The notes beneath the pieces were generated by a model. It saw only the letters and a list, made by a program, of their open reading frames with translations. It was not told the DNA's origin and did no database searches. Shown piece after piece: positions 1 through 64,000 of a stretch of DNA of 64,000 nt. The first letter of the stretch is position 1. Each line of letters opens with the position of its first letter. Made by a program: the position numbers and the translations under genes. Source of the DNA: Halarcobacter ebronensis (GTDB lineage Bacteria > Campylobacterota > Campylobacteria > Campylobacterales > Arcobacteraceae); contig NZ_CP053836.1 of the NCBI RefSeq assembly GCF_013201825.1, positions 124,001 to 188,000 on the forward strand, given 5' to 3'.

Positions 1-131
1 TTGAGTACAAATTAACCTCTGCTGGGCAAAAACTCATTCCTATTCTTGAACAACTTCATGATTGGGGAAGAGAATACGCAAAAGATAATAATATAAAAAT
101 TACAAAAGATCCAAACTGCGTATTAGAGTAG
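1..131 (+). CDS. HxlR-family regulator, C-terminal fragment
   Basis: The window opens inside this gene; the last 42 codons remain, ending at TAG 129-131. The visible part has the wing pattern EYKLTSAG followed by a helix containing LEQLHDWGRE. This matches the end of HxlR-type winged-helix regulators and the equivalent EYSLTDYG segment of the complete HxlR protein at 1240. The tail ends KDPNCVLE. The gene converges on the oxidoreductase at 135-1112 with only 3 bases between their stops. The N-terminal sensing cysteine and the recognition helix lie outside the window. Confidence 0.75.
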   Translation, partial: EYKLTSAGQKLIPILEQLHDWGREYAKDNNIKITKDPNCVLE

Positions 132-134
132 AAA

Positions 135-1112
135 TTATTCTACTCTAACCAAATATCTTCCTACAGCTTCCCCTGAAAGTAGTTTTTTATAGGCATCTGA
201 TATCTCTTCTAAAGTGATTTCAGTTGTTAAACTATTTAAAGAGTCAATTTTAAACTCACTTGCTAGTTTTTCCCAAGCTTTCTCTTTTTTATTTATAGAG
301 CACTCAACTGAGTCAATTCCTATTAATCTAACACCTCTTAAAATAAATGGGAAAACATTTGTATGAAGTTCAAAAGATGAGGTTAATCCACAACAAGTTG
401 CAACCCCATCATATTTTAATACTTTAAGTGCCTGTACTAAAATATTTCCTCCGACTGTATCAATCATACCATCATATTTTTCACTACCAAGTGGTTTACT
501 ATTTTCCACATCAAAATCTTTTCTAAGTATTACCTCTTTTGCTCCAAGCTCTTGTAAAAATGGTATTTTTTCTTCTTTCCCTGAAATAGCAGTTACCTCA
601 AAACCTAATTTGCTTAAAATAGCTACAGCAATGCTTCCAACGCCTCCTGTTGCCCCAGAGACTAAAATTTTTCCATTTTTTATGCCATTATTTAGTAGTT
701 CATTTACACTTAGTGCTGCTGTAAGTCCAGCTGTACCATAGGTCATTATCTCTTTTGAGCTTAGATTCGTTGGAGTTTTTATTACCCATGAAGAAGGTAC
801 CTTTACAAATTGGGCATGACCACCATTTGTATTCATTCCCAAATCATATCCAGTAACAGTTACCCTGTCCCCTTTTTTAAACTTCTCATCTTTTGATTCT
901 TCAACAATCCCTGAAATGTCAATCCCTGTTGTATGGGGAAAAACTCTTGTAACTCCTGGATTTCCTACAGAACTTAGTGCATCTTTATAATTAAGAGATG
1001 AATATTGCGTTTTTATTAATATTTCACTATCTTCTATTTTTGGTATCTCAAGCTCTTTAACTCCTGAGATAAATCTTTTATCTTCAACTTTTTCTACAAC
1101 ATAAGCTTTCAT
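135..1112 (-). CDS. acuI: AcuI/YhdH-family NADPH quinone oxidoreductase
   Basis: 325 aa, the usual length for the YhdH/YhfP (AcuI) branch of zinc-less medium-chain reductases. AcuI reduces acrylyl-CoA to propionyl-CoA with NADPH; relatives are annotated as quinone reductases. The N-terminal GroES-like part has the family signature SSLNYKDAL (residues 38-46). The nucleotide-binding fold has GATGGVGS at 153-160. No zinc-binding cysteine set is seen. It is divergent from the HxlR gene at 1240 and convergent with another HxlR gene, so control by an HxlR regulator responding to electrophiles or quinones is a reasonable inference. The substrate cannot be read from sequence. Confidence 0.85.
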   Translation of the reverse strand: MKAYVVEKVEDKRFISGVKELEIPKIEDSEILIKTQYSSLNYKDALSSVGNPGVTRVFPHTTGIDISGIVEESKDEKFKKGDRVTVTGYDLGMNTNGGHAQFVKVPSSWVIKTPTNLSSKEIMTYGTAGLTAALSVNELLNNGIKNGKILVSGATGGVGSIAVAILSKLGFEVTAISGKEEKIPFLQELGAKEVILRKDFDVENSKPLGSEKYDGMIDTVGGNILVQALKVLKYDGVATCCGLTSSFELHTNVFPFILRGVRLIGIDSVECSINKKEKAWEKLASEFKIDSLNSLTTEITLEEISDAYKKLLSGEAVGRYLVRVE

Positions 1113-1170
1113 AAATACCCCTTTTGCCTTTTGATTTATTTTAAAACTTTAGCTAAAATAGTAACAAAGA

Positions 1171-1201
1171 ACAAGTACTTACAAAAAAAACAGGTACTTA
1201 C
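1171..1201. promoter_or_regulatory. Direct-repeat operator candidate between acuI and HxlR genes
   Basis: Two near-identical 12-mers, ACAAGTACTTAC (1171-1182) and ACAGGTACTTAC (1190-1201), lie 19 bp apart in the divergent intergenic region; the first contains the palindrome AAGTACTT. HxlR/YodB-type regulators bind TAC/GTA-containing repeats of this kind at their own divergent promoters. Binding here is inferred from position and sequence only. Confidence 0.5.
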
Positions 1202-1239
1202 TAAAAAGATACTTTTATGGTGTTTTGGGAGAGTTTGTT

Positions 1240-1575
1240 ATGAATAAAATTGAAGAATTTAATGAAAATGGTGAGAAGTGTCCAGTTGAAACAGCACTTG
1301 ATATATTAGCAGGAAAATGGAAAATATTAATTTTATGGTATTTAAGAAGTGAAACAAAAAGGTTTAATGAACTTCAAAAACTACTTCCAAACGTTACTCA
1401 AAAGATGCTAATACAAAAACTAAGAGAACTTGAAAAAGATGGAATTGTACAAAGGGTTGTTTATCCTGTAGTTCCGCCTAAAGTTGAGTACTCATTAACA
1501 GATTATGGAATGAGTTTAAAACCTATCTTAAAGCAGTTGTATTTGTGGGGCGAGATACATAAACAAAAAGTTTAG
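1240..1575 (+). CDS. HxlR-family winged-helix transcriptional regulator
   Basis: 111 aa from the ATG at 1240, which has GGGAGAG 6 bases upstream; an in-frame TTG at 1225 would add five residues but lacks a better ribosome site. HxlR proteins are dimeric winged-helix regulators, several of which sense electrophiles or disulfide stress through an N-terminal cysteine. Here Cys14 stands just before the first helix (K-C-P-V-E), the position used by redox-sensing members. The recognition helix is around [15 protein letters not shown] and the wing ends EYSLTDYG. It probably controls acuI and itself through the repeats at 1171-1201. Its stop overlaps the end of the convergent fetB gene. Confidence 0.88.
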
Positions 1576-2258
1576 GCTTTTCTTTTTATTAAAAAATAGA
1601 TAATTGTACTAAGTCCTGCGCTTGAAAGCACCATAGTCATTATCATTATTTGATATCTTACAGCTATTAAAGGATCAACACCTGAGAGTATTTGTCCTGT
1701 CATCATTCCAGGAAGAGAAACAAGTCCCACTGCAAGTAAAGCATTTATTTGCGGTATTAAACAGGCTTTAAAAGCTATCTCCCTTGCTTTTTCAAAGCTC
1801 TCTTCTCTTAAAGACTCTTTTTCAAATCTTTCAATTGCAAGGGAGAGTGCATTCATTGTATTTGCAAAGATCATTCCTGATAGAGGAATAATATATCTTG
1901 GTTCATAGGTATATTCTAGCTTCAATACTAAAATTATTATAAAAAGATTTATAAGTCCTGCTCCCAAAATAGCTACAAAGATTTGTAAATAGTGTTTTTT
2001 ACTTTTATCATTTGTATTTCTTAAGGCTATAAAAGATGAGACAATAATCATAAAAGTGATAATAAAAAGACCCAAATATATATTTTTATTCTCAAAAATA
2101 AAAATAAGAACATACCCAATAGCTATAAGTTGTACAAGCATCCTAAGGGTTGCAACTATAATCTCTGTTGAGTTGTTAGTCCACTTTTTGTAATAGTACC
2201 AAACTACAATCAAAGGAAGTAGGCTTAAACAGAGATTATAAAATGAGATATTCTGCAT
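1572..2258 (-). CDS. fetB: FetB/YbbM-family ABC exporter permease (UPF0014)
   Basis: 228 aa, about 30 shorter than E. coli FetB, with about seven hydrophobic segments and a cytoplasmic stretch rich in Glu and Arg (around [18 protein letters not shown]). FetA-FetB is a putative iron exporter tied to peroxide resistance. The matching ATPase fetA is not beside it: the upstream neighbour is gpsA, one base away. The two are therefore probably co-transcribed and the ATPase, if any, is elsewhere. The family call rests on the overall pattern, with the conserved LRMLVQL and P-L-S-G-M regions. Confidence 0.75.
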
Positions 2259-2259
2259 T

Positions 2260-3153
2260 TTAGTCGCTTATCAAATCTTTTAAACTCTCTTTTGGAGGTT
2301 TTCCATCTAAAATAAGTTTTACTTCTCTTGCAATAGGAGAATAAATAAAGTGTTCACTTGAGAGTTTATAAATAGCTTCAGCTGTTTTAACTCCCTCTGC
2401 TACTTCTCCCAACTCTTTTAGAATATTTTCAAGTTTCTCCCCTTTTGCAAGTCCTAATCCAACTCTATAGTTTCTACTAAGAGTACTACTTGCAGTTAAA
2501 AATAGATCCCCTGCTCCACTAAGTCCAATAAATGATGATTTTTTAGCACCAAATTTTTTTCCAAATCTTTGCATCTCCACAAGTCCTCTTGAGATTAGTG
2601 ATGCCCTTGCATTATTTCCTAAATGTAAGCCATCACAAATACCACTTGCAATTGCCAATACATTTTTGTATGCACCTGCTATTTCAGCTCCTGTTACATC
2701 TGAGCTATAATAAACTTTTATAAAATCTGGGAAAAAAGGTTTGAATTTATCATATACTTTTTTTGAAGTTGAGTTTAGTACAAGGGCACAAGGAAGTCCT
2801 TGAATTACCTCTGCTGCAAAAGAGGGACCAGAGATAAAACCAATATTTTTTTCAGGAACATAATCAGAATATATTTCATTTAGAAATTCACCAGTTGTTG
2901 CCTCAATCCCTTTGGCTGCAACTAAGATTTTTTGTCCTTTTGTATATATGAAATTATTTTTTAGCCACTCTCTAATCTCTTGTGCTGGTATTGCAATAAC
3001 CAAGTGTTGGCACTCAAGGGCCTTTTCTAGTGAAACAAAATTTTTAATATCTCTTTTTGTTCTTGATGTTATAAAACACTCTTGCTTTTGGCTAAGTGCA
3101 AAATGAAGGGCTTGTCCCCATTTTCCTGCACCAATAACTGCAATCTCTGCCAT
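2260..3153 (-). CDS. gpsA: Glycerol-3-phosphate dehydrogenase [NAD(P)+]
   Basis: 297 aa, slightly shorter than the 330-340 of enterobacterial GpsA but typical for Campylobacterota. It makes sn-glycerol-3-phosphate from dihydroxyacetone phosphate for phospholipid synthesis in the cytoplasm. The N-terminal Rossmann fold starts IAVIGAGKWG (residues 4-13). The catalytic lysine region reads GAYKNVLAIASG near residue 160, followed by the substrate-binding NNARASLISRG stretch. First gene of a probable gpsA-fetB unit, divergent from the MarR gene at 3324. Confidence 0.93.
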   Translation of the reverse strand: MAEIAVIGAGKWGQALHFALSQKQECFITSRTKRDIKNFVSLEKALECQHLVIAIPAQEIREWLKNNFIYTKGQKILVAAKGIEATTGEFLNEIYSDYVPEKNIGFISGPSFAAEVIQGLPCALVLNSTSKKVYDKFKPFFPDFIKVYYSSDVTGAEIAGAYKNVLAIASGICDGLHLGNNARASLISRGLVEMQRFGKKFGAKKSSFIGLSGAGDLFLTASSTLSRNYRVGLGLAKGEKLENILKELGEVAEGVKTAEAIYKLSSEHFIYSPIAREVKLILDGKPPKESLKDLISD

Positions 3154-3276
3154 AGGAAACCTTTTTTAAAAACTATATATGATATTATCAAAATCTTGCT
3201 TTTTAACTCTTTTGAATAGGTTTAAAAAAGAGCTCTGTTTTTTTCAATTTATCCTTACAATTTTGTAAATTTATTT

Positions 3277-3305
3277 AAGTTGTTTATAAAGTTGTATATG
3301 CAACT
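3277..3305. promoter_or_regulatory. Possible MarR operator
   Basis: The imperfect palindrome AGTTGTATATGCAACT (3290-3305; 5-bp arms AGTTG/CAACT) is preceded by a further half-site AAGTTGT at 3277-3283. It sits 19 bases upstream of the marR-type start, where an autorepressor site is expected. Binding is inferred only. Confidence 0.4.
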
Positions 3306-3323
3306 ATTTCATAAGGAGTTAAT

Positions 3324-3767
3324 ATGAAAAATAAATTGAAATTGTCTCTGCCTTTAAAGATATCACAAATTGCAAATAAAATAAATCAATCTCTATCAAA
3401 AACTCTAAAGGAGTTTGATATTGCCCCTGAACAAAGAGCAATTTTATATATGATTGAATCTGAAAGTTTAATCAATCAAAATGAGTTGGGATTTCACCTT
3501 GGAAAAGATAAAACTACCATATCAAGAACCTTAGATGTGTTAGAAAAAAAAGGTTATATATTAAGAAAATATGCAAAAAATGATAAAAGATCAAAGATTA
3601 TAACCTTAACTTCATTAGGAAAAGAGGCTGTAAATGTTACTCAGCCTTCAATACAATATTTTAGAGAAGCTATACTTTATGATATTTCATACGAAGAGGT
3701 TGAAAAGTTTTTTATTCTTCTTGATAAAATATCTTTGAATATAGACAGGTATAATAGTGAAAAATAG
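3324..3767 (+). CDS. MarR-family transcriptional regulator
   Basis: 147 aa with the MarR layout: N-terminal dimer helix, helix-turn-helix at about residues 55-85 (KDKTTISRTLDVLEKKGY), and the wing ending NDKRSKIITLT with the conserved D-x-R. The start ATG has TAAGGAG 6 bases upstream. The gene overlaps the downstream MFS pump by 11 bases, the classic regulator-efflux pair, so it probably represses the pump and itself through the palindrome at 3290-3305 and is released by a toxic ligand. The ligand is unknown. Confidence 0.88.
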   Translation: MKNKLKLSLPLKISQIANKINQSLSKTLKEFDIAPEQRAILYMIESESLINQNELGFHLGKDKTTISRTLDVLEKKGYILRKYAKNDKRSKIITLTSLGKEAVNVTQPSIQYFREAILYDISYEEVEKFFILLDKISLNIDRYNSEK

Positions 3768-4887
3768 ATCATTTGGTAGAAATATTACAGTTTTATCAAT
3801 CTTTTTAGCCTTTATGGGAATGGGTGTTGTTGACCCTATTTTGCCAGATATTGCTCTAAAATTGGGTGCCAATCATTGGCAAGTTGAGATGCTTTTTAGC
3901 GCCTATATTTTTATGATGGCTTTTATGATGTTACCTGCTGGTGTACTTGCCGTTAAATTTGGAGATAAAAGAGTTATGGCAACTGGACTTGGGCTTGTTG
4001 CTCTTTTTGCAACCCTTTGCTCTTTTGCAACTTCAATAGTAGATTTATCTTTATATAGGGCAGGTTGGGGCTTTTCAAATGCCCTATTCTTTGCAACGGC
4101 ACTTATAATATTAATTGCACTTTCAAATGAGTATCATAAAGCAGTTGGACTATTTGAAGGAGCAATTGGTTTTGGAATCTCTGCTGGTCCACTACTTGGT
4201 GGTTTTTTAGGTGAACACTCTTGGAGGTTTCCTTTTTTAGCTACAGGAATATTATCTTTATGCGCTTTTATTGCTGTACTATTTTTTGTAAAAGTTCCCA
4301 ATGATAACAAAAGAAAGAGTGTAAAACTAGAGGATTTAAAAGCACTTTTTACAAACAGAAAATTTATACTTATTTCTTTTTCTGCAATGCTTTATTTTTA
4401 TGGTTTTATTGTAATTCTTGCATATTCACCTTTGGTTGTAAACTTAAATCCTGTGGAGATGGGTCTACTATTTTTTGGTTGGGGATTAGCTCTTGCTTGT
4501 GGTTCTATTGTTATTAGTACAAAGTTAGAGAGTTTATATGAGGTAAAACAGATAATTCCAGTAACCATACTAATTTTTGCTCTAATTTTATTTATTATTA
4601 TGAATGTTGAATCAAAGGCTCTGATGAGTATGTTAATAATACTGTCTGGGCTATTATCTGGAATTAATAACTCTGTTTTAACCTCTTATGTAATGGAGGT
4701 AAACTTTGAAAAAAATATAATCTCTGGAGGATTTAACTTTTTAAGATGGATGGGAGCAGGAACAGCACCAATTTTATCTGGATTTATTGCAGGAAAATTT
4801 AATAATATGCATCTACCTTTTTTAGTAGCAGCAATTTTGTCTATAATCTCTTTTTTACTTCTTTTTTCATTAAGAAAGGCAAAGTAG
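3757..4887 (+). CDS. Major facilitator superfamily drug efflux transporter
   Basis: 376 aa starting at GTG 3757 inside the end of the MarR gene, which implies translational coupling. About twelve hydrophobic segments are visible. The DHA1 signature region DPILPDIALKLGA is near residue 30, and the loop 2-3 motif is KFGDKRVM. A proton-driven exporter of the inner membrane is the family role; the substrate is not predictable. The gene ends in a strong hairpin shared with the convergent gatB. Confidence 0.85.
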   Translation: MKNRSFGRNITVLSIFLAFMGMGVVDPILPDIALKLGANHWQVEMLFSAYIFMMAFMMLPAGVLAVKFGDKRVMATGLGLVALFATLCSFATSIVDLSLYRAGWGFSNALFFATALIILIALSNEYHKAVGLFEGAIGFGISAGPLLGGFLGEHSWRFPFLATGILSLCAFIAVLFFVKVPNDNKRKSVKLEDLKALFTNRKFILISFSAMLYFYGFIVILAYSPLVVNLNPVEMGLLFFGWGLALACGSIVISTKLESLYEVKQIIPVTILIFALILFIIMNVESKALMSMLIILSGLLSGINNSVLTSYVMEVNFEKNIISGGFNFLRWMGAGTAPILSGFIAGKFNNMHLPFLVAAILSIISFLLLFSLRKAK

Positions 4888-4901
4888 TAAAACTACTTTG
4901 C
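4879..4901. terminator. Hairpin between convergent MFS gene and gatB
   Basis: GCAAAGTAGT and ACTACTTTGC form a perfect 10-bp stem with an AAA loop. It spans the MFS stop codon and abuts the gatB stop. It can serve both strands although the T-tract is weak. Confidence 0.65.
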
Positions 4902-6335
4902 TTATGCTAATCTCTCTTTTAAAAGAGCACTTACTTTTTGTGGGTTTGCACTACCTTTTGATATCTTCATAACTTGACCAACAAAGAAAGCAAACATCTT
5001 CTCTTTTCCACTTTTATACTCTGCAACTTTATCTTCATTTGCAGCTAAAATACCATCAATTATCTCTAATAGTGCTCCATCATCAGAAACCTGTTTAAGT
5101 CCAAGTTTTTCAATAACTGCATCTACCTCTTCACTATTTTCCATTAGATAATCTAAAACCTCTTTTGCAGCTTTCCCTGAGATTGTATTATCATCTATTC
5201 TAGAGATTAGTTTTGCTAAAGTTTTTGCATCAACAGGAGAGTTCTCAAGAGTAATTCCCTCTTTTAATCTACCTTGTAGCTCAACAGTTAACCAAGTAAC
5301 TGCATTTTTAGAGTTGATACTCTCTTTCATCATCTCATCAAAATAGTTTGCCATCTCTAAAGAACTTGTAATTACTGATGCATCATACTCTTTGATTTCA
5401 AACTCTTTAACAAATCTCTCTTTTTTCTCATCTGGAAGCTCTGGAATTTTTGAGTATTTTTCAATCATCTCATCTGTCAAAATAAGAGGAAGCAGGTCTG
5501 GATCTGGGAAATATCTATAATCAGCCGCATCCTCTTTACCTCTCATTGATCTAGTCTCTCCCATATTTACATCAAAAAGTCTAGTCTCTTGAACAACCTC
5601 TTTTTCATAAACACCATCTTCCCAAGCCTCTATTTGTCTGTTAACTTCATATTTGATAGCTTTTTCAATAAACTTAAATGAGTTCATATTTTTTATTTCA
5701 CATCTAGTGTAAAGTTTAGTATCACCTTTTGGTCTAATTGATACGTTAACATCACATCTAAAAGAACCCTCTTGCATATTTGCATCACTAATTCCAAGGT
5801 ATCTTACAATTGAGTGAAGTTTTTTCAAATATAAAATTGCCTCTTCTGCACTTCTTAAATCTGGTTCAGAAACTATTTCAAGAAGTGGAGTCCCTGCTCT
5901 ATTTAAATCCACATGAGAAACATCACCTGCATGGATATTTTTCCCCGCATCATTCTCTAAGTGTGCTCTTGTAACTCCAATTTTTTTGCTACTACCATCT
6001 TCAAAATCAATAAGTAGTTCACCTAGTCCTACAACAGGCACTTCAAACTGAGAGATTTGGTATCCACTTGGTAAATCAGGGTAAAAGTAATTTTTTCTGT
6101 TAAAAATAGATGTCTTGTTTATTACAGATTTAAGTGCAGTTCCCAACATAATAGCCTTATGAACAGCCTCTTTATTTAATACAGGAAGTGCTCCTGGTAA
6201 ACCCAAGCAAGTTGGGCAAACATTTGTATTTGGCTCTTCTCCAAAACTTGTTGCGCATGAGCAAAAAAGTTTTGATTTGGTATTTAATTGTACGTGTACT
6301 TCTAAACCAATAATTACTTCAAACATTCCTGACAT
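4902..6335 (-). CDS. gatB: Asp-tRNA(Asn)/Glu-tRNA(Gln) amidotransferase subunit B
   Basis: 477 aa, full length for GatB. It forms the GatCAB complex that converts mischarged Glu-tRNA(Gln) and Asp-tRNA(Asn) to the correct species using glutamine-derived ammonia. Visible hallmarks are [16 protein letters not shown] at the N-terminus, the Cys pairs around residues 25-45 and the kinase-region motif [14 protein letters not shown]. The C-terminal YqeY-like tRNA-binding tail ends [16 protein letters not shown]. The ATG at 6335 has AAGGAA upstream at good spacing. The presence of both GatB and GltX fits an organism that makes Gln-tRNA indirectly; gatA and gatC are not in the window. Confidence 0.96.
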
Positions 6336-6347
6336 CTATTTCCTTTT

Positions 6348-7172
6348 TTATCTAATTATGTTAATCTCTGCAGATAGTTTCATTTTTTCAAAATAGTCTT
6401 TTAAATATTTTTGTTCTCTATCTTGCATTAAGATGTTAAAAATTCTATCTTTTACATCCTCAAATTTAAGTGTTTTTTCATCACTTTTTTCTGTTAATAA
6501 AAGAGTTGTATACTCTTTTTCCATAGTAAATATTGCTGTAAATTGATTTACTTCAGTTTGACTGATTAAGTATCTAATTTGCGGGTTCATGCTCTCTTGA
6601 TTTAGTTGAACATTGCTTTTTGTTACCCCATCAATAGCAGCCATTGGATTATTCATAGCTGACATTAAGCTATTTCTATCTTTAGAAGTATATTGAACAG
6701 CTTTTACATTATTAGCTAGGTTAAACATACTTGGATTATTTTCATAATAGATTTTTAAATCTTCTTCTGTAGCAATTTTAATATTCCCTCTAACTAATTT
6801 ATCAATTAGTTTTTGTCTAATGATTTGTTGTCTTGTTTGTTCTTCATACTTTTCATAATCATTAAATCTTTGTTTTACAACAGATTTAAAAGTATATAAA
6901 TCCATTCCATTTGAAGCAGCTACTTTTTCTAAATAGTTATTAACATCAAAAAGGTCAGCAGTTATATTGTACTTTTTTATTAATTGATTAAACAAAGTTT
7001 CATCAATTAGTTCACTTACTGCTTTATCTTTCGATACATTTAGTTCAATCTCTTTTTTCTGAATATCATATAGAGTTATTGGATCATCATTTACAGTTAT
7101 GGCGATACCATTTACAAACTCTCCAAATAGAGCAGAAATTGAGATAAGAAGGGCAACTATTACTTTTTTCAT
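6348..7172 (-). CDS. SurA-like periplasmic chaperone / peptidyl-prolyl isomerase
   Basis: 274 aa with a signal peptide (residues 1-17, KK then a hydrophobic run ending L-F-G). The mature part begins VNGIAITVNDDPITLYDI, the opening strand of SurA N-terminal domains (I-A-V-V-N-D). Long helices follow (EEQTRQQIIRQKLIDKLVRG) and a region at about 140-235 corresponds to the PpiC/parvulin fold but is poorly conserved, so isomerase activity is uncertain. Likely role: escort of outer-membrane proteins in the periplasm, like PEB4/HP0175-type proteins of the phylum. It sits 13 bases upstream of gatB. Confidence 0.72.
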   Translation of the reverse strand: MKKVIVALLISISALFGEFVNGIAITVNDDPITLYDIQKKEIELNVSKDKAVSELIDETLFNQLIKKYNITADLFDVNNYLEKVAASNGMDLYTFKSVVKQRFNDYEKYEEQTRQQIIRQKLIDKLVRGNIKIATEEDLKIYYENNPSMFNLANNVKAVQYTSKDRNSLMSAMNNPMAAIDGVTKSNVQLNQESMNPQIRYLISQTEVNQFTAIFTMEKEYTTLLLTEKSDEKTLKFEDVKDRIFNILMQDREQKYLKDYFEKMKLSAEINIIR

Positions 7173-7189
7173 TTAAATCCTTTCTGTTA

Positions 7190-7230
7190 AAAACAGATAT
7201 TTTACCAAATAAATAGTAAATATCTGTTTT
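7190..7230 (-). terminator. Stem-loop downstream of the D-lactate dehydrogenase gene
   Basis: AAAACAGATATTT (7190-7202) and AAATATCTGTTTT (7218-7230) are perfect 13-bp inverted arms around a 15-base loop. On the minus strand the second arm runs into TTTT. It lies between the dld stop and the SurA-like start, so it would end the lactate transcript and isolate the downstream genes. Confidence 0.7.
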
Positions 7231-7241
7231 ATAAAAAGGAA

Positions 7242-10082
7242 TTAGTGATTTTTTCTTTTTGTAACTTTGTCTATTAGATAAAAAATAGAGTTATAATCCA
7301 AGTTTGAGTGTTCACTAAGACCAATCTCACAAGTTTTAGAAGTAGAAAAAGCATATTTAGCCTCTTTTGTCTCTTCTTTTAAAAATCTAAGGGCAGAATC
7401 ATTTAATTCAGGATAGGTAAAACCTCTATCTCCTGCAAACCCACAACATTTTACATTTTGAGGTACTATAACTTTTGTTGAGCACATATTTGCTAACTCA
7501 ATAAATTTCTCATGAAGTCCCATTTTTCTTGAGCTACAAGTTGTATGTATAGTAATTGGTTCATCAATTTTTGTAAACTCTAACTCTTTTGTTAGGTGTT
7601 CAAGGGCAAACTCAATTGGTTCATAAATTTTTAATCTTGAACCAAAATTTCCAATCATTGTTTTTGTACATGGACTCATATCACATAAAATAGGATAATC
7701 TCCTTGTTTGCTTGCTTTTTTCAAAGCCTCTTCCAACTCATCAGATTTTATTTTTCCTTGATCTTTGTACCCTTTAGATGAAAATGGCATACCACAACAA
7801 AGTTTATCCATCTCTTCTGGGAATATTATTTGAAACCCAGCTTTTTTTAGAAGTTTTACTGTTAAATCAAAAAGTTCTTCATCAACTGTAGATTTACTAT
7901 TTCTTCCCATACTTCTATTTATACAAGAAGGAAAATAGACAACTTTTTTCTCTAATACTTGCTGCTCAAATCTAGTATTAATATTTATACCTTTTGGCAA
8001 GTATGGAGTCCATTTTGGAAGGGTTCCTCTTGACCAATCTCTAAAAGTGGAAGCAATAGCTTCTAAACTAGAAGTACCAAGTATTTTATGAACTAAATTT
8101 ACCCCTTTTAATCCTATCCTCATACCTTGTAGTGTAGCTTTGTAATTATTTGCAATTGCAGTTGCTATTTTATCTGCTCTTGGAGAGATTTGTTCTGCTC
8201 TTAGATATTTTGTCAAACTTCCCGTATCAATTTTTACAGGACAGGCAGTTGAACATAAAGAACAAGCGGCACAGGTCTCCAAACCATCATATTGATAGAG
8301 TTTTAAGTACTCTTTTGCCTCTTCATATTCTCCTGCTTCTTGAAGTCTTGATATCTCTCTATTTACTACAATTCTTTGTCTAGGAGTTAAAGTTAAATCG
8401 TTTGAAGGGCAGGTTGGTTCACAAAAACCACACTCAATACATTTATCAACTAACTCATTAGTTGCTGGTAGTGCTTTTAGATTTTTAAGGTGTGCCTCTT
8501 TGTCATCATTAATTATTACACCAGGATTTAAAAGGTTTTTAGGGTCAAATAAACTTTTGATTCTTTTCATCATAATATAGGCAGTTTTCCCCCACTCTAC
8601 TTCAATGAAAGCTGCCATATTTCTTCCTGTACCATGTTCTGCTTTTAAGCTTCCTTGGTATTTTACAGCAACTTGATTTACCACATCATTCATAAAAGAA
8701 TCATATCTTTTAACCTCCTCTTCTATTGAAAAGTCTTGGGTAAAAACAAAGTGGAAATTTCCTTCTAGGGCATGCCCAAAAATAAGGGCTTCTGTATAAT
8801 TATGTTTTTTAAATAACTCTTGTAGTTCTAAAGTAGCTTGTGCCAAAACCTCTATTGGATAAGCCACATCTTCAATAATTACAGTTGTTCCTGTTTTTCT
8901 TACAGCTCCAACTGCAGGGAAAAGACCTTTTCTTATTTTCCAATACATTGTGTACTCTGCAACATCTTTTGTAAAATAGATATCTCTTACAACTTCAAAT
9001 TCTTTAAGAAGTTTCTCTAATTGTTTAATCTGTTTGTCTAAAGCTTTGTCACTTATTGCTCTTGTCTCAATAAGTAAAGCGGTAACCTCTTTATCAAAAT
9101 CTTTAATAAACTCTGGCATAGCTGGATCATTTTCAATACTTTTTAATCCTGCTCTGTCCATAAGTTCAACGGCATCAACAACAATCTTTTTTGCATCCCT
9201 TGCAAGTTTTAGTTTTGTAACTGCTTTACAGGCTTCTTCAACATTTTTAAAGTAGATTAGGGCACTTGCTTTATCTTTTAAATCTTCTACTGTTTCATAG
9301 GTTATCTCCTCAATAAAAGCTAAAGTTCCTTCACTTCCTATTATTAGATGTTGAAGGATTTCAAACTCATCTTCAAAATCTATTAAAGCATTTAAAGAGT
9401 AACCACAGGTATTTTTTATTTTAAACTTTTTCTCAATTTTTGCTCTTAACTCTTCATCTTTTTTAGTCTCATTAGAGATTTTTTTCAGCTCTTCTAAAAA
9501 CTCTCCATGAGTAATTCTAAATTCGTCTTTACTTTTTTCATCTGCTGTATCAAGTTTTGTTCCATCTACAAAAATAAGTTTCATAGATTTTAGAGTTTTA
9601 TATGAGTTTTGTGAAATCCCACAGCACATTCCTGAAGCATTATTTGCAGCAATTCCTCCAATCATGGCAGAGTTTATACTAGCAGGATCTGGTCCAATTT
9701 TTTTTGAATAAGCTGCTAAAATATTGTTTGCTTCTTGCCCTGTTAATGCAGGTTGTAAAGAGATATATTCTTTATTGGGTGAAACTTTAAAACCCCTAAA
9801 GTTTCTAGAAGTTACTATTAAAATAGAGTCACTAATTGCTTGCCCTGACAAAGAGGTTCCAGCTGCTCTAAAAGTAACACTAAGTTCTAACTTATTTGCA
9901 AGATTTAGTATCTCTTCTACCTCTTTTGATGTATCTGTTTTTATAACAATTTTTGGAATAAGTCTATAAAAAGAGGCATCTGTACCATATGCTAAAGTAT
10001 GCAACTTATCTGTAAAAATTTTATTTTTATCAATAACTATTGAAATTTGATTATAGAAGTCTTGATATTTTCCTTCTAACAT
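7242..10082 (-). CDS. dld: FAD-linked, Fe-S D-lactate dehydrogenase (Dld-II/Cj1585 type)
   Basis: 946 aa composite flavoprotein. An FAD-binding type 4 domain covers about residues 35-215 (AAGTSLSGQAISDS). A FAD-oxidase C-terminal domain follows to about 525 (HGTGRNMAAFIEVEWG). Two ferredoxin clusters follow, CIECGFCEPTCP (about 547-558) and CAACSLCSTACP (about 602-613), then two CCG domains (CCGMPF near 762, CCGFAGD near 878). This architecture matches the quinone-coupled D-lactate dehydrogenase of Campylobacter (Cj1585c) and related 2-hydroxyacid oxidases. It is the last gene of the lactate block and has its own promoter-like region at 10165-10240. Glycolate or another 2-hydroxyacid is a possible alternative substrate. 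Confidence 0.85.
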   Translation of the reverse strand: MLEGKYQDFYNQISIVIDKNKIFTDKLHTLAYGTDASFYRLIPKIVIKTDTSKEVEEILNLANKLELSVTFRAAGTSLSGQAISDSILIVTSRNFRGFKVSPNKEYISLQPALTGQEANNILAAYSKKIGPDPASINSAMIGGIAANNASGMCCGISQNSYKTLKSMKLIFVDGTKLDTADEKSKDEFRITHGEFLEELKKISNETKKDEELRAKIEKKFKIKNTCGYSLNALIDFEDEFEILQHLIIGSEGTLAFIEEITYETVEDLKDKASALIYFKNVEEACKAVTKLKLARDAKKIVVDAVELMDRAGLKSIENDPAMPEFIKDFDKEVTALLIETRAISDKALDKQIKQLEKLLKEFEVVRDIYFTKDVAEYTMYWKIRKGLFPAVGAVRKTGTTVIIEDVAYPIEVLAQATLELQELFKKHNYTEALIFGHALEGNFHFVFTQDFSIEEEVKRYDSFMNDVVNQVAVKYQGSLKAEHGTGRNMAAFIEVEWGKTAYIMMKRIKSLFDPKNLLNPGVIINDDKEAHLKNLKALPATNELVDKCIECGFCEPTCPSNDLTLTPRQRIVVNREISRLQEAGEYEEAKEYLKLYQYDGLETCAACSLCSTACPVKIDTGSLTKYLRAEQISPRADKIATAIANNYKATLQGMRIGLKGVNLVHKILGTSSLEAIASTFRDWSRGTLPKWTPYLPKGININTRFEQQVLEKKVVYFPSCINRSMGRNSKSTVDEELFDLTVKLLKKAGFQIIFPEEMDKLCCGMPFSSKGYKDQGKIKSDELEEALKKASKQGDYPILCDMSPCTKTMIGNFGSRLKIYEPIEFALEHLTKELEFTKIDEPITIHTTCSSRKMGLHEKFIELANMCSTKVIVPQNVKCCGFAGDRGFTYPELNDSALRFLKEETKEAKYAFSTSKTCEIGLSEHSNLDYNSIFYLIDKVTKRKNH

Positions 10083-10169
10083 TTTAAATCCTTTAAATAA
10101 TTTTTAAATTGTGAATTTATAAATGTTTATTATTCAAGCCTAGGAACAGTATATATTCTTTGTTGAGGA

Positions 10170-10240
10170 TCGTTTATAAACGAGTACATTATATCACACT
10201 GTCGAAATATTATATTATTAATTAAAGCTAGACAGTGTGA
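10170..10240 (-). promoter_or_regulatory. dld promoter with two palindromes
   Basis: On the minus strand an extended -10 (TGATATAAT; TATAAT at 10193-10188) precedes dld. A perfect 14-bp palindrome, TCGTTTATAAACGA (10170-10183), lies where transcription should begin. Just upstream of the -10, TCACACTGTC (10194-10203) and GACAGTGTGA (10231-10240) form a perfect 10-bp inverted repeat with a 27-base gap. On the plus strand a T6 run follows it, so it could also act as a stem-loop. The positions fit a repressor site plus an upstream activator site; the binding proteins are unknown. Confidence 0.5.
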
Positions 10241-10251
10241 CATTTTTTCCC

Positions 10252-11625
10252 TTACATATCTGAAGTCATTCCAAAAATTTCTGGGAAGAAGGCAACAATT
10301 GCTAATACAATAATCTGTATTAGAATAAATGGGATAACTCCCCTATATATTTGAGCAGTGGTTACTCCTGCTGGAGCACATCCCTTTAGATAAAAGAGAG
10401 AAAAACCAAAAGGTGGGGTTAAAAATGAGGTTTGTAAATTCATAGCAATTAAAATTGCAAACCAAATTGGATTTATCCCAAGAGTTTCTGCAACAGGCAA
10501 TAAAATTGGGATAATAATATATGAAATCTCAATAAAATCAATAAAGAAACCAAGAAATAATATGGCAATCATAGTAAATATTACAAAAGTCCATTTCCCA
10601 TCACCTGGAAGACTTAACATGATATGTTCAACTATTTCATCACCACCTGTATATGAGAACACCATAGAAAATGCAGTCGCCCCAATTAGGATACCAAATA
10701 CCATAGAGGTGATTTTAACTGCTTCTAAAGAGGCTTCTTTTACCATTGATATAGAAAAAGTTTTATATATCAAAGCTAATAAAACTGCACCTAAACAACC
10801 AACTGCAGCTGATTCTGTTGGAGTTGCCACCCCTTCAAAAATAGAACCTAAAACTAAAATAATTAGTGTTAGTGAAGGGATAATATCAACTAAAGCTCTT
10901 AAAACTTGTTTTTTCTTTGTCCCTCTACTTGGATCAGCAGGAATTGCAGGAGCTAAATTTTTATTTAGATATGAGACTATTAAAATAAAAATAATATATG
11001 CACCAACTAAGGCAAGTCCTGGTGTAAGTGCTGCTTTAAAAAGGTCACCAACAGGAACTTGAAAAACATCCCCTAAGATAATCAATACAATTGAAGGCGG
11101 AATAATCTGCCCAAGTGTTCCAGAAGCACAAATTGTTCCGGCAGCAAGTTCTGTCTTATACTTATACTTTAACATAACAGGAAGAGAAATAACTCCCATA
11201 GCAACAACTGAAGCTCCAACAACTCCTGTTGAAGCAGCTAGTAAAGTTCCAACTAATACTGTTGATATGGCAACTCCACCTCTAATCTCTCCAAATAAAA
11301 ATCCCATAGATTCAAGAAGTTTTTCAGCAAGACCAGTTTTTTGCAAAATAATTCCCATAAAGATGAACATAGGAATTGCCATAAGGATAGTACTTTGTTG
11401 AATAGCAAAGATTCTAAATGGCATATAATCAAACATTGAGATACCTTCACTCCATCCACTTTGGATTAGTGAAATTATTGCATCACTTTGATCTGCATTA
11501 GAGAAAACTTCAATAAATCCTGCAAGTATCCCAAAAAATACAGAAACAGCAGCAAAAGTAAAAGCAACAGGGAAACCAATAATCAGCATAAAAAGTGCTG
11601 TAAAGAACATCACTATACCAATCAT
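10252..11625 (-). CDS. dctM: TRAP transporter large permease DctM
   Basis: 457 aa with about twelve hydrophobic segments, the expected length for the sodium-coupled transport subunit of TRAP systems. Family landmarks include the N-terminal GFPVAFTFAAVSVFFG, the ASGTLGQIIPPSI loop near residue 170 and the C-terminal NLQTSFLTPPFGFSLFYLKG. Its start overlaps dctQ by 4 bases. With DctQ and DctP it forms one secondary uptake system. The setting between lut genes and a lactate dehydrogenase suggests lactate or a related 2-hydroxy or 2-oxo acid as substrate. Confidence 0.93.
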   Translation of the reverse strand: MIGIVMFFTALFMLIIGFPVAFTFAAVSVFFGILAGFIEVFSNADQSDAIISLIQSGWSEGISMFDYMPFRIFAIQQSTILMAIPMFIFMGIILQKTGLAEKLLESMGFLFGEIRGGVAISTVLVGTLLAASTGVVGASVVAMGVISLPVMLKYKYKTELAAGTICASGTLGQIIPPSIVLIILGDVFQVPVGDLFKAALTPGLALVGAYIIFILIVSYLNKNLAPAIPADPSRGTKKKQVLRALVDIIPSLTLIILVLGSIFEGVATPTESAAVGCLGAVLLALIYKTFSISMVKEASLEAVKITSMVFGILIGATAFSMVFSYTGGDEIVEHIMLSLPGDGKWTFVIFTMIAILFLGFFIDFIEISYIIIPILLPVAETLGINPIWFAILIAMNLQTSFLTPPFGFSLFYLKGCAPAGVTTAQIYRGVIPFILIQIIVLAIVAFFPEIFGMTSDM

Positions 11626-12248
11626 TTTTTACTCTCCTGTTCTTCATCTTCTTTACCATCTATATTTACAATATGAAATCTATGCTCTTCTAAATCGCAT
11701 TTTAGGTGTTGCATATCTTCTTTTAAGTTGTAATTACTTGACTCTTCACTAATCCCTTTATATACATTTAGATTTTTAATAAAAAAACCAACTGTAGTGA
11801 TAATCAAAAGTAAAAATGATAAAGGTATAAGTGATTTTACAATCCATCTATAAGGTAACCCTCCTGGATCACCACTTTGTTCCATTGAATGAAAAGCTTC
11901 AACTGCATTGTCAATTGAACTAAGCCCTACTAAAATTGCAATAGGTAAAATAAAAATAATAGAACCAATCATATTAATCATTGCTTTTTTTCTAGGTGTT
12001 AATTTGTCATAAATAAGGTCAACCCTTACATGACCATCCTCTTTTAAGGTATAGGCAATACCAATAAGAATAATAACAGAGAATAGGTGCCACTCCATCT
12101 CTTGCATCGCAATAGAGCCTGACTTAAAAAAGTATCTCATAACTACATCATAAAATACATTTAATATCATAAGTACCATTGCTATAGCTGTGATTGTTCC
12201 AATAAAATTTGCAAATTTATCGAAACCACGCTCTAATTTCAACAACAT
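11622..12248 (-). CDS. dctQ: TRAP transporter small permease DctQ
   Basis: 208 aa with four membrane segments (about residues 15-40, 53-72, 90-112, 135-158), as in DctQ proteins. A hydrophilic charged tail of about 45 residues ends KEDEEQESKK. It pairs with DctM in the inner membrane. The conserved small-permease region AMQEMEWHLFSVIILIG is visible around residue 43-60. The tail is longer than in minimal DctQ subunits; its role is unknown. Confidence 0.9.
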   Translation of the reverse strand: MLLKLERGFDKFANFIGTITAIAMVLMILNVFYDVVMRYFFKSGSIAMQEMEWHLFSVIILIGIAYTLKEDGHVRVDLIYDKLTPRKKAMINMIGSIIFILPIAILVGLSSIDNAVEAFHSMEQSGDPGGLPYRWIVKSLIPLSFLLLIITTVGFFIKNLNVYKGISEESSNYNLKEDMQHLKCDLEEHRFHIVNIDGKEDEEQESKK

Positions 12249-12330
12249 AAAACGTCCTTTGGATATTTTTTAATAAGTAAGATAAATATAATAAAATTAC
12301 ATTTATATTGCTTATTTAGTATATAGTAAA

Positions 12331-12344
12331 CCCCCTTAAGGGGG
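12331..12344 (-). terminator. Intercistronic GC hairpin between dctP and dctQ
   Basis: CCCCCTTAAGGGGG is a perfect 14-bp palindrome in the 102-base gap between dctP and dctQ and the most GC-rich patch nearby. It lacks a long T-tract, so partial termination or 3'-end protection of the dctP message is likely. That would give more binding protein than permease. Confidence 0.65.
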
Positions 12345-12350
12345 AATATG

Positions 12351-13421
12351 CTATAGGTTATCTTTTAAGTAGATATAATCAGACATCTCTGTCCATTTTC
12401 TAACTTTCTTTTGATAAGCCTCTTGAGAATCTAAAATCTCTTTTAATAAAGGATCATTTGCTGTCATCTCTTTTCTTAATTCAGTATTCGCTTTTTTCAT
12501 AGCATCCATAACTGCTTTAGGGAAAGTTTCAATTTTAATATTTGGATAATCTTTTTCAATTGAAGCCCACGCTTCTGCACTCATATGATAGTTTTGCAGA
12601 TACATATCAAAAGCACTTGCTTTCATTGCAACAACTAAAATCTCTTGTAGATCTTTTGGCAATTTTTCAAAAGCTTTTTCGTTGATTAAAAATTGTAAAT
12701 CTAATCCTGGTTCATGCCATCCTGTATAGTAATAAGGAGCAATTTTATGGAATCCCATATTGATATCCATACCTGGTCCAACCCATTCTAGTGCATCAAT
12801 TGTTCCTCTCTCAAGTGAAGTATATAATTCACCTGGAGCAATATTTGTAACAGTTAATCCTAGTTTTGCCATGATCTCACCAGCAAATCCTGGTATTCTC
12901 ATTTTAAGTCCCTTTAGGTCATCAACAGTTTTGATCTCTTTTCTAAACCAACCACCCATTTGGTTTCCAGAGCTTCCTCCTGGGAATGATAATAGATTAT
13001 GTTTTTTATAAACTTTTTCCATTAATTCCATACCTCCACCATAGTAGAACCAAGAGTATTGTTCAGGTGTAGTCATACCAAAAGGCATTGTAGAAAATGG
13101 TAGGGTATTAATATCTTTACCTTTCCAATAATATGATGCAGAGTGACCCATCTCATATTGACCACCTTTAACCATATCAAATACACCAAGAGGAGCTTTA
13201 TGCTTATTTGCAGCATCTACTCTAATTATTAGTCTTCCATCTGACATCTCTTCAACCATTTTTGCCATTTTTGTAGGGGCATCAATAAAAGGGTGTAGAG
13301 TTGGTCCCCATGTAGTTGCTAGTTTCCATTTGTAAACTTTTTTTGCTAGTGCTTCTGTTCCCAGTCCTGCAATTAATGCAGCAGCAAGAAGCAGTTTAGT
13401 AGATTTACCAAACATTTTCAT
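12351..13421 (-). CDS. dctP: TRAP transporter periplasmic solute-binding protein DctP
   Basis: 356 aa with a signal peptide (about 1-26, ending A-L-A). The mature protein has DctP-family hallmarks: the ligand arginine in GLKMRIPG (Arg175), the EWVGP block (212-216) and GWHEPG (234-239). The last two resemble the 2-oxoacid/lactate-binding branch (TakP and the calcium-lactate binder of Thermus) rather than classical C4-dicarboxylate DctP. A long C-terminal helix carries KANTELRKEM. A close paralogue lies at 28732. Substrate lactate or another hydroxy/oxo-acid is inferred from subfamily and neighbours. Confidence 0.9.
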   Translation of the reverse strand: MKMFGKSTKLLLAAALIAGLGTEALAKKVYKWKLATTWGPTLHPFIDAPTKMAKMVEEMSDGRLIIRVDAANKHKAPLGVFDMVKGGQYEMGHSASYYWKGKDINTLPFSTMPFGMTTPEQYSWFYYGGGMELMEKVYKKHNLLSFPGGSSGNQMGGWFRKEIKTVDDLKGLKMRIPGFAGEIMAKLGLTVTNIAPGELYTSLERGTIDALEWVGPGMDINMGFHKIAPYYYTGWHEPGLDLQFLINEKAFEKLPKDLQEILVVAMKASAFDMYLQNYHMSAEAWASIEKDYPNIKIETFPKAVMDAMKKANTELRKEMTANDPLLKEILDSQEAYQKKVRKWTEMSDYIYLKDNL

Positions 13422-13522
13422 TGTGATCTCCTTTTCGTTTTGTCTCTCAAAGTAGATTGTAACGATACCAAATGAAAAAGATATGATATTTTTTATTTTA
13501 AAATGAAATTGATTCTCTTTTA

Positions 13523-14167
13523 TTATATACAGGTAAAAATGTAACCAGTATCAACAACAGTTTCTATATACTCTTTTTTTAAATTTTTTCTTAGCCGTCT
13601 AACTAAACTTCTAATAGAATCAATTGAGGCAAAAGAACCTTCCCAGACATAGTTTTCTATGGCATTATAGGTAATCACTTGATTTTTTTTAGTTAAAAAA
13701 AGATTCATAAGTAGCCTCTCTTTTTTTGTTAATCTAATAAGTTCATTATCTATAGAGATAGTTGAAGACTTATAATCAAAAAAACAGTTTTCATCAAATA
13801 TTATTTTTTCATCTTTAATCTGACAAAGTTTTTCTATTTTTATCTCAAGCTCATCAATAAAAAAAGGTTTTTTAAGATATTCACTACAACCCAAATCATA
13901 AGCATCTTTTATCATATCAAGTTCAACCGTTGCACTTATTATGATTATAGGAACATCACTATAATAGGTTCTTATCTTTTTTAAAATTGTTATCCCATCT
14001 ATATTTGGAACATTTATATCCAAAATAAAACAACTAAAACCCTCAGTTATATTATCTAATGCCTCTTGACCATCTATAAAGCTAGATATTTTATACCCTT
14101 TTAACTCAAGCCTTTTTTTGATTGTACTATTTAGTTTTTTATTATCTTCAAGAAGTAATATTTTCAT
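13523..14167 (-). CDS. OmpR-type response regulator of the lactate cluster
   Basis: 214 aa. The receiver domain (1-115) has the acidic pair E6/D7, the phospho-acceptor aspartate in FILDINVP (about residue 51), a conserved T/S region IIIISATVE and the lysine in LKKPF. The C-terminal winged helix (about 130-214) ends IETVVDTGYIF, the usual OmpR/PhoB DNA-binding tail. It is 1 base downstream of the sensor kinase gene and directly upstream of dctP, so it probably activates the TRAP and perhaps lut and dld promoters. Confidence 0.9.
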   Translation of the reverse strand: MKILLLEDNKKLNSTIKKRLELKGYKISSFIDGQEALDNITEGFSCFILDINVPNIDGITILKKIRTYYSDVPIIIISATVELDMIKDAYDLGCSEYLKKPFFIDELEIKIEKLCQIKDEKIIFDENCFFDYKSSTISIDNELIRLTKKERLLMNLFLTKKNQVITYNAIENYVWEGSFASIDSIRSLVRRLRKNLKKEYIETVVDTGYIFTCI

Positions 14168-14168
14168 T

Positions 14169-16352
14169 TTATTCCTTTCTATGAGGCATTTTGATTGTAA
14201 AAACTACATATTTATCTCTGTTTTGTGCAGTTATTATTCCACCCATTTTATCTTCAATTATAACTTTTGCCATATATAAACCAAAGCCTGTTCCATCTTT
14301 TTTGGTAGTAAAATAGGGTTCAAAGATCTTATCCACAATATTCTCATCAATATTTCCCCCATCATCAATAATCTCTATTGTAGTAAAGTTTTCACAATAA
14401 AGGATATTTATGATTAGATTGTACTTCTCTATAGAGTTTTTTTCAATTATTTTATTTTTTGCATTATTGATTAGATTGAGTAATACTTGTTTAAACTCAT
14501 TTTCATAACCATATATTAATAGTTCATCACTTTTGTAGTCATAATTAAATTTTAGATTGATATTTGAATAATATATCTGTTTACCTAAAATTTCAAAAAT
14601 CTCTTCAAAGGCTTTTCTTATTGAAAAAAGAGTCTTTTTTGTAGAGGGTTTTAAAAAGTTTCTAAAGTCACTTAGGGTTTTTGACATATATTTTAGCTGT
14701 ACCATTGAATCATTTACAAACTCTTTTACCTGTGCTCCTTTAAGCTCATTTAATAAAAAAGAGGTTTGTATATCTTGTACTTGAGCTGAAAGTTCAACAA
14801 GGGGTTCATTCCATTGGTGGGCAATTGCTGCTACCATATCTCCCATCTCTGCTAGTTTTGATTGTTGAATAAGAAACTGTTTTTGTTGCATCCTCTCTGT
14901 AATATCATCCATTACACAAACAATTCCTCCAATTGAACCATCATTGTTTAGATATACTGCTTTATTTATAATGATATGTTTCATGTGATTATCAGGGGTA
15001 TGAAGAGTCATCTCAGAACTATTTGTTCCTAATGTTTTTAATAGTTCTTGATCTATTTGTTGATTCTTTAAAGCAATCTCCAAAGAGAAAAAATCTTTTG
15101 CAGTTTTTCCTATAACCTCACTTTTCGAAATATTTAAAAGTTCTGAAAAAGCTCTATTACAACCTAAAAATTTCCCATCTTTATTTTTATAATAGATTGG
15201 ATTTGGAAGAGTATCAACTAAAACTTTGTCAAACTTTATTCTGTTTTGAAGGGCTTTTTCCACAACTATTCTTCTTCTTATATTTGCTCTCATGGAAAAA
15301 ATCATAATAAGAAGTATTGCTATGATTGTTAGTGCAATTACAGCTATTTTTGTGTGGGCTTTTATAAAACTATAGGGTTCATTTATAATCTCATAATCTC
15401 TTCCAATCCCATCAACATCTAAATCAAATCTTTTTATTTCGTTATAATCAAAAAGATATTTATTTGGAGATTTTTCAACTATAGGTATCTCTTTTATAGG
15501 TGTTCCATTTAAAACTCTAATTGCCATATCTCCTACAGCTTCACCTTGTGCAATTGCAGAGGTCACAAGGCCACCTAAAACACCATAATCAAGATAAAAG
15601 TCCCATAATCCATAGATTGGTACGTGACTTACTGCTCTTATTTGCTGAACACCATTTTTATAGGTGAAATATTTTCCTGTTCCATCTTTAAACAAAAGTA
15701 CCAAAAGAATTGCTGTGTCTTTTTTTAAGTTACTTATCTTATTTTTTAGATGATCTATATCCATATTATCAATATATTCGATGTTTAATCTTTTAGAGTA
15801 TTTTTTTATGATTGATTCTAGGTCTTTTTTCATGGCAAGACCTGTTTTTGATTTATCATTTATAATAAGTAGGTTTTTTAATTCAGGTTGTAAATCTAAT
15901 ATTAGTTCAAAATTTTTTTCCAAATCTACTTGTTCTTCTATCCCACTAATTTCATCTTTAAAAATACTTTTTTCAATAAGGGTTTTATCAAAGTTATTTA
16001 TTCCACAAAAAAGTATAGGGGTATTTTTAAAAAGTCTGTTTTTTTGCTCTAAAACAAATTCAAAAGCACTATTATCACTAGCTATAACCAAATCAAATTT
16101 TCTATTTTTTAATTGTTCTTCATAAAGGCTTGCAAGTTTTTCTATGTATGATGGGGTCATTATTCTTTTTGTATCCATATAAAAAACTGTAAGCTCTACA
16201 TCTTTTAGAGGTTTTAATTTTTTTTCTACCTCTTGTATAATATCATCACTCCATTTGTAACCTTTATGATAGGAGTTAAGAAATAGAACCTCTTTACCGT
16301 ATAGATAGGTAAAACTAAGAAAAAGCAAGAAAAGAACTGTAATTTTTTTCAT
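14169..16352 (-). CDS. Sensor histidine kinase with periplasmic ABC-substrate-binding-like domain
   Basis: 727 aa from the ATG at 16352 (AAAAGG upstream); an in-frame TTG six codons earlier is less likely. A signal/anchor segment (1-18) is followed by a periplasmic domain (about 20-320) with the ABC_sub_bind fold pattern (EVLFLNSYHKGYKWSD, DLVIASDNSAFEF). Then come a membrane helix at about 336-356, a PAS domain (about 375-490), a phospho-acceptor box with A-H-Q-W-N-E-P (His near 511) and an ATPase domain with an N-box and GTGFGLYMAK. It should sense an external solute, plausibly lactate given the flanking genes, and signal to the adjacent regulator. Confidence 0.88.
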   Translation of the reverse strand: MKKITVLFLLFLSFTYLYGKEVLFLNSYHKGYKWSDDIIQEVEKKLKPLKDVELTVFYMDTKRIMTPSYIEKLASLYEEQLKNRKFDLVIASDNSAFEFVLEQKNRLFKNTPILFCGINNFDKTLIEKSIFKDEISGIEEQVDLEKNFELILDLQPELKNLLIINDKSKTGLAMKKDLESIIKKYSKRLNIEYIDNMDIDHLKNKISNLKKDTAILLVLLFKDGTGKYFTYKNGVQQIRAVSHVPIYGLWDFYLDYGVLGGLVTSAIAQGEAVGDMAIRVLNGTPIKEIPIVEKSPNKYLFDYNEIKRFDLDVDGIGRDYEIINEPYSFIKAHTKIAVIALTIIAILLIMIFSMRANIRRRIVVEKALQNRIKFDKVLVDTLPNPIYYKNKDGKFLGCNRAFSELLNISKSEVIGKTAKDFFSLEIALKNQQIDQELLKTLGTNSSEMTLHTPDNHMKHIIINKAVYLNNDGSIGGIVCVMDDITERMQQKQFLIQQSKLAEMGDMVAAIAHQWNEPLVELSAQVQDIQTSFLLNELKGAQVKEFVNDSMVQLKYMSKTLSDFRNFLKPSTKKTLFSIRKAFEEIFEILGKQIYYSNINLKFNYDYKSDELLIYGYENEFKQVLLNLINNAKNKIIEKNSIEKYNLIINILYCENFTTIEIIDDGGNIDENIVDKIFEPYFTTKKDGTGFGLYMAKVIIEDKMGGIITAQNRDKYVVFTIKMPHRKE

Positions 16353-16378
16353 ATTAACCTTTTGGGTCAATTATAGCA

Positions 16379-16963
16379 TTATTCAAGAAAAATCACATAT
16401 CCAGATTTTGGTCCATGGGCACCAATTACAAGTGATTGTTCAATATCTGCTGTTTTTGAAGGACCACTTACAAAAACCCCATAAGTTAAATCATCAAAAT
16501 CGATTTTTTCATAGGCTTCGTGCATATTATTTACTATATCCTCTTTTTTTACCACAAGTATGATATTTTGAGCTATAAAATATAATGCTCTATGCCTATT
16601 GCTTTTATTACTTACCCAAACAGCACCATTTTCTGCCACTGCAAATTCTCCTTTTACAATTGCTAAATCAACTGTGTTTAAGTTGTGGGGATCATTTTCT
16701 AAATTTGTATCAAGAAACTTTTCTTTCAATTCTTCAAGATTGGAAGCTATATTGTTTTCATTTGGATATAACTTTTTAATAGTGTCATAAAGGGATTCTT
16801 CTTTTATACAAATAGCATCTCCTCCAACACTTTGAATCATTTCACAAAAAGTTTTATAGGGATTCTCAAATTTAATACCGAAATTAATATATGCTGGTAA
16901 ACCCATATCTTTTGCAAGATTGTTTTTTCTTATCTCTTTTAATATTTTTTCTTTACTTGACAT
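16379..16963 (-). CDS. lutC: Lactate utilization protein LutC (LldG)
   Basis: 194 aa DUF162/LUD-domain protein. The C-terminal signature SGPSKTADIEQSLVIGAHGP is intact. LutC works with LutA and LutB to oxidise L-lactate to pyruvate at the membrane. Its start overlaps the lutB end by 11 bases, so the three genes are translationally coupled. The sensor kinase gene follows after 26 bases. Confidence 0.93.
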   Translation of the reverse strand: MSSKEKILKEIRKNNLAKDMGLPAYINFGIKFENPYKTFCEMIQSVGGDAICIKEESLYDTIKKLYPNENNIASNLEELKEKFLDTNLENDPHNLNTVDLAIVKGEFAVAENGAVWVSNKSNRHRALYFIAQNIILVVKKEDIVNNMHEAYEKIDFDDLTYGVFVSGPSKTADIEQSLVIGAHGPKSGYVIFLE

Positions 16964-18332
16964 CTATAGATCCTTCTTTATAAAGTTCTTTAAAACTTTT
17001 TGTTGGCATATTAGGAATATCTCTTTGTTTTCCCCAAATATTAAATCTATTGTAGATGATTTTTTTTGGAATCAAAGGGACTATTTTTCTAGTGATTTTT
17101 CCCAAAATTGAAAATAGAATGGGGCTATTTAGCACCCATACACTAAGTTTCATAACAACTCTTTTTTTTGTCGAAATGATATTTTTTTCATATAGATCTT
17201 GTCTATGATTATAAAGTTGTGAATCTAGATCTATTTTTACAGGGCAAACATTAGAACATGATCCACATAAACTACAAGCGAAACTCAAAGTTTTGTGTAA
17301 TTTTGGATCTCTAAATGTTGCTAAAGATGAACCTATTGGTCCAGGGATAACATAATCATAAGAGTGACCACCACTTCTTCTATAAACGGGGCAGGTATTC
17401 ATACATGCACCACATCTAATACAATTTAAAGCTTTTTTGTATTTATTTGAAGATAAAAAATTGGCTCGATTATTATCAACTATTACTATATGCATCTCAC
17501 CATTTTCAATTGCTCCATGATAGTGAGAAGTGTACGTTGTAATGGGTTGCCCTGTGGCGCTTCTTGCAAGAAGCCTTGTAAAAATACTCAAATCTTGTAA
17601 TCTTGGGATAATTTTTTCTATTCCCATACAAGCAATATGAAGTTTAGGTAAAGAGGAACCCATATCTGCATTCCCCTCATTTGTACAAACAACAACTCCA
17701 CCAGTATTTGCAATTGCAAAATTTACTCCAGTGATTCCTGCATCAGCTTCTAAAAATTTTCCTCTTAAATGTTCCCTTGCAGCTCTTGTTAAATATGTGG
17801 GATCACTGTTATTTTCATCTGTTCCAAGCTCTTTGTGAAAAGTTTTTGCCACATCCTCTTTTTTTAAGTGAATTGCAGGAAGCACTATATGAGAAGGGGG
17901 CTCTTTTCTAAATTGAACAATCCTCTCTCCTAAATCTGTGTCCACCACTTCAATGCCTTTTTTTTCTAAGAATGGATTTAAATGGCACTCTTCTGTTAAC
18001 ATTGATTTTGATTTAACCACTTTTTTAACTTGATGTTCTTTTAAAATATTGTAAACGATTTCATTATGCTCTTTTGCATCTTTCGCAAAATGTACTTTAA
18101 TTCCTCTTTTTGTAGCATTTTCTTCAAACTCAAGGAGGTATTTATCTAAGTTTGCCATGGTATGAGTTTTTATTTGTTGGGCATATTCCCTTAGTTTTTC
18201 CCATTCAGGTATCGATTTTGAAGCTTTATCTCTTTTTTCCCTTACAAACCATAAAGCTTTGTCGTGCCAATGCATTCTCTCATCATTTGAAACAAACTCT
18301 TTTGCTTTTTTAGGATGGTTATGTATACTCAT
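16953..18332 (-). CDS. lutB: Lactate utilization iron-sulfur protein LutB (LldF)
   Basis: 459 aa. An N-terminal LUD (DUF162) domain covers about residues 60-290. Two ferredoxin motifs follow, CIRCGACMNTCP (about 303-314) and CSLCGSCSNVCP (about 352-363), then a C-terminal LutB-type tail. The R-R-S-G-G-H after the first cluster is typical of LutB/LldF. It is the electron-transfer core of the LutABC L-lactate oxidase. Overlaps of 4 bases with lutA and 11 with lutC support an operon. Confidence 0.95.
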   Translation of the reverse strand: MSIHNHPKKAKEFVSNDERMHWHDKALWFVREKRDKASKSIPEWEKLREYAQQIKTHTMANLDKYLLEFEENATKRGIKVHFAKDAKEHNEIVYNILKEHQVKKVVKSKSMLTEECHLNPFLEKKGIEVVDTDLGERIVQFRKEPPSHIVLPAIHLKKEDVAKTFHKELGTDENNSDPTYLTRAAREHLRGKFLEADAGITGVNFAIANTGGVVVCTNEGNADMGSSLPKLHIACMGIEKIIPRLQDLSIFTRLLARSATGQPITTYTSHYHGAIENGEMHIVIVDNNRANFLSSNKYKKALNCIRCGACMNTCPVYRRSGGHSYDYVIPGPIGSSLATFRDPKLHKTLSFACSLCGSCSNVCPVKIDLDSQLYNHRQDLYEKNIISTKKRVVMKLSVWVLNSPILFSILGKITRKIVPLIPKKIIYNRFNIWGKQRDIPNMPTKSFKELYKEGSIDVK

Positions 18333-19075
18333 TGTACCTCTCCTGCAAGAATCTCTGTTATATGAACAACTTTTAGTGGGCTTTTATCTCTATTGATAAT
18401 CCCTTCTAGGTGCATAAGACATGACATATCTGCTCCTGTTATAAATTGTGCATAGGAATCTAGGTGATCATTTATTCTATCTTTCCCCATTGCAACTGAA
18501 ACATCCTCTTGGGTTACACAAAATGTTCCTCCAAAACCACAACATTCATCTTCCCTTTTTAAATCAACAATTTCTATACCTTCAACAAGATTTAAAAGAT
18601 TTCTTAATTTATTGTTATATGGGATATTAAGTTCGCTAGCAGTTCCTAACTTCAATGCTCTATGTCCATGACAAGAGTTGTGGAGTCCCACTTTATATGG
18701 AAACTTTACATCTAGTTTAGTTATTTTCATAATATCATGTAAAAATTCACAAATCTCATAAATGGAAGTTTTTGTTTTATTGTATTCTTCATCATCTTCA
18801 TGGAAAAAATCTTTATAATGTTCTTTTACCATAGTTACACAAGAACCAGAAGGTGCTACAATATAATCATATTTACTAAATGTAGAAACAAATTTGTAAG
18901 CCAATGTTTTTATATCTTTTGCACAACCTGCATTTGCCATAGGTTGTCCACAACAGGTTTGTTCCTCTGGATATTCAACATCAAGGTTTAAACTTTTTAG
19001 CAGTTTTAGTGTTGCAATGCAGCTTTTTGGATATAACTCATTCATAAAACAGGGGATAAATAGCCCAATTTTCAT
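18329..19075 (-). CDS. lutA: Lactate utilization protein LutA (LldE)
   Basis: 248 aa with two CCG (cysteine-rich) domains: the first around CCGQPMANAGC (residues 41-51), the second CCGFGGTF near residue 178. A partner C-x-G-H pair occurs in NSCHGHRAL. This is the LutA/LldE subunit of the non-flavin L-lactate dehydrogenase complex. First gene of the lactate block: 104 bases separate it from the upstream dCMP deaminase gene and probably contain the promoter. A clear ribosome site (AAGGAG) precedes the ATG at 19075. Confidence 0.95.
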   Translation of the reverse strand: MKIGLFIPCFMNELYPKSCIATLKLLKSLNLDVEYPEEQTCCGQPMANAGCAKDIKTLAYKFVSTFSKYDYIVAPSGSCVTMVKEHYKDFFHEDDEEYNKTKTSIYEICEFLHDIMKITKLDVKFPYKVGLHNSCHGHRALKLGTASELNIPYNNKLRNLLNLVEGIEIVDLKREDECCGFGGTFCVTQEDVSVAMGKDRINDHLDSYAQFITGADMSCLMHLEGIINRDKSPLKVVHITEILAGEVQ

Positions 19076-19179
19076 CTATTATTCTCCTTGGAAATAATCA
19101 TATTGAGCTATTCTATTATTTTAATATGAGATTCTTATGATATTTATTTTTATAATAGAAGAGTTCAAGGATTTATATT

Positions 19180-19617
19180 TTATCTCTTTACTTGTTCTAT
19201 TGTTACTCCGTTATCTTTTATAAACTTTGATACCACTTCTGAGTTTGTGTGTTCATATGGAATATCATATACAATTCTTTTTATTCCAGCAGCAATTAGG
19301 TTTTTTGAACATTCACTACAAGGTTCCAAAGTAACATAAATTGTTGCATTTTCGATACAAATACCTTTCCTTGCTGCCCAAATTAGAGCATTCATCTCTG
19401 CATGAATTTCATAAGTTTTAGACCATTCATGGTGCTCTTTTGTATACTCACCATTCCAATAATCACTACAATTTATATATCCTGAGGGGGTTCCATTGTA
19501 TCCTGTTGATAAGATTCTACCATCTTTTACTATAACTGCACCAACTTGTTTAGAAACACATTTTGATGCGCTTGCTATCTCATGGGCAATGTTTATAAAG
19601 TTTAAATCGCTAATCAT
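19180..19617 (-). CDS. Cytidine/dCMP deaminase family protein (ComEB-like)
   Basis: 145 aa zinc deaminase. The motif HAEMNAL (histidine ligand and catalytic glutamate) and PCSECSKN (two cysteine ligands) are both intact. An N-terminal SASKCVSKQVGAVIVKDG stretch is typical of dCMP deaminases (ComEB/Dctd). Expected reaction: dCMP to dUMP for thymidylate supply. Divergent from accB. Confidence 0.9.
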   Translation of the reverse strand: MISDLNFINIAHEIASASKCVSKQVGAVIVKDGRILSTGYNGTPSGYINCSDYWNGEYTKEHHEWSKTYEIHAEMNALIWAARKGICIENATIYVTLEPCSECSKNLIAAGIKRIVYDIPYEHTNSEVVSKFIKDNGVTIEQVKR

Positions 19618-19699
19618 TTTCTTCCTTGAAAAGTTTCATAATAATTTCTTTTTAATTGTATAAAAATTACTAAAATATAAAATCTTGATTTTTTAAAGA

Positions 19700-19743
19700 T
19701 TTTTATCAATTTTACTCAAATTTTTAGTAATTTTTGATAAAAA
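19700..19743. repeat. Inverted repeat upstream of accB
   Basis: TTTTTATCAA (19700-19709) and TTGATAAAAA (19734-19743) are perfect 10-bp arms with a 24-base AT-rich centre. They lie in the divergent region between the dCMP deaminase and accB genes. It could be a regulator site or chance in AT-rich DNA. Confidence 0.35.
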
Positions 19744-19802
19744 TTGTTCCGAAAAACCATTTTTTTTAAATTTGATAAAAGAATTTATAACAAAAATTAT
19801 GG

Positions 19803-19808
19803 TAATAT
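19803..19808 (+). promoter_or_regulatory. accB -10 element
   Basis: An extended -10 (TG-G-TAATAT) stands 28 bases before the accB ATG at 19837. AAAGAGG lies 4 bases upstream of that ATG. No -35 is evident, as is usual in this phylum. Confidence 0.5.
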
Positions 19809-19836
19809 TCCCGAAATTTATTAAAAGAGGTTTGAC

Positions 19837-20292
19837 ATGGATTTTAAAGAGATTAAAGAGTTAATAAGGGTATTTGATAAAAGTGAATTAAATAAGCTAA
19901 AAGTAAAAGAGGGTGAATTTGAGATCTCAATGCAAAGGGGTTTTGAGGGTGGAACTGTTGTTGCTGCTCCTGTTTCTTATTCTGCGCCTGCACAAGTTGC
20001 TGCTGCTCCAATTGCAGCACCAATTTCATCAGAAGCTGCACCTGCTATTCTGGGTGAAACAATCAATTCTCCAATGGTTGGAACTTTTTATAGTTCACCA
20101 TCTCCAGAAGCTCAATCATTTGTAAAAGAGGGTGATACTGTTAAAAAAGGTCAAACATTGTGTATCCTTGAAGCAATGAAAATCATGAATGAAGTTGAAG
20201 CAGAGTTTGATTGTAAAATTACAAAAGTATTGGTTGAAAATGGATCTCCTGTAGAGTATGATATGCCAATATTTCAAGTAGAAAAACTATAA
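19837..20292 (+). CDS. accB: Acetyl-CoA carboxylase biotin carboxyl carrier protein
   Basis: 151 aa. N-terminal structured part (1-40), an Ala/Pro-rich flexible linker (about 48-75) and the biotinyl domain with EAMKIMNEVEA, where Lys115 carries biotin. It presents carboxybiotin to the carboxyltransferase in the first step of fatty acid synthesis. It is followed after 13 bases by accC, the standard accBC operon. Confidence 0.97.
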   Translation: MDFKEIKELIRVFDKSELNKLKVKEGEFEISMQRGFEGGTVVAAPVSYSAPAQVAAAPIAAPISSEAAPAILGETINSPMVGTFYSSPSPEAQSFVKEGDTVKKGQTLCILEAMKIMNEVEAEFDCKITKVLVENGSPVEYDMPIFQVEKL

Positions 20293-20305
20293 CAAAGATT
20301 TAATT

Positions 20306-21658
20306 ATGGCTGAAATCAAAAAAATATTAATCGCTAATAGGGGTGAAATAGTTCAAAGAGCTATTAGAACTATTAGAGAAATGGGTAAAAAGTCAGTTGC
20401 AATCTACTCTACAGGAGATAGAAATGCAGCTTATTTAAAGCATGCTGATGAAGCAATTTGTATTGGAGATGTAAAATCTATAGATTCATATCTTAATATT
20501 CCTGCAATAATCACAGCAGCAGAGATTACTGGTTGTGATGCAATTTTTCCTGGATATGGTTTCCTCTCAGAGAACCAAGATTTTGTAGAAATTTGCAGAC
20601 TTCATGGAATAAAATTTATTGGTCCATCTGTTGAAGTAATGGAAAAAATGGCTGATAAATCAAAAGCAAAAACAGAGATGGTAAGAGCAGGGGTTCCAGT
20701 TGTTCCAGGATCAGAAGGTACTATTAGTTCAGTAGAAGAGGGTAAAAGAGTTGCTAAAGAGATTGGTTATCCAATTATGGCAAAAGCTGCTGCTGGTGGT
20801 GGTGGAAGAGGAATGAGACTTATAAAAAGTGAAGCTGATTTTGAGCAACTCTTTATGGCTGCATCTTCTGAAGCTCTTGCTGCTTTTGGTGATGGATCAA
20901 TGTATCTTGAAAGATTTATTAATAAACCAAGACATATTGAAGTTCAAGTTCTTGGTGACTCCCATGGAAATGCAATTCATATTGGTGAAAGAGATTGTTC
21001 TTTACAAAGAAGACACCAAAAAGTTATTGAGGAATCTCCTGCAATTTTGTTAAATGATGAAACAAGAGCAAAACTTCATGATGTTGCGGTTAAAGCAACT
21101 AAATATCTAAAATATGAAGGTGCTGGTACATTTGAGTTTCTTGCAGATGATAAACAAAATATCTATTTTATGGAGATGAATACTAGACTTCAAGTTGAAC
21201 ATCCTGTTTCAGAAATGGTATCAGGACTTGATATTATTGAGTGGATGATTAAAGTAGCTGAGGGTGAAAAACTTCCAGAGCAAAAAGACATCCAATTTAA
21301 TGGTCATGCAATAGAAGTTAGAATTACAGCAGAAGATCCAAATACATTTTTACCTTGCCCTGGAAGAGTTGACCAATGGTTTGTTCCAGGTGGAAGAAAT
21401 GTTAGAGTAGATTCTCATGTTTATACAGGATATATTGTTCCTCCATATTATGACTCAATGATAGGAAAACTTATTGTTTGGGGAAGAGATAGAAATAAAG
21501 CTATTAATATTATGAAAAGAGCTCTAAATGAGTTTGAAGTAGAGGGTATCAAAACAACTATTCCTTTCCATAAAAAAATGATGGAAAATAAAGATTTTAT
21601 CTCAAATAATTACGACACAAAATATCTAGAAAACTACAAAAATTTAGATGATCTCTAA
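20306..21658 (+). CDS. accC: Acetyl-CoA carboxylase biotin carboxylase subunit
   Basis: 450 aa, full-length ATP-grasp enzyme. It starts KILIANRGEIVQRAIRT and has the glycine-rich ATP loop AAGGGGRGMR near residue 165. The catalytic block MEMNTRLQVEHPV is near 288-300. It carboxylates the biotin on AccB with bicarbonate and ATP. Transcription probably ends at the hairpin 21664-21692. Confidence 0.98.
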   Translation: MAEIKKILIANRGEIVQRAIRTIREMGKKSVAIYSTGDRNAAYLKHADEAICIGDVKSIDSYLNIPAIITAAEITGCDAIFPGYGFLSENQDFVEICRLHGIKFIGPSVEVMEKMADKSKAKTEMVRAGVPVVPGSEGTISSVEEGKRVAKEIGYPIMAKAAAGGGGRGMRLIKSEADFEQLFMAASSEALAAFGDGSMYLERFINKPRHIEVQVLGDSHGNAIHIGERDCSLQRRHQKVIEESPAILLNDETRAKLHDVAVKATKYLKYEGAGTFEFLADDKQNIYFMEMNTRLQVEHPVSEMVSGLDIIEWMIKVAEGEKLPEQKDIQFNGHAIEVRITAEDPNTFLPCPGRVDQWFVPGGRNVRVDSHVYTGYIVPPYYDSMIGKLIVWGRDRNKAINIMKRALNEFEVEGIKTTIPFHKKMMENKDFISNNYDTKYLENYKNLDDL

Positions 21659-21663
21659 AATAT

Positions 21664-21692
21664 AAAGTAGGGCGTTCAGCTCTACTTTTTTT
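21664..21692 (+). terminator. Rho-independent terminator of accBC
   Basis: A 10-bp stem (21664-21673 with 21679-21688, one G-T pair) and a GTTCA loop, running into seven T residues (21686-21692), six bases after the accC stop. Confidence 0.85.
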
Positions 21693-21721
21693 ATGAAAGC
21701 TTAAATTTAGCTAAATTAAGA

Positions 21722-21861
21722 TACAATCCGCAACTTATACACTATTTACTTAAAGTATCGATATTAGCCCTGTTATCCGTTTGAATCAGTTTTAATTTAC
21801 TACTTTCTATGAATGAATGTTTGTAAGAGTGTATATTAATTAACTAAAATTAAGGAAACTA
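21722..21861 (+). promoter_or_regulatory. Promoter and structured 5' leader of the DEAD-box helicase gene
   Basis: A -10 box TACAAT (21722-21727) precedes the helicase ATG by about 135 bases, so the mRNA has a long leader. The 5' end TATACACT (21736-21743) is complementary to AGTGTATA (21828-21835) just before the ribosome site, with an additional CTTA/TAAG pairing inside. Long folded leaders are a feature of cold-shock helicase genes such as deaD/csdA; that role is inferred here. Confidence 0.5.
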
Positions 21862-23298
21862 ATGACTTTTAAAGATTTCGACTTTAAAGAAAAGTTACAA
21901 AAATCGATTTTCGATGCCGGTTTTAAAGAACCAAGCCCTATTCAAAGAGATGCAATTCCAGTTATCTTATCGGGAAAAGATATCGTTGGACAAGCTCACA
22001 CTGGTACAGGGAAAACTGCTGCTTTTGGATTACCACTTATTAATATGTTGGATGGAAATGGAAGTGTAGAGGCAGTTGTAATAGTTCCAACAAGAGAACT
22101 TGCGATGCAAGTATCAGATGAGCTATTTAGATTTGCAAAAAACCTTTCAATCAATACTGCTACTGTTTATGGTGGGCAATCTTACTCAAGACAGTTAAAA
22201 CACATTGATAATGCAGGTATTATAGTTGCAACTCCTGGAAGATTTTTAGATCTACTAAGAGATGAAAAAATTAAGATTGCACCAAAATTTGTTGTATTAG
22301 ATGAAGCAGATGAGATGCTTGATATGGGATTCTTAGATGATATAAAAGAGATATTTACTTTTATGCCAAAAGAGAGACAAACACTTCTCTTCTCTGCGAC
22401 AATGCCAAGTGCAATCAAAGCTTTGGCAAAATCAATTCTAATAGAACCTGAATTTATTACAATAACTCAATCTGAAATTACAAACTCTAAGATTACACAA
22501 ACTTTTTATGTTGTAGAAGAGCATGAGAGAGATGATGCTTTAATTAGATTATATGATTTCAAAAACCCTGAAAAATCTATAATTTTCTGTAGAACAAAAA
22601 AAGAGGTTGATAGATTATCTACTTTTTTAGTATCTCAAGGTTTTTCTGCTAAAGGTCTTCATGGAGATATGGAACAAAGACAAAGGGAAGAGGTTATTAA
22701 CTCTTTCAAAAAAGGAAAATTAGAGATTCTTATTGCAACTGATGTTGCTGCAAGAGGTCTTGATGTAAATGATGTTTCTCACGTATTTAACTATCATCTT
22801 CCATTTGATTCAGAGTCTTATGTTCATAGAATAGGAAGAACAGGAAGAGCAGGAAAAGACGGTATGGCTGTTTCTATTGTTACTCCCCATGAATTTAGAA
22901 TGATAAAAAAGATTCAAAGTGATACAGGTGGAAAACTAGAAGCAAAAGTTATACCAAATATTAGCTCAGTAAAAGAGAAAAAAACAAACTCTTTAAAAAG
23001 CAAAATCTGTGAACAAAAAGTTTATGATTCTGGAGTAAATTTAGTTGAAAGTTTATCAGAAGAGTATGATTTAGAAACAATAGCTCACAAATTGGCATCT
23101 TTATTAACTAATGATACTTATGTTAAAGGTAATAACAATATTGGTAAATCTCAAAATGATATTGAAAAGCTTTTAAAAAGATCAAGAGAAGATAATGGCA
23201 AAGCAAATAGAAGAGGTAGTGGTAATTTCAGAGATAGAAATAACAATAACAGAAGAAGAAATCCTTCAGGAAATAGAAGACAAAGTAGAAGAGGGTAA
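21862..23298 (+). CDS. DEAD-box ATP-dependent RNA helicase
   Basis: 478 aa. The Q motif (around PSPIQRDAIP), Walker A AHTGTGKT (about 46-53), PTRELA, the DEAD box (VLDEADEMLDMGF), SAT, and C-terminal motifs ARGLDV and HRIGRTGRAG are all intact. The tail from about 435 is rich in Arg, Asn and Gly (RRGSGNFRDRNNNN), as in RNA-binding tails of DeaD/CshA/RhlE-type enzymes. Likely roles: ribosome assembly and RNA turnover, possibly with the RNase J in this window. The exact orthologue (deaD, rhlE or cshA) cannot be fixed. Confidence 0.94.
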   Translation: MTFKDFDFKEKLQKSIFDAGFKEPSPIQRDAIPVILSGKDIVGQAHTGTGKTAAFGLPLINMLDGNGSVEAVVIVPTRELAMQVSDELFRFAKNLSINTATVYGGQSYSRQLKHIDNAGIIVATPGRFLDLLRDEKIKIAPKFVVLDEADEMLDMGFLDDIKEIFTFMPKERQTLLFSATMPSAIKALAKSILIEPEFITITQSEITNSKITQTFYVVEEHERDDALIRLYDFKNPEKSIIFCRTKKEVDRLSTFLVSQGFSAKGLHGDMEQRQREEVINSFKKGKLEILIATDVAARGLDVNDVSHVFNYHLPFDSESYVHRIGRTGRAGKDGMAVSIVTPHEFRMIKKIQSDTGGKLEAKVIPNISSVKEKKTNSLKSKICEQKVYDSGVNLVESLSEEYDLETIAHKLASLLTNDTYVKGNNNIGKSQNDIEKLLKRSREDNGKANRRGSGNFRDRNNNNRRRNPSGNRRQSRRG

Positions 23299-23329
23299 AA
23301 CCCTCGACTGCTACTTATAGTAGTTTTTT
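23291..23329 (+). terminator. Terminator after the helicase gene
   Basis: GAGGGT/ACCCTC (23291-23305) spans the helicase stop. A second hairpin CTACT-TAT-AGTAG (23311-23323) leads directly into six T residues. The second hairpin overlaps the end of the convergent small gene. Confidence 0.7.
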
Positions 23330-23520
23330 AAAGCTCTTTTAGCTCTTTTATAAGCTGCTTTAGTATCTCTTCCAAAACCTCTAAAAGCTCCATCTTTATT
23401 GAAAAATTCAATTATATTTAAGTTGCCTTTTTTCATAGCAATAACTCTAAATATGTTAAACTCTTTTTTTACTTTAGAGATTTTAGGAGAGTTTTTTTCA
23501 GTAAGTATTGTGATACTCAT
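23311..23520 (-). CDS. Small basic protein of unknown function
   Basis: 69 aa, rich in Lys and Arg, ending TKAAYKRAKRALKNYYK. No family was recognised. A good ribosome site (AAGGAG, 6 bases before the ATG at 23520) supports expression. A central segment with alternating hydrophobic residues (FNIFRVIAM, LNIIEFF) followed by an amphipathic basic helix suggests a small nucleic-acid- or membrane-associated protein, but this is only a reading of composition. It converges on the helicase gene. Confidence 0.6.
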   Translation of the reverse strand: MSITILTEKNSPKISKVKKEFNIFRVIAMKKGNLNIIEFFNKDGAFRGFGRDTKAAYKRAKRALKNYYK

Positions 23521-23768
23521 TTAAATCTCCTTATTTTATTTATAAACTCTATATTTTATTACTATTCTAATGAAAAAAAATCTTTTTGTCAAGTATTTTA
23601 GAAAATTCTAGCATATTTTTTGATTTTTTTATATATATTTTATAGAGAAAACTTATATATTAACTATTTTAGTAATATATTTTTTAAGCTTTTTTAAAGA
23701 GTAAGTAAATAAAAATCCAATATAATCATAAAAAATTATAGTTACAAACTAGTTACAAAAGGCTAAAC

Positions 23769-25352
23769 TTGGATATTAAAACATTAGATAAGATAGATAA
23801 GGCTGCTGAAAAAACACTTCCATCCTTTGCAAAGTTCTCTCTAGCACTTCTTTTTGTGGTTATTGTATTTCTTTGGAGTTATGCATCTCACGGGGATATG
23901 CACAATAATACATTTTTGATTATTGGTGCAGTATTTGGTGCATATATGGCAATGAATATAGGTGCAAATGATGTTGCAAACAATGTGGGTCCTGCAGTTG
24001 GTTCAAAAGCAATGACTCTAATGTGGGCAATAATTATCGCTGCTGTTTTTGAAGCAGCAGGTGCATTTATTGCAGGTGGTGATGTTGTTAAGACAATAAA
24101 AAAAGGGATTATTGATCCAGCACTTATCACAAGTCCAGAGATTTTTATATGGGCAATGACAGCAGCACTATTATCTGCTGCTCTATGGCTTAATTTTGCT
24201 ACATCTGTTGGGGCACCTGTTTCAACAACTCACTCAATAGTTGGTGGAGTAATGGGAGCAGGAATTGCAGCAGCTGGATTTTCTATTGTATCTTGGGGAA
24301 CAATGGGAAAAATTGCAGTATCTTGGGTTATTTCACCAATTATGGGTGGAATAATTGCCGCGGCATTTCTTTTCTTTATAAAGAAAAAAATCATGTATAA
24401 AGATGATTTAAAAACCTCTGCTAAGAAATTTGTTCCTATTTTAATTGCAATTATGACATGGGCTTTTTCTACATATATTATTCTAAAAGGTCTTGCACAT
24501 CTTATAAAACTTGATTTTTTTGCAGCTTCAATAATTGGATTAATCATTGCAATAGTAGTTTATGTTTCAGTAAAACCAATAATTGCTAAAGCTTCTGAAA
24601 ATATCAATAACAACAGAGAAGGTGTAAATAAACTATTTACAATTCCTTTAGTTTTTTCAGCTGCACTGCTCTCTTTTGCCCATGGTGCAAACGATGTTGC
24701 TAATGCAATTGGTCCACTTGCGGCTATAAATGATGCAGTAATGAGTCATGAAATTTCATCAAAAGTTGGAATTCCATTTTGGGTTATGGCTGTTGGAGCT
24801 ATTGGTATCTCTGTGGGATTGGCTCTTTATGGACCAAGACTTATAAAAACAGTTGGTTCGGAAATTACTGAGTTAGACCAAGTTAGAGCTTTTTCTATAG
24901 CTATGGCAGCATCTATTACTGTTATTCTTGCAAGTCAATTAGGGCTTCCTGTATCTTCAACTCACATTGCAGTTGGTGGAGTATTTGGAGTAGGGTTTTT
25001 AAGGGAGTGGCTTGATTCTACTGAAGCAAAATTTATTAGTGATACAAGAGCAAAATTTAAAAAAGATAAAAAAGTTTTAGATACCTATGAAGAGGAGCTT
25101 AAAAGGCTAGAGAAACTAGAGAAAAAAAGTAAATCAGATTATGTAAGAATTGCTGAACTATATAAAGCAATTGATGAAAAGATTGAAGAGGTAAGACAAG
25201 ATAAAAGAGAGTTTAAAAGCGCCAAAAGAGTTAAATATGTTAAAAGAGATGCAATTAAAAAAATTATTGCTGCTTGGGTTATAACTGTTCCTGCAGCAGC
25301 TTTTTTATCTGCATGTATTTTCTTTATGATAAAAGGTTTTATGATCTCTTAA
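23769..25352 (+). CDS. pit: Inorganic phosphate transporter, PiT family
   Basis: 527 aa from a TTG start with AAAAGG upstream. The two inverted PiT halves each carry the signature GANDVAN (first followed by NVGPAVGSKA, second by AIGPLAA). About ten membrane segments surround a charged cytoplasmic insert (about 420-490, rich in Lys and Glu, coiled-coil-like). Low-affinity phosphate uptake driven by protons or sodium is the family role. No PhoU-like partner is adjacent. Confidence 0.92.
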   Translation: MDIKTLDKIDKAAEKTLPSFAKFSLALLFVVIVFLWSYASHGDMHNNTFLIIGAVFGAYMAMNIGANDVANNVGPAVGSKAMTLMWAIIIAAVFEAAGAFIAGGDVVKTIKKGIIDPALITSPEIFIWAMTAALLSAALWLNFATSVGAPVSTTHSIVGGVMGAGIAAAGFSIVSWGTMGKIAVSWVISPIMGGIIAAAFLFFIKKKIMYKDDLKTSAKKFVPILIAIMTWAFSTYIILKGLAHLIKLDFFAASIIGLIIAIVVYVSVKPIIAKASENINNNREGVNKLFTIPLVFSAALLSFAHGANDVANAIGPLAAINDAVMSHEISSKVGIPFWVMAVGAIGISVGLALYGPRLIKTVGSEITELDQVRAFSIAMAASITVILASQLGLPVSSTHIAVGGVFGVGFLREWLDSTEAKFISDTRAKFKKDKKVLDTYEEELKRLEKLEKKSKSDYVRIAELYKAIDEKIEEVRQDKREFKSAKRVKYVKRDAIKKIIAAWVITVPAAAFLSACIFFMIKGFMIS

Positions 25353-25376
25353 AAGCTAAACAAAACAACAATATGA

Positions 25377-25405
25377 TAAAATTCCTTTTTTTAAAGGAAT
25401 TATTA
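25377..25405 (+). promoter_or_regulatory. Promoter and SD-overlapping hairpin before the AEC transporter gene
   Basis: An extended -10 (TG-A-TAAAAT, 25377-25382) is followed by the inverted repeat ATTCCTTT-TTTT-AAAGGAAT (25381-25400). The right arm contains the only Shine-Dalgarno sequence (AAAGGA) for the downstream gene. RNA read through from pit would bury this site in a hairpin. RNA started from the -10 would lack the left arm and leave it open. Confidence 0.45.
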
Positions 25406-26322
25406 TCGAAGCATTAATCTCCGTAGCAACCATATATCTTTTTATAATTGTTGGATTTATTTACAAGAAAGTATTTAAAGATGAAGTAAAAGAGAGAAGT
25501 TTTGTTTTATTAAATCTATATTTTTTACAACCTATTTTGATATTCTGGGGACTTACAAGGGTTAATATTAATAAAGAACTTTTTATCTCCCCTCTAATCT
25601 ATTTTTGTGCAATTTTTTTAGTTCTATTTTTGGCATTACTTTATTCTAAAACTATATTTAAAAGTGATAAACAAGATAAATCAATTTTTTTAGCTTCTTC
25701 ATTAGTTGGAAATACTGGTAATTTAGGAATACCTCTTGGAATAGCACTTTTTGGAGAAGCTAGTGTTCCTTATACTTCTATTTTAAATATTGCTAATGTA
25801 TTTTTTATCTATATTTTCTCTGTTTATTTTTTTGCGGGAGACAAATTTAATTTTAAACACTCTTTAAAAGAGATTATTAGAATCCCTGCAATTCATTCAG
25901 CTTTTTTAGCTTTGGCATATAATTATTTGGGATTTAAGTTAGATGCAGATTTTGAAAAACTATTTACAATGGGAGCTTATGCTGCAATAGTTATGCAACT
26001 TGTACTTTTTGGAATGTTTATCTCTCAAGTTAAAATAAAAGCTGCAAATTGGAAACTTTCTTTAAATATTGTTTTTTTTAAACATATAATATTACCTTTT
26101 ATAGGGATTTTTGTAATCTTTTTATTTGATATTGATCCTTTTGTTGGGGTTATTATATTTTTAGAACTATCAGTTCCTTTGGCAGTTAATAATGTAAATT
26201 TTGCATCTTTATATAATTGTAAACCAATAGATACAACATTTTCTATTTTAGTTAGTACCTTTGCTTTTGTATTTTTTATCTATTTTTATATTCAAATTGT
26301 AAATAAGTTTTTTGGATTGTAA
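25402..26322 (+). CDS. AEC (auxin efflux carrier) family transporter, apparent ATT start
   Basis: The reading frame is open from the TAA at 25357, but the first ATG/GTG/TTG codon is TTG 25537, which would remove 45 residues. These include the first membrane helix (IYLFIIVGFIYKKVF) and the conserved N-L-Y-F-L-Q-P-I-L-I-F segment of AEC proteins. I place the start at ATT 25402, which follows AAAGGA and gives M-I-E-A-L; ATC 25405 is also possible. The 306-aa product has about ten hydrophobic segments and the LVGNTGNLGIPLGIALFG motif. Substrate unknown (family members move malonate, malate or auxin-like acids). Confidence 0.75.
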   Translation: MIEALISVATIYLFIIVGFIYKKVFKDEVKERSFVLLNLYFLQPILIFWGLTRVNINKELFISPLIYFCAIFLVLFLALLYSKTIFKSDKQDKSIFLASSLVGNTGNLGIPLGIALFGEASVPYTSILNIANVFFIYIFSVYFFAGDKFNFKHSLKEIIRIPAIHSAFLALAYNYLGFKLDADFEKLFTMGAYAAIVMQLVLFGMFISQVKIKAANWKLSLNIVFFKHIILPFIGIFVIFLFDIDPFVGVIIFLELSVPLAVNNVNFASLYNCKPIDTTFSILVSTFAFVFFIYFYIQIVNKFFGL

Positions 26323-26323
26323 A

Positions 26324-28102
26324 ATGTGCGGAATATTAGGTACAAATTTTCATACTAATAGTTTTAAAGAGGCCTTGGAAAACTTAAACAATAGAGGTCC
26401 AGATTTTTCAAAATCAGTTGAAATTGATGGTAATCTTTTTGGTCATACAAGATTATCAATTATTGATTTGGATGATGAAGCTAATCAACCAATGATTTTT
26501 GATGATATTTTAATTGTTTTTAATGGAGAAATCTATAACTATAAAGAGTTAATAAAAAGTGAGCAATTAATTTGTAATACCTCTTCTGATACAGAAGTTT
26601 TAATTAGACTTTATCAAAAATATGGGGTTGATTTTTTAAATAAACTAAATGGAATGTTTGCTTTTTGTATCTATGATATCAAAAAAAAATCTTTTTTTTG
26701 TGCTAGGGATAGATATGGTAAAAAACCTTTTTTTTACTATTTTAAGGATAACAAATTTATTTTTTCTAGTTCAATAAACTCAATTATAAAAATTTTAGGA
26801 AAAACTCCAAATATAAATAAAGTTGCACTTTCACAATACATGCAATATTTTGTTCCATTAAACGAAAATAGTTTCTATAAAGATATTTTCTCTTTAGAGT
26901 CTTCAAGTTATATGCTTTTAAATGCAAAAGAATTGACTATAAAGCGATTTTATAAGATAAATACATATAAAGCTATAAAAAATGAAGAAGAGGCTTTAAA
27001 GGGCATTGAAAAGCTTTTAATAAAGAGTGTTGAATCAAGATTGGTTTCTGATGTTGAGGTTGGAACTTTACTTAGTGGTGGAATTGATAGTTCATTAATC
27101 TCCTCTTTATACTCAAAACTCTCATCAAAAAAAATAAATACCTTTAGTATAGGATATGATGAATATAAAAACTATTGTGAGCTGGATTTTGCACAAATTA
27201 CAGCAACTCATATAAACTCAAATCATACAGCAGTAACAATTGGGAAAAAAGATTTTATAGAGTATTTTGAAGATACTTTAGAGGCTCTTGAGCAGCCCCA
27301 TGGGGATAGTGCAGCAATTCCACTTAATATTTTAACTAGAAAAATTCATAATATGGGGATAAAAACTGTTTTAAGCGGAGAGGGCAGTGATGAACTCTTT
27401 TTGGGTTATGACAATTATGCAAAGTTTTTAAAATATTATGAGTTTGAAAAGAGTTTAAATCTTGAACAAAATAGTTTTTTAGATTCCATTATAGGTGCTT
27501 TGCAAAATAATACCAAAGAGAGTGAATATCTAAGAAGAATAATCAAAAAAGAGAATCTATATAACTCTTTTGGGGAGATTTTTACAGATATCCAAAAAAA
27601 GAGATTATTTAAAAAAGTACCAACTTTTAAAAATCCTACTCCAAAAAGTGACCCCGTTGATTGGATGAGTTATACAGACCTTAAAGTTTGGCTGGGAGAA
27701 TCCCTTTTGAGTAAAGTTGATAGAATCTCAATGAGAAACTCTTTGGAAGTTAGAACACCATTTTTAGATTATAGACTTGTGGATTATGTATTTTCAATTG
27801 ATTCAAAGATAAAAGTAGGGGATACAAATAAGTATTTACTAAAAAAGATAGCTTCAAAATATATACCTCAAATTATAATAAATAGAACAAAAAAAGGTTT
27901 TAATTCCCCTTTTAATGAGTGGATTCATGAAGAGTATAAAGATGATATTTTAAAGACTATTTTAGAGGTTAATAGCCAAACAGAGTTTTTTAATGTTGAG
28001 TATTTAAAACAGATATATGAGCTTTCAAAATCTAGAAAATTCAAACAACACTTATGGTCACTTTTTATTTTTTCTAAATGGTATAAAAAGGTTTATATGT
28101 AA
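26324..28102 (+). CDS. asnB: Asparagine synthase (glutamine-hydrolysing)
   Basis: 592 aa starting at ATG 26324, chosen because the next residue must be the catalytic Cys (M-C-G-I-L-G) of the class II glutaminase domain. The glutaminase half has RLSIIDLDDEANQPM and FNGEIYNY. The synthetase half has the ATP pyrophosphatase loop LLSGGIDSSL near residue 248 and GEGSDELFLGYD. It makes asparagine from aspartate, glutamine and ATP; some relatives modify surface sugars, which cannot be excluded. It begins one base after the AEC gene. Confidence 0.92.
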   Translation: MCGILGTNFHTNSFKEALENLNNRGPDFSKSVEIDGNLFGHTRLSIIDLDDEANQPMIFDDILIVFNGEIYNYKELIKSEQLICNTSSDTEVLIRLYQKYGVDFLNKLNGMFAFCIYDIKKKSFFCARDRYGKKPFFYYFKDNKFIFSSSINSIIKILGKTPNINKVALSQYMQYFVPLNENSFYKDIFSLESSSYMLLNAKELTIKRFYKINTYKAIKNEEEALKGIEKLLIKSVESRLVSDVEVGTLLSGGIDSSLISSLYSKLSSKKINTFSIGYDEYKNYCELDFAQITATHINSNHTAVTIGKKDFIEYFEDTLEALEQPHGDSAAIPLNILTRKIHNMGIKTVLSGEGSDELFLGYDNYAKFLKYYEFEKSLNLEQNSFLDSIIGALQNNTKESEYLRRIIKKENLYNSFGEIFTDIQKKRLFKKVPTFKNPTPKSDPVDWMSYTDLKVWLGESLLSKVDRISMRNSLEVRTPFLDYRLVDYVFSIDSKIKVGDTNKYLLKKIASKYIPQIIINRTKKGFNSPFNEWIHEEYKDDILKTILEVNSQTEFFNVEYLKQIYELSKSRKFKQHLWSLFIFSKWYKKVYM

Positions 28103-28167
28103 AAAGAAGTAATTCTTGTCACATATAATATTTTAATAAGTTCTAAAAATATATAATAATATATCTT

Positions 28168-28186
28168 TTTAATGATAATCAATGTT
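28168..28186 (+). promoter_or_regulatory. Fur-box-like site
   Basis: The 19 bases centred on AATGATAATCAAT match the classical Fur box at 14 of 19 positions by eye. They lie 39 bases upstream of the small gene at 28225 and downstream of a TATAAT-like element near 28125. Iron control is a prediction from this match. Confidence 0.4.
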
Positions 28187-28224
28187 TATATTGATATTTT
28201 TAATAGAGTCTAATAAGGAAAAAA

Positions 28225-28527
28225 ATGAATTTACTTATACCTGTTGATTGTAATAAAAGACATGAAGCACTTTTAACTACTCTTGATGCTGCAAAATATT
28301 GGGCATTTATTGAACTTGATGAAGGGCAAATAATAAATTGCAAATTTTATGCAGATAGATCTGCAATTGAAGCTTGGGTAGAAACAGTTGTTGTAATCAA
28401 TGAACAAGAGTATGTATGGCAATTTATTGAAGAGAATATCGCTGTTTTGGTTGCTCCTAAACAAAGAAGCATTGATGAAATAGTTGAGGCATTTCTTTTT
28501 AAAGAACTGCATGATTTAAATATATAA
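28225..28527 (+). CDS. Small cytoplasmic protein, weakly NifX-like
   Basis: 100 aa, well placed ribosome site (AAGGAAAA) before the ATG. The opening MNLLIPVD and the following pattern (K-Y-W-A-F-I-E-L-D-E-G-Q-I) faintly recall the NifX/dinitrogenase cofactor-binding fold, which starts with IPVD and later F-x-I-x-D-x-E-x-G. The similarity is weak and no metal-binding motif is conserved. The Fur-box-like site upstream fits an iron-related role but does not prove it. Its stop is 2 bases before tRNA-Val. Confidence 0.6.
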   Translation: MNLLIPVDCNKRHEALLTTLDAAKYWAFIELDEGQIINCKFYADRSAIEAWVETVVVINEQEYVWQFIEENIAVLVAPKQRSIDEIVEAFLFKELHDLNI

Positions 28528-28529
28528 AT

Positions 28530-28604
28530 GGTCGTATAACTCAGTGGTAGAGTGACACCTTGACATGGTGTTGGTCGCTGGTTCAAGTCCAGTTACGGCC
28601 ACCA
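28530..28604 (+). tRNA. tRNA-Val (GAC)
   Basis: A 75-base cloverleaf. The acceptor arm GGTCGTA pairs with TACGGCC (one G-T), the D-arm is ACTC/GAGT, the anticodon arm ACACC/GGTGT has loop TTGACAT (anticodon GAC), and the T-arm is GCTGG/CCAGT with loop TTCAAGT. CCA is encoded. It may be read from the promoter of the preceding small gene. Confidence 0.95.
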
Positions 28605-28663
28605 TTTTATCTATTCCCCTATTTTCTCCTACTTTTTGGTAAAAAAATTAAAATCATTTATGA

Positions 28664-28669
28664 TAAAAT
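28664..28669 (+). promoter_or_regulatory. -10 element upstream of orphan dctP
   Basis: Extended -10 TG-A-TAAAAT, the same sequence as before the AEC gene, 62 bases ahead of the ATG at 28732. AAAAGGAAT provides the ribosome site. It suggests this DctP gene is transcribed independently of the tRNA. Confidence 0.45.
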
Positions 28670-28731
28670 TTGCACTTTGTTAAATTGTAACTTATGTTGC
28701 ATTTTTAATAATTATATTTAAAAGGAATAAT

Positions 28732-29784
28732 ATGAAACTATTTTTTAAATTAACATTCATTATAACACTATTGTGTAGTTTCACTTATGCACAAAAAGTT
28801 TATAAATTGACGATGGCTACCACGTGGACATCAACACAACATCCGCTTATTGATACAGCAGAACATATGGCAAAACTTGCTGAAGAGTTATCTAATGGTC
28901 AAATTAAGATTAGAATTGATGCTTCAAATAAACATAAGTCACCTTTTGGTGTTTTGGATATGGTAAAGGGTGGTCAATATGATATTGCACATACAGCATC
29001 ATATTATTGGAAAGGTAAAGATATTGCAGTTCTTCCTTTCTCTTCAATGCCTTTTGGTATGACAGCTCAAGAACTATATGCTTGGTTTTATAATGACGGA
29101 GGTATGGAGCTAGCGCAAAAAGTGTTTGAAAAACATGGTGTGTACTCTTTCCCTGGTGGAAACACTGGTGTTCAAATGGGTGGATGGTTTAGAAAAGAGA
29201 TTAATACTCTTGATGATTTAAAAGGTCTTAAGATGAGAATCCCTGGGTTTGCTGGTGAAGTTATGGCAAAACTTGGAGTTCAAGCTGTTACAATCAATCC
29301 TGGAGAGTTATATACCTCTTTAGAGAGAAATACTATTGATGCTCTTGAGTGGGTTAGCCCATCTATGGACTTTGTTATGGGATTTCATAAAGTTGCACCT
29401 TATTACTACACAGGATGGCATGAACCAGGAACTGAAATGCAATTTGTAATCAACAGAAAAGTTTTCGATAAACTTCCTGTGCATCTTCAGAATGTACTTA
29501 AAGCTGCAATGAAAATTGCTGCATATGATATGTACATTAATAATTATGATTTAAATGCACTTGCATGGGAAAGAATGAAAAAAGAGTATCCTGATATCAA
29601 AGTTAGAACTTTTCCAAAACCTATAATGGATGCACTAAAAAAAGCAAATGCAGAATTAAGAGAAGAGATGAAAGCTAGTTCTCCTGAAATGAAAGAGGTT
29701 TTAGATTCTCAAGAGGCTTATCAAAAAAAACTTAGACCTTGGTCTGAAATGTCAGATTATTTTTATCTAAAAGATAATATTTAA
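28732..29784 (+). CDS. Orphan TRAP solute-binding protein, paralogue of dctP
   Basis: 350 aa with a signal peptide (about 1-20, ending T-Y-A). It aligns without gaps over most of its length with the DctP at 12351-13421, keeping the ligand-loop features GLKMRIPGFAGE, EWVSP (for EWVGP) and GWHEPG. No TRAP permease gene is next to it: tRNA-Val lies upstream and the SdhB-like gene converges downstream. It could feed the DctQM pair of the lactate block with a different ligand or affinity, or act as a sensor partner for the lactate sensor kinase. Confidence 0.9.
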   Translation: MKLFFKLTFIITLLCSFTYAQKVYKLTMATTWTSTQHPLIDTAEHMAKLAEELSNGQIKIRIDASNKHKSPFGVLDMVKGGQYDIAHTASYYWKGKDIAVLPFSSMPFGMTAQELYAWFYNDGGMELAQKVFEKHGVYSFPGGNTGVQMGGWFRKEINTLDDLKGLKMRIPGFAGEVMAKLGVQAVTINPGELYTSLERNTIDALEWVSPSMDFVMGFHKVAPYYYTGWHEPGTEMQFVINRKVFDKLPVHLQNVLKAAMKIAAYDMYINNYDLNALAWERMKKEYPDIKVRTFPKPIMDALKKANAELREEMKASSPEMKEVLDSQEAYQKKLRPWSEMSDYFYLKDNI

Positions 29785-29804
29785 GAAGCTCTTAGGAGCT
29801 TCTT
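29783..29804. terminator. Hairpin shared by convergent dctP paralogue and sdhB-like gene
   Basis: AAGAAGCTC (29783-29791) pairs with GAGCTTCTT (29796-29804) around a 4-base loop. The stem overlaps the stop codons of both genes. No T-tract is present. Confidence 0.6.
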
Positions 29805-30543
29805 AGAAGCCATTTGGATTGAATCCAAAATCATTATTAAAACCTAAATCAAAACTACTATTAAAAGCACTTAAAGATTTATCTTCAAAGCCATTTTGTA
29901 CTGATTTCATTCTTAAACTCATAATATCGCTTTTGGGGTCAATAAACTGAGGACAGGCTATAGTACAATATCCACATAAAGTACAATCCCATATACCATT
30001 AGTTTGAATATTTTTTAATATTTCAAGGGGTGCTGACTCTTTTTTATCATTCACATATCTTAGAGCTCTAGTCAAGGTATAAGGGCCTAAAAACTCTTTA
30101 TTTACTTCATAAACAGGGCAAGAGCTATAACAGCTTTGACATAAGATGCAGTTACTTTGTCTATCAATCTTTTTTTCATCTTCTTTAGTAATAGTTTCTA
30201 AACTATTACTATTTAAAAATGTGTGACCTATTTTGAGTAAGCTCTCTTCATGATGTAGTGAAACAATCAAATCTTTTAAAACTTCTGTGTTTTTTATTGG
30301 TTCAATTAAATCTTCATCTTCCAAGTGAGTTTTACAAGCTAATTTCTCTACCCCATTAACTCTTATGGCACAACTTCCACAAACTCCACTTTTACAGCCA
30401 CATCTAAAACCTAAACTATTGTCATATTTAGTTTTTACTTCTATTAAAGAGTTTAGTATTGTCTCATTGTGATTTACAGAATACTCTTCAATTGTTGTTT
30501 GTTCATTTTTTTCTTTATTGTATCTTTTGATTTTAATTTTCAT
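29803..30543 (-). CDS. SdhB/FrdB-family iron-sulfur subunit with an extra cluster cysteine
   Basis: 246 aa. The [2Fe-2S] ligands are Cys50, 55, 58 and 70. The first [4Fe-4S] set is Cys132/135/138/142. The third set is Cys187-x5-Cys193-x3-Cys197, the usual [3Fe-4S] pattern, but Cys190 occupies the position held by valine in E. coli FrdB. The third cluster is therefore probably a second [4Fe-4S], as in non-classical (type E) enzymes. Electrons from the flavoprotein would pass through these centres. No membrane anchor gene (SdhC/D or CCG-type SdhE) lies beside it. The start overlaps the flavoprotein end by 4 bases. Confidence 0.88.
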   Translation of the reverse strand: MKIKIKRYNKEKNEQTTIEEYSVNHNETILNSLIEVKTKYDNSLGFRCGCKSGVCGSCAIRVNGVEKLACKTHLEDEDLIEPIKNTEVLKDLIVSLHHEESLLKIGHTFLNSNSLETITKEDEKKIDRQSNCILCQSCYSSCPVYEVNKEFLGPYTLTRALRYVNDKKESAPLEILKNIQTNGIWDCTLCGYCTIACPQFIDPKSDIMSLRMKSVQNGFEDKSLSAFNSSFDLGFNNDFGFNPNGF

Positions 30544-32144
30544 ACAATCTCCTCAAAAAGGATCTCTATATTCTCTTCTTTTTTTATAGATATGGAGATT
30601 TTATCAAATGCCTCTTTTTCATTTTCAAAGTCAACTCTATAGTGTGCGCCTCGGCTCTCTTCTCTTTTTAGAGCAGATTTTACTATCAGTTGAGCTATAA
30701 GATAGATATTTTTAAATTCTAATAATTCAATTAGGTTTTTATTATGTATTTTACTTTTATCAGCTACACCAAGATTTTCAATTTCTTCTTTTTTATTTTC
30801 AAGATAATCTAGAGCCTTTTGCATTTTCTTTTTTTCTCTAAATAATCCTACATTGTTAAAAAATAGTTTCCCAAGCTCATTTTTTGTACTATAAAATGAG
30901 GTTTTACACTCTTTTTTTAATATCTCTTCAATCTCTTTTTTTATCTCTTGAACTCTTATTTTTTCAACTTCAACTGTCTCTTTATTTTTTGAGTTCTTTG
31001 CTGCATTTTCTCCAGCAATTTTACCAAAAGTGACTATTTCCAATAAAGAGTTTCCTCCTAATCTATTTGCTCCATGAATACCACTTTGTGCACACTCTCC
31101 ACAAGCATAAAGATTTTCTAGTGTAGTTTTTGCATCTATTGTTGTTAGTATTCCACCCATTGTATAGTGTGCTGAAGGGCTTACAGGAATCAAATCTTTT
31201 TCCATTTTTAGTTTCATAAAATCATAAACAAGTTTTCTCTCTTGTGGCATTACAGCTTCAATTTTTTCTAAACCTAAATGTCTTAGGTCTAAGTATATTT
31301 TATCTCCTTGATGCTGCTTTTTATAGATTGCCCTTGCAACTTCATCCCTTGGTCTTAATTCATCAATAAATCTTTGCTCTTTTGAGTCAACTAAATAACC
31401 CCCTTCTCCTCTGGCACTTTCGCTTATTAGTATGTTTTTCCCTTCAAGTGAAGTAGGGTGAAATTGGATAAATTCCATATTTGAAAGTTTTGCTCCAGCT
31501 CTATAAGCAGCTGCAATACCATCTCCTGTAGAAGAGTAAGAGTTTGTTGTATATTGATGGTAAACTCCAGAATAACCACCTGTTGCAAGAATTATGCTTT
31601 TTGCCTCTATTTGAATTATTTTAGAGTTCTCTATATTTAGAAATATTGCTCCATTTACTTTTGAATCTTTTACAAGAAGTTCTAAAAGTATATGTTCATT
31701 TAAAAAATCTATGCTGTTTTTAATAGATTGATCATATAGGGTATGAAGGATTTTAAGTCCTGTATAATCTGAGCTATAGCAGGTTCTTTTGGCTTTTGTC
31801 CCACCAAATTTTCTTTGTGCAATATTTGCATTTTCATCTCTACTAAAAGGAACACCAATACTATCAAGCCAAGTTATAGTCTCTTTTGATTTTTCACAAA
31901 AGAATTTAATATTTTCAATTTTCCCTAGTTTGTGACTAGCTTTATAGGTATCGTTAATATAGTTTTCTACACTATCTTGTTGATCCTCTTTGAGTACTGC
32001 ATTAATTCCACCTTGAGCTTGGCAAGTTTGAGAATGAGTAGGGTAGGTCTTTGAGACAACTAGTACTTTACTTCCTAACTCTTTTGCTTTTAGTGCAGCA
32101 GTAAGCCCAGCTCCGCCTGAACCTATTACTAATACATCAATCAT
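30540..32144 (-). CDS. SdhA/FrdA-family flavoprotein lacking the covalent-FAD histidine
   Basis: 534 aa, shorter than SdhA (about 590) and near the size of L-aspartate oxidase. FAD fold GSGGAGLTAA (8-17), active-site blocks FHPTSLEG, ESARGEGG, RPRDEVARAI and HYTMGG, and the C-terminal HGANRLGGNSLLE are present. In the segment that carries the FAD-linking His in FrdA/SdhA (S-H-T), this protein has Ser38-Gln39-Thr40, so FAD is probably bound non-covalently. There is no twin-arginine signal, so it is cytoplasmic. The adjacent Fe-S subunit argues against NadB. Fumarate reduction is more likely than succinate oxidation, but the substrate is not certain. Confidence 0.85.
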   Translation of the reverse strand: MIDVLVIGSGGAGLTAALKAKELGSKVLVVSKTYPTHSQTCQAQGGINAVLKEDQQDSVENYINDTYKASHKLGKIENIKFFCEKSKETITWLDSIGVPFSRDENANIAQRKFGGTKAKRTCYSSDYTGLKILHTLYDQSIKNSIDFLNEHILLELLVKDSKVNGAIFLNIENSKIIQIEAKSIILATGGYSGVYHQYTTNSYSSTGDGIAAAYRAGAKLSNMEFIQFHPTSLEGKNILISESARGEGGYLVDSKEQRFIDELRPRDEVARAIYKKQHQGDKIYLDLRHLGLEKIEAVMPQERKLVYDFMKLKMEKDLIPVSPSAHYTMGGILTTIDAKTTLENLYACGECAQSGIHGANRLGGNSLLEIVTFGKIAGENAAKNSKNKETVEVEKIRVQEIKKEIEEILKKECKTSFYSTKNELGKLFFNNVGLFREKKKMQKALDYLENKKEEIENLGVADKSKIHNKNLIELLEFKNIYLIAQLIVKSALKREESRGAHYRVDFENEKEAFDKISISIKKEENIEILFEEIV

Positions 32145-32564
32145 CTATTCCCAAAACTCCTTTAGTGGTTCTTTTTCATCTTTTGTAGTTTTTTCAATTT
32201 TTTCGTCCATATAATCTAAATCTAAATTCTCAATCTCTTCAAGAGCATTTGCAAGCTCCTCTTCACCTATCTCTTTTTCGATTACTTTCTCTTCAATTTT
32301 AATCTCTTCATTATATTTTGTAACTTTCTTTTCTAAACTAATTTTTTCTTCTTTGTTTTTGCCATTGGCTTTTAAACTCAGATACTCATTCATAAGTTTT
32401 TCGTATTCATCGAATGCCAACAACATAAAACTTGGTTTCCCATCCCTAAGGATTACGGCTTTATCTATCTCTTTTTTTGATAACTTATCAAATATCATTT
32501 TGTTTTTTCTTATTAGTTCTGTAGAAGAAAACATCTCTCTTGATGTGTAGTGAAGTGGTTCCAT
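32145..32564 (-). CDS. Phd/YefM-like protein with acidic coiled tail, first gene of the sdhAB-like operon
   Basis: 139 aa. Residues 10-65 (FSSTELIRKNKMIFDKLSK, then A-V-I-L-R-D-G-K-P-S-F-M-L-L, then FDEYEKLMNEY) follow the Phd/YefM antitoxin fold. The rest (70-139) is a highly charged Lys/Glu helix region. No toxin gene is adjacent: the flavoprotein gene follows directly with no gap. The promoter holds a TGTATT-N2-AATACA palindrome at the expected transcription start, as for autoregulating Phd-type proteins. I infer a DNA-binding repressor of this operon; an antitoxin role lacks support. Confidence 0.65.
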   Translation of the reverse strand: MEPLHYTSREMFSSTELIRKNKMIFDKLSKKEIDKAVILRDGKPSFMLLAFDEYEKLMNEYLSLKANGKNKEEKISLEKKVTKYNEEIKIEEKVIEKEIGEEELANALEEIENLDLDYMDEKIEKTTKDEKEPLKEFWE

Positions 32565-32577
32565 ACTAACTCCTATA

Positions 32578-32598
32578 TGTATTGTAATACAAATTATA
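32578..32598 (-). promoter_or_regulatory. Promoter and palindromic operator of the Phd-like/sdhAB operon
   Basis: On the minus strand a TATAAT -10 (32598-32593) overlaps the stop of the upstream dehydrogenase gene. Immediately downstream, arms TGTATT and AATACA (32578-32591) form an inverted repeat covering the predicted start point. Phd/YefM proteins bind TGTACA-like palindromes at their own promoters. AGGAG precedes the ATG. Confidence 0.5.
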
Positions 32599-33523
32599 CT
32601 ACGAACTTTTGTATATTGTCAAGTACATAATTAATCAACTTTTTTCTTGATTCAACTGATCCCCAACCAATATGTGGTGTAATTATAAGTTGCTCTTTAT
32701 CTCTTACTCTATTTAGCGGATTATTCTCTTCTATTGGTTCTTTTTCTAAAACATCAAGCCCACAAAACAGCTTTTTATCACTATTAAGTATATTCGCAAG
32801 ATCATATTCATTTATTATTCCACCACGACCAACATTAACTAAAATGGCATTATCTTTTAACAAATTTAGATTTGATTTATTTAACAAATTATATGTCGCA
32901 TCAGTCAAAGGTGAATGTATAGTAATAATATCAGAACTTTTTAATAATTCTTCCAAACTCATTTGTTTGTATTGCGAATTATTATTCTTTCCTGAAGTAG
33001 AATAATAATTCACATTACATTCAAAATTTTCAGCGATCTTTGCAACTTTTTTTCCAATTTCTCCTAAACCAATTATTCCCCAATTTTTGTCTTTTAATTC
33101 ATAAAATGGTACATCAATATGTGTGAATAGATTTGATTTTTCCCATTGTTTTGTTTCCACATATTTTCTGTAGTAGTCAAGTTTTTCTGCAAATGTTAAT
33201 ACTAAAGTTATTGTAAGTTGTGTAACGCTATTTGTAGAGTATCCTGCAACATTTTTAACTTCTATTCCGTTCTCTCTTGCGTATTCAAGGTCAATATTAT
33301 TTGTTCCTGTAGCCGTTACACATATTAATTTTATATTTGAATTTTTCATAATTTCACTATCTATAACAACTTTATTTGTTATTACAATATCAGCATCTTG
33401 TACTCTAGTTAGTGTTTGATTATGAGTTGTAGTTTCATAGATAATTACTTCACCAAAATTTTTAAATTCATCTAAAGATATATCTTTACCTAAGGTCTTT
33501 GTGTCTAAAAATACGATTTTCAT
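32594..33523 (-). CDS. D-2-hydroxyacid dehydrogenase
   Basis: 309 aa NAD-dependent enzyme of the D-isomer family. The Rossmann motif GLGEIGKKVA is near residue 152. The catalytic Arg is in VGRGGIINEYDL, the Glu in VLEKEPIEENNPL and the His in TPHIGWGS. Typical members act on glycerate/hydroxypyruvate (HprA), D-lactate or 2-ketoisocaproate; the exact substrate is not readable. Immediately upstream of the Phd-like operon, whose promoter overlaps this gene's end. Confidence 0.9.
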   Translation of the reverse strand: MKIVFLDTKTLGKDISLDEFKNFGEVIIYETTTHNQTLTRVQDADIVITNKVVIDSEIMKNSNIKLICVTATGTNNIDLEYARENGIEVKNVAGYSTNSVTQLTITLVLTFAEKLDYYRKYVETKQWEKSNLFTHIDVPFYELKDKNWGIIGLGEIGKKVAKIAENFECNVNYYSTSGKNNNSQYKQMSLEELLKSSDIITIHSPLTDATYNLLNKSNLNLLKDNAILVNVGRGGIINEYDLANILNSDKKLFCGLDVLEKEPIEENNPLNRVRDKEQLIITPHIGWGSVESRKKLINYVLDNIQKFVV

Positions 33524-33534
33524 TTTGTATACCC

Positions 33535-33554
33535 TTACATATTAGAATATGTAA
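33535..33554. repeat. Inverted repeat upstream of the 2-hydroxyacid dehydrogenase gene
   Basis: TTACATATT and AATATGTAA are perfect 9-bp arms separated by two bases, 12 bases before the start at 33523. The dehydrogenase ribosome site (AAGG) touches the inner edge of one arm. It could be an operator or a translational hairpin. Confidence 0.4.
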
Positions 33555-33585
33555 AGGTAACAAAATTATAATAAATTGAAGATTA

Positions 33586-35004
33586 TTATTTTCGTTTAGT
33601 TGAAAATATCTTTTCTGCCCACTCAGTAATTGGACCTCTTAATACTTTTTGAAGTTTGATGGCAAATATTTTAACAAGTTCACTCTCATTTTTTGTAGAT
33701 TTTAAAAGAGTAGTTAATGAGTTTGTATATTTGTTTACATAAAAGTTGTCAATTTGTTTGTTACTTCCTAAAACTACAACTTTACATGTACTATCTATTC
33801 TTGATAAAACCATTTGCATAGTTTTATTAGACATATTTTGTGCCTCATCAATAATAACAAAGGCATTAGAAAGAGTTCTTCCTCTCATCTCCCCAACCCA
33901 CATTGTTTCAATACCATAGTTTTCAATTAGTTGTTCAACCCTTTGGTTAACCTCTTTATCATCTAACTCTGGCATAAACTCAGTATTTTTTTTATTATTT
34001 CTTTTCTTTTTATATTCGCTTCTGATTATATAGTCTAAACTATCCATTAATGGGTGATTATAGATTCTAAATTTCTCTTCTAATCCTGGAAGATAACCCA
34101 CATCTTCACCTTTATCTAAAGACTCAATAGAGTTTCTTATATAGATAATTTTTTGAAAATGTTTTTGTCTTACAAGTTTCAATGCTCCACTAAGAGCTAA
34201 AAGAGTTTTTCCTGAACCAGCTTTTGCTTCAACAATTAATACATTATAAAAGTGAGAAAGTATTGCATTAGAGAAAAATAGTTGCTCTTTATTAAGTGGA
34301 GTTATTACTTGGTTTCTAATTTCACCTTCATCTAAAAGTGAAACTCTTTTATTTTGAATAGAAGTTAGTATAACTTGATCCGAACTTTTTACTTTAAAGC
34401 AGTAACTAAAATTGTGTGGTTGATAATCCTCATCAAAATCTGTAATAAGTCTATTCTCCAGATTTTCAGTCTCTTCAAAAGGTATTTCAACTGTTTTTAT
34501 AAACTCATAATTAAACTCTTCTTTATATGAACCATTTAATGAATCGGTCTTTATATCGAGGCTTACTGCTCTTGTTCTTGCCATTATATCAAGAGATAAA
34601 AAAGTTGTTTCACTATTCTTATAGTACTCCTTTGCAAATGATGCAATCTCTAATATTTTTCTATCATTTATGATATTTAGAGCTACATTTTTTGAATTTA
34701 GAGAGTACTCTTCTTTTGAGATTACATCAATAATAGCATTCTTGTTTCCAAATATTTCAAGTCTAATGATTTTATAAGAACCAACTTTTTTTGATTCTAC
34801 AATTTTAGAATTTTCTAAAATTCTTGCAAACTCTCTAGCTTGAAAATTTATCTCATCAAAACCACTCTTTTTTGTATCTATTTCATCTAAGACTGTTTCA
34901 GGAAGAACTATAAGATTTTTGTTATCATCACTTATTTTAAAAATATTACCTGAATCTTCAAGTAATATATTTGTATCTAATACATATACTTTTTCAAAAT
35001 TCAT
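33586..35004 (-). CDS. PIN-domain / PhoH-like ATPase
   Basis: 472 aa with an N-terminal PIN nuclease domain (about 5-160, opening YVLDTNILLED with acidic residues) and a C-terminal PhoH ATPase (about 235-460). The ATPase has Walker A EAKAGSGKTLLAL, Walker B AFVIIDEAQNMS and the arginine-finger region VVLGSNKQID. PIN-PhoH proteins (YlaK/PhoH2) are helicase-nuclease enzymes acting on RNA. Next to hemJ with 1 base between. Confidence 0.88.
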   Translation of the reverse strand: MNFEKVYVLDTNILLEDSGNIFKISDDNKNLIVLPETVLDEIDTKKSGFDEINFQAREFARILENSKIVESKKVGSYKIIRLEIFGNKNAIIDVISKEEYSLNSKNVALNIINDRKILEIASFAKEYYKNSETTFLSLDIMARTRAVSLDIKTDSLNGSYKEEFNYEFIKTVEIPFEETENLENRLITDFDEDYQPHNFSYCFKVKSSDQVILTSIQNKRVSLLDEGEIRNQVITPLNKEQLFFSNAILSHFYNVLIVEAKAGSGKTLLALSGALKLVRQKHFQKIIYIRNSIESLDKGEDVGYLPGLEEKFRIYNHPLMDSLDYIIRSEYKKKRNNKKNTEFMPELDDKEVNQRVEQLIENYGIETMWVGEMRGRTLSNAFVIIDEAQNMSNKTMQMVLSRIDSTCKVVVLGSNKQIDNFYVNKYTNSLTTLLKSTKNESELVKIFAIKLQKVLRGPITEWAEKIFSTKRK

Positions 35005-35005
35005 G

Positions 35006-35521
35006 CTACTCCTCTTTAGGTTTTTGTTTATATACTTTGTAGATTACAAATGCTCCAAAAGCAATAGTAATTAGTGTAAAGGCAATAGAGAATGTTTTTG
35101 TAATAACATAACCTACAATTAGAATTGAAAGGAAAGTTGGTACCTCATTATATGCTCTAAAAAAGTTTCCATTTTTAGGAAATTTACCTTTTTCTAATCT
35201 TTTTCTATAATACTCCATAGAGAAAGAGTAGGCTGTTAAGAGAATAACAAAAAGAATTTTTGCATGCATCCATCCATCGCCACTTAATAGGTCAGGTCTT
35301 AAATAAATCATTAATATTCCACTTAATATGCTTGCCCACATTGCAGGTAAACCTATATATTTGTACATTTTGTACTCTTGTATTTTTACTACCTCTACAA
35401 AATCTTTTTTATTTTTGTGTTCAGTATGATATACATATAGCCTTGGCTGGTAAAAAAGCATTGCCATCCATGACATTACCGCCATAATATGGAAAACTAA
35501 TATCCAAAGATAATATTCCAT
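35006..35521 (-). CDS. hemJ: Protoporphyrinogen oxidase HemJ
   Basis: 171 aa, four or five membrane helices. The start W-I-L-V-F-H-I-M-A-V-M-S-W has the conserved His11, followed by LFYQPRLYVYH, both hallmarks of HemJ (UPF0093). It oxidises protoporphyrinogen IX late in heme synthesis in the inner membrane. Packed between rarA and phoH with no spacing. Confidence 0.9.
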   Translation of the reverse strand: MEYYLWILVFHIMAVMSWMAMLFYQPRLYVYHTEHKNKKDFVEVVKIQEYKMYKYIGLPAMWASILSGILMIYLRPDLLSGDGWMHAKILFVILLTAYSFSMEYYRKRLEKGKFPKNGNFFRAYNEVPTFLSILIVGYVITKTFSIAFTLITIAFGAFVIYKVYKQKPKEE

Positions 35522-36703
35522 TTATTCTCCTTTTATCCTTTTAATCCAATCATTTAGAGTCTTTTCATATCCAATATCTTTTGACTCATAAAATCTTAGA
35601 TTTTCTTTTAGATACTCTTGTTTAACCCATCCTCCATAATCATGTGGATATTTATATCCAATGTGCCTATCCCTTAAATGTTTTGGTATCTCTAGAATTT
35701 TACCATTTTCTACTTCATTAAGGGCTTTAGCAATTCCCATATAAGAAGAGTTTGATTTTGGACATGAAGTTAGGTATATAATGCATTGTGCTAAAATTAT
35801 TCTACTTTCAGGATATCCAATCTTTGAAGTTGCAATCATAGTATTTACTGCCATATTTAACGCATTTGGATTAGCATTGCCAATATCTTCACTTGCATGT
35901 ATTACTAATCTTCTTGTAATAAATTCAACACTCTCTCCTCCATCAATTAGCCTTGCCATATAATACAAAGCAGCATCAACATCAGAGCCTCTAATTGATT
36001 TAATCATAGCACTAGCTAAATCATAATGACTATCTTTTGAACTTACACCATCTCCAATTGGATTACTTCTTAACTCTTTTAATATCTCTATTGTTATTTT
36101 AGAATCAATTTTAACAGCGAAATTAAGCAGATTTAACATTGCCCTTGCATCACCACTACTTGAGAGAATTAGGTACTCTCTTGCCTCTGTATCTATCTCA
36201 AAATTGATATAATTCTCTGCTTTTTTTAAAACAATCTCTAATTCATCTTTTGTAAAAGCTCTGAACTCATAAAGAAATGATCTAGATCTAATTGCACTTG
36301 TAAGGGTAAAAAAAGGATTTTCTGTACTTGCACCAATAATTATGGCTTCATAATTTTCCATAATTGGAAGAAGAACCTCTTGTTGGTTCTTTGATAATCT
36401 ATGAACTTCATCAATAAAAACAATGGGTTTTATTAAAGAGTTTGTATATTTAGAAAAGACTTTTCTTAAGTCTTCCACTTTAATTGTAGTTGCATTAAAA
36501 TAGAAGTAGTCGCTATTTATCTCTTTTGCTATGATTTTTGCAAGACTTGTTTTTCCAGTCCCTGGTTTGCCATAGAAAAAGAGATGAGGTATCTCTTTTT
36601 TCTTAATTAATTTATATAAAGAGCTATTTTGTCCTACAATATGTTTCTGTCCAATAAACTCTTCTAAGTTCTTTGGTCTTAAGATATTTGATAAATCATT
36701 CAT
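35522..36703 (-). CDS. rarA: Replication-associated recombination protein A (RarA/MgsA)
   Basis: 393 aa AAA+ ATPase related to clamp loaders. Walker A GKPGTGKTSL near residue 45-54, Walker B VFIDEVHRL, sensor 1 GASTENPFF and sensor 2 SGDARAMLNLLN. A C-terminal tetramerisation region (PKHLRDRHIGYKYPHDYGGWVKQEYL) is typical of RarA. It acts at stalled replication forks with SSB. Its start overlaps rluB by 8 bases. Confidence 0.95.
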   Translation of the reverse strand: MNDLSNILRPKNLEEFIGQKHIVGQNSSLYKLIKKKEIPHLFFYGKPGTGKTSLAKIIAKEINSDYFYFNATTIKVEDLRKVFSKYTNSLIKPIVFIDEVHRLSKNQQEVLLPIMENYEAIIIGASTENPFFTLTSAIRSRSFLYEFRAFTKDELEIVLKKAENYINFEIDTEAREYLILSSSGDARAMLNLLNFAVKIDSKITIEILKELRSNPIGDGVSSKDSHYDLASAMIKSIRGSDVDAALYYMARLIDGGESVEFITRRLVIHASEDIGNANPNALNMAVNTMIATSKIGYPESRIILAQCIIYLTSCPKSNSSYMGIAKALNEVENGKILEIPKHLRDRHIGYKYPHDYGGWVKQEYLKENLRFYESKDIGYEKTLNDWIKRIKGE

Positions 36704-37493
36704 CGCTATTTAAAAACAACCTTAAGTCTTTGTATTCATCTTTAGTAAGGTATCTTGATTTTCCAGTTGGTAAATTATTTAGAGAAATTCCACCAAATTC
36801 AAATCTTTTTAAATCTAAAATATCTAATCCAAAGTGTCCAAAAAATCTTCTAAGTTCTCTATTTTTACCTTCAGATAGTCCAACTTTGATTTTTGAATAT
36901 TTTCTATCATTACTAATAATCTGATATGCAATAAAAGGTTCAAAGGTCATTGATGTTATTTTTGATTTTTCATGTCCTCCAGCTCTTGCATCTTCTAAAG
37001 TTAATCCGTGTAACATTGCCTCTTCAACATTTGGAGTTATAAAACCATTTACTTTTAGTTTATAGATTCTCTCTAAGTTTGAGTGCATTAGTTTGTTTGC
37101 AACATCAACTGAATCAGTAAGTAAAACTAAACCTTCACTTGCGTAATCAAGTCTTCCAACGGGAATAAAATGTTTAAACTTTTTATCTAAAGAATCAAAG
37201 ATCACTCTTCTTCCTTCAGGATCTTTTTTTGTAACTAATTCACCTTTTGGTTTATTGTAGATAATAACTGTATACATCTTGTTTTTATCTTCTTTAATTA
37301 GTTTTTTGCCAATTCTTACAGTATCTTTTTCAGAGACTTTTATTGACATATCAGTTACAGGTTTATTGTTTATAGTTACTCTTCCATCTTCAATAAGTTT
37401 ATCAGCTTCTCTTCTTGAATAGTTGCTATTGTGTGAAATAAACTTATTTAGCCTTGTTAGGTTGTCACTCTCTTCAGTTATGATTTTTTTCAT
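36696..37493 (-). CDS. rluB: 23S rRNA pseudouridine synthase, RluB/RsuA family
   Basis: 265 aa. N-terminal S4 RNA-binding domain (about 12-60, LNKFISHNSNYSRREADKLI) and a catalytic domain with the active aspartate in PVGRLDYASEGLVLLT (near residue 119). A late motif reads GKNRELRRFFGHFG. RluB is favoured over RsuA/RluE by the S4 domain and length. Part of the rarA-rluB-kdsD-rnj run on the minus strand. Confidence 0.9.
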   Translation of the reverse strand: MKKIITEESDNLTRLNKFISHNSNYSRREADKLIEDGRVTINNKPVTDMSIKVSEKDTVRIGKKLIKEDKNKMYTVIIYNKPKGELVTKKDPEGRRVIFDSLDKKFKHFIPVGRLDYASEGLVLLTDSVDVANKLMHSNLERIYKLKVNGFITPNVEEAMLHGLTLEDARAGGHEKSKITSMTFEPFIAYQIISNDRKYSKIKVGLSEGKNRELRRFFGHFGLDILDLKRFEFGGISLNNLPTGKSRYLTKDEYKDLRLFLNSDE

Positions 37494-38458
37494 TTTATTC
37501 CTGCTTCAATTAAATCATGTATATGTAGAACACCTACAACTCTGTTTTCAGAATCTGTTACTATTAAAAGCTGTATTTTATACTCTTCAATTATAGTAAT
37601 AGCATCACTTGCTAACATCTCTTTCTCCTTTATTGTTTTAGGATTTTTTGTTGCAATTGAAAGGGCACTATTCTCAATAGAGAAGTTTTCTTGCATTAGA
37701 GCCCGTCTTAAATCTCCATCACTTAGTATAGCAATTAATTTGTTATTTTCATCTGTTATAAGGACATTACCTAATCGTCCTTCACTCATCGCAACAATTG
37801 CATCTTTTATTTTTGTTTCACGTGAAACAATTGGAAGATTATCTTTTCTTAATAGGTCATCTATTTTCAAGAAAAGTCTTTTCCCAAGGCTTCCTCCTGG
37901 ATGGAAAGAGGCAAAATCTTCTTTTTTGAAATCACGTTTTTTCATTAAACAAACAGCCAACACATCTCCCATTGCAAGAGTTAGTGTTGTTGATGAAGTT
38001 GGTGCAGCATCCAAAGGACATGCCTCTTTTGTTACACTAATATTAATAAATATATCAGAGTATTTTGCAAGGGTAGATTTGCTATCTTTTGCCATTGCAA
38101 TAAGAGGTATATCAAATCTTTTAATATGTGGTAGCAGTTGAATTAATTCACCACTTTCACCGCTATATGAGATTGCCAATACTAAATCTCCTTTAGCAAT
38201 CATTCCCAAATCTCCATGCATTGCTTCAGTAGGATGCAAGAAAAATGCCGATGTACCTGTACTTGCAAATGTAGCAGCAATTTTAGCTCCAATAAGTCCA
38301 GATTTTCCTACTCCTGTAACAACTACTTTTCCTTTACAGTTATAGATTAAATCTACGGCTTTTTCTAAATCAAAAGTAGAAATATTATTTGCAGCAAGCA
38401 TCAACTCTGCTGCTTCAATCTCAAGTACCTCTTTTGCAATCTCATTAAAATTCATCAT
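37490..38458 (-). CDS. kdsD: Arabinose-5-phosphate isomerase (KdsD/KpsF/GutQ)
   Basis: 322 aa. SIS sugar-isomerase domain (about 35-190, VVTGVGKSGLIGAKIAATFASTGT) followed by two CBS domains (about 205-320). It converts ribulose-5-phosphate to arabinose-5-phosphate, the first step of KDO synthesis for lipopolysaccharide. ATG-ATG at the start allows either Met. The coding sequence holds a perfect parS palindrome (37813-37830) in the region linking SIS and CBS domains. Confidence 0.94.
   Translation of the reverse strand: MMNFNEIAKEVLEIEAAELMLAANNISTFDLEKAVDLIYNCKGKVVVTGVGKSGLIGAKIAATFASTGTSAFFLHPTEAMHGDLGMIAKGDLVLAISYSGESGELIQLLPHIKRFDIPLIAMAKDSKSTLAKYSDIFINISVTKEACPLDAAPTSSTTLTLAMGDVLAVCLMKKRDFKKEDFASFHPGGSLGKRLFLKIDDLLRKDNLPIVSRETKIKDAIVAMSEGRLGNVLITDENNKLIAILSDGDLRRALMQENFSIENSALSIATKNPKTIKEKEMLASDAITIIEEYKIQLLIVTDSENRVVGVLHIHDLIEAGIK
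37813..37830. other. parS centromere site (perfect palindrome) inside kdsD
   Basis: The 18-bp sequence TTGTTTCACGTGAAACAA is a perfect palindrome. Its inner 16 bases (37814-37829) match the ParB-binding parS consensus TGTTTCACGTGAAACA exactly. parS sites are widely conserved in bacterial chromosomes, often inside genes near the origin. Confidence 0.85.
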
Positions 38459-38463
38459 ATGCC

Positions 38464-40437
38464 TTATTGAACAAATATAGTAGGGACAATCATTGGATAT
38501 TTTTTGTATTTTCTAATACAATGTTTTCTAACTACTTTTCTTGTCTCTTCTTCAAAGATTTTTGTATTATGGAAAATTCCATCTTTTGCATTTTTTAGGA
38601 ATGTAACCAACAGATCTTCAATCTCTTTTGAGAAATATTTATCTTGTTTATCTGGAACTAAACCAAAAGAGGTAACCCTTGGTCTATCTGCAAGTGTTCT
38701 GTCATTTGCATTTATTTGTGCAACAATGATAACTACACCTTCATTTGCCATAGTCTGTCTATCTAAAACAATATCATCAGAGATTTTATGATTAAGTTGG
38801 TTATCAATGTAAACTTTTCCACTTTTTACAGTTTTTACTTTTTTAAGATATTTTGGAGTAACTTCAATTTGTTCCCCATCACTCATTATATAAACATTTC
38901 TCTCTAGTACACCACAATCTATACCTGTTTTTGCATGTTTAATTGCGTGGTTATATTCACCATGAATAGGCATAAAGAATTTTGGTTTTACAAGTCTAAT
39001 CATAAGTTTTTGTTCTTCTTGAGCAGCGTGTCCAGAAACGTGAATTTCACTAAAATCTTGGTATGCAACTTCTGCGCCAGCTTTTAGCAGATGGTTTATA
39101 ATTGATGAAACACTTGCTTCATTTCCAGGGATAGCTTTTGCTGATAATATTATTTGATCTCCTGGCTTAATTTTGATATGTCTGTGCTCGTGAATTGACA
39201 TTCTATATAAAGCACTCATTGACTCACCTTGGCTTCCTGTTGTAACAATTAATATCTCATTATCATTATATTTATTTACTTCATGAGCTTCAATAAATTG
39301 ATCTCTTGGAAATTTAATATAACCTAAACTCATTGCAATCTCTAAGTTTTTCTCCATAGATCTTCCAATAACACAGATTTTTCTTCCATATTTAAGCCCA
39401 TACTCAATTGCTTGTGCAACTCTATGGATATTTGAAGAGAATGTAGACATAATAACTCTGCCTTTTGCACTAGAGAATATTCTTTCAAAAGTAGGCCCAA
39501 CTGTTTTCTCTGTTTTTGTAAATCCAGGAGAGTGAGAGTTTGTAGAGTCTGACATAAGAAGTAAAACACCTTCTTCTCCATAATGCGCCAATCTATGTAA
39601 ATCTGTAGGGAATCCATCAATAGGTGTGTGATCAATTTTGAAGTCACCTGTATGGATAATTGTCCCTGCTTCAGTTTTAATAGCTAAAGAAGATGAATCA
39701 ATAATAGAGTGAGTAATATGAATCCACTCAATATCAAAATCACCAATTTTTATAGGAATTCTTTTCTCTATTGGTCTAAAGAATTTTCTATGCTCTTTAA
39801 TTTTGTGCTCATCAAATTTTGAGCCAATCATCTCTAAAGGAAGTGGAGTTCCATAAATAGGGAATTGCATCTCCTTAAATAAATATGGCATTGCACCAAT
39901 GTGATCTTCATGTCCATGGGTAATAATTACAGCTACAATCTTGTCTTTAATCTGTCTTATATATGTAAAATCTGGAATTAAGATATCCACTCCATGCATA
40001 TCTTCATCTGGGAAACTCATCCCAACATCTACAATAATTGCTGATTTTTCAGTCTCAACAACCATCATGTTTCCACCAATTTCTCCTAATCCACCTAAAG
40101 GAGTAATTCTAACTTTTGCATTTGTAGATAGATTAAGTTTATTGTGTGGATTTAATCTATCTTTATGAGATTTCTCATTAATACTATGTGCTTTTTTTAA
40201 ATCATTAATCCAAGAAGATGTTGTTTTATTTGTTTGCGTTTTAGCTCTTGGATTAGTTCCATTATTAGTAGGTTTTCTTCTTTTTTGTTGAGGAGCTTTT
40301 TTCTCTTCACCTTCAGAAGGAGTACTATTTTCAGTCTCTTTTTTCTTTGGATGCCTTCTTTGAGGTCTATGTTGCTTATTCTCTTTAGTTGAGTTATTAG
40401 CTACTTCGTTTTCGTTATTCTCTTTGTTGTTTTCCAT
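38464..40437 (-). CDS. rnj: Ribonuclease J with extended basic N-terminus
   Basis: 657 aa, about 100 longer than Bacillus RNase J. Residues 1-90 are low-complexity, rich in Asn, Lys, Arg, Pro and Gln. The metallo-beta-lactamase core starts near 108 (RITPLGGLGEIGGNMM) with the zinc motif HGHEDHIG near 173-180 and DSTNSHSPGF in the beta-CASP region. Long N-terminal extensions are known in RNase J of the phylum (Helicobacter), where the enzyme works with an RNA helicase. Main 5'-3' exonuclease and endonuclease for mRNA decay. Start overlaps rsmA by 23 bases. Confidence 0.94.
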   Translation of the reverse strand: MENNKENNENEVANNSTKENKQHRPQRRHPKKKETENSTPSEGEEKKAPQQKRRKPTNNGTNPRAKTQTNKTTSSWINDLKKAHSINEKSHKDRLNPHNKLNLSTNAKVRITPLGGLGEIGGNMMVVETEKSAIIVDVGMSFPDEDMHGVDILIPDFTYIRQIKDKIVAVIITHGHEDHIGAMPYLFKEMQFPIYGTPLPLEMIGSKFDEHKIKEHRKFFRPIEKRIPIKIGDFDIEWIHITHSIIDSSSLAIKTEAGTIIHTGDFKIDHTPIDGFPTDLHRLAHYGEEGVLLLMSDSTNSHSPGFTKTEKTVGPTFERIFSSAKGRVIMSTFSSNIHRVAQAIEYGLKYGRKICVIGRSMEKNLEIAMSLGYIKFPRDQFIEAHEVNKYNDNEILIVTTGSQGESMSALYRMSIHEHRHIKIKPGDQIILSAKAIPGNEASVSSIINHLLKAGAEVAYQDFSEIHVSGHAAQEEQKLMIRLVKPKFFMPIHGEYNHAIKHAKTGIDCGVLERNVYIMSDGEQIEVTPKYLKKVKTVKSGKVYIDNQLNHKISDDIVLDRQTMANEGVVIIVAQINANDRTLADRPRVTSFGLVPDKQDKYFSKEIEDLLVTFLKNAKDGIFHNTKIFEEETRKVVRKHCIRKYKKYPMIVPTIFVQ

Positions 40438-41221
40438 TCTTTACCTTTGTATACAATTGGCTATACAAAGATACATCAACTTCATGAGGTCGTAAAGTCT
40501 CTTCTATATTAAGTTCACTGTAGATATTAGATAAAAACTCTTTTTTATATATTGCTGTTAAATTTTTAAAAAGTTTTTTTCTTGGTTGTGAAAAAGATAC
40601 TTTCAAAAATTTTAAAAAATCTTTATCTAATGTCACATTATCTTTTTTTGATATAAAAAGTACAGATGAGGTAACTTTTGGAGGTGGATCAAAAGATTCA
40701 GGAGGTACATCAATAAGTATCCTTGCCTCTTTTGAAACAATTTGAGTAATAATTGAAAGTGAAGAGTACTCTTTATCATTTACTTGAGCAGTAAATTTTT
40801 GTGCTACTTCCCTTTGAATCATTACAATAATATTCTCACAATTGCTATCTTCAAATGCTCTTAATATAATATTTGTTGCAATATAGTAAGGCAAATTTGC
40901 AATTAGATCATAACTCTCTTCATGCAAACTTCCCTTCTCATCCCAAGCTTTTAAAACATCAGTGTGGATCAGTTCAAAACGCTTATTTTCAATCTCTATT
41001 GCAAATTTAGACTTTAATACACCAATTAAATCAGTGTCGACTTCATATGCTGTCGTATCTTTGTATTTGACTAATTTCTCTGTCAAATCACCTAAGCCAG
41101 GCCCAATTTCAACAATATGATTATTATTGTTGGGCATCGATTGGATGATCTTTGATAATACGGTGCTGTCTTTTAGGAAATTTTGTCCAAATTTCTTTTT
41201 TGCTATTACTCTTGTTTCCAT
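40415..41221 (-). CDS. rsmA: 16S rRNA dimethyladenosine methyltransferase
   Basis: 268 aa KsgA/RsmA. It starts with KKKFGQNFLKDSTVLSKII (the Q-N-F-L motif) and has the SAM-binding VEIGPGLGDLTEKL. The catalytic N-L-P-Y is in ANLPYYIATNII. It dimethylates two adenines at the 3' end of 16S rRNA. First gene of the minus-strand rsmA-rnj-kdsD-rluB-rarA-hemJ-phoH run; divergent from hisF. Confidence 0.96.
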   Translation of the reverse strand: METRVIAKKKFGQNFLKDSTVLSKIIQSMPNNNNHIVEIGPGLGDLTEKLVKYKDTTAYEVDTDLIGVLKSKFAIEIENKRFELIHTDVLKAWDEKGSLHEESYDLIANLPYYIATNIILRAFEDSNCENIIVMIQREVAQKFTAQVNDKEYSSLSIITQIVSKEARILIDVPPESFDPPPKVTSSVLFISKKDNVTLDKDFLKFLKVSFSQPRKKLFKNLTAIYKKEFLSNIYSELNIEETLRPHEVDVSLYSQLYTKVKNGKQQRE

Positions 41222-41295
41222 TAGGATGTAGAGTATATCTGCTTTTAACTTACAATTAGATAAGATTTCTCACTATTAAACTTAAGGAATAGATT

Positions 41296-42057
41296 TTGAG
41301 TTATTTTGCAAAGAGAATAATTCCTTGTCTTGATGTAAAAGATGGAAGAGTTGTTAAGGGAGTTAACTTTGTTGGACTCCGAGATGCAGGCGATCCAGTT
41401 GAGGTTGCAAAGAGATATAACAACGAAGGTGCCGACGAGATCACTTTTTTAGATATTACAGCAAGTCACGAGAATAGGGATACAATAGTTGATATAGTAA
41501 GAGATGTAGCAAAAGAGGTTTTTATTCCCCTAACTGTTGGTGGAGGAATTAGAAAACTTGAAGATATATACAAACTTCTAAATGTAGGATGTGATAAAGT
41601 CTCTGTAAACTCTTCAGCAGTTGTTAATCCTAGTTTTATTGACGAAGGTGCCAAAAGATTTGGTAGTCAGTGCATTGTTGTGGCAATTGATGTAAAAAAA
41701 GTTGCAGACGGTTCTTACCATGTTTTTGTAAAAGGTGGAAGAGAAGATACAGGTCTTGATGCTTTAAAATGGGCAAAAGAGGTTTATGATAGAGGAGCTG
41801 GAGAGATTCTTCTTACTTCTATGGATACTGATGGTGCCAAAAATGGTTTTGAACTAAATATTACGCAGAAGATTTCATCTTTAGTTGATATCCCTGTAAT
41901 TGCAAGTGGAGGAGCTGGAACAATGGAGCATATGAAAGAGGCATTTGAGCATGGTGCAAGTGCAGCATTAGCAGCTTCTATTTTTCACTTTAAAGAGATT
42001 GATATTATGGAATTAAAACACTACCTAAGGGAAAATAACATACCTGTAAGGATATAA
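41296..42057 (+). CDS. hisF: Imidazole glycerol phosphate synthase cyclase subunit
   Basis: 253 aa TIM barrel from a TTG start (TAAGGAA upstream). It opens [19 protein letters not shown], with the catalytic Asp in CLDVKDG and a second Asp in [18 protein letters not shown]. With HisH it makes imidazole glycerol phosphate and AICAR in histidine synthesis. hisH is not adjacent. Confidence 0.97.
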
Positions 42058-42058
42058 A

Positions 42059-42730
42059 ATGAAACTTTTAAAATTACTATTTATACCCGCATTTGTTTTT
42101 GGCTTTGATATAGAGTTCTCAAAAAAATTTCATCACATACTTCCAGAAGATACACTAAGTGCAAATTTGATTATTACAATTGAAGATGAAACAGAGAGTG
42201 AAATCAATAGTAGATTTAAAGTTTTTGATAAAAAGATAAAAACATTTAAAGAGATAGAAAAGGAGTATGAAAGTTTTAATATAAAGCCTAAATATAGACA
42301 TCTTAATACTACTCCTAAAGCTATTGGATATATTGGAGAGCTAAAGTATAAACTAAATTCAGATAAAGCAATTTATATGGATGATTTTATTACTGCATTA
42401 ACAGATTTAAAAAGATTTCGAGATACACAAATATCTGTAAATAATCTTTTTTGGACAGTAAGAGAAGAGACCTTTAATGTTACTTTAGATCTATTAAGAC
42501 TTGAAGCAATAAATTGGGGGAAAACATATAGCAAGAATCTTTCAAATGATTTAAAAGAGAGTTGTCAAATCAAATCAATTAAAATTGATAAAAAAGAGAA
42601 CTTTAATGATGAACAGACACCTGTAAAATATGAGAGACTTTTAAACAGTACAAAAGTTGCTCCTATTCCAGAAATGGAAGAAGAGAGAAATTTATCAATT
42701 ACTGCAAATTATATTTTGGAGTGTAGATGA
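42059..42730 (+). CDS. SIMPL (DUF541) domain periplasmic protein
   Basis: 223 aa. A short signal peptide (about 1-15, ending F-G-F) precedes a SIMPL-like region. A tyrosine-containing pattern IGYIGELKYKLN around residue 97-108 and the C-terminal strand NLSITANYIL are typical of DUF541 proteins. Function of the family is poorly known (oxidative stress and envelope links). It lies 1 base after hisF and overlaps the next gene by 4 bases, so all three may be one unit. Confidence 0.75.
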   Translation: MKLLKLLFIPAFVFGFDIEFSKKFHHILPEDTLSANLIITIEDETESEINSRFKVFDKKIKTFKEIEKEYESFNIKPKYRHLNTTPKAIGYIGELKYKLNSDKAIYMDDFITALTDLKRFRDTQISVNNLFWTVREETFNVTLDLLRLEAINWGKTYSKNLSNDLKESCQIKSIKIDKKENFNDEQTPVKYERLLNSTKVAPIPEMEEERNLSITANYILECR

Positions 42731-43263
42731 TAGTTTGTGCAGGAAGAAATGAGACTTTTAATTTTGCACAACCAATAGGTGTTGGGCTGATTGAGTCAGC
42801 AATAAATTTAACAAGAGTTTGTTTATTTGACAAACCAGATTTTTTACTTTTTATTGGCAGTGCAGGAAGTTATGGAAGATTTAATATTTTTGATATTGTT
42901 GAATCAAAAAGAGCTTCAAATTTAGAGTTGTCTTTTTTAAGAGAAGACTCATATACACCTTTAGAAAATGTACTTGAATCTGAAAATAAATTTGCAAGAA
43001 ATGATACCATAGTAAATAGCTCAAACTATATTAGTACAAATTTTGAACTAACAAAAGAGTACAACAACTATGGAATAGGAATAGAAAATATGGAGTTCTA
43101 TTCTGTTGTCCAAGTTGCAAAAGAGTTTGAAATTCCTGTAGCAGGAATTTTTATAGTAACAAACTATACCAATGAAGATGCACATGAAGACTTTTTAGGT
43201 AATCACAAAGAGGCTATGAGAAGATTAACAAACTATTTAATTGAGAGAAAAATCATAAAATAG
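42727..43263 (+). CDS. Short purine-nucleoside phosphorylase-like protein
   Basis: 178 aa. FLLFIGSAGSYG, the C-terminal GIGIENMEFYSVVQVAKEF (with the E-N-M-E substrate element of nucleoside phosphorylases and MTA/SAH nucleosidases) and GIFIVTNYTNEDA place it in the PNP/UDP phosphorylase fold. It is 50-60 residues shorter than typical MtnN. It may act on a purine nucleoside or futalosine-type substrate; this cannot be decided. Its TAG overlaps the parS site at 43262. Confidence 0.75.
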   Translation: MIVCAGRNETFNFAQPIGVGLIESAINLTRVCLFDKPDFLLFIGSAGSYGRFNIFDIVESKRASNLELSFLREDSYTPLENVLESENKFARNDTIVNSSNYISTNFELTKEYNNYGIGIENMEFYSVVQVAKEFEIPVAGIFIVTNYTNEDAHEDFLGNHKEAMRRLTNYLIERKIIK

Positions 43264-43277
43264 TTTCACGTGAAACA
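43262..43277. other. parS centromere site
   Basis: AGTTTCACGTGAAACA matches the parS consensus TGTTTCACGTGAAACA at 15 of 16 positions, with a perfect 14-bp core palindrome (43263-43276). It overlaps the stop codon of the preceding gene and lies 5.4 kb from the perfect parS in kdsD. Confidence 0.82.
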
Positions 43278-43284
43278 TCGTTAA

Positions 43285-43310
43285 AAAAATGTGAACTGCT
43301 TCACATTTTT
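43285..43310 (+). terminator. Rho-independent terminator after the nucleoside phosphorylase-like gene
   Basis: AAAAATGTGAA and TTCACATTTTT form a perfect 11-bp stem with a CTGC loop. The T-rich right arm acts as the tract. It separates the parS site from the tandem array. Confidence 0.8.
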
Positions 43311-43320
43311 AGATGTTGAA

Positions 43321-43787
43321 AGCGAAATGGATATGCGAAAGCATCCATGAAGCTCGAGAAACATCGTAAAGTTTTTATGAAGCGAAATGGATATGCGAAA
43401 GCATCCATGAAGCTCGAGAAACATCGTAAAGTTTTTATGAAGCGAAATGGATATGCGAAAGCATCCATGAAGCTCGAGAAACATCGTAAAGTTTTTATGA
43501 AGCGAAATGGATATGCGAAAGCATCCATGAAGCTCGAGAAACATCGTAAAGTTTTTATGAAGCGAAATGGATATGCGAAAGCATCCATGAAGCTCGAGAA
43601 ACATCGTAAAGTTTTTATGAAGCGAAATGGATATGCGAAAGCATCCATGAAGCTCGAGAAACATCGTAAAGTTTTTATGAAGCGAAATGGATATGCGAAA
43701 GCATCCATGAAGCTCGAGAAACATCGTAAAGTTTTTATGAAGCGAAATGGATATGCGAAAGCATCCATAAAGCTTGAGAAAGATTGT
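43321..43787. repeat. 60-bp tandem repeat array (7 identical copies plus 1 decayed)
   Basis: Seven perfect copies of a 60-bp unit fill 43321-43740; an eighth, from 43741, diverges after about 27 bases. Each unit holds a hairpin: ATGG and ATGC (unit positions 7-10 and 13-16) pair with GCAT and CCAT (21-28) around a GAAA tetraloop with a 2-base bulge. Each also holds CTCGAGAAACATCGT (unit 33-47), which matches the right half and flank of the adjacent parS at 13 of 15 positions. Because 60 is a multiple of three, several frames stay open on both strands, but none has a ribosome site. I read the array as non-coding. The rest of the 635-base gap up to rlmN (43788-43898) is AT-rich and shows only the rlmN ribosome site. 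Confidence 0.95.
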
Positions 43788-43898
43788 TAAAACTTTGGCA
43801 AATAAAATGTAGTAAGTTTAAAAAACGAATCTAAATAGAGAGTATCAAGAGTAAAAAATTGTTGATAGAATTAAATTAAAAAGATAGAAAGGAAAAGA

Positions 43899-44966
43899 TT
43901 GAATTCAATTTATGACTATACTTTAGATGAATTAAAATCAGAATTAAAACCAAGTTTTAGAGCAAAACAGGTTTATAATTGGCTATACAAAAAATATGTA
44001 AATTCTTATGATGAAATGAAAAATATTCCTAAGGATTTAATTGAAATACTAAAAAAAGATTATCCTATTGAAATATTAGAGATAGTAAAAAAAGAGCAAA
44101 GCCTTGATGGAAGTATAAAATATCTTTTTAGATTAAGGGATGGGCATACAGTTGAAGCTGTACTTCTTCTTATGAAAAAGAGAGTTGAAAATGAAGATGG
44201 GAATGTTGAACAAAGTGAAAAATATACTGTTTGTATTTCAACTCAAGTTGGATGTAAAGTAGGGTGCAGTTTTTGTCTTACTGCAAAGGGTGGTTTTGTT
44301 AGAAATTTGACTGTTGGTGAAATTGTAAATCAAATTGTGCAAATAAAAAGAGATAATGATATTGCAGAAAACAAATCACTTAATATTGTATATATGGGAA
44401 TGGGTGAACCCCTTGACAATTATGATAATTTTGTTCACTCAGTCAAAGTCTTTTCAGAGCTTGATGGTTTAGCAATAAGTAGAAGAAGACAAACAGTTTC
44501 AACTTCTGGATTATCAACAAAAATAGAAAAACTTGGAAATGAAGATTTAGGGATTCAACTTGCAATTTCACTTCATGCTGTTGATGATGAATTAAGAAGT
44601 GAATTAATTCCAATGAATAAAGCATACAATATTAAATCTATAATTGATGCAGTTAAAAAATTTCCTGTTGACACTAGAAAAAAAGTTATGTTTGAATATT
44701 TGGTTATAAAAGATAAAAATGATGATATTGATTCTGCAAAAAAACTTTTGAAACTCTTGGATGGAATAAAGGCAAAAGTAAATTTAATATATTTTAATCC
44801 TTATCCTGGTACCTCATATCAAAGACCACAAAGGGATGATATGATAAAATTCCAAGAATATTTAATAACTAAAGGGCTATTGTGTACAATTAGGGAATCA
44901 AAAGGACTTGATATCTCTGCTGCATGCGGTCAGCTTAAGGAGAAGGAAGCTAATGGAAGCTCTTGA
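43899..44966 (+). CDS. rlmN: 23S rRNA (adenine-2503)-C2 methyltransferase / tRNA m2A37 methyltransferase
   Basis: 355 aa radical-SAM enzyme from a TTG start (GAAAGGAAAAG upstream). The cluster motif CKVGCSFC is at about 119-126. YMGMGEPLDNYDN and FNPYPGT follow, as does a C-terminal Cys in ISAACGQL. A catalytic Cys pair fits RlmN rather than Cfr. It overlaps the small membrane-protein gene at 44953 by 14 bases. Confidence 0.95.
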   Translation: MNSIYDYTLDELKSELKPSFRAKQVYNWLYKKYVNSYDEMKNIPKDLIEILKKDYPIEILEIVKKEQSLDGSIKYLFRLRDGHTVEAVLLLMKKRVENEDGNVEQSEKYTVCISTQVGCKVGCSFCLTAKGGFVRNLTVGEIVNQIVQIKRDNDIAENKSLNIVYMGMGEPLDNYDNFVHSVKVFSELDGLAISRRRQTVSTSGLSTKIEKLGNEDLGIQLAISLHAVDDELRSELIPMNKAYNIKSIIDAVKKFPVDTRKKVMFEYLVIKDKNDDIDSAKKLLKLLDGIKAKVNLIYFNPYPGTSYQRPQRDDMIKFQEYLITKGLLCTIRESKGLDISAACGQLKEKEANGSS

Positions 44967-45045
44967 TTATGCGATGTTAATTTTTATTGTGACGGTGGCA
45001 ACATTTGCTGCAGTTGGATTTTTTATAAATAATAGAAAGAAATGA
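44953..45045 (+). CDS. 30-aa single-span membrane protein
   Basis: ATG at 44953 preceded by AAGGAGAAGG, one of the strongest ribosome sites in the region. Product of 30 residues: short N-terminus (MEALDYAM), a hydrophobic helix of about 17-18 residues (LIFIVTVATFAAVGFFI) and a positive tail NNRKK, so probably N-out/C-in in the inner membrane. It overlaps the rlmN end and lies 8 bases before the gltX start, in a packed operon. No family recognised; it is of the size often missed by gene finders. Confidence 0.65.
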   Translation: MEALDYAMLIFIVTVATFAAVGFFINNRKK

Positions 45046-45053
45046 GGAAGATT

Positions 45054-46466
45054 ATGGTAGTAACAAGATTTGCTCCAAGCCCAACAGGATATTTACATAT
45101 AGGTGGTTTGAGAACTGCTTTATATAATTATTTATGGGCAAGACATTCAAAAGGTCAATTTAGATTAAGAATTGAAGATACAGATACACAAAGAAACAAT
45201 GAAGGTGCTATGAAAGCAATTCTTGAAGCTTTTGAATGGGTTGGACTAACTTATGATGGTGAAGTTGAATATCAATCAAAAAGATTAGATATTTATAAAA
45301 AATATATCAAACAACTTGTTGATGAAGGTAAGGCATATAATTGTTATATGAGTAAAGAGGAATTAGATTCTTTAAGAGAGACTCAAATGGCAAATAAACA
45401 AACTCCAAGATATGATGAAACATGGAGACCAGAAGAGGGTAAAACTTTGCCTCCTATTCCTGAAGGAGTTGAACCTGTTGTTAGAATTAAAACTCCAAAA
45501 GAGGGAACAGTTACATTTTTTGATGGTGTCAGATCAATGATGAATGTTGACTGTTCGGAGATAGATGATTTTGTAATCGCTAGAAGTAATGGGATGCCAA
45601 CATATAATTTTGTAGTAACAGTTGATGATGCTTTAATGGGTATGACACATGTAATTAGAGGGGATGATCACTTAACAAATACTTCAAAACAAATATTAAT
45701 TTATGAAGCATTAGGTTTTGCTGTACCAAAATTTTACCATGTTCCAATGATAAATAATCCTCAAGGGAAAAAATTATCTAAAAGGGATGGTGCGCTTGAT
45801 GTTATGGATTATAAAAGAAAAGGTTTCCTTCCTGAAGCTCTTTTAAACTTTTTGGTAAGACTTGGATGGTCAAATAAAGATCAAGAGATTTTTTCTATGG
45901 AAGAGATGTTAGAGCTTTTTGATCCTTCAAATATAAATAAGTCTGCATCATCATATAATGAAGAGAAATTATTGTGGTTAAATGCTCACTATATTAAAAA
46001 TGTTTCAAATGAAAGATTGGCAAAAGAATTGGAATTTTTTGATTGTTTTATCAGTGGACATGATAAAAAAGAGATATTATTAGATTTATGTAAAGAGAGA
46101 GCGCAAACTCTAATTGAATTAAAAGAATCTATAAATAAAATTTTAGAAAGACCAACTTCATATGAAGAAAAAGGTGTTAAAAAATTTATAAAAGAGGATA
46201 CTAGTAAAACTTTAGAATTATATTTTAGTGTTCTAGAAGAGGTAAAGGATTCTCTACATTTAGCGTGTGATTATGAAGTTGTAACAAAACCATTTTTTGA
46301 AAAATATGAATTAAAATTTCCTCAACTTTTCCAACCAATTAGGTTAGCTTTAACAGGTGGAACACAAGCTCCATCAGTATATGACATAATGGTAATATTA
46401 GGTTTTGATGAGGCAAAAAAGAGAATTTTTGCAGCAATTGAGAAAAATTTTAACAAAGAGGCATAA
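45054..46466 (+). CDS. gltX: Glutamyl-tRNA synthetase
   Basis: 470 aa from the ATG at 45054 (GAGGAAG just upstream), giving the canonical M-V-V-T-R-F-A-P-S-P-T-G start; an ATG at 45042 would overlap the small gene. Class I motifs HIGG (about 17-20) and KLSKRDG (near 236-242) are intact. With gatB in the window this fits mischarging of tRNA(Gln) followed by amidation. Campylobacterota often have two GltX proteins; which one this is cannot be told. Confidence 0.96.
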   Translation: MVVTRFAPSPTGYLHIGGLRTALYNYLWARHSKGQFRLRIEDTDTQRNNEGAMKAILEAFEWVGLTYDGEVEYQSKRLDIYKKYIKQLVDEGKAYNCYMSKEELDSLRETQMANKQTPRYDETWRPEEGKTLPPIPEGVEPVVRIKTPKEGTVTFFDGVRSMMNVDCSEIDDFVIARSNGMPTYNFVVTVDDALMGMTHVIRGDDHLTNTSKQILIYEALGFAVPKFYHVPMINNPQGKKLSKRDGALDVMDYKRKGFLPEALLNFLVRLGWSNKDQEIFSMEEMLELFDPSNINKSASSYNEEKLLWLNAHYIKNVSNERLAKELEFFDCFISGHDKKEILLDLCKERAQTLIELKESINKILERPTSYEEKGVKKFIKEDTSKTLELYFSVLEEVKDSLHLACDYEVVTKPFFEKYELKFPQLFQPIRLALTGGTQAPSVYDIMVILGFDEAKKRIFAAIEKNFNKEA

Positions 46467-46529
46467 AAAAGCTTGATTATTATTTATTAACTGGGCATAA
46501 TATCGATACTTAACGAAAGGAAAAAAAGT

Positions 46530-46796
46530 ATGAATATTTATGTCGGGAATTTGTCTTATAGAGTAGACGATGAGGGATTGAAAAGCCTATTTGAAAAATA
46601 TGGTGAAGTAAAAAGTGCGAAAGTAATTACAGATAGAGAAACTGGAAGATCAAAAGGTTTTGGTTTTGTTGAAATGATGACTGACGTTGGTGGAGGTCAA
46701 GCAATTGAAGAACTAAACGGTAGTGAATATGAAGGAAGATCTCTTAGAGTAAATGAAGCAAAACCGAAAGAATCAAAACCAAGAAGACAATTCTAA
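46530..46796 (+). CDS. RRM-domain RNA-binding protein
   Basis: 88 aa, a single RNA recognition motif: RNP2 IYVGNL (residues 3-8) and RNP1 KGFGFVEM (42-49), with a short basic tail KPRRQF. Such proteins in bacteria (Rbp family) bind RNA and are often cold-induced. A good promoter (TTGATT, 17 bases, TAATAT) and AAAGGAAAA ribosome site precede it. It stands alone, followed by a structured intergenic region. Confidence 0.93.
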   Translation: MNIYVGNLSYRVDDEGLKSLFEKYGEVKSAKVITDRETGRSKGFGFVEMMTDVGGGQAIEELNGSEYEGRSLRVNEAKPKESKPRRQF

Positions 46797-46841
46797 AAAC
46801 TAATATTTTAATTGATAACTTACAAATTCTCTTTTTCAAGG

Positions 46842-46930
46842 AGAAGTATAATGAAACTTGTAAAAGGAGAAAAATTGTAGGTTGTCGGTTTTAGTCGTTA
46901 GGGTATAAAACACAAGTTTCATTATATTCT
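46842..46930. other. Long inverted repeat / candidate structured RNA downstream of the RRM gene
   Basis: TATAATGAAACTTGT (46847-46861) and ACAAGTTTCATTATA (46912-46926) are perfect 15-bp arms; with one bulged base four more pairs form (46842-46845 with 46927-46930). The 50-base interior contains AAAAGGAG and T-rich stretches. The left arm includes a Shine-Dalgarno/ATG pair that would open only a 9-codon frame. It could be a small RNA, a 3'-UTR element of the RRM mRNA or a miniature mobile element remnant. Confidence 0.5.
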
Positions 46931-46987
46931 ATAGTTTAGCTGTAAGAGAATTATATAGTTTTACTGTGTAGTAAACGTGTGCTTTTA

Positions 46988-47017
46988 GAAAATCTCACAA
47001 AAATTTGCAAGATTTTC
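46988..47017 (-). terminator. Hairpin at the end of cusA
   Basis: GAAAATCT (46988-46995) and AGATTTTC (47010-47017) are 8-bp inverted arms spanning the cusA stop codon. It is terminator-like for the efflux operon, with only a short T-rich stretch. Confidence 0.5.
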
Positions 47018-50000
47018 AATTTTTAACAATATCCCCTTTTTTTACAAGCGCTAAAATATAAAAAACTGATGGAATAATAATAAGCGTCAATATTGCTGAC
47101 GATGCCATTCCTCCAATCATAGGTGCAGCAATTCTTTGCATAACCTCACTACCAACTCCATCTATATACATTATAGGAATAAGTCCACCTAATATTGCAA
47201 AAAGCGTCATAAGTTTTGGTCTTAATCTTAAAACAGCACCTTTATAAATTGCCTGCGCAATTGTATCTTTATCAAAAACTTTCTTATCTCTTTTCAACTC
47301 ACTCATTGCTTCATGTAGATATACAATCATTACAATAGAGGTTTCAGATGCAACGCCAAGTAGTGCTAAAAATCCTACAATAACCGCAATAGAGATATTA
47401 AAGCCTAAATAATCTAAATAGAACAATCCTCCTGAAAATGCAAAAGGAAGAGTAAAAAATATTATTGTTGTATAGGTAATATTTTTTAGTGCAAAATAGA
47501 TAAGTATAAATATAATTATAAAAGTTAAAGGGATAATATAAGCCAATCTGCTCATTGCAGATTCTAAATATTCACTTTGTCCTGACCATTCATAATAAAA
47601 ACCCTCAGGTAGTTTCAACTTATTTAAAAGTGTTTGTGCTCTATCTTTATAGGCTTTTACAGATATTTCACTTTTAGGAGTAATATAAATAAAGTTTACA
47701 TTTAAAGCTTTCTCTGATTTTATAACAGATGGACCCTCTTCATAATAAATCTTTACAAACATCTCTAAAGGTTGGAATCCCAATTTTGTTTTTACTTGAA
47801 GATTTTTTAATGTAGTTATATCTTCCCTTTGTGCAATATTAAATCTAAGTGAAATAGGATATCTCTCTAAGCCATCAAAAAAAGTTGAAATTTTGCTACC
47901 TGCAACACCAAGAGAGACTGTTGATAAAACATCATTTTTTGTAATTCCATATTGCGCAATCATATTTTCATCTACATCAATATTTAAATAGTATCCAGAG
48001 TTTATTTTATCAGTTGAAACTGATAATGTTTGGTCAAATTTTCTTAATATTTGTTCAATTTTTCCTGCTGTCTCTTCTAATTTTTGATGGTCATTTCCAA
48101 AAAGTTTTATACCAAGGGGAGTTCTAATCCCTGTTAAAAGCATATCAATTCTACCTCTAATAGGATATGTCCAAGAGTTGATAAGCCCTCCCACTTGAAG
48201 TTTTTCATCCATCTCTTGCATAAGCTTTTTATAGGTCATTCCTTCTCTCCATTGAGATTCGGGTTTAAGAGTAATGATTGTTTCTATCATAGCTAATGGA
48301 GCAGGGTCTGTTGCACTATCAGCTCGACCAGCTTTACCAAATACAGTTTGTACTTCTGGAAAAGATTTCAAAATTCTATCTGTTTTTTGGGTCAACTCTT
48401 TTGCCAAATCAATCCCAATTCCATAAGGAGTAACAGGCATATACATAAAAGTTTGTTCATTCATCATTGGCATAAATTCCCAGTTTAATTTTTTGTAAGC
48501 TGGATAAATAGCAATAATTGTAATAACAAATATACCAACAACCATATATCTAAACTTTAGTGAAAGTTTTAAAAGTGGAGAGTATAATGAGATAAAAAAT
48601 CTATTTAGATAGTTTTTTTTCTCATCTAAAATTTTACCTTTTATGAAAAATGTCATTAAAATAGGAACAAGGGTGATTGATAAAAGTGCCCCTGAAATCA
48701 TGGCAAAAGATTTTGTAAAAGCCAAAGGAGAGAAGAGTCTTCCCTCTTGTCCACTTAAAGCAAAAATTGGTAAAAATGAGACAACTACAAGGATAAGAGC
48801 AAAAAAGATAGGACGACCAACTTGTTTTGCTGAATTTATAATTATCTCTTTTCTTTTTGCATTTGATAAATCATCTTTTCCTTGAAGATGTTTATGGGCG
48901 TTTTCTACCATTACAATGGTGGCATCAACCATTGCTCCAATTGCAATTGCAATTCCCCCAAGACTCATAATATTTGAGCCCAAATCAAAAGCCTTCATAA
49001 GTAAAAATGTAAATAGAACTGTAACAGGCAGTGTTATAATGATAATCAAAGCACTTCTAAAATGAAATAGAAAAATAGCTGTAACAATCATAACAATTAT
49101 AGATTCATCTAATAATGTATGTTTTAAAGTATCAATAGCTTTATCTATAAGCGAAGTTCTATCATATGTTTCAACAACTTCAACATCATCAACTTTCAAA
49201 GTTTTTAGTTTCTCTTTAACCCTTTTTATAACATCATAAGGATTCTCACCATATCTTACAACAATAATTCCACCAACAGTTTCACCTTCACCATCTAAAT
49301 CAACCATTCCTCTTCTATTTGATGAGGTAATATTAACTTGGGCAATATCTTTTATAGTAACAGGAATAGAATTATTCGTTTTTACTGTAATATTTTCAAT
49401 ATCTTTTACACTTTTTAAGAATCCTTTTGCTTGAATCATATGTTCAAAACCATTCTCTAAAATAATTCTTCCACCTTTTTCATCATTATTATTTGCAATA
49501 GCTTTTTTAACATCATTAATACTTAAGTCATATTGCACAAGTCTATCTTGATTTAGAGTAATCTCATAGTTTTTGATATATCCACCTACAGAAGCAACTT
49601 CACTTACTCCATCAACACCTAAAAGTGCAAATTTATAGTAGTAGTCTTGAAGAGTTCGCAACTCATCCAAAGATTTAGTTTTTGATTTTAAAGCATATTC
49701 ATAAGCCCAACCAACACCTGTTGCATCAGGTCCAATTGCTACATCAACACCTGTTGGAAAACTTCCTTGAAGTTGAGATAATTGCTCTAATATTCTATTT
49801 CTTGAGTCATATAAATCAGTACCATCTTTAAAGATTATATATATAAGAGCATTTTGAAAAGAACTCATTGCTCTTACTGTTTTAATATTTGGAAGACTCA
49901 TTAGATTTGAGATAAGTGGGTATGACACTTGATCTTCTATTGTTTTTGGACTTTGTCCTGGCCACTTAACTTGAACAATCACTTGTGGTGGAGACAAGTC

Positions 50001-50120
50001 AGGAAGTGCATCAAGAGAGCTGTGTTTAACAGACCAATATGAAGCGATAATTAAAACAAGGGTAGAAATAAGTATAAAAAATCTATTTCTAATGCTAAAA
50101 GAGATAATTGATTCAACCAT
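47016..50120 (-). CDS. cusA: CusA/CzcA-family heavy-metal RND efflux pump
   Basis: 1034 aa, full-length trimeric RND transporter with twelve membrane segments and two large periplasmic loops. Methionines equivalent to the CusA Cu/Ag shuttle are present: in FMYMPV (about 558), LAMIETII (about 609) and RIDMLLTG (about 659), with the same spacing as Met573/623/672 of E. coli CusA. This favours copper or silver over zinc/cobalt. It expels metal from periplasm and cytoplasm through CusB and CusC. Last gene of the minus-strand efflux operon. Confidence 0.92.
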   Translation of the reverse strand: MVESIISFSIRNRFFILISTLVLIIASYWSVKHSSLDALPDLSPPQVIVQVKWPGQSPKTIEDQVSYPLISNLMSLPNIKTVRAMSSFQNALIYIIFKDGTDLYDSRNRILEQLSQLQGSFPTGVDVAIGPDATGVGWAYEYALKSKTKSLDELRTLQDYYYKFALLGVDGVSEVASVGGYIKNYEITLNQDRLVQYDLSINDVKKAIANNNDEKGGRIILENGFEHMIQAKGFLKSVKDIENITVKTNNSIPVTIKDIAQVNITSSNRRGMVDLDGEGETVGGIIVVRYGENPYDVIKRVKEKLKTLKVDDVEVVETYDRTSLIDKAIDTLKHTLLDESIIVMIVTAIFLFHFRSALIIIITLPVTVLFTFLLMKAFDLGSNIMSLGGIAIAIGAMVDATIVMVENAHKHLQGKDDLSNAKRKEIIINSAKQVGRPIFFALILVVVSFLPIFALSGQEGRLFSPLAFTKSFAMISGALLSITLVPILMTFFIKGKILDEKKNYLNRFFISLYSPLLKLSLKFRYMVVGIFVITIIAIYPAYKKLNWEFMPMMNEQTFMYMPVTPYGIGIDLAKELTQKTDRILKSFPEVQTVFGKAGRADSATDPAPLAMIETIITLKPESQWREGMTYKKLMQEMDEKLQVGGLINSWTYPIRGRIDMLLTGIRTPLGIKLFGNDHQKLEETAGKIEQILRKFDQTLSVSTDKINSGYYLNIDVDENMIAQYGITKNDVLSTVSLGVAGSKISTFFDGLERYPISLRFNIAQREDITTLKNLQVKTKLGFQPLEMFVKIYYEEGPSVIKSEKALNVNFIYITPKSEISVKAYKDRAQTLLNKLKLPEGFYYEWSGQSEYLESAMSRLAYIIPLTFIIIFILIYFALKNITYTTIIFFTLPFAFSGGLFYLDYLGFNISIAVIVGFLALLGVASETSIVMIVYLHEAMSELKRDKKVFDKDTIAQAIYKGAVLRLRPKLMTLFAILGGLIPIMYIDGVGSEVMQRIAAPMIGGMASSAILTLIIIPSVFYILALVKKGDIVKN

Positions 50121-50129
50121 TTTTATTTC

Positions 50130-51131
50130 CTACCAATCACCATTATCTAAAGTATAAAGTCCATTTGTTATTGCATCTGAATCAAGAAGGAATAAAGCAT
50201 TATCTATTACCTCTTCTCCTTCATTTAAGCCACTTAAAATCTCATATTTATTCGAGGAAATTCTTTTAGCTTCAACCTCAATTGGTTCATACTCTTTTTG
50301 TGAAAGATATTTAAAGACATACTTTTTATCACCTTTAAGTAGCACTGCAGTTTTTGGAAGTGTTAACATCTCTTTTTGATTCTCTTGAATAAAAACTTTT
50401 CCAAACATATTTGGATAATATTTTAGTTCTTTGTTTTCAAGAACAAATCTTACATCAACAGATTTTGTTTGAGAGTTTACCAAAGGGTAAATTTTATCAA
50501 CTTTTACACTTAGTGATTCATTTACTCCATCTAAAGAGATTTTTGCTTTCATTCCATCTTTTACAAAAGATAGATCATTTTGGTAAATTGAGGCAATAAA
50601 CCAAATTTTATCTAATGATGCCAATTGTAAAAGAAGATTTCCTTTTTTTACATAACTTCCATCATTTATCTGTTTTTTTAATACAATTGCATTTGTTGGA
50701 GCAAAAACATCTATCTGTTTTAAAACTCTATTTGAATTTTTTATTTTATCTATAACTTTTGAATCAACTTCAAGTGAGTTTAGTTTTTCTAAATTTGAAG
50801 AGAGTAAATCTTTGTTAAATTTTTTTGCAAGTTGTATCTCTTGTTGAAGAGACAAAATTTCATCAGAGTAGATAGAAAAAAGTTTTTCTCCTTTTTTTAT
50901 ATCTTTGTACTGTTCATTTGCATATAGTTTTGTAATATAACCGTCAAATCTGCTTACAATATCATAAATTTTTGACTCGTCAAAAGCAGTACGTCCATAA
51001 AAGCTTTTTAAGGTACCTATTTGTTCTTTTTGTACTTTTGTAAGCTTTTTATTGAACAACTGCTCAACTTGCAGAATTTCAGCATTTAATATTGTAACTC
51101 CCATTATTAGGGATATTATTAGAGCTCTCAC
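50130..51131 (-). CDS. cusB: RND efflux periplasmic adaptor (CusB-type)
   Basis: 333 aa with a signal peptide (1-17, ending L-N-A). A lipoyl-like and helical-hairpin region (about 60-150) and a beta-barrel (about 165-240, LASLDKIWFIASIYQNDLSFV) are visible. The membrane-proximal end has GLNEGEEVIDNALFLLDSDA. Shorter than E. coli CusB (407) and without an obvious Met-rich N-terminal site. It bridges CusA and the outer-membrane channel. Overlaps the outer-membrane gene by 4 bases. Confidence 0.88.
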   Translation of the reverse strand: MRALIISLIMGVTILNAEILQVEQLFNKKLTKVQKEQIGTLKSFYGRTAFDESKIYDIVSRFDGYITKLYANEQYKDIKKGEKLFSIYSDEILSLQQEIQLAKKFNKDLLSSNLEKLNSLEVDSKVIDKIKNSNRVLKQIDVFAPTNAIVLKKQINDGSYVKKGNLLLQLASLDKIWFIASIYQNDLSFVKDGMKAKISLDGVNESLSVKVDKIYPLVNSQTKSVDVRFVLENKELKYYPNMFGKVFIQENQKEMLTLPKTAVLLKGDKKYVFKYLSQKEYEPIEVEAKRISSNKYEILSGLNEGEEVIDNALFLLDSDAITNGLYTLDNGDW

Positions 51132-52330
51132 TTCTCAATCCTTGTAAAATAGTATGATTTAGCCAATGAAGTAAAATATTTATCCTTTTCATCAATAGCT
51201 TTTAGTTTATATTTGATTATTTCATTTTGATTTTTTATCAATGTATTTGTATCAATTTTTTTATTGTTTGAGTAACTATTGTTACTCTCCAAAATTTTTT
51301 GTAATGACTCATATTTTGGAAGAATAGATTTTTCTATTATATTATATGTAGTAATTGAGTCATCAATAGATTTTTGTAAAACCTCAATTTGATTTTTAAA
51401 TTTGAACTTTAAATCCTCAAGTTGATTTTGAGCTTGAGCTGATTTAAATTTTGCTTTTGTAACTTCAATATTCTCTTTTCCATATATTGGAAGTGGAAAT
51501 GCTAATGAAAAGTTTAGATAGTCTTCATATTTGTCATCCCTTTGGAAATAACTTAAATTCACTTTAATATCAGAAATTTTTTTTGCATTTTCAAGTTTTG
51601 ATTGAGTTGTGAATTTTTTAGTTTGTGTATCAAAAGATAAAATCTTTGGATGTGAAGAGATATCTTTTTCAAGTTTAATATTTTTTAAATTTGTATCTAT
51701 CTCAAATGTGTCAAACTTTTTATAAGTAAGTTCTTCTAGTTTTAAATAGCTTGTATCCAAAAATGTTTTTAATTGTTGTGCTTTTAAATTTAATTCTTCA
51801 TATAAAATTTGTGTAGTTATTATCTGCTCTTGTGAAGCCTTAGAGTATTTATAAAAATTTTTTAATAGATTTTCAATATCTTTAACATTTGATTTAAACT
51901 CTTCATATAAAAACAATCTCTCTTCTAAGAGTTTGATTTTATAGATATATTCATAGATATTTGATTTAAGTTCAAGTCTTTTTTCATCTAACTGATATTT
52001 AGAGATTGAGTAATCATCTTTTGCAATCTTTTCTTTTAATTCTAGTTTTCCATTTGTTGGAAAAGCTTGAGTTATACCAATAAATTGAGCTTGCATAGGC
52101 TCTTTGTCCCTAGCACTTATATCATTTAGTTGTAAATCATTTGCTCCAATAGTCAAAATGGGATTTTCCCATTTTGTTGCAAGAGATATCTGCTGTTTTG
52201 AAATCTCTATAGAGTTTTCTAAAGCTTTTAAACTATAGTTATTCTCTAATGTTTGATTTACAACTTCATCTACAGTAGCTGCCTTTAATAATAGAGGCAA
52301 TAAAATAAGTGGCAGATATCTCTTTTTCAT
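51128..52330 (-). CDS. cusC: TolC/CusC-family outer-membrane efflux protein
   Basis: 400 aa, signal peptide (about 1-17), then long amphipathic helices in two TolC repeats (around NYSLKALENSIEISKQQISLA and LKLEELTYK). The channel for the CusBA pump. Length is at the short end for the family, as in CzcC proteins. Its ATG overlaps the preceding small gene's stop by one base. Confidence 0.85.
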   Translation of the reverse strand: MKKRYLPLILLPLLLKAATVDEVVNQTLENNYSLKALENSIEISKQQISLATKWENPILTIGANDLQLNDISARDKEPMQAQFIGITQAFPTNGKLELKEKIAKDDYSISKYQLDEKRLELKSNIYEYIYKIKLLEERLFLYEEFKSNVKDIENLLKNFYKYSKASQEQIITTQILYEELNLKAQQLKTFLDTSYLKLEELTYKKFDTFEIDTNLKNIKLEKDISSHPKILSFDTQTKKFTTQSKLENAKKISDIKVNLSYFQRDDKYEDYLNFSLAFPLPIYGKENIEVTKAKFKSAQAQNQLEDLKFKFKNQIEVLQKSIDDSITTYNIIEKSILPKYESLQKILESNNSYSNNKKIDTNTLIKNQNEIIKYKLKAIDEKDKYFTSLAKSYYFTRIEK

Positions 52331-52713
52331 TATAGGTTTACACTTGATCTAATTTTATGTACTTTTTCATCTGCTGTTTTAAATAGAAGATGATATTGCC
52401 ATGTCCCACCCATAGATAGATTAACTGAAAATGTATATTTTCCATCAACAAGCTCAGCTTTTCTCTCATGTTCCATATATGGCATTCCTGGCATTTCTGG
52501 CATAAAAAACTTAGCTTTTACTTTTGCATCACTTACTACTTTGCCATCTTTTATTAGAGTTACTATAAAAGTGTTCTTCCCTACAACAAGAGATTTTGCA
52601 GATTGAAGTTGAACTTCATATCCATCTGTAGTTCCTTTTAGGTCAATAGGTTCTGCATTTAATAAAATACATGAGAAAATTAAAATTGAAACGATTTTTA
52701 AAAGTTGTTTCAT
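52330..52713 (-). CDS. YtkA/FixH-like periplasmic protein with Met-rich loop
   Basis: 127 aa with a signal peptide (1-20, ending L-N-A). The rest is an immunoglobulin-like YtkA domain. A loop M-P-E-M-P-G-M-P-Y-M-E-H supplies four Met and one His and could bind Cu(I) like CusF or CopC-type carriers. YtkA-like proteins are often found beside copper efflux genes. It may deliver copper to CusB, taking the place of CusF, which is not seen here. Confidence 0.8.
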   Translation of the reverse strand: MKQLLKIVSILIFSCILLNAEPIDLKGTTDGYEVQLQSAKSLVVGKNTFIVTLIKDGKVVSDAKVKAKFFMPEMPGMPYMEHERKAELVDGKYTFSVNLSMGGTWQYHLLFKTADEKVHKIRSSVNL

Positions 52714-52774
52714 AGATTGCTCCTTCTTTGATTTATGAAAGTTTATTTTTCTAATATGGAAGGAGTGTGGAAAT

Positions 52775-53926
52775 CTAAAACTTTAAAGTGAAAGTAGTTC
52801 CTTGATTTATTTGAGAAGTTACATCAATTTTGATTGAGTATTTATTACAAATATTTTTAACAATATTAAGACCAATACCAAAACCTCCACTTAAATTTGT
52901 GGCTCTAAAATATCTGCTAAAAATATCTTTTAATTTTTCTTGTTCTATTCCTATTCCTGTATCTGAAATAGTTAAGGTATTATTGATTAGTTCAATTTTT
53001 ATAGACCCTTTTTGTTTGTTATATTTTATTGCATTTGAGAGAAGATTGTTAAATAGTCTAATAAAATCATTTTCATCAATTGTAAAAAAAGAGTCTTCAA
53101 CTTTTGTAGTTATAATAACTTTTTTCTTTTCTGCTAATGCTTCAAAGTACTCAATTTGTGAGTTAATTAACTCTTTTAAATTATACAGTTTTGCTTTGGT
53201 TTCATTTGGTCTATCTTCTAGAAAAATATAGGTTAAATCTTTATAAACTTCTGAGATTTTTTGGGCAGCAAGTTTTACTCTTTTTATCTGTTTTTCTGTC
53301 AAGTGACTATCTTCTGTTGACATTAAAATGGCACTAATTGGAGTATTTAGCTCATGGGTTGTATCTTTTATAAAGTTGTTTAGTCTCTCTCTTTCATCTT
53401 TTATAGGGTTTAAAAATAGTTTTGCAAGAAAAAATCCAATAATGGAGATAATAAAATATATGATAAAAAAGAATATAATTATCTCTATTTTTAGATTTTG
53501 AACCCTTTTAAAATAGAGATTCTCTTTAATGGCAATATAGTAGATATTTAGATGTCCATAGGTTGATTTGTCAACTAATATAAAGTTCTTGTCTTTTAGA
53601 ATAATATCTTTTGAAAAATCTATGTTATCTTCCAAATTGCCTAAAAACATCTTTTTATCTTTACCATAAAAAGAGATTTTATATGTGTCACTTTTTAAAA
53701 ATTGAGATAAATCTAAATCTGAACTACTCATATGTGCATAGATGATTTGAGCAGAGATATTTGATACAACATTTTGCATTTTTGTTTTTGCTAAATCAAA
53801 ATAGAGTTTTTTCTCTTTTTGATAATAAAGAACGGCAACAAGTAACATAAGAAGTAAAGAACCTCCTAAATAGAGGCTAAAAAATCTAATAAAAGTACTC
53901 TTTTCACTTTGAGTTAAATCTATAAT
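52775..53926 (-). CDS. Sensor histidine kinase A of the metal cluster, apparent ATT start
   Basis: With the ATT at 53926 as start the protein has 383 aa and begins D-L-T-Q-S-E shortly after its start, matching its paralogue (V-I-D-L-T-R-S-E) at 54656-55819. The first ordinary start, ATG 53848, would cut the first membrane helix in half. An upstream ATG (53931) is out of frame by one base. Two membrane helices flank a periplasmic domain (about 50-140); the H-box is THELNTPISAI and the ATPase has NLLSNAIKYN and GFGIGLNIVKNI. Likely CusS-type sensor for copper. It is followed after 61 bases by the YtkA-like gene and the efflux operon. Confidence 0.8.
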   Translation of the reverse strand: MIDLTQSEKSTFIRFFSLYLGGSLLLMLLVAVLYYQKEKKLYFDLAKTKMQNVVSNISAQIIYAHMSSSDLDLSQFLKSDTYKISFYGKDKKMFLGNLEDNIDFSKDIILKDKNFILVDKSTYGHLNIYYIAIKENLYFKRVQNLKIEIIIFFFIIYFIISIIGFFLAKLFLNPIKDERERLNNFIKDTTHELNTPISAILMSTEDSHLTEKQIKRVKLAAQKISEVYKDLTYIFLEDRPNETKAKLYNLKELINSQIEYFEALAEKKKVIITTKVEDSFFTIDENDFIRLFNNLLSNAIKYNKQKGSIKIELINNTLTISDTGIGIEQEKLKDIFSRYFRATNLSGGFGIGLNIVKNICNKYSIKIDVTSQINQGTTFTLKF

Positions 53927-53947
53927 AACATCCTTTTTTTTTGAAAA

Positions 53948-53953
53948 ATTATA
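53948..53953 (-). promoter_or_regulatory. -10 element for kinase A / efflux operon
   Basis: Minus-strand extended -10 (TG-A-TATAAT; TATAAT at 53953-53948) lies about 20 bases before the proposed ATT start. It gives a leader of about 15 bases with an AAAGGA ribosome site. Confidence 0.5.
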
Positions 53954-53994
53954 TCATAAATATCTTTTTCCATAAAATATACACAAGATTTTAC

Positions 53995-54000
53995 TATACT
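53995..54000 (+). promoter_or_regulatory. -10 element giving a leaderless mRNA for response regulator A
   Basis: TATACT ends 6 bases before the ATG at 54007, so transcription should start at or next to the start codon. No ribosome site is present. The paralogous regulator gene shows the same TATACT-N6-ATG layout. Confidence 0.5.
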
Positions 54001-54006
54001 ACTTTT

Positions 54007-54666
54007 ATGAAAATTTTACTTTTAGAAGATGATACTCTATTAAATGAGATAATAGAGGAGTTTTTAGAAAAACTTGAATATACAATTGTTACAACTTTTG
54101 ATGGACAAGAGGCTTTGGAAACTATCTATGAACAGAAGTTTGACTTACTTATTCTTGATGTAAATGTACCTAGTTTAAATGGCTTTGATCTCTTAAAAGA
54201 GTTAAAAGCAAACTCTATTGATATTCCAACAATCTATATAACCTCTTTACACACTTCAAAAGATATGGAAGATGGATTTAAAGCTGGAGCTGATGATTAT
54301 ATTAAAAAACCTTTTCATTTAAGTGAGCTGAATCTAAGAATAAATAATATCAAAAGATTGAGACAAATAGAAGCCAGTGGAATAGTAAAATTAAATGACA
54401 AAATCTCTTATGATAATGATAAAAAAGTGGTGCTTATTGACTCAAATGAGATTCAACTATCAAAAACAGAATCAAGGGTATTTGAGTATCTAATCAAAAA
54501 CAGAAACAAAGCAATTTCAATAGAAGAGATCGCTTTAAACAATTGGGTTTATGATGAAGCTCCAACCGATACAACCATAAGAACATATATAAAAAATATA
54601 AGAAAGATATTAGGCAAAGATAGTATCTCTACAACAAAAGGAATAGGATATAAACTCAATCTTTAA
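54007..54666 (+). CDS. OmpR-type response regulator A of the metal cluster
   Basis: 219 aa from ATG 54007 (M-K-I-L-L-L-E-D-D); longer in-frame versions starting upstream would cross the promoter. Receiver with acidic pocket EDD, phospho-acceptor Asp in LLILDVNVP (about residue 51) and the lysine in YIKKPF. The C-terminal winged helix ends ISTTKGIGYKLNL. Divergent from kinase A and convergent with kinase B (11-base overlap). Probably pairs with kinase A and controls the cus operon. Confidence 0.9.
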   Translation: MKILLLEDDTLLNEIIEEFLEKLEYTIVTTFDGQEALETIYEQKFDLLILDVNVPSLNGFDLLKELKANSIDIPTIYITSLHTSKDMEDGFKAGADDYIKKPFHLSELNLRINNIKRLRQIEASGIVKLNDKISYDNDKKVVLIDSNEIQLSKTESRVFEYLIKNRNKAISIEEIALNNWVYDEAPTDTTIRTYIKNIRKILGKDSISTTKGIGYKLNL

Positions 54667-55819
54667 ATTTTAGTTTAAAGGTTGTTCCCACATTCTCTTG
54701 GGATTGAACATCTATTTTAATATCATAAGTTGTACATATATGATAAACAATATTTAAACCAATACCAAAACCACCTTGCTCTTTTGTTGCTCTGTAGTAT
54801 CTGTTAAAAATATCTTTCAATCTATCTTTTTTTATTCCAATACCACTATCTTCTATCGTAAGCTCTTTTTCTTTAAGAGTTATATTAATAAAGCCTTCAA
54901 TTTTATTATATTTTATTGCGTTAGAGATAAGGTTATTAAAAAGTCTTACAAAATTTTCCCTATCCATTTTAATAACAGTTGCTTCTAAATTACAGTTTAT
55001 AGCAAGCCTCTTTTTTTGGGCGAAAGAGTCAAAATTATCTAATTGTTCTTTTATTATCTCATCAATTTTTAACTCTTTTATAACTGTTTTACTATTACTA
55101 TCTTGCAAAAAGAGATAGACTAAATCTTTATATATCTCAGAGATTCTTTTTGCACTTAAATTTATCCTTTGCATGTTTTTTTCAGTTAGTTGAGCATCTT
55201 TACCTGTACTCATTAAAATAGCTGTAATAGGAGTATTTAATTCGTGAGTTGTATCTTTGATAAAATTGTTTAACTTTTTTCTCTCATTTATAATTGGACT
55301 TATAAACATACTTGCTAGATAATAACCAATAACAGCAATTGCACAATAGATTACAAAGAAAGAGAAAATAAGTCTTTCCAATAAAGTTGTGATTTTTTCA
55401 TGATAGATATTCTCTCTAATTACAATATGATAAACTCCTAAATGCCCTCTTGGTGTGTTATCAACCAAAACATAACTATCATCTATTTTTTGAAGTCTTT
55501 GTGAGAGATCAATACTCTCTCTAATATTTCCTATTAGTTTTCTGTGCTCTTTATCATATAAGGCATAATCATATTTAATAAAATTCGCCATTTTTGCGGT
55601 GTTTATTGATAGACCTGCCATATGGGCATAAATTATTGTTGAAGAGACTTTTGAGGCAACATTTTGCATATTTGAGGTAATCAAATCATACTGAAGTCTT
55701 GACTCCATTTTATAAAAAAGCAAAAATATTATTGATAATAGTATAAAGGAAGAACCTAGATACATTCCAAGGAATTTACGGAAGGTTATTCTCTCACTTC
55801 TTGTTAAATCTATAACCAA
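54656..55819 (-). CDS. Sensor histidine kinase B of the metal cluster
   Basis: 387 aa from TTG 55819 inside the end of response regulator B. Membrane helices at about 15-37 and 145-170 flank a periplasmic sensor domain. H-box THELNTPITAI, N-box NLISNAIKYN and GFGIGLNIVYHI are intact. It is a clear paralogue of kinase A, with the same order of segments throughout. The signal is unknown; copper or another soft metal is plausible from context. Confidence 0.9.
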   Translation of the reverse strand: MVIDLTRSERITFRKFLGMYLGSSFILLSIIFLLFYKMESRLQYDLITSNMQNVASKVSSTIIYAHMAGLSINTAKMANFIKYDYALYDKEHRKLIGNIRESIDLSQRLQKIDDSYVLVDNTPRGHLGVYHIVIRENIYHEKITTLLERLIFSFFVIYCAIAVIGYYLASMFISPIINERKKLNNFIKDTTHELNTPITAILMSTGKDAQLTEKNMQRINLSAKRISEIYKDLVYLFLQDSNSKTVIKELKIDEIIKEQLDNFDSFAQKKRLAINCNLEATVIKMDRENFVRLFNNLISNAIKYNKIEGFINITLKEKELTIEDSGIGIKKDRLKDIFNRYYRATKEQGGFGIGLNIVYHICTTYDIKIDVQSQENVGTTFKLKFKD

Positions 55820-56453
55820 CTCCTTTAATAGTCTCTATATACTCTTCTCCCAATATTTTTCTAATATTTTTGATATAAGTTCTAATTGTTGATGAGGTTG
55901 GAGCATCTTCATAGTTCCAAATATTAGAGCTTAATTCCTCTTGTGAGATACATCTATTTGTATTTTTTAGAAGATATTTAAGAATTTGAGCCTCTTTTAA
56001 TGGAAGTTTACTTTTAATAGAGTTATTATCCACATAGTTTAGTTTTGTATTAAATCTAATATTCTCATCTATAATTAAATCTTCATCATCTAAGTGCAGA
56101 AGCCTTTTGATATTATTTATTCTAAGCTCTAACTCTTTAAGCTCAAAAGGTTTTTTCAAGTAGTCATCGGCTCCTGCTTTAAATCCCTCTTCAACATCAT
56201 CAACTGAATCAAGAGAGGTTATAAAAATAGCAGGGGTAGTAATACTATTTTCTCGCAAGCTTTTAAGAAATTCAAAACCAGTCATATTTGGTACATTGAC
56301 ATCTAAAATCAATAAATCAAAATGCTCTTCATAGATTAGTTCACAAGCTTTCATCCCATCAAATACACAAGTAACTTCATATTCTAGCCCTTGCAAAAAC
56401 TCTTCAATAATCTCATTTAAAATTAAATCATCTTCTAATAACAATATTTTCAT
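55794..56453 (-). CDS. OmpR-type response regulator B of the metal cluster
   Basis: 219 aa from the ATG at 56453; longer in-frame versions exist but run through the promoter. Receiver with EDD, phospho-acceptor Asp in LLILDVNVP and YLKKPF, then a winged helix ending IETIKGVGYRFNKK. Paralogue of regulator A. It is transcribed with kinase B (26-base overlap) and diverges from yceI and the RiPP genes, which it may control. Confidence 0.9.
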   Translation of the reverse strand: MKILLLEDDLILNEIIEEFLQGLEYEVTCVFDGMKACELIYEEHFDLLILDVNVPNMTGFEFLKSLRENSITTPAIFITSLDSVDDVEEGFKAGADDYLKKPFELKELELRINNIKRLLHLDDEDLIIDENIRFNTKLNYVDNNSIKSKLPLKEAQILKYLLKNTNRCISQEELSSNIWNYEDAPTSSTIRTYIKNIRKILGEEYIETIKGVGYRFNKK

Positions 56454-56459
56454 AGGCAA

Positions 56460-56465
56460 AGTATA
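56460..56465 (-). promoter_or_regulatory. -10 element giving a leaderless mRNA for response regulator B
   Basis: Minus-strand TATACT ends 6 bases before the ATG at 56453, and no Shine-Dalgarno sequence is present. Identical element and spacing to the regulator A gene. Confidence 0.5.
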
Positions 56466-56562
56466 ACATATATTAAAAAAAATAATCCCCACAGATTCTA
56501 CACAAAGGCTTAACATATTTTTATTAAAATGAAAATACAAATTGACAAAGAAGGAGTATAAG

Positions 56563-57144
56563 ATGAGATTTTTGAGTAAAGTTCTGTTTACAAGTTTAGT
56601 AGGAGTAAGTCTAGCATATGCGACACCATATAGTTTAGATGGAGCACATAGTGAAGTTGGATTTTCGGTAAAACATATGATGATTTCAAATGTTAAGGGT
56701 GAATTTACCTCATATGATGCAAAGATTGATTTTGATGCTGCAAAAAAAAGTTTTAATACTTTAGAAGCTGTAATTAAAGTTGAATCAATAGATACTGGAA
56801 TAGAAAAAAGAGATAATCACCTAAGAAGTGAAGATTTTTTCTATGCAAAAGAGTTTCCTTTAATCACTTTTAAAATGAAATCTTATAAAGCAGATGGCGA
56901 TGAGGGTGTTGCAATTGGGGATTTGACAATTAGAGGTGTAACAAAAGAGATTAAACTTGATGTTGAAGATATAGCAACAGTAAAAGATTTCAAAGGAAAT
57001 GAGAGAGTAGGGTTTACTATTAAAGGTAAAATAAATAGAATGGATTATGGATTAAAATGGAATCAGGCTCTTGAATTAGGTGGAGTTGCCGTTAGTGAAG
57101 ATGTAAAATTAGTTATTGAAGTTGAGGCAGTTGAAAGCAAATAG
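56563..57144 (+). CDS. YceI-family periplasmic protein
   Basis: 193 aa from ATG 56563 with AAGGAG 7 bases upstream; an earlier in-frame TTG (56542) would place this ribosome site inside the gene. Signal peptide 1-22 ending A-Y-A. The lipocalin-like YceI domain has YSLDGAHSEVGFSVKHMM, the LRSEDFFYAKEFP block and a C-terminal RMDYGLKWN. YceI proteins bind polyisoprenoids or similar amphiphiles in the periplasm. Only 36 bases separate it from the RiPP precursor gene and no terminator is visible, so it probably heads that operon. Confidence 0.92.
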   Translation: MRFLSKVLFTSLVGVSLAYATPYSLDGAHSEVGFSVKHMMISNVKGEFTSYDAKIDFDAAKKSFNTLEAVIKVESIDTGIEKRDNHLRSEDFFYAKEFPLITFKMKSYKADGDEGVAIGDLTIRGVTKEIKLDVEDIATVKDFKGNERVGFTIKGKINRMDYGLKWNQALELGGVAVSEDVKLVIEVEAVESK

Positions 57145-57180
57145 AAACTAAAATAACAACTTTAGAAAAAGGATAGGTGC

Positions 57181-57489
57181 ATGAAAAATCAAAAAATCAA
57201 GTTAGCAGGAGTTCTTTTAGGAGCTGCACTAACAAGTACAGGAGCATTTGCTGCTAGTGGTTCTTGTGGCGCTGGAAAGTGTGGAAGTGAACCTAAAAAA
57301 GTAGAAACTAAAGGTTCTTGTGGTGCTGGAAAATGCGGTTCTGAAAAAAAAGATCAAACATCAACAAACACAAATGAGATGTCAGGAAACGCGGGTAAAA
57401 AAACAAATATGGCTTGTGGTGCTGGGAAATGTGGTGCTAATATGAACAAAAAAGTTGAAGGTTCTTGTGGCGCTGGAAAATGCGGGTGA
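57181..57489 (+). CDS. hvfA: Cys-rich RiPP precursor, oxazolin/bufferin (HvfA-like) type
   Basis: 102 aa. A signal peptide (about 1-24, ending A-F-A) is followed by four CGAGKCG motifs (eight Cys) separated by Lys/Ser/Thr-rich linkers; the last motif ends at the stop codon. This closely resembles HvfA-type precursors with repeated EGKCG motifs, whose cysteines are turned into oxazolone-thioamide groups by an MNIO enzyme to bind copper. Ala replaces the usual Glu before GKCG. It is followed by the MNIO gene (14 bases) and a DUF2063 gene. Exported modified peptide for copper buffering is inferred from family and from the adjacent cus genes. Confidence 0.87.
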   Translation: MKNQKIKLAGVLLGAALTSTGAFAASGSCGAGKCGSEPKKVETKGSCGAGKCGSEKKDQTSTNTNEMSGNAGKKTNMACGAGKCGANMNKKVEGSCGAGKCG

Positions 57490-57503
57490 AATGGCGAAGA
57501 TAG

Positions 57504-58325
57504 ATGATAAATTTAAAAGGGTGTGGTTTAGGTCTTAGAAGTAATTTTTTACTTGAGGTGTCAAAAAGTGAGTTTCAACCTGATTGGTGGGAAGTTACAC
57601 CTGAAAACTGGATGCATATGCCAAAAATTTATGAGAAAGCATTTGAAGAAGCAGTTTTTTCAAGGCCAACTGTAGCCCATGGTTTATCTTTATCTATAGG
57701 TTCTATTGAGAAACTCAATAAAAAGTTTGTAAAACAGATGAAAGAGTTTCTTGATAGATACAATATTGAATTTTATTCTGAACATCTCTCTTTCTCATCT
57801 TTAGATGGACGACAATCTTACGAACTGCTTCCAATTCCTATGACAAAAAAGATGGTAAATTTAGTTAGTGATAAAGTAAAAGAGGTTGAGGATATAATTC
57901 AAAGAAAACTTATTTTAGAGAATGCCACCTACTATTATGTACCTTATGCAGAGATGGCTGAGGTAGATTTTATAAATGAAGTTATGGAAAAATCTAAAGC
58001 AAAAATGCTTTTAGATGTAAATAATGTATTTGTAAATTCAGTTAATCACACTTTTAAAGCAAAAAAATTTATAGATAATTTAGACAAAAGTGTAATTGCA
58101 TATATGCATATTGCAGGACACTATTTTGACAAAGACTCAAATATTAGAATTGATTCACACGGAATGCCTATATGTTCAGGAGTTTGGAAACTTTTGGAAC
58201 ATACATTAAAACAAATTGATGCTCCTGTTATGATTGAAAGAGATAATAATATTCCTCCATTAAATGAACTAGAAATAGAGTATAAAAATATGCAAAGTAT
58301 TGTAAAAAGAGTTAGAGATGCCTAA
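57504..58325 (+). CDS. hvfB: MNIO (DUF692) peptide-modifying iron oxidase
   Basis: 273 aa, full-length multinuclear non-heme iron oxidase of the DUF692 family. The N-terminus GCGLGLRSNFLLEV is the family signature. Candidate iron ligands are all in place: His in VAHGLSLS, Glu-His in YSEHLSF, Glu in LENATYY, Asp/Asn in LLDVNNVFVN, His in MHIAGHY, the DSHG pair and Glu in MIERDNN. Such enzymes oxidise precursor cysteines to oxazolone-thioamide or related groups. Its end overlaps the DUF2063 partner by 8 bases. Confidence 0.93.
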   Translation: MINLKGCGLGLRSNFLLEVSKSEFQPDWWEVTPENWMHMPKIYEKAFEEAVFSRPTVAHGLSLSIGSIEKLNKKFVKQMKEFLDRYNIEFYSEHLSFSSLDGRQSYELLPIPMTKKMVNLVSDKVKEVEDIIQRKLILENATYYYVPYAEMAEVDFINEVMEKSKAKMLLDVNNVFVNSVNHTFKAKKFIDNLDKSVIAYMHIAGHYFDKDSNIRIDSHGMPICSGVWKLLEHTLKQIDAPVMIERDNNIPPLNELEIEYKNMQSIVKRVRDA

Positions 58326-59004
58326 ATTGGAAAAAGAGATCCAAAAAAGATTTTTTGATAATTTAATAAATCAAAGTGAAGATTTTGAAAACTCTGCAAT
58401 TGAAGTCTATCAAAAACTTGTTTTTCAAAGATATTATGAGGTAATAAAAAATAGCTTTCCTCTTTTTATGAAAGAGATTGAGAAAGAAGATTTAGACAAA
58501 AGCATAAAAGCTTTTATGAAAGATACGCCAAATACACCTTTTATGTGGAAAGTTCCAAAATATTACAAAAACTTTGTAAAAAAAAGTGCTCTCTTTGATG
58601 ATAAAAAGTATCTTTATGAATTGCTCTATTTTGATTGGACTGAAATAGAGATTTATATGAAAGAGTATAAAAGTAAAAAGTTGGGAAGTTTCTCTTTTAA
58701 TGAAAGTTTTAAACTCTCAAAAAGTGCTAGAGTAAAAAGATTTAAATATGATATTGTAAATAAAAATTACAAAGAAAAAAGAGAAAACTTTTTAGTAATC
58801 TATTATGATTTTCAAACCAATGAAGTAATCTACAGAGAGATAAATCAACTAATATATCTACTTTTAAAAGAGAGTAAAAAGAGTAAAACTTTTAAAGAGA
58901 TTTTACAAAAGCTTTGTAAAGCAAATGATATAGTATATAAAGAGGCAGAAAACCTCTTATTTAAGCCCCTAGAGGAGCTTTTTGAAAAAAGAGTCTTTAT
59001 CTAA
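58318..59004 (+). CDS. hvfC: DUF2063 partner protein (HvfC-like)
   Basis: 228 aa. The N-terminal helical part (about 1-110, FQRYYEVIKNSFPLFMKEI, then YLYELLYFDWTEIEIYM) fits DUF2063, the putative precursor-recognition partner of DUF692 enzymes. The C-terminal part (about 130-228) fits the winged-helix-like domain often fused to it (EVIYREINQLIYLLLKES). MNIO enzymes usually need this partner to hold the leader peptide. Overlap with the enzyme gene supports complex formation. No DoxX-type fourth gene follows; the next gene is convergent. Confidence 0.85.
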   Translation: MPKLEKEIQKRFFDNLINQSEDFENSAIEVYQKLVFQRYYEVIKNSFPLFMKEIEKEDLDKSIKAFMKDTPNTPFMWKVPKYYKNFVKKSALFDDKKYLYELLYFDWTEIEIYMKEYKSKKLGSFSFNESFKLSKSARVKRFKYDIVNKNYKEKRENFLVIYYDFQTNEVIYREINQLIYLLLKESKKSKTFKEILQKLCKANDIVYKEAENLLFKPLEELFEKRVFI

Positions 59005-60352
59005 AAATTTGCTCTTTTTTTAATAGATTTTGAGTATAGATAAAGGCAAAAATAGCAGCAGAATATATCATAACTAAAACACCAACCCAAAGATAGATAT
59101 AATCTAAATTAAAAACTTTTACAATCAAATAAGCTATAAAAAATTTTGCAATGATTTGTCTATACAAAGCTATATATAAAATCATTTTTGGCTTTTTAAT
59201 CCCTTGCAGTGTAGAAACACAGATAAAAAGAATTACATAAGCATAAAAAATCCAAACTTCAACTAATAGATAATTCAAACCATAAGTGATTACCTCTAAA
59301 TCATCATCAAATTGCATAATGATTAGTTTTCCAAAAATATATAAAAAAACTATCCCAAAAGTTGAGATTATAAAACCATATTTTAAAGCTTTGTTTAGAG
59401 TCTCTTGTACCCTTTCATATTTTTTAGCACCATAATTATTTGATACAAGAGTTAATACAGCCGAACTAAGCCCAAGAGCTGGCAAAAGCATAAGTTGTTC
59501 AACTCTAAAACCAACTCCATATCCTGCTACAGCTTTTACTCCATATAAAGATACAAAATAGATTAGAATAATTGATCCAATAGACATAATAAGCATATTC
59601 ATGCTTGATGGAATTCCTTGTATTATCATATCTTTATAGATTTTTTTATGTGGTAAAAAGTATTTTAGATTTTCAAAATGGATTAATTTAGTTTGTAAAA
59701 CTTTGTATAAAAGATAGATCCCATTTAAAATTTGAATTAAAACTGTTGCAAAAGCAAGTCCAGAGATGCCCATTGCTGGAATGAATAAAAAACCATATAC
59801 AAAAAGTGGATTAAAGACTAAATTTGCAAAAAATCCAAAGATTAAAGTATTTCTATAGGATTTTGTATCTCCTCTGGAGATTAAAATTGCATTTAAAGCA
59901 AAATTTGTCATAAAAAATATTGTTCCAGCTAGTATTACATTTATATAATCAAGGGATAGTTGTAAATAATCATTTGAAGCCCCTAGAAGCTTTAAAAGAG
60001 ATGGGGAGATGATAAATCCTACCAAAGTCATTAAAAGAGCTAATAACTGCATAAAAAAGATTCCCTTATGGGCATACAATGAAGCTAAAAACCTTTTGTC
60101 ACTTCCTGTTGCATTTCCTATTAAAGCAGTAATTGCAGAAGAGAATCCATATCCTAGACCAATTACAGTAAAAAATATCATAAATGAGAGCGACAAAGCT
60201 GATATAGCTTGTGTAGAGATAAGTCCTGCATAAAAAGTATCTACAACATTTGTTAGGGTATTAAAAATCATTCCCATACTAGCAGGGATTGCTATTTGTT
60301 TTAAAAGGGTTGGGATATCATCATTTATAAGGTATTTAGTATTATTCTTCAC
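58997..60352 (-). CDS. MATE-family multidrug efflux transporter
   Basis: 451 aa with twelve membrane segments in two similar halves (around PASMGMIFNTLTNVVDTFY and PSSMNMLIMSIGSIILIYF). NorM/DinF-type sodium- or proton-driven drug efflux is the family role. It converges on the DUF2063 gene with an 8-base overlap and opposite direction, so it is probably not part of the RiPP operon, although export of a small molecule cannot be excluded. Confidence 0.9.
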   Translation of the reverse strand: MKNNTKYLINDDIPTLLKQIAIPASMGMIFNTLTNVVDTFYAGLISTQAISALSLSFMIFFTVIGLGYGFSSAITALIGNATGSDKRFLASLYAHKGIFFMQLLALLMTLVGFIISPSLLKLLGASNDYLQLSLDYINVILAGTIFFMTNFALNAILISRGDTKSYRNTLIFGFFANLVFNPLFVYGFLFIPAMGISGLAFATVLIQILNGIYLLYKVLQTKLIHFENLKYFLPHKKIYKDMIIQGIPSSMNMLIMSIGSIILIYFVSLYGVKAVAGYGVGFRVEQLMLLPALGLSSAVLTLVSNNYGAKKYERVQETLNKALKYGFIISTFGIVFLYIFGKLIIMQFDDDLEVITYGLNYLLVEVWIFYAYVILFICVSTLQGIKKPKMILYIALYRQIIAKFFIAYLIVKVFNLDYIYLWVGVLVMIYSAAIFAFIYTQNLLKKEQIFR

Positions 60353-60400
60353 GGAAGTTCCAATTATATAGTTGTGAAATAATAGCTAGAAAAGATTTTA

Positions 60401-60437
60401 GAAAAATAAGAATTGAAGATTAATCTTCAATTCTTAT
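60401..60437 (-). terminator. Terminator of hom (32-bp perfect palindrome)
   Basis: Positions 60406-60437 form a perfect 32-bp palindrome centred at 60421/60422 and covering the hom stop codon (half-site ATAAGAATTGAAGATT). On the minus strand it runs into TTTTTC. It is a strong terminator for the alaC-hom unit. Confidence 0.85.
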
Positions 60438-61679
60438 CATTGCAGTTTTGCCTGTAACAACACCTGCCTCTTCAATAGTTTTAAGTGCTTCAATTACATC
60501 TTTTTCAGTAGATGTATGTGTTGAAAGTAGAATATGTGCACAAGTTCTATTTAATGGTTTTTGAATCATTTTCTCAATAGAGATGTTTTTAGATCCTAAA
60601 ATAGTTGCAATTTTTGCTAAAACTCCTGCTTTATCCTCAACTCTTAGTCTTAGGTAATATTTTGTTCTAATATTCTCTTTTGGCATTAGTTTTAAATTTT
60701 TACCATGAGGAGTCTCAAAACCTAACATTGGTGCACCTTTACCACGTCTTGCAATATCTATGATATTTGCAATTACAGCAGAGGCTGTTGCATCACCACC
60801 AGCACCTGCTCCATAATACATAGTTTCACCAACTTTGTCTCCAATAACAGAGACTCCGTTCATAACTCCATCAACTTTTGAAATCATTTCATGATTTGGA
60901 ATAAGTGAAGGATGAACTCTAAGCTCAATCTCATTATCAACTTTTTTAGCAATAGTTAGAAGTTTGATTGAGTAGTTAAACTCTTTTGCAAAATCAATAT
61001 CTTCTGAAGAGATATTTTGAATACCTTCAATTAGAATATCTTCAGGTTTCACGTCTATCCCATAAGCAATTGAACCAAGAATAAGAAGTTTATGTGCAGC
61101 ATCAAATCCACCAACATCAAATGTTGGATCAGCTTCTGCATAACCTAGTTCTTGAGCCTCTTTTAAGATAGTGTCGTAATCTATACCTTCATTTATCATT
61201 TTTGTAAGCATATAGTTACAAGTTCCATTCATAATACCTCTAATTGATAAGATATTATTTGCTGTTAATCCATCCCTTAGGGCATTTATAATTGGAATAC
61301 CACCTGCAACTGAAGCTTCATATTCAAAAGGTGTATCTCCAGCTAAATCTTGAAGCTCATATCTGTGATAAGCAAGAAGTGCTTTATTTGCTGTTACAAC
61401 AGCTTTTCCATTTGCCAAAGCCTTTTTGATTATTTCATAAGGTCTTTCAATTCCACCCATAAGCTCAACAATCACATCAATTGAGTCATCATTTAAAACT
61501 TTTTCAAGGTCATCTGTTAATTCAATTGTTACATCTCTTTTTTTATTAAGATTATTAACAACGCCAATAGCAGGTTCAATCTCACAACCAGCTCTTGCAG
61601 TGATAATATCTTTGTTATCTCTTAAGATATTCGCAACGCTAGCTCCAACAGTACCTACTCCTATGATTCCTACTTTCAT
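60420..61679 (-). CDS. hom: Homoserine dehydrogenase
   Basis: 419 aa monofunctional enzyme. The NAD(P) motif GVGTVGASVA (residues 6-15), the catalytic block GIMNGTCNYMLTKM and AYAEADPTFDVGGFDAAHK are present. A C-terminal ACT domain (about 345-419) suggests feedback by threonine. It reduces aspartate semialdehyde to homoserine for threonine and methionine. Eight bases follow the aminotransferase gene. Confidence 0.96.
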   Translation of the reverse strand: MKVGIIGVGTVGASVANILRDNKDIITARAGCEIEPAIGVVNNLNKKRDVTIELTDDLEKVLNDDSIDVIVELMGGIERPYEIIKKALANGKAVVTANKALLAYHRYELQDLAGDTPFEYEASVAGGIPIINALRDGLTANNILSIRGIMNGTCNYMLTKMINEGIDYDTILKEAQELGYAEADPTFDVGGFDAAHKLLILGSIAYGIDVKPEDILIEGIQNISSEDIDFAKEFNYSIKLLTIAKKVDNEIELRVHPSLIPNHEMISKVDGVMNGVSVIGDKVGETMYYGAGAGGDATASAVIANIIDIARRGKGAPMLGFETPHGKNLKLMPKENIRTKYYLRLRVEDKAGVLAKIATILGSKNISIEKMIQKPLNRTCAHILLSTHTSTEKDVIEALKTIEEAGVVTGKTAMIRIED

Positions 61680-61687
61680 AAATTATC

Positions 61688-62899
61688 CTATAAACTATTT
61701 AAATATTTTTTTATGTTTTTTCCAGCTTGTCTAATTCTTTTTTCATTTTCAATTAGTGCAATTCTCACATACTCATCACCATAATGACCAAATCCAATAC
61801 CTGGACTTACAGCAACTTTAGCTTCAACAAGTAGTTGTTTTGAGAACTCCATACTTCCAAGATGTCTAGCTTTTTCTGGGATTTTTGCCCAGATAAACAT
61901 TGAAGCATGAGGTACTTTCATATCCCAACCAGCCTCTTTGAAAACTTCAACCATTAAATCTCTTCTTTTTCTATATTTTTCAATATGTTCTTCAACACAC
62001 TCTTGAGGACCATCAAGGGCAACAGTAGCTGCAACTTGAATTGGTGTAAACATACCATAGTCAAGCCAAGATTTGATTCTTTTTAAAGCACCAACAAGTT
62101 TTTCATTACCTACAATAAAACCAACTCTCCATCCTGCCATATTATATGATTTTGATAGAGTAAATGACTCAACTGCAACATCAAGTGCACCTTTAGCCTG
62201 GAAAATTGATGGTGTTTTATATCCATCAAAAGTGATATCTGCATAAGCAATATCTGAGATTATGTAAAATCTCTCTTTTTTAGCCAAATCAACCAATCTT
62301 TGATAAAAATCTGGTGTTACAGTTGCACAAGATGGGTTGTGTGGAAAGTTAACTAAAACATATTTTACTTTTGGAATAGACTCTTTTAATGTTTTGTTTA
62401 ATCTCTCAAAAAATAGGTCTTCATCAACTCTAAAATTTTCTTCATCAAATGGTAACTCAAAGTTATGAATTGCACCACCAGCTAACATAAATGCATAAGA
62501 GTGGATTGGATATGTTGGATCTGGAACAATAGCAACATCACCTACATTTACAATTGCTTGAACTAAGTGAACATATCCCTCTTTGCTTCCCATTGTTGCA
62601 ACTGCGTGTTTATTTGGATCTAAATAATCAACTCCATATTTTCTTTTATACCAGTTACAAATTGCAAGTCTTAATTTGTAAATACCTGCACTAGCACTAT
62701 AGCCATGATTTTTAGGCTTGTGTGCTGCTTCAATTAATTTATCTGTTATATGTTGTGGAGCTGGTCCATCAGGATTTCCCATTGAGAAATCTATAATATC
62801 CTCACCGGCTCTTCTTGCTTCCATTTTAATAGCGTTAACTTCTGCAAACACATAGTTTGGAAGTCTTTTCATTCTTTCAAATTCAATCTCTGGAAACAT
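61688..62899 (-). CDS. alaC: Class I aminotransferase, AlaC-like
   Basis: 403 aa PLP enzyme. IDFSMGNPDGPAPQHI, TLSKSYNMAGWRVGF (the PLP lysine is in SKSYNMAG) and the C-terminal arginine VRIALIENEKRIRQA are intact. Sequence pattern is very close to E. coli AlaC (alanine/pyruvate-glutamate). Orthologues in the phylum are often labelled LL-diaminopimelate aminotransferase; both remain possible. Placed with hom in the conserved Campylobacter order. Confidence 0.9.
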   Translation of the reverse strand: MFPEIEFERMKRLPNYVFAEVNAIKMEARRAGEDIIDFSMGNPDGPAPQHITDKLIEAAHKPKNHGYSASAGIYKLRLAICNWYKRKYGVDYLDPNKHAVATMGSKEGYVHLVQAIVNVGDVAIVPDPTYPIHSYAFMLAGGAIHNFELPFDEENFRVDEDLFFERLNKTLKESIPKVKYVLVNFPHNPSCATVTPDFYQRLVDLAKKERFYIISDIAYADITFDGYKTPSIFQAKGALDVAVESFTLSKSYNMAGWRVGFIVGNEKLVGALKRIKSWLDYGMFTPIQVAATVALDGPQECVEEHIEKYRKRRDLMVEVFKEAGWDMKVPHASMFIWAKIPEKARHLGSMEFSKQLLVEAKVAVSPGIGFGHYGDEYVRIALIENEKRIRQAGKNIKKYLNSL

Positions 62900-62905
62900 C
62901 TTTTT

Positions 62906-63724
62906 TTACTCCTTAATTATTACACTTAAACCACGCGAGATATTAGCAAGCGTGTATAAATCATCTATTTTTATATAAGTTGTTCCTTCAGGAATTTCTA
63001 ACTGAAGTGAACTCTTTTTATTGTTCTCTTTTATGATATTTAATATGCTTAAATGTTTATCATAAAAAACCACTTGAGGAAACCATTGATTACTCCATTT
63101 TGAAATAATTTTTATACTCTTTGCATTTGAAACTTTTATAAAATACGGAGTTAATGGCTTTCTAAAATCTACTCTTTCATTATTTGTAATAACTTGCGTA
63201 TCAGATAGAGTAGAGTATGATGTATCAATAACATACATCCATTTTATATACCCCTCTTGCTTGATATCTATAAGTTGACAACTATTTTTAGCCAACTCTT
63301 TTGATAACATAAGAGGGTCAATGGCGGCCTCTGTTTTAAGGCTAATAGTCCAAGTTAAAGTTTTATATTCATCATAAAATAGATTTTTTGTAAAATAGTG
63401 ATAATATCCTAAAGTTGTCAATGAATCAGAGATAATTTTCATAGATTTAACAGGATCATCAGAGATTTTAAATGTTATAAAAACCTCTTGTGGTGAGTTT
63501 AATCCCACTTTTAAAAGTCCATTCTCTTTTAATTTTTCCATTACGGCAATATAGTTTACTTTATCATTTATATAAAAATTATTTGCATTTTTAAATAGAA
63601 ACTCTATTAGTCCTTTGTTTTCGTTAAACTCACTACTACCAATAAGACTCTCTATTTTATTATCTAAAACAGAGGCATTTAAAATAATCGAAAATATGAA
63701 AATTAGACTTAGTTTTTTAATCAT
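62906..63724 (-). CDS. Periplasmic protein of unknown function (Cj0151-like position)
   Basis: 272 aa with a signal peptide (about 1-17, ending L-N-A). No enzyme motif seen. Two alpha/beta-looking segments (residues 60-110 and 125-175) and a C-terminal beta-rich region (185-272). In Campylobacter jejuni a periplasmic protein gene of this kind sits at the same place beside the aminotransferase and hom genes, so the position is conserved. Function unknown. Confidence 0.7.
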   Translation of the reverse strand: MIKKLSLIFIFSIILNASVLDNKIESLIGSSEFNENKGLIEFLFKNANNFYINDKVNYIAVMEKLKENGLLKVGLNSPQEVFITFKISDDPVKSMKIISDSLTTLGYYHYFTKNLFYDEYKTLTWTISLKTEAAIDPLMLSKELAKNSCQLIDIKQEGYIKWMYVIDTSYSTLSDTQVITNNERVDFRKPLTPYFIKVSNAKSIKIISKWSNQWFPQVVFYDKHLSILNIIKENNKKSSLQLEIPEGTTYIKIDDLYTLANISRGLSVIIKE

Positions 63725-63733
63725 TGTACACTC

Positions 63734-64000
63734 TTAGTTTTTTAAATTATAAATTAAAATTCCACCTGCAACAGAGACATTTAGAGAGTCAAAATCATTT
63801 GACATCTTAATAGAGACTTTTTCATCAAGTTTTTTAATCATTTTACTTGAAAGTCCTTCCCCTTCACTTCCTAAAACAAGTGCAATTTTTTCTTTTTTTT
63901 GTTCAAACTTTTTTAAATCTTTTCCATCCATTGCTGCACCAAAAAGTTTAAAACCATACTGTTTTAACTCATTTGCAACATCCAGTGAATTTGGATTATG
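63734..64000 (-). CDS. SpoU/TrmH-family RNA 2'-O-methyltransferase, C-terminal part
   Basis: 89 codons, open to the window edge. The visible end has SPOUT motif 2 (LVLGSEGEGLS) and motif 3 (SLNVSVAGGILIYNL), the knotted SAM-binding part of RlmB/TrmH enzymes. The upstream frame (HNPNSLDVANELKQYG) continues without a stop past the edge, so the start lies outside. RlmB (23S G2251) is the likeliest identity. Confidence 0.88.
   Translation of the reverse strand, partial: HNPNSLDVANELKQYGFKLFGAAMDGKDLKKFEQKKEKIALVLGSEGEGLSSKMIKKLDEKVSIKMSNDFDSLNVSVAGGILIYNLKN

Follow-up and report, generated by a model that had tools for sequence, protein, structure and literature searches.

A cassette in Halarcobacter ebronensis probably encodes a captophorin (oxazolin/HvfA-family) pathway, through which a periplasmic copper-binding peptide would be made under the control of an OmpR-family regulator. 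The cassette lies in the window analyzed here (64,000 nucleotides of contig NZ_CP053836.1, positions 124,001 to 188,000) and consists of a signal-peptide precursor with four cysteine-containing cores, an MNIO (DUF692) iron oxidase, and its HvfC-type partner, preceded by a YceI-family gene and a conserved promoter (Table 1). The system is soundly described as one of a known kind, in a lineage outside the main-text discussion of the MNIO papers found, and as a variant by its cores, enzyme pocket, and regulation. An earlier note, made without database searches, had reported the precursor with its eight cysteines, the oxidase, the DUF2063 partner, and, beside them, copper efflux and two sensor systems. 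These observations were confirmed; an RND pump operon and two two-component systems adjoin the cassette. The interpretation attached to the observations is partly supported. The more interesting differences had been missed: the gene for YceI, the conserved promoter, and the substitutions in the specificity pocket.

Locus organization

Gene content, family membership, ligand positions, promoter architecture, and synteny were observed directly. The MNIO and partner open reading frames overlap by 8 bp and lie on the same strand as the precursor, and the MNIO gene is the only one in the complete 3.17-Mb genome. The cassette had previously been taken to begin at position 56563, which is the ATG of the separate YceI gene; the precursor starts at 57181. 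YceI holds the first-gene position in many relatives too. Elsewhere in the window, a tandem array at 43281-43790, with long open frames on both strands and identical 20-aa repeats (MKLEKHRKVFMKRNGYAKAS...), is probably repetitive DNA and not a gene.

Table 1. Genes and sequence elements of the cassette and its surroundings (window coordinates)
Feature	Position	Strand	Evidence
YceI-family periplasmic protein, 193 aa, opens the unit	56563..57144	+	PF04264, 153.6 bits
RiPP precursor, HvfA/captophorin family, 102 aa	57181..57489	+	NF050137, 45.8 bits (cut-off 19.5)
Predicted Sec-type signal peptide of precursor, 24 aa	57181..57252	+	Read from sequence; conserved in relatives
Core 1, CGAGKCG, Cys29 and Cys34	57265..57285	+	Sequence
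Core 2, CGAGKCG, Cys47 and Cys52	57319..57339	+	Sequence
Core 3, CGAGKCG, Cys79 and Cys84	57415..57435	+	Sequence
Core 4, CGAGKCG, Cys96 and Cys101	57466..57486	+	Sequence
MNIO (DUF692, HvfB-like) iron oxidase	57504..58325	+	PF05114, 287 bits; HvfB top NCBIfam family
HvfC/PME1-type partner (DUF2063 plus RRE)	58318..59004	+	NGO1945_C above its cut-off
Putative response-regulator box, CCCCACA-N4-CTACACA, direct repeat, 11-bp period	56487..56504	+	Conserved in relatives
Third, weaker half-site, CTTAACA	56509-56515	+	Beside the direct repeat
-10 element TAAAAT, exactly 9 nt past proximal half-site	56525..56530	+	
Response regulator RR2, OmpR family, divergent from cassette	55794..56453	-	PF00072/PF00486; syntenic in relatives
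Sensor kinase HK2	54656..55819	-	HisKA/HATPase
Response regulator RR1, RR2 paralogue, 58% identical	54007..54666	+	
Sensor kinase HK1	52775..53848	-	
Related box before CrdA-like gene, TTCCACA-N4-TTCCATA, 9 nt from TAAACT (52740-52745)	52755..52772	-	
CrdA-like periplasmic protein (YtkA fold), Met motif MPEMPGMPYMEH	52330..52713	-	PF13115
Outer-membrane efflux protein (CrdB/TolC type)	51128..52330	-	PF02321
Periplasmic adaptor (CzcB type)	50130..51131	-	Position and sequence
Cus-type RND metal pump	47016..50120	-	CusA 951 bits versus ZneA 477

Precursor peptide and cores

The precursor opens with the predicted signal peptide MKNQKIKLAGVLLGAALTSTGAFA, which lacks a lipobox cysteine and whose cleavage site was placed by eye after AFA. 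Conservation of this N-terminal Sec signal in relatives is consistent with the export route that had been proposed. All eight cysteines fall within four identical CGAGKCG cores, and even two copies of this heptamer appeared in 0 of 20,000 composition shuffles. Because the precursor passes the curated NCBI model of the HvfA family (NF050137), it was assigned to the oxazolin/captophorin family; its score of 25.2 bits with the narrow HvfA equivalog model (NF050188) is below the cut-off of 95, and by these profiles it is a relative of HvfA and not HvfA itself. The window precursor had no profile match to DUF2282 or to bufferin precursors with 6/12 cysteines.

Each core retains Lys-Cys and lacks the Glu found in most family members (EGKCG). 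The AGKCG cores reported as new are present but are already accepted by the HvfA-family model. CGAGKCG-like cores without this Glu occur in most Campylobacterota cassettes, and a locus-specific origin was rejected.

At two further loci, an intact MNIO and partner are preceded by a Met-rich signal-peptide open reading frame with no cysteine (L037) or one cysteine (L068), and a search of both genomes found no HvfA-like precursor elsewhere. The precursors of one family (L045, L046, L048, L049, L052, and L064) start near MNRR(K/E)AM, a twin-arginine-like sequence that differs from the other cassette signal peptides.

MNIO, partner, and substrate pocket

The oxidase matches PDB 3BWW (E=3.8e-46), and all 11 compared positions, iron ligands included, are conserved, in line with the ligands described in the earlier note. 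HvfB is its top NCBIfam family (309.7 bits, below the equivalog cut-off of 360 of NF003818); the bufferin model scores 245.7 bits, and MbnB is a distant match (47.7 bits). The partner likewise has HvfC as its top family and misses the equivalog cut-off (70.8 versus 142 bits). Its family profile matches PDB 3DEE across the full length of the partner (E=1.1e-14); an AlphaFold2 model of modest confidence (mean pLDDT 66.8) gave 3DEE and TglI as top folds, and the link to 3DEE comes mainly from the profile search. The proposed placement in the oxazolin-type family was borne out.

Two residues of FonB have been named as specificity sites: Arg16, which touches the substrate Glu, and Phe250, which touches Lys and Gly (PMC13097082). 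In the window MNIO, these sites are occupied by Ser and Asn, respectively. Ser at site 16 is found in all MNIOs of the window's clade, and Phe250 is missing from every Campylobacterota MNIO examined, with Asn, His, or Gly in its place. Viral contigs and plasmid records were searched for cassettes with EGKCG cores as comparators; the viral contigs contained none, and the plasmid records gave one good comparator, a Moraxella plasmid cassette (L092) with KCGEAKCG cores and with Arg-Arg and Phe intact. These changes and the Moraxella cassette would fit a matching of pocket to core, which we put forward as a hypothesis because there are very few events on the tree. Co-evolution of Arg16-to-Ser with Lys-to-Ser fits within the clade, yet it is one correlated event on the tree, and independent-pair tests of the Arg16/Lys correlation had no power. 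Arg16 does not simply track Glu, as many Glu-less KCGAGKCG cassettes retain Arg16.

Distribution

Within the order, 39 of 399 genomes carry an MNIO; within the genus, where the cassette is near-core, 15 of 16 do. The window's clade comprises 24 MNIOs (support 100) with SCGAGKCG cores. The first cysteine follows Ser/Ala in this clade and Lys in most other families; almost no repeat of the clade keeps a Lys before the first cysteine, whereas the one preceding the second cysteine is retained.

DoxX/HvfX is frequent, but not obligatory, in HvfA/oxazolin clusters. There is none near the window cassette, and the two DoxX genes of the genome are both far off. DoxX is absent across the window's clade, whereas many other Campylobacterota cassettes have it downstream of the partner gene (Pfam confirmed). 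The absence of DoxX, reported earlier as new, is thus real but a clade trait, and three-gene cassettes are known (mmrABC [PMC12538549]); its reading as a missing part of the cassette was rejected for the same reasons.

One genome of the genus (G399; L134:5385-7424) retains RR2, HK2, the box, and YceI but lacks precursor, MNIO, and partner, and YceI adjoins a MATE gene where the three-gene module is missing. In relatives that have the cassette, precursor, MNIO, and partner occur together. This joint presence and absence indicates that the three genes come and go as a single module, and that YceI plus the regulator can stand alone. The main texts of the MNIO papers found do not mention Campylobacterota or Arcobacter in discussing these cassettes, and a literature search found no experiments on any Campylobacterota member.

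Copper neighborhood

The gene order of the neighboring operon (YtkA/CrdA-like protein, TolC, adaptor, RND) is that of crdAB-czcBA of H. pylori. The motif MPEMPGMPYM of the CrdA-like protein resembles the copper motif of H. pylori CrdA (PMC9182242), and Met561, Met611, and Met660 of the pump are the equivalents of CusA Met573, Met623, and Met672, completing the triad. The operon match and the retained methionine triad indicate a genuine copper context. Among relatives of the Poseidonibacter type, the pump operon immediately precedes the cassette and is encoded on the same strand. Conserved stretches in the sensor domains of HK1 and HK2 (AHM and GHLG) permitted no metal assignment.

Promoter and putative regulon

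Between RR2 and YceI, two 7-bp repeats spaced 11 bp apart are followed after 9 nt by the -10 element. Before cassettes across the phylum, the general architecture is CTACACA-N4-CTACACA-N9-TANAAT. A matrix was built from 12 window-like loci and applied to 36 held-out loci. It ranked the sequence upstream of the cassette first within the locus in 18 of them and among the top 5% in 27 (about 2 expected, although related loci are not independent). Of 46 cassettes, 32 have a -10-like hexamer (TANNWT) whose distance from the proximal half-site is exactly 9 nt, compared with 2.6% at random. The related box of the crdA-like gene has the identical 9-nt spacing.

A pattern search of the H. ebronensis genome found two copies of the exact box. 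One precedes the cassette; the other (G000:C1:1124653-1124670; L102:3654-4706), which likewise stands 9 nt from TAAAAT, immediately precedes dsbB and the gene of a TlpA/ResA-like thiol protein. In other genomes of the genus, the box recurs upstream of dsbB and of genes for a DsbA-like protein, an HtrA-like protease, and a small cytochrome c. The distance to the -10 element is 9 nt at dsbB and the cytochrome c gene and 9 to 10 nt at the DsbA-like gene; at the HtrA-like gene, no -10 element was seen at that distance. Box-like repeats upstream of HtrA-like protease or small cytochrome c genes were noted at L163, L166, and L169 and at L138, L144, L160, L168, and L172. Some one-mismatch matches lie inside genes and were attributed to chance; a reversed-pattern control also gave a few one-mismatch matches per genome.

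RR2 is most likely the binder of the box, as judged from its adjacency, the conservation of the box, and agreement between recognition helices. RR1 and RR2 share the identical helix TIRTYIKN. In one family (L045, L049, L052, and L064), the boxes are TTGCACA-like and the helix, where a neighboring regulator was found, is GALRVYINKLKQ.

The occurrence of the same promoter box before dsbB, DsbA-like, and cytochrome c genes suggests that a CpxR/CrdR-like regulator may place the peptide in an envelope/thiol-stress regulon. The nearest analogy would be CpxR of E. coli, whose targets include dsbA and degP and which increases yceI in one data set; the Cpx system also responds to copper (PMC2731931). 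The conserved promoter does not seem to have been described so far, nor do the altered repeats and the matching change in the enzyme pocket.

Relationship to known systems

Oxazolin HvfABC(X) of nontypeable Haemophilus influenzae shares the Sec-signal precursor, paired Cys repeats, MNIO, and HvfC-type partner (PMC13419390, PMC13097082). HvfA has three AEGKCGEGKCG units, whereas the window precursor has four SCGAGKCG/ACGAGKCG units; moreover, the window unit lacks HvfX/DoxX, begins with YceI, has Arg16 and Phe250 of the MNIO replaced, and lies beside a two-component system and a crd-type pump. The mmrABC genes of Microbulbifer likewise encode precursor, MNIO, and DUF2063 protein without DoxX, with two-Cys cassettes, but the cores are EGKCG and the neighboring genes were judged unrelated by the authors (PMC12538549). 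The captophorins fontiphorin (FonABC) and gonophorin have the same Lys-Cys class MNIO/PME1 pair but Glu-containing cores and Phe250 in their enzymes, unlike Campylobacterota enzymes (PMC13097082).

Bufferins Buf1 and Buf2 also have a signal peptide, an MNIO, and a DUF2063 protein and perform the periplasmic copper buffering that is predicted here (PMC12452194), but their precursors are of the DUF2282 or 6/12-Cys type and the window MNIO scores lower with the bufferin model than with that of HvfB. The likeness to H. pylori crdAB-czcBA/CrdRS (Met-rich protein, OMF, adaptor, and RND in the same order) is that of the neighboring operon, and no MNIO cassette has been described with the H. pylori operon (PMC9182242, PMC12319023). 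Two-component control, putative for the window, is a further point of likeness to CrdRS.

Proposed pathway and alternatives

Chemistry, export, copper binding, and the regulator are inferred from sequence as follows. The HvfC-type partner would load the substrate onto the MNIO in the cytoplasm, and the MNIO would oxidize the cysteines of the CGAGKCG cores (approximately -4 Da per Cys), giving up to eight 5-thiooxazoles per precursor. The Sec signal would export the modified peptide and then be cleaved, and the resulting 78-residue basic product, with a calculated average mass of 7512.4 Da before modification, would buffer Cu(I) in the envelope, next to the CrdAB-CzcBA/Cus-type pump. The unit would be activated through the CTACACA-type repeat by a response regulator of the OmpR family, for which the adjacent RR2 is the likeliest candidate, and YceI and periplasmic thiol-handling genes would be switched on together with it. 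Related products contain 5-thiooxazole and bind copper (PMC13097082), and in related two-Cys units every cysteine is modified, with a loss of 4H each (PMC12538549). The chemistry given in the earlier note needs an update, as the products of related systems, once assigned as oxazolone/thioamide, have been revised to 5-thiooxazole (PMC13097082, PMC13419390).

The altered specificity residues Arg16 and Phe250 mean that the chemistry could differ. Ala occupies the place of FonA Glu6 between the two core cysteines, and Glu6-to-Ala in a FonA test substrate slowed FonBC (PMC13097082). Nevertheless, a different product of the changed pocket, such as an oxazolone/thioamide or another oxidation, is very unlikely, as FonB with Ala or Asp at these sites still made 5-thiooxazole (PMC13097082). 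It is unlikely, though less so, that the peptide is half modified, with the GKCG cysteines (Cys34, 52, 84, and 101) converted to 5-thiooxazole and the SCG/ACG cysteines left as free thiols, which would create mixed thiol/thiooxazole copper sites. The loss of Lys before the first cysteine but not the second, with Arg16-to-Ser within the same clade, and the single modification by FonBC of some non-EGKCG test substrates (PMC13097082) argue for such a peptide; however, FonBC tolerated replacement of the Lys by Ala, Arg, or Thr (PMC13097082), and both cysteines of MmrA cassettes are modified (PMC12538549).

Other alternatives concern the role of the product. Methanobactins are among MNIO products, and MbnB is a distant match of the window enzyme, but a secreted, methanobactin-like chalkophore for copper acquisition, rather than a buffer, is extremely unlikely, since the MNIO is HvfB-like and far from MbnB and the unit contains no uptake receptor, exporter, or peptidase gene. 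A main role in envelope thiol/disulfide stress or with another soft metal (Ag, Au, Hg, or Cd), with copper secondary, is unlikely but of more weight. The promoter shared within the genus with dsbB, DsbA-like, HtrA-like protease, and small cytochrome c genes would point as strongly toward envelope/thiol stress as toward copper, but the adjoining pump and periplasmic protein carry copper-type methionines and characterized relatives bind copper (PMC13097082). The two readings overlap, because CpxR-dependent envelope stress in E. coli is itself copper-responsive and yceI is among the genes that respond to CpxR (PMC2731931).

Implications

Beyond the captophorin pathway itself, it is tentatively possible that the cassettes form a distinct Campylobacterota captophorin branch, in which the enzyme has drifted toward Glu-less cores, so that mixed thiol/5-thiooxazole copper sites are left, and in which one promoter architecture unites the peptide, YceI, and the disulfide machinery (DsbB, DsbA-like) in a single copper/envelope-stress regulon. 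If true, a phylum better known for pathogens would have its own copper-peptide branch. Its Glu-less cores and altered Arg16 and Phe250 sites would provide natural enzyme-substrate pairs for the study of MNIO specificity. The defined promoter box, the adjoining two-component systems, and the candidate coregulated thiol-handling genes would offer a regulatory handle, and a connection of copper peptides with disulfide stress would become directly testable.
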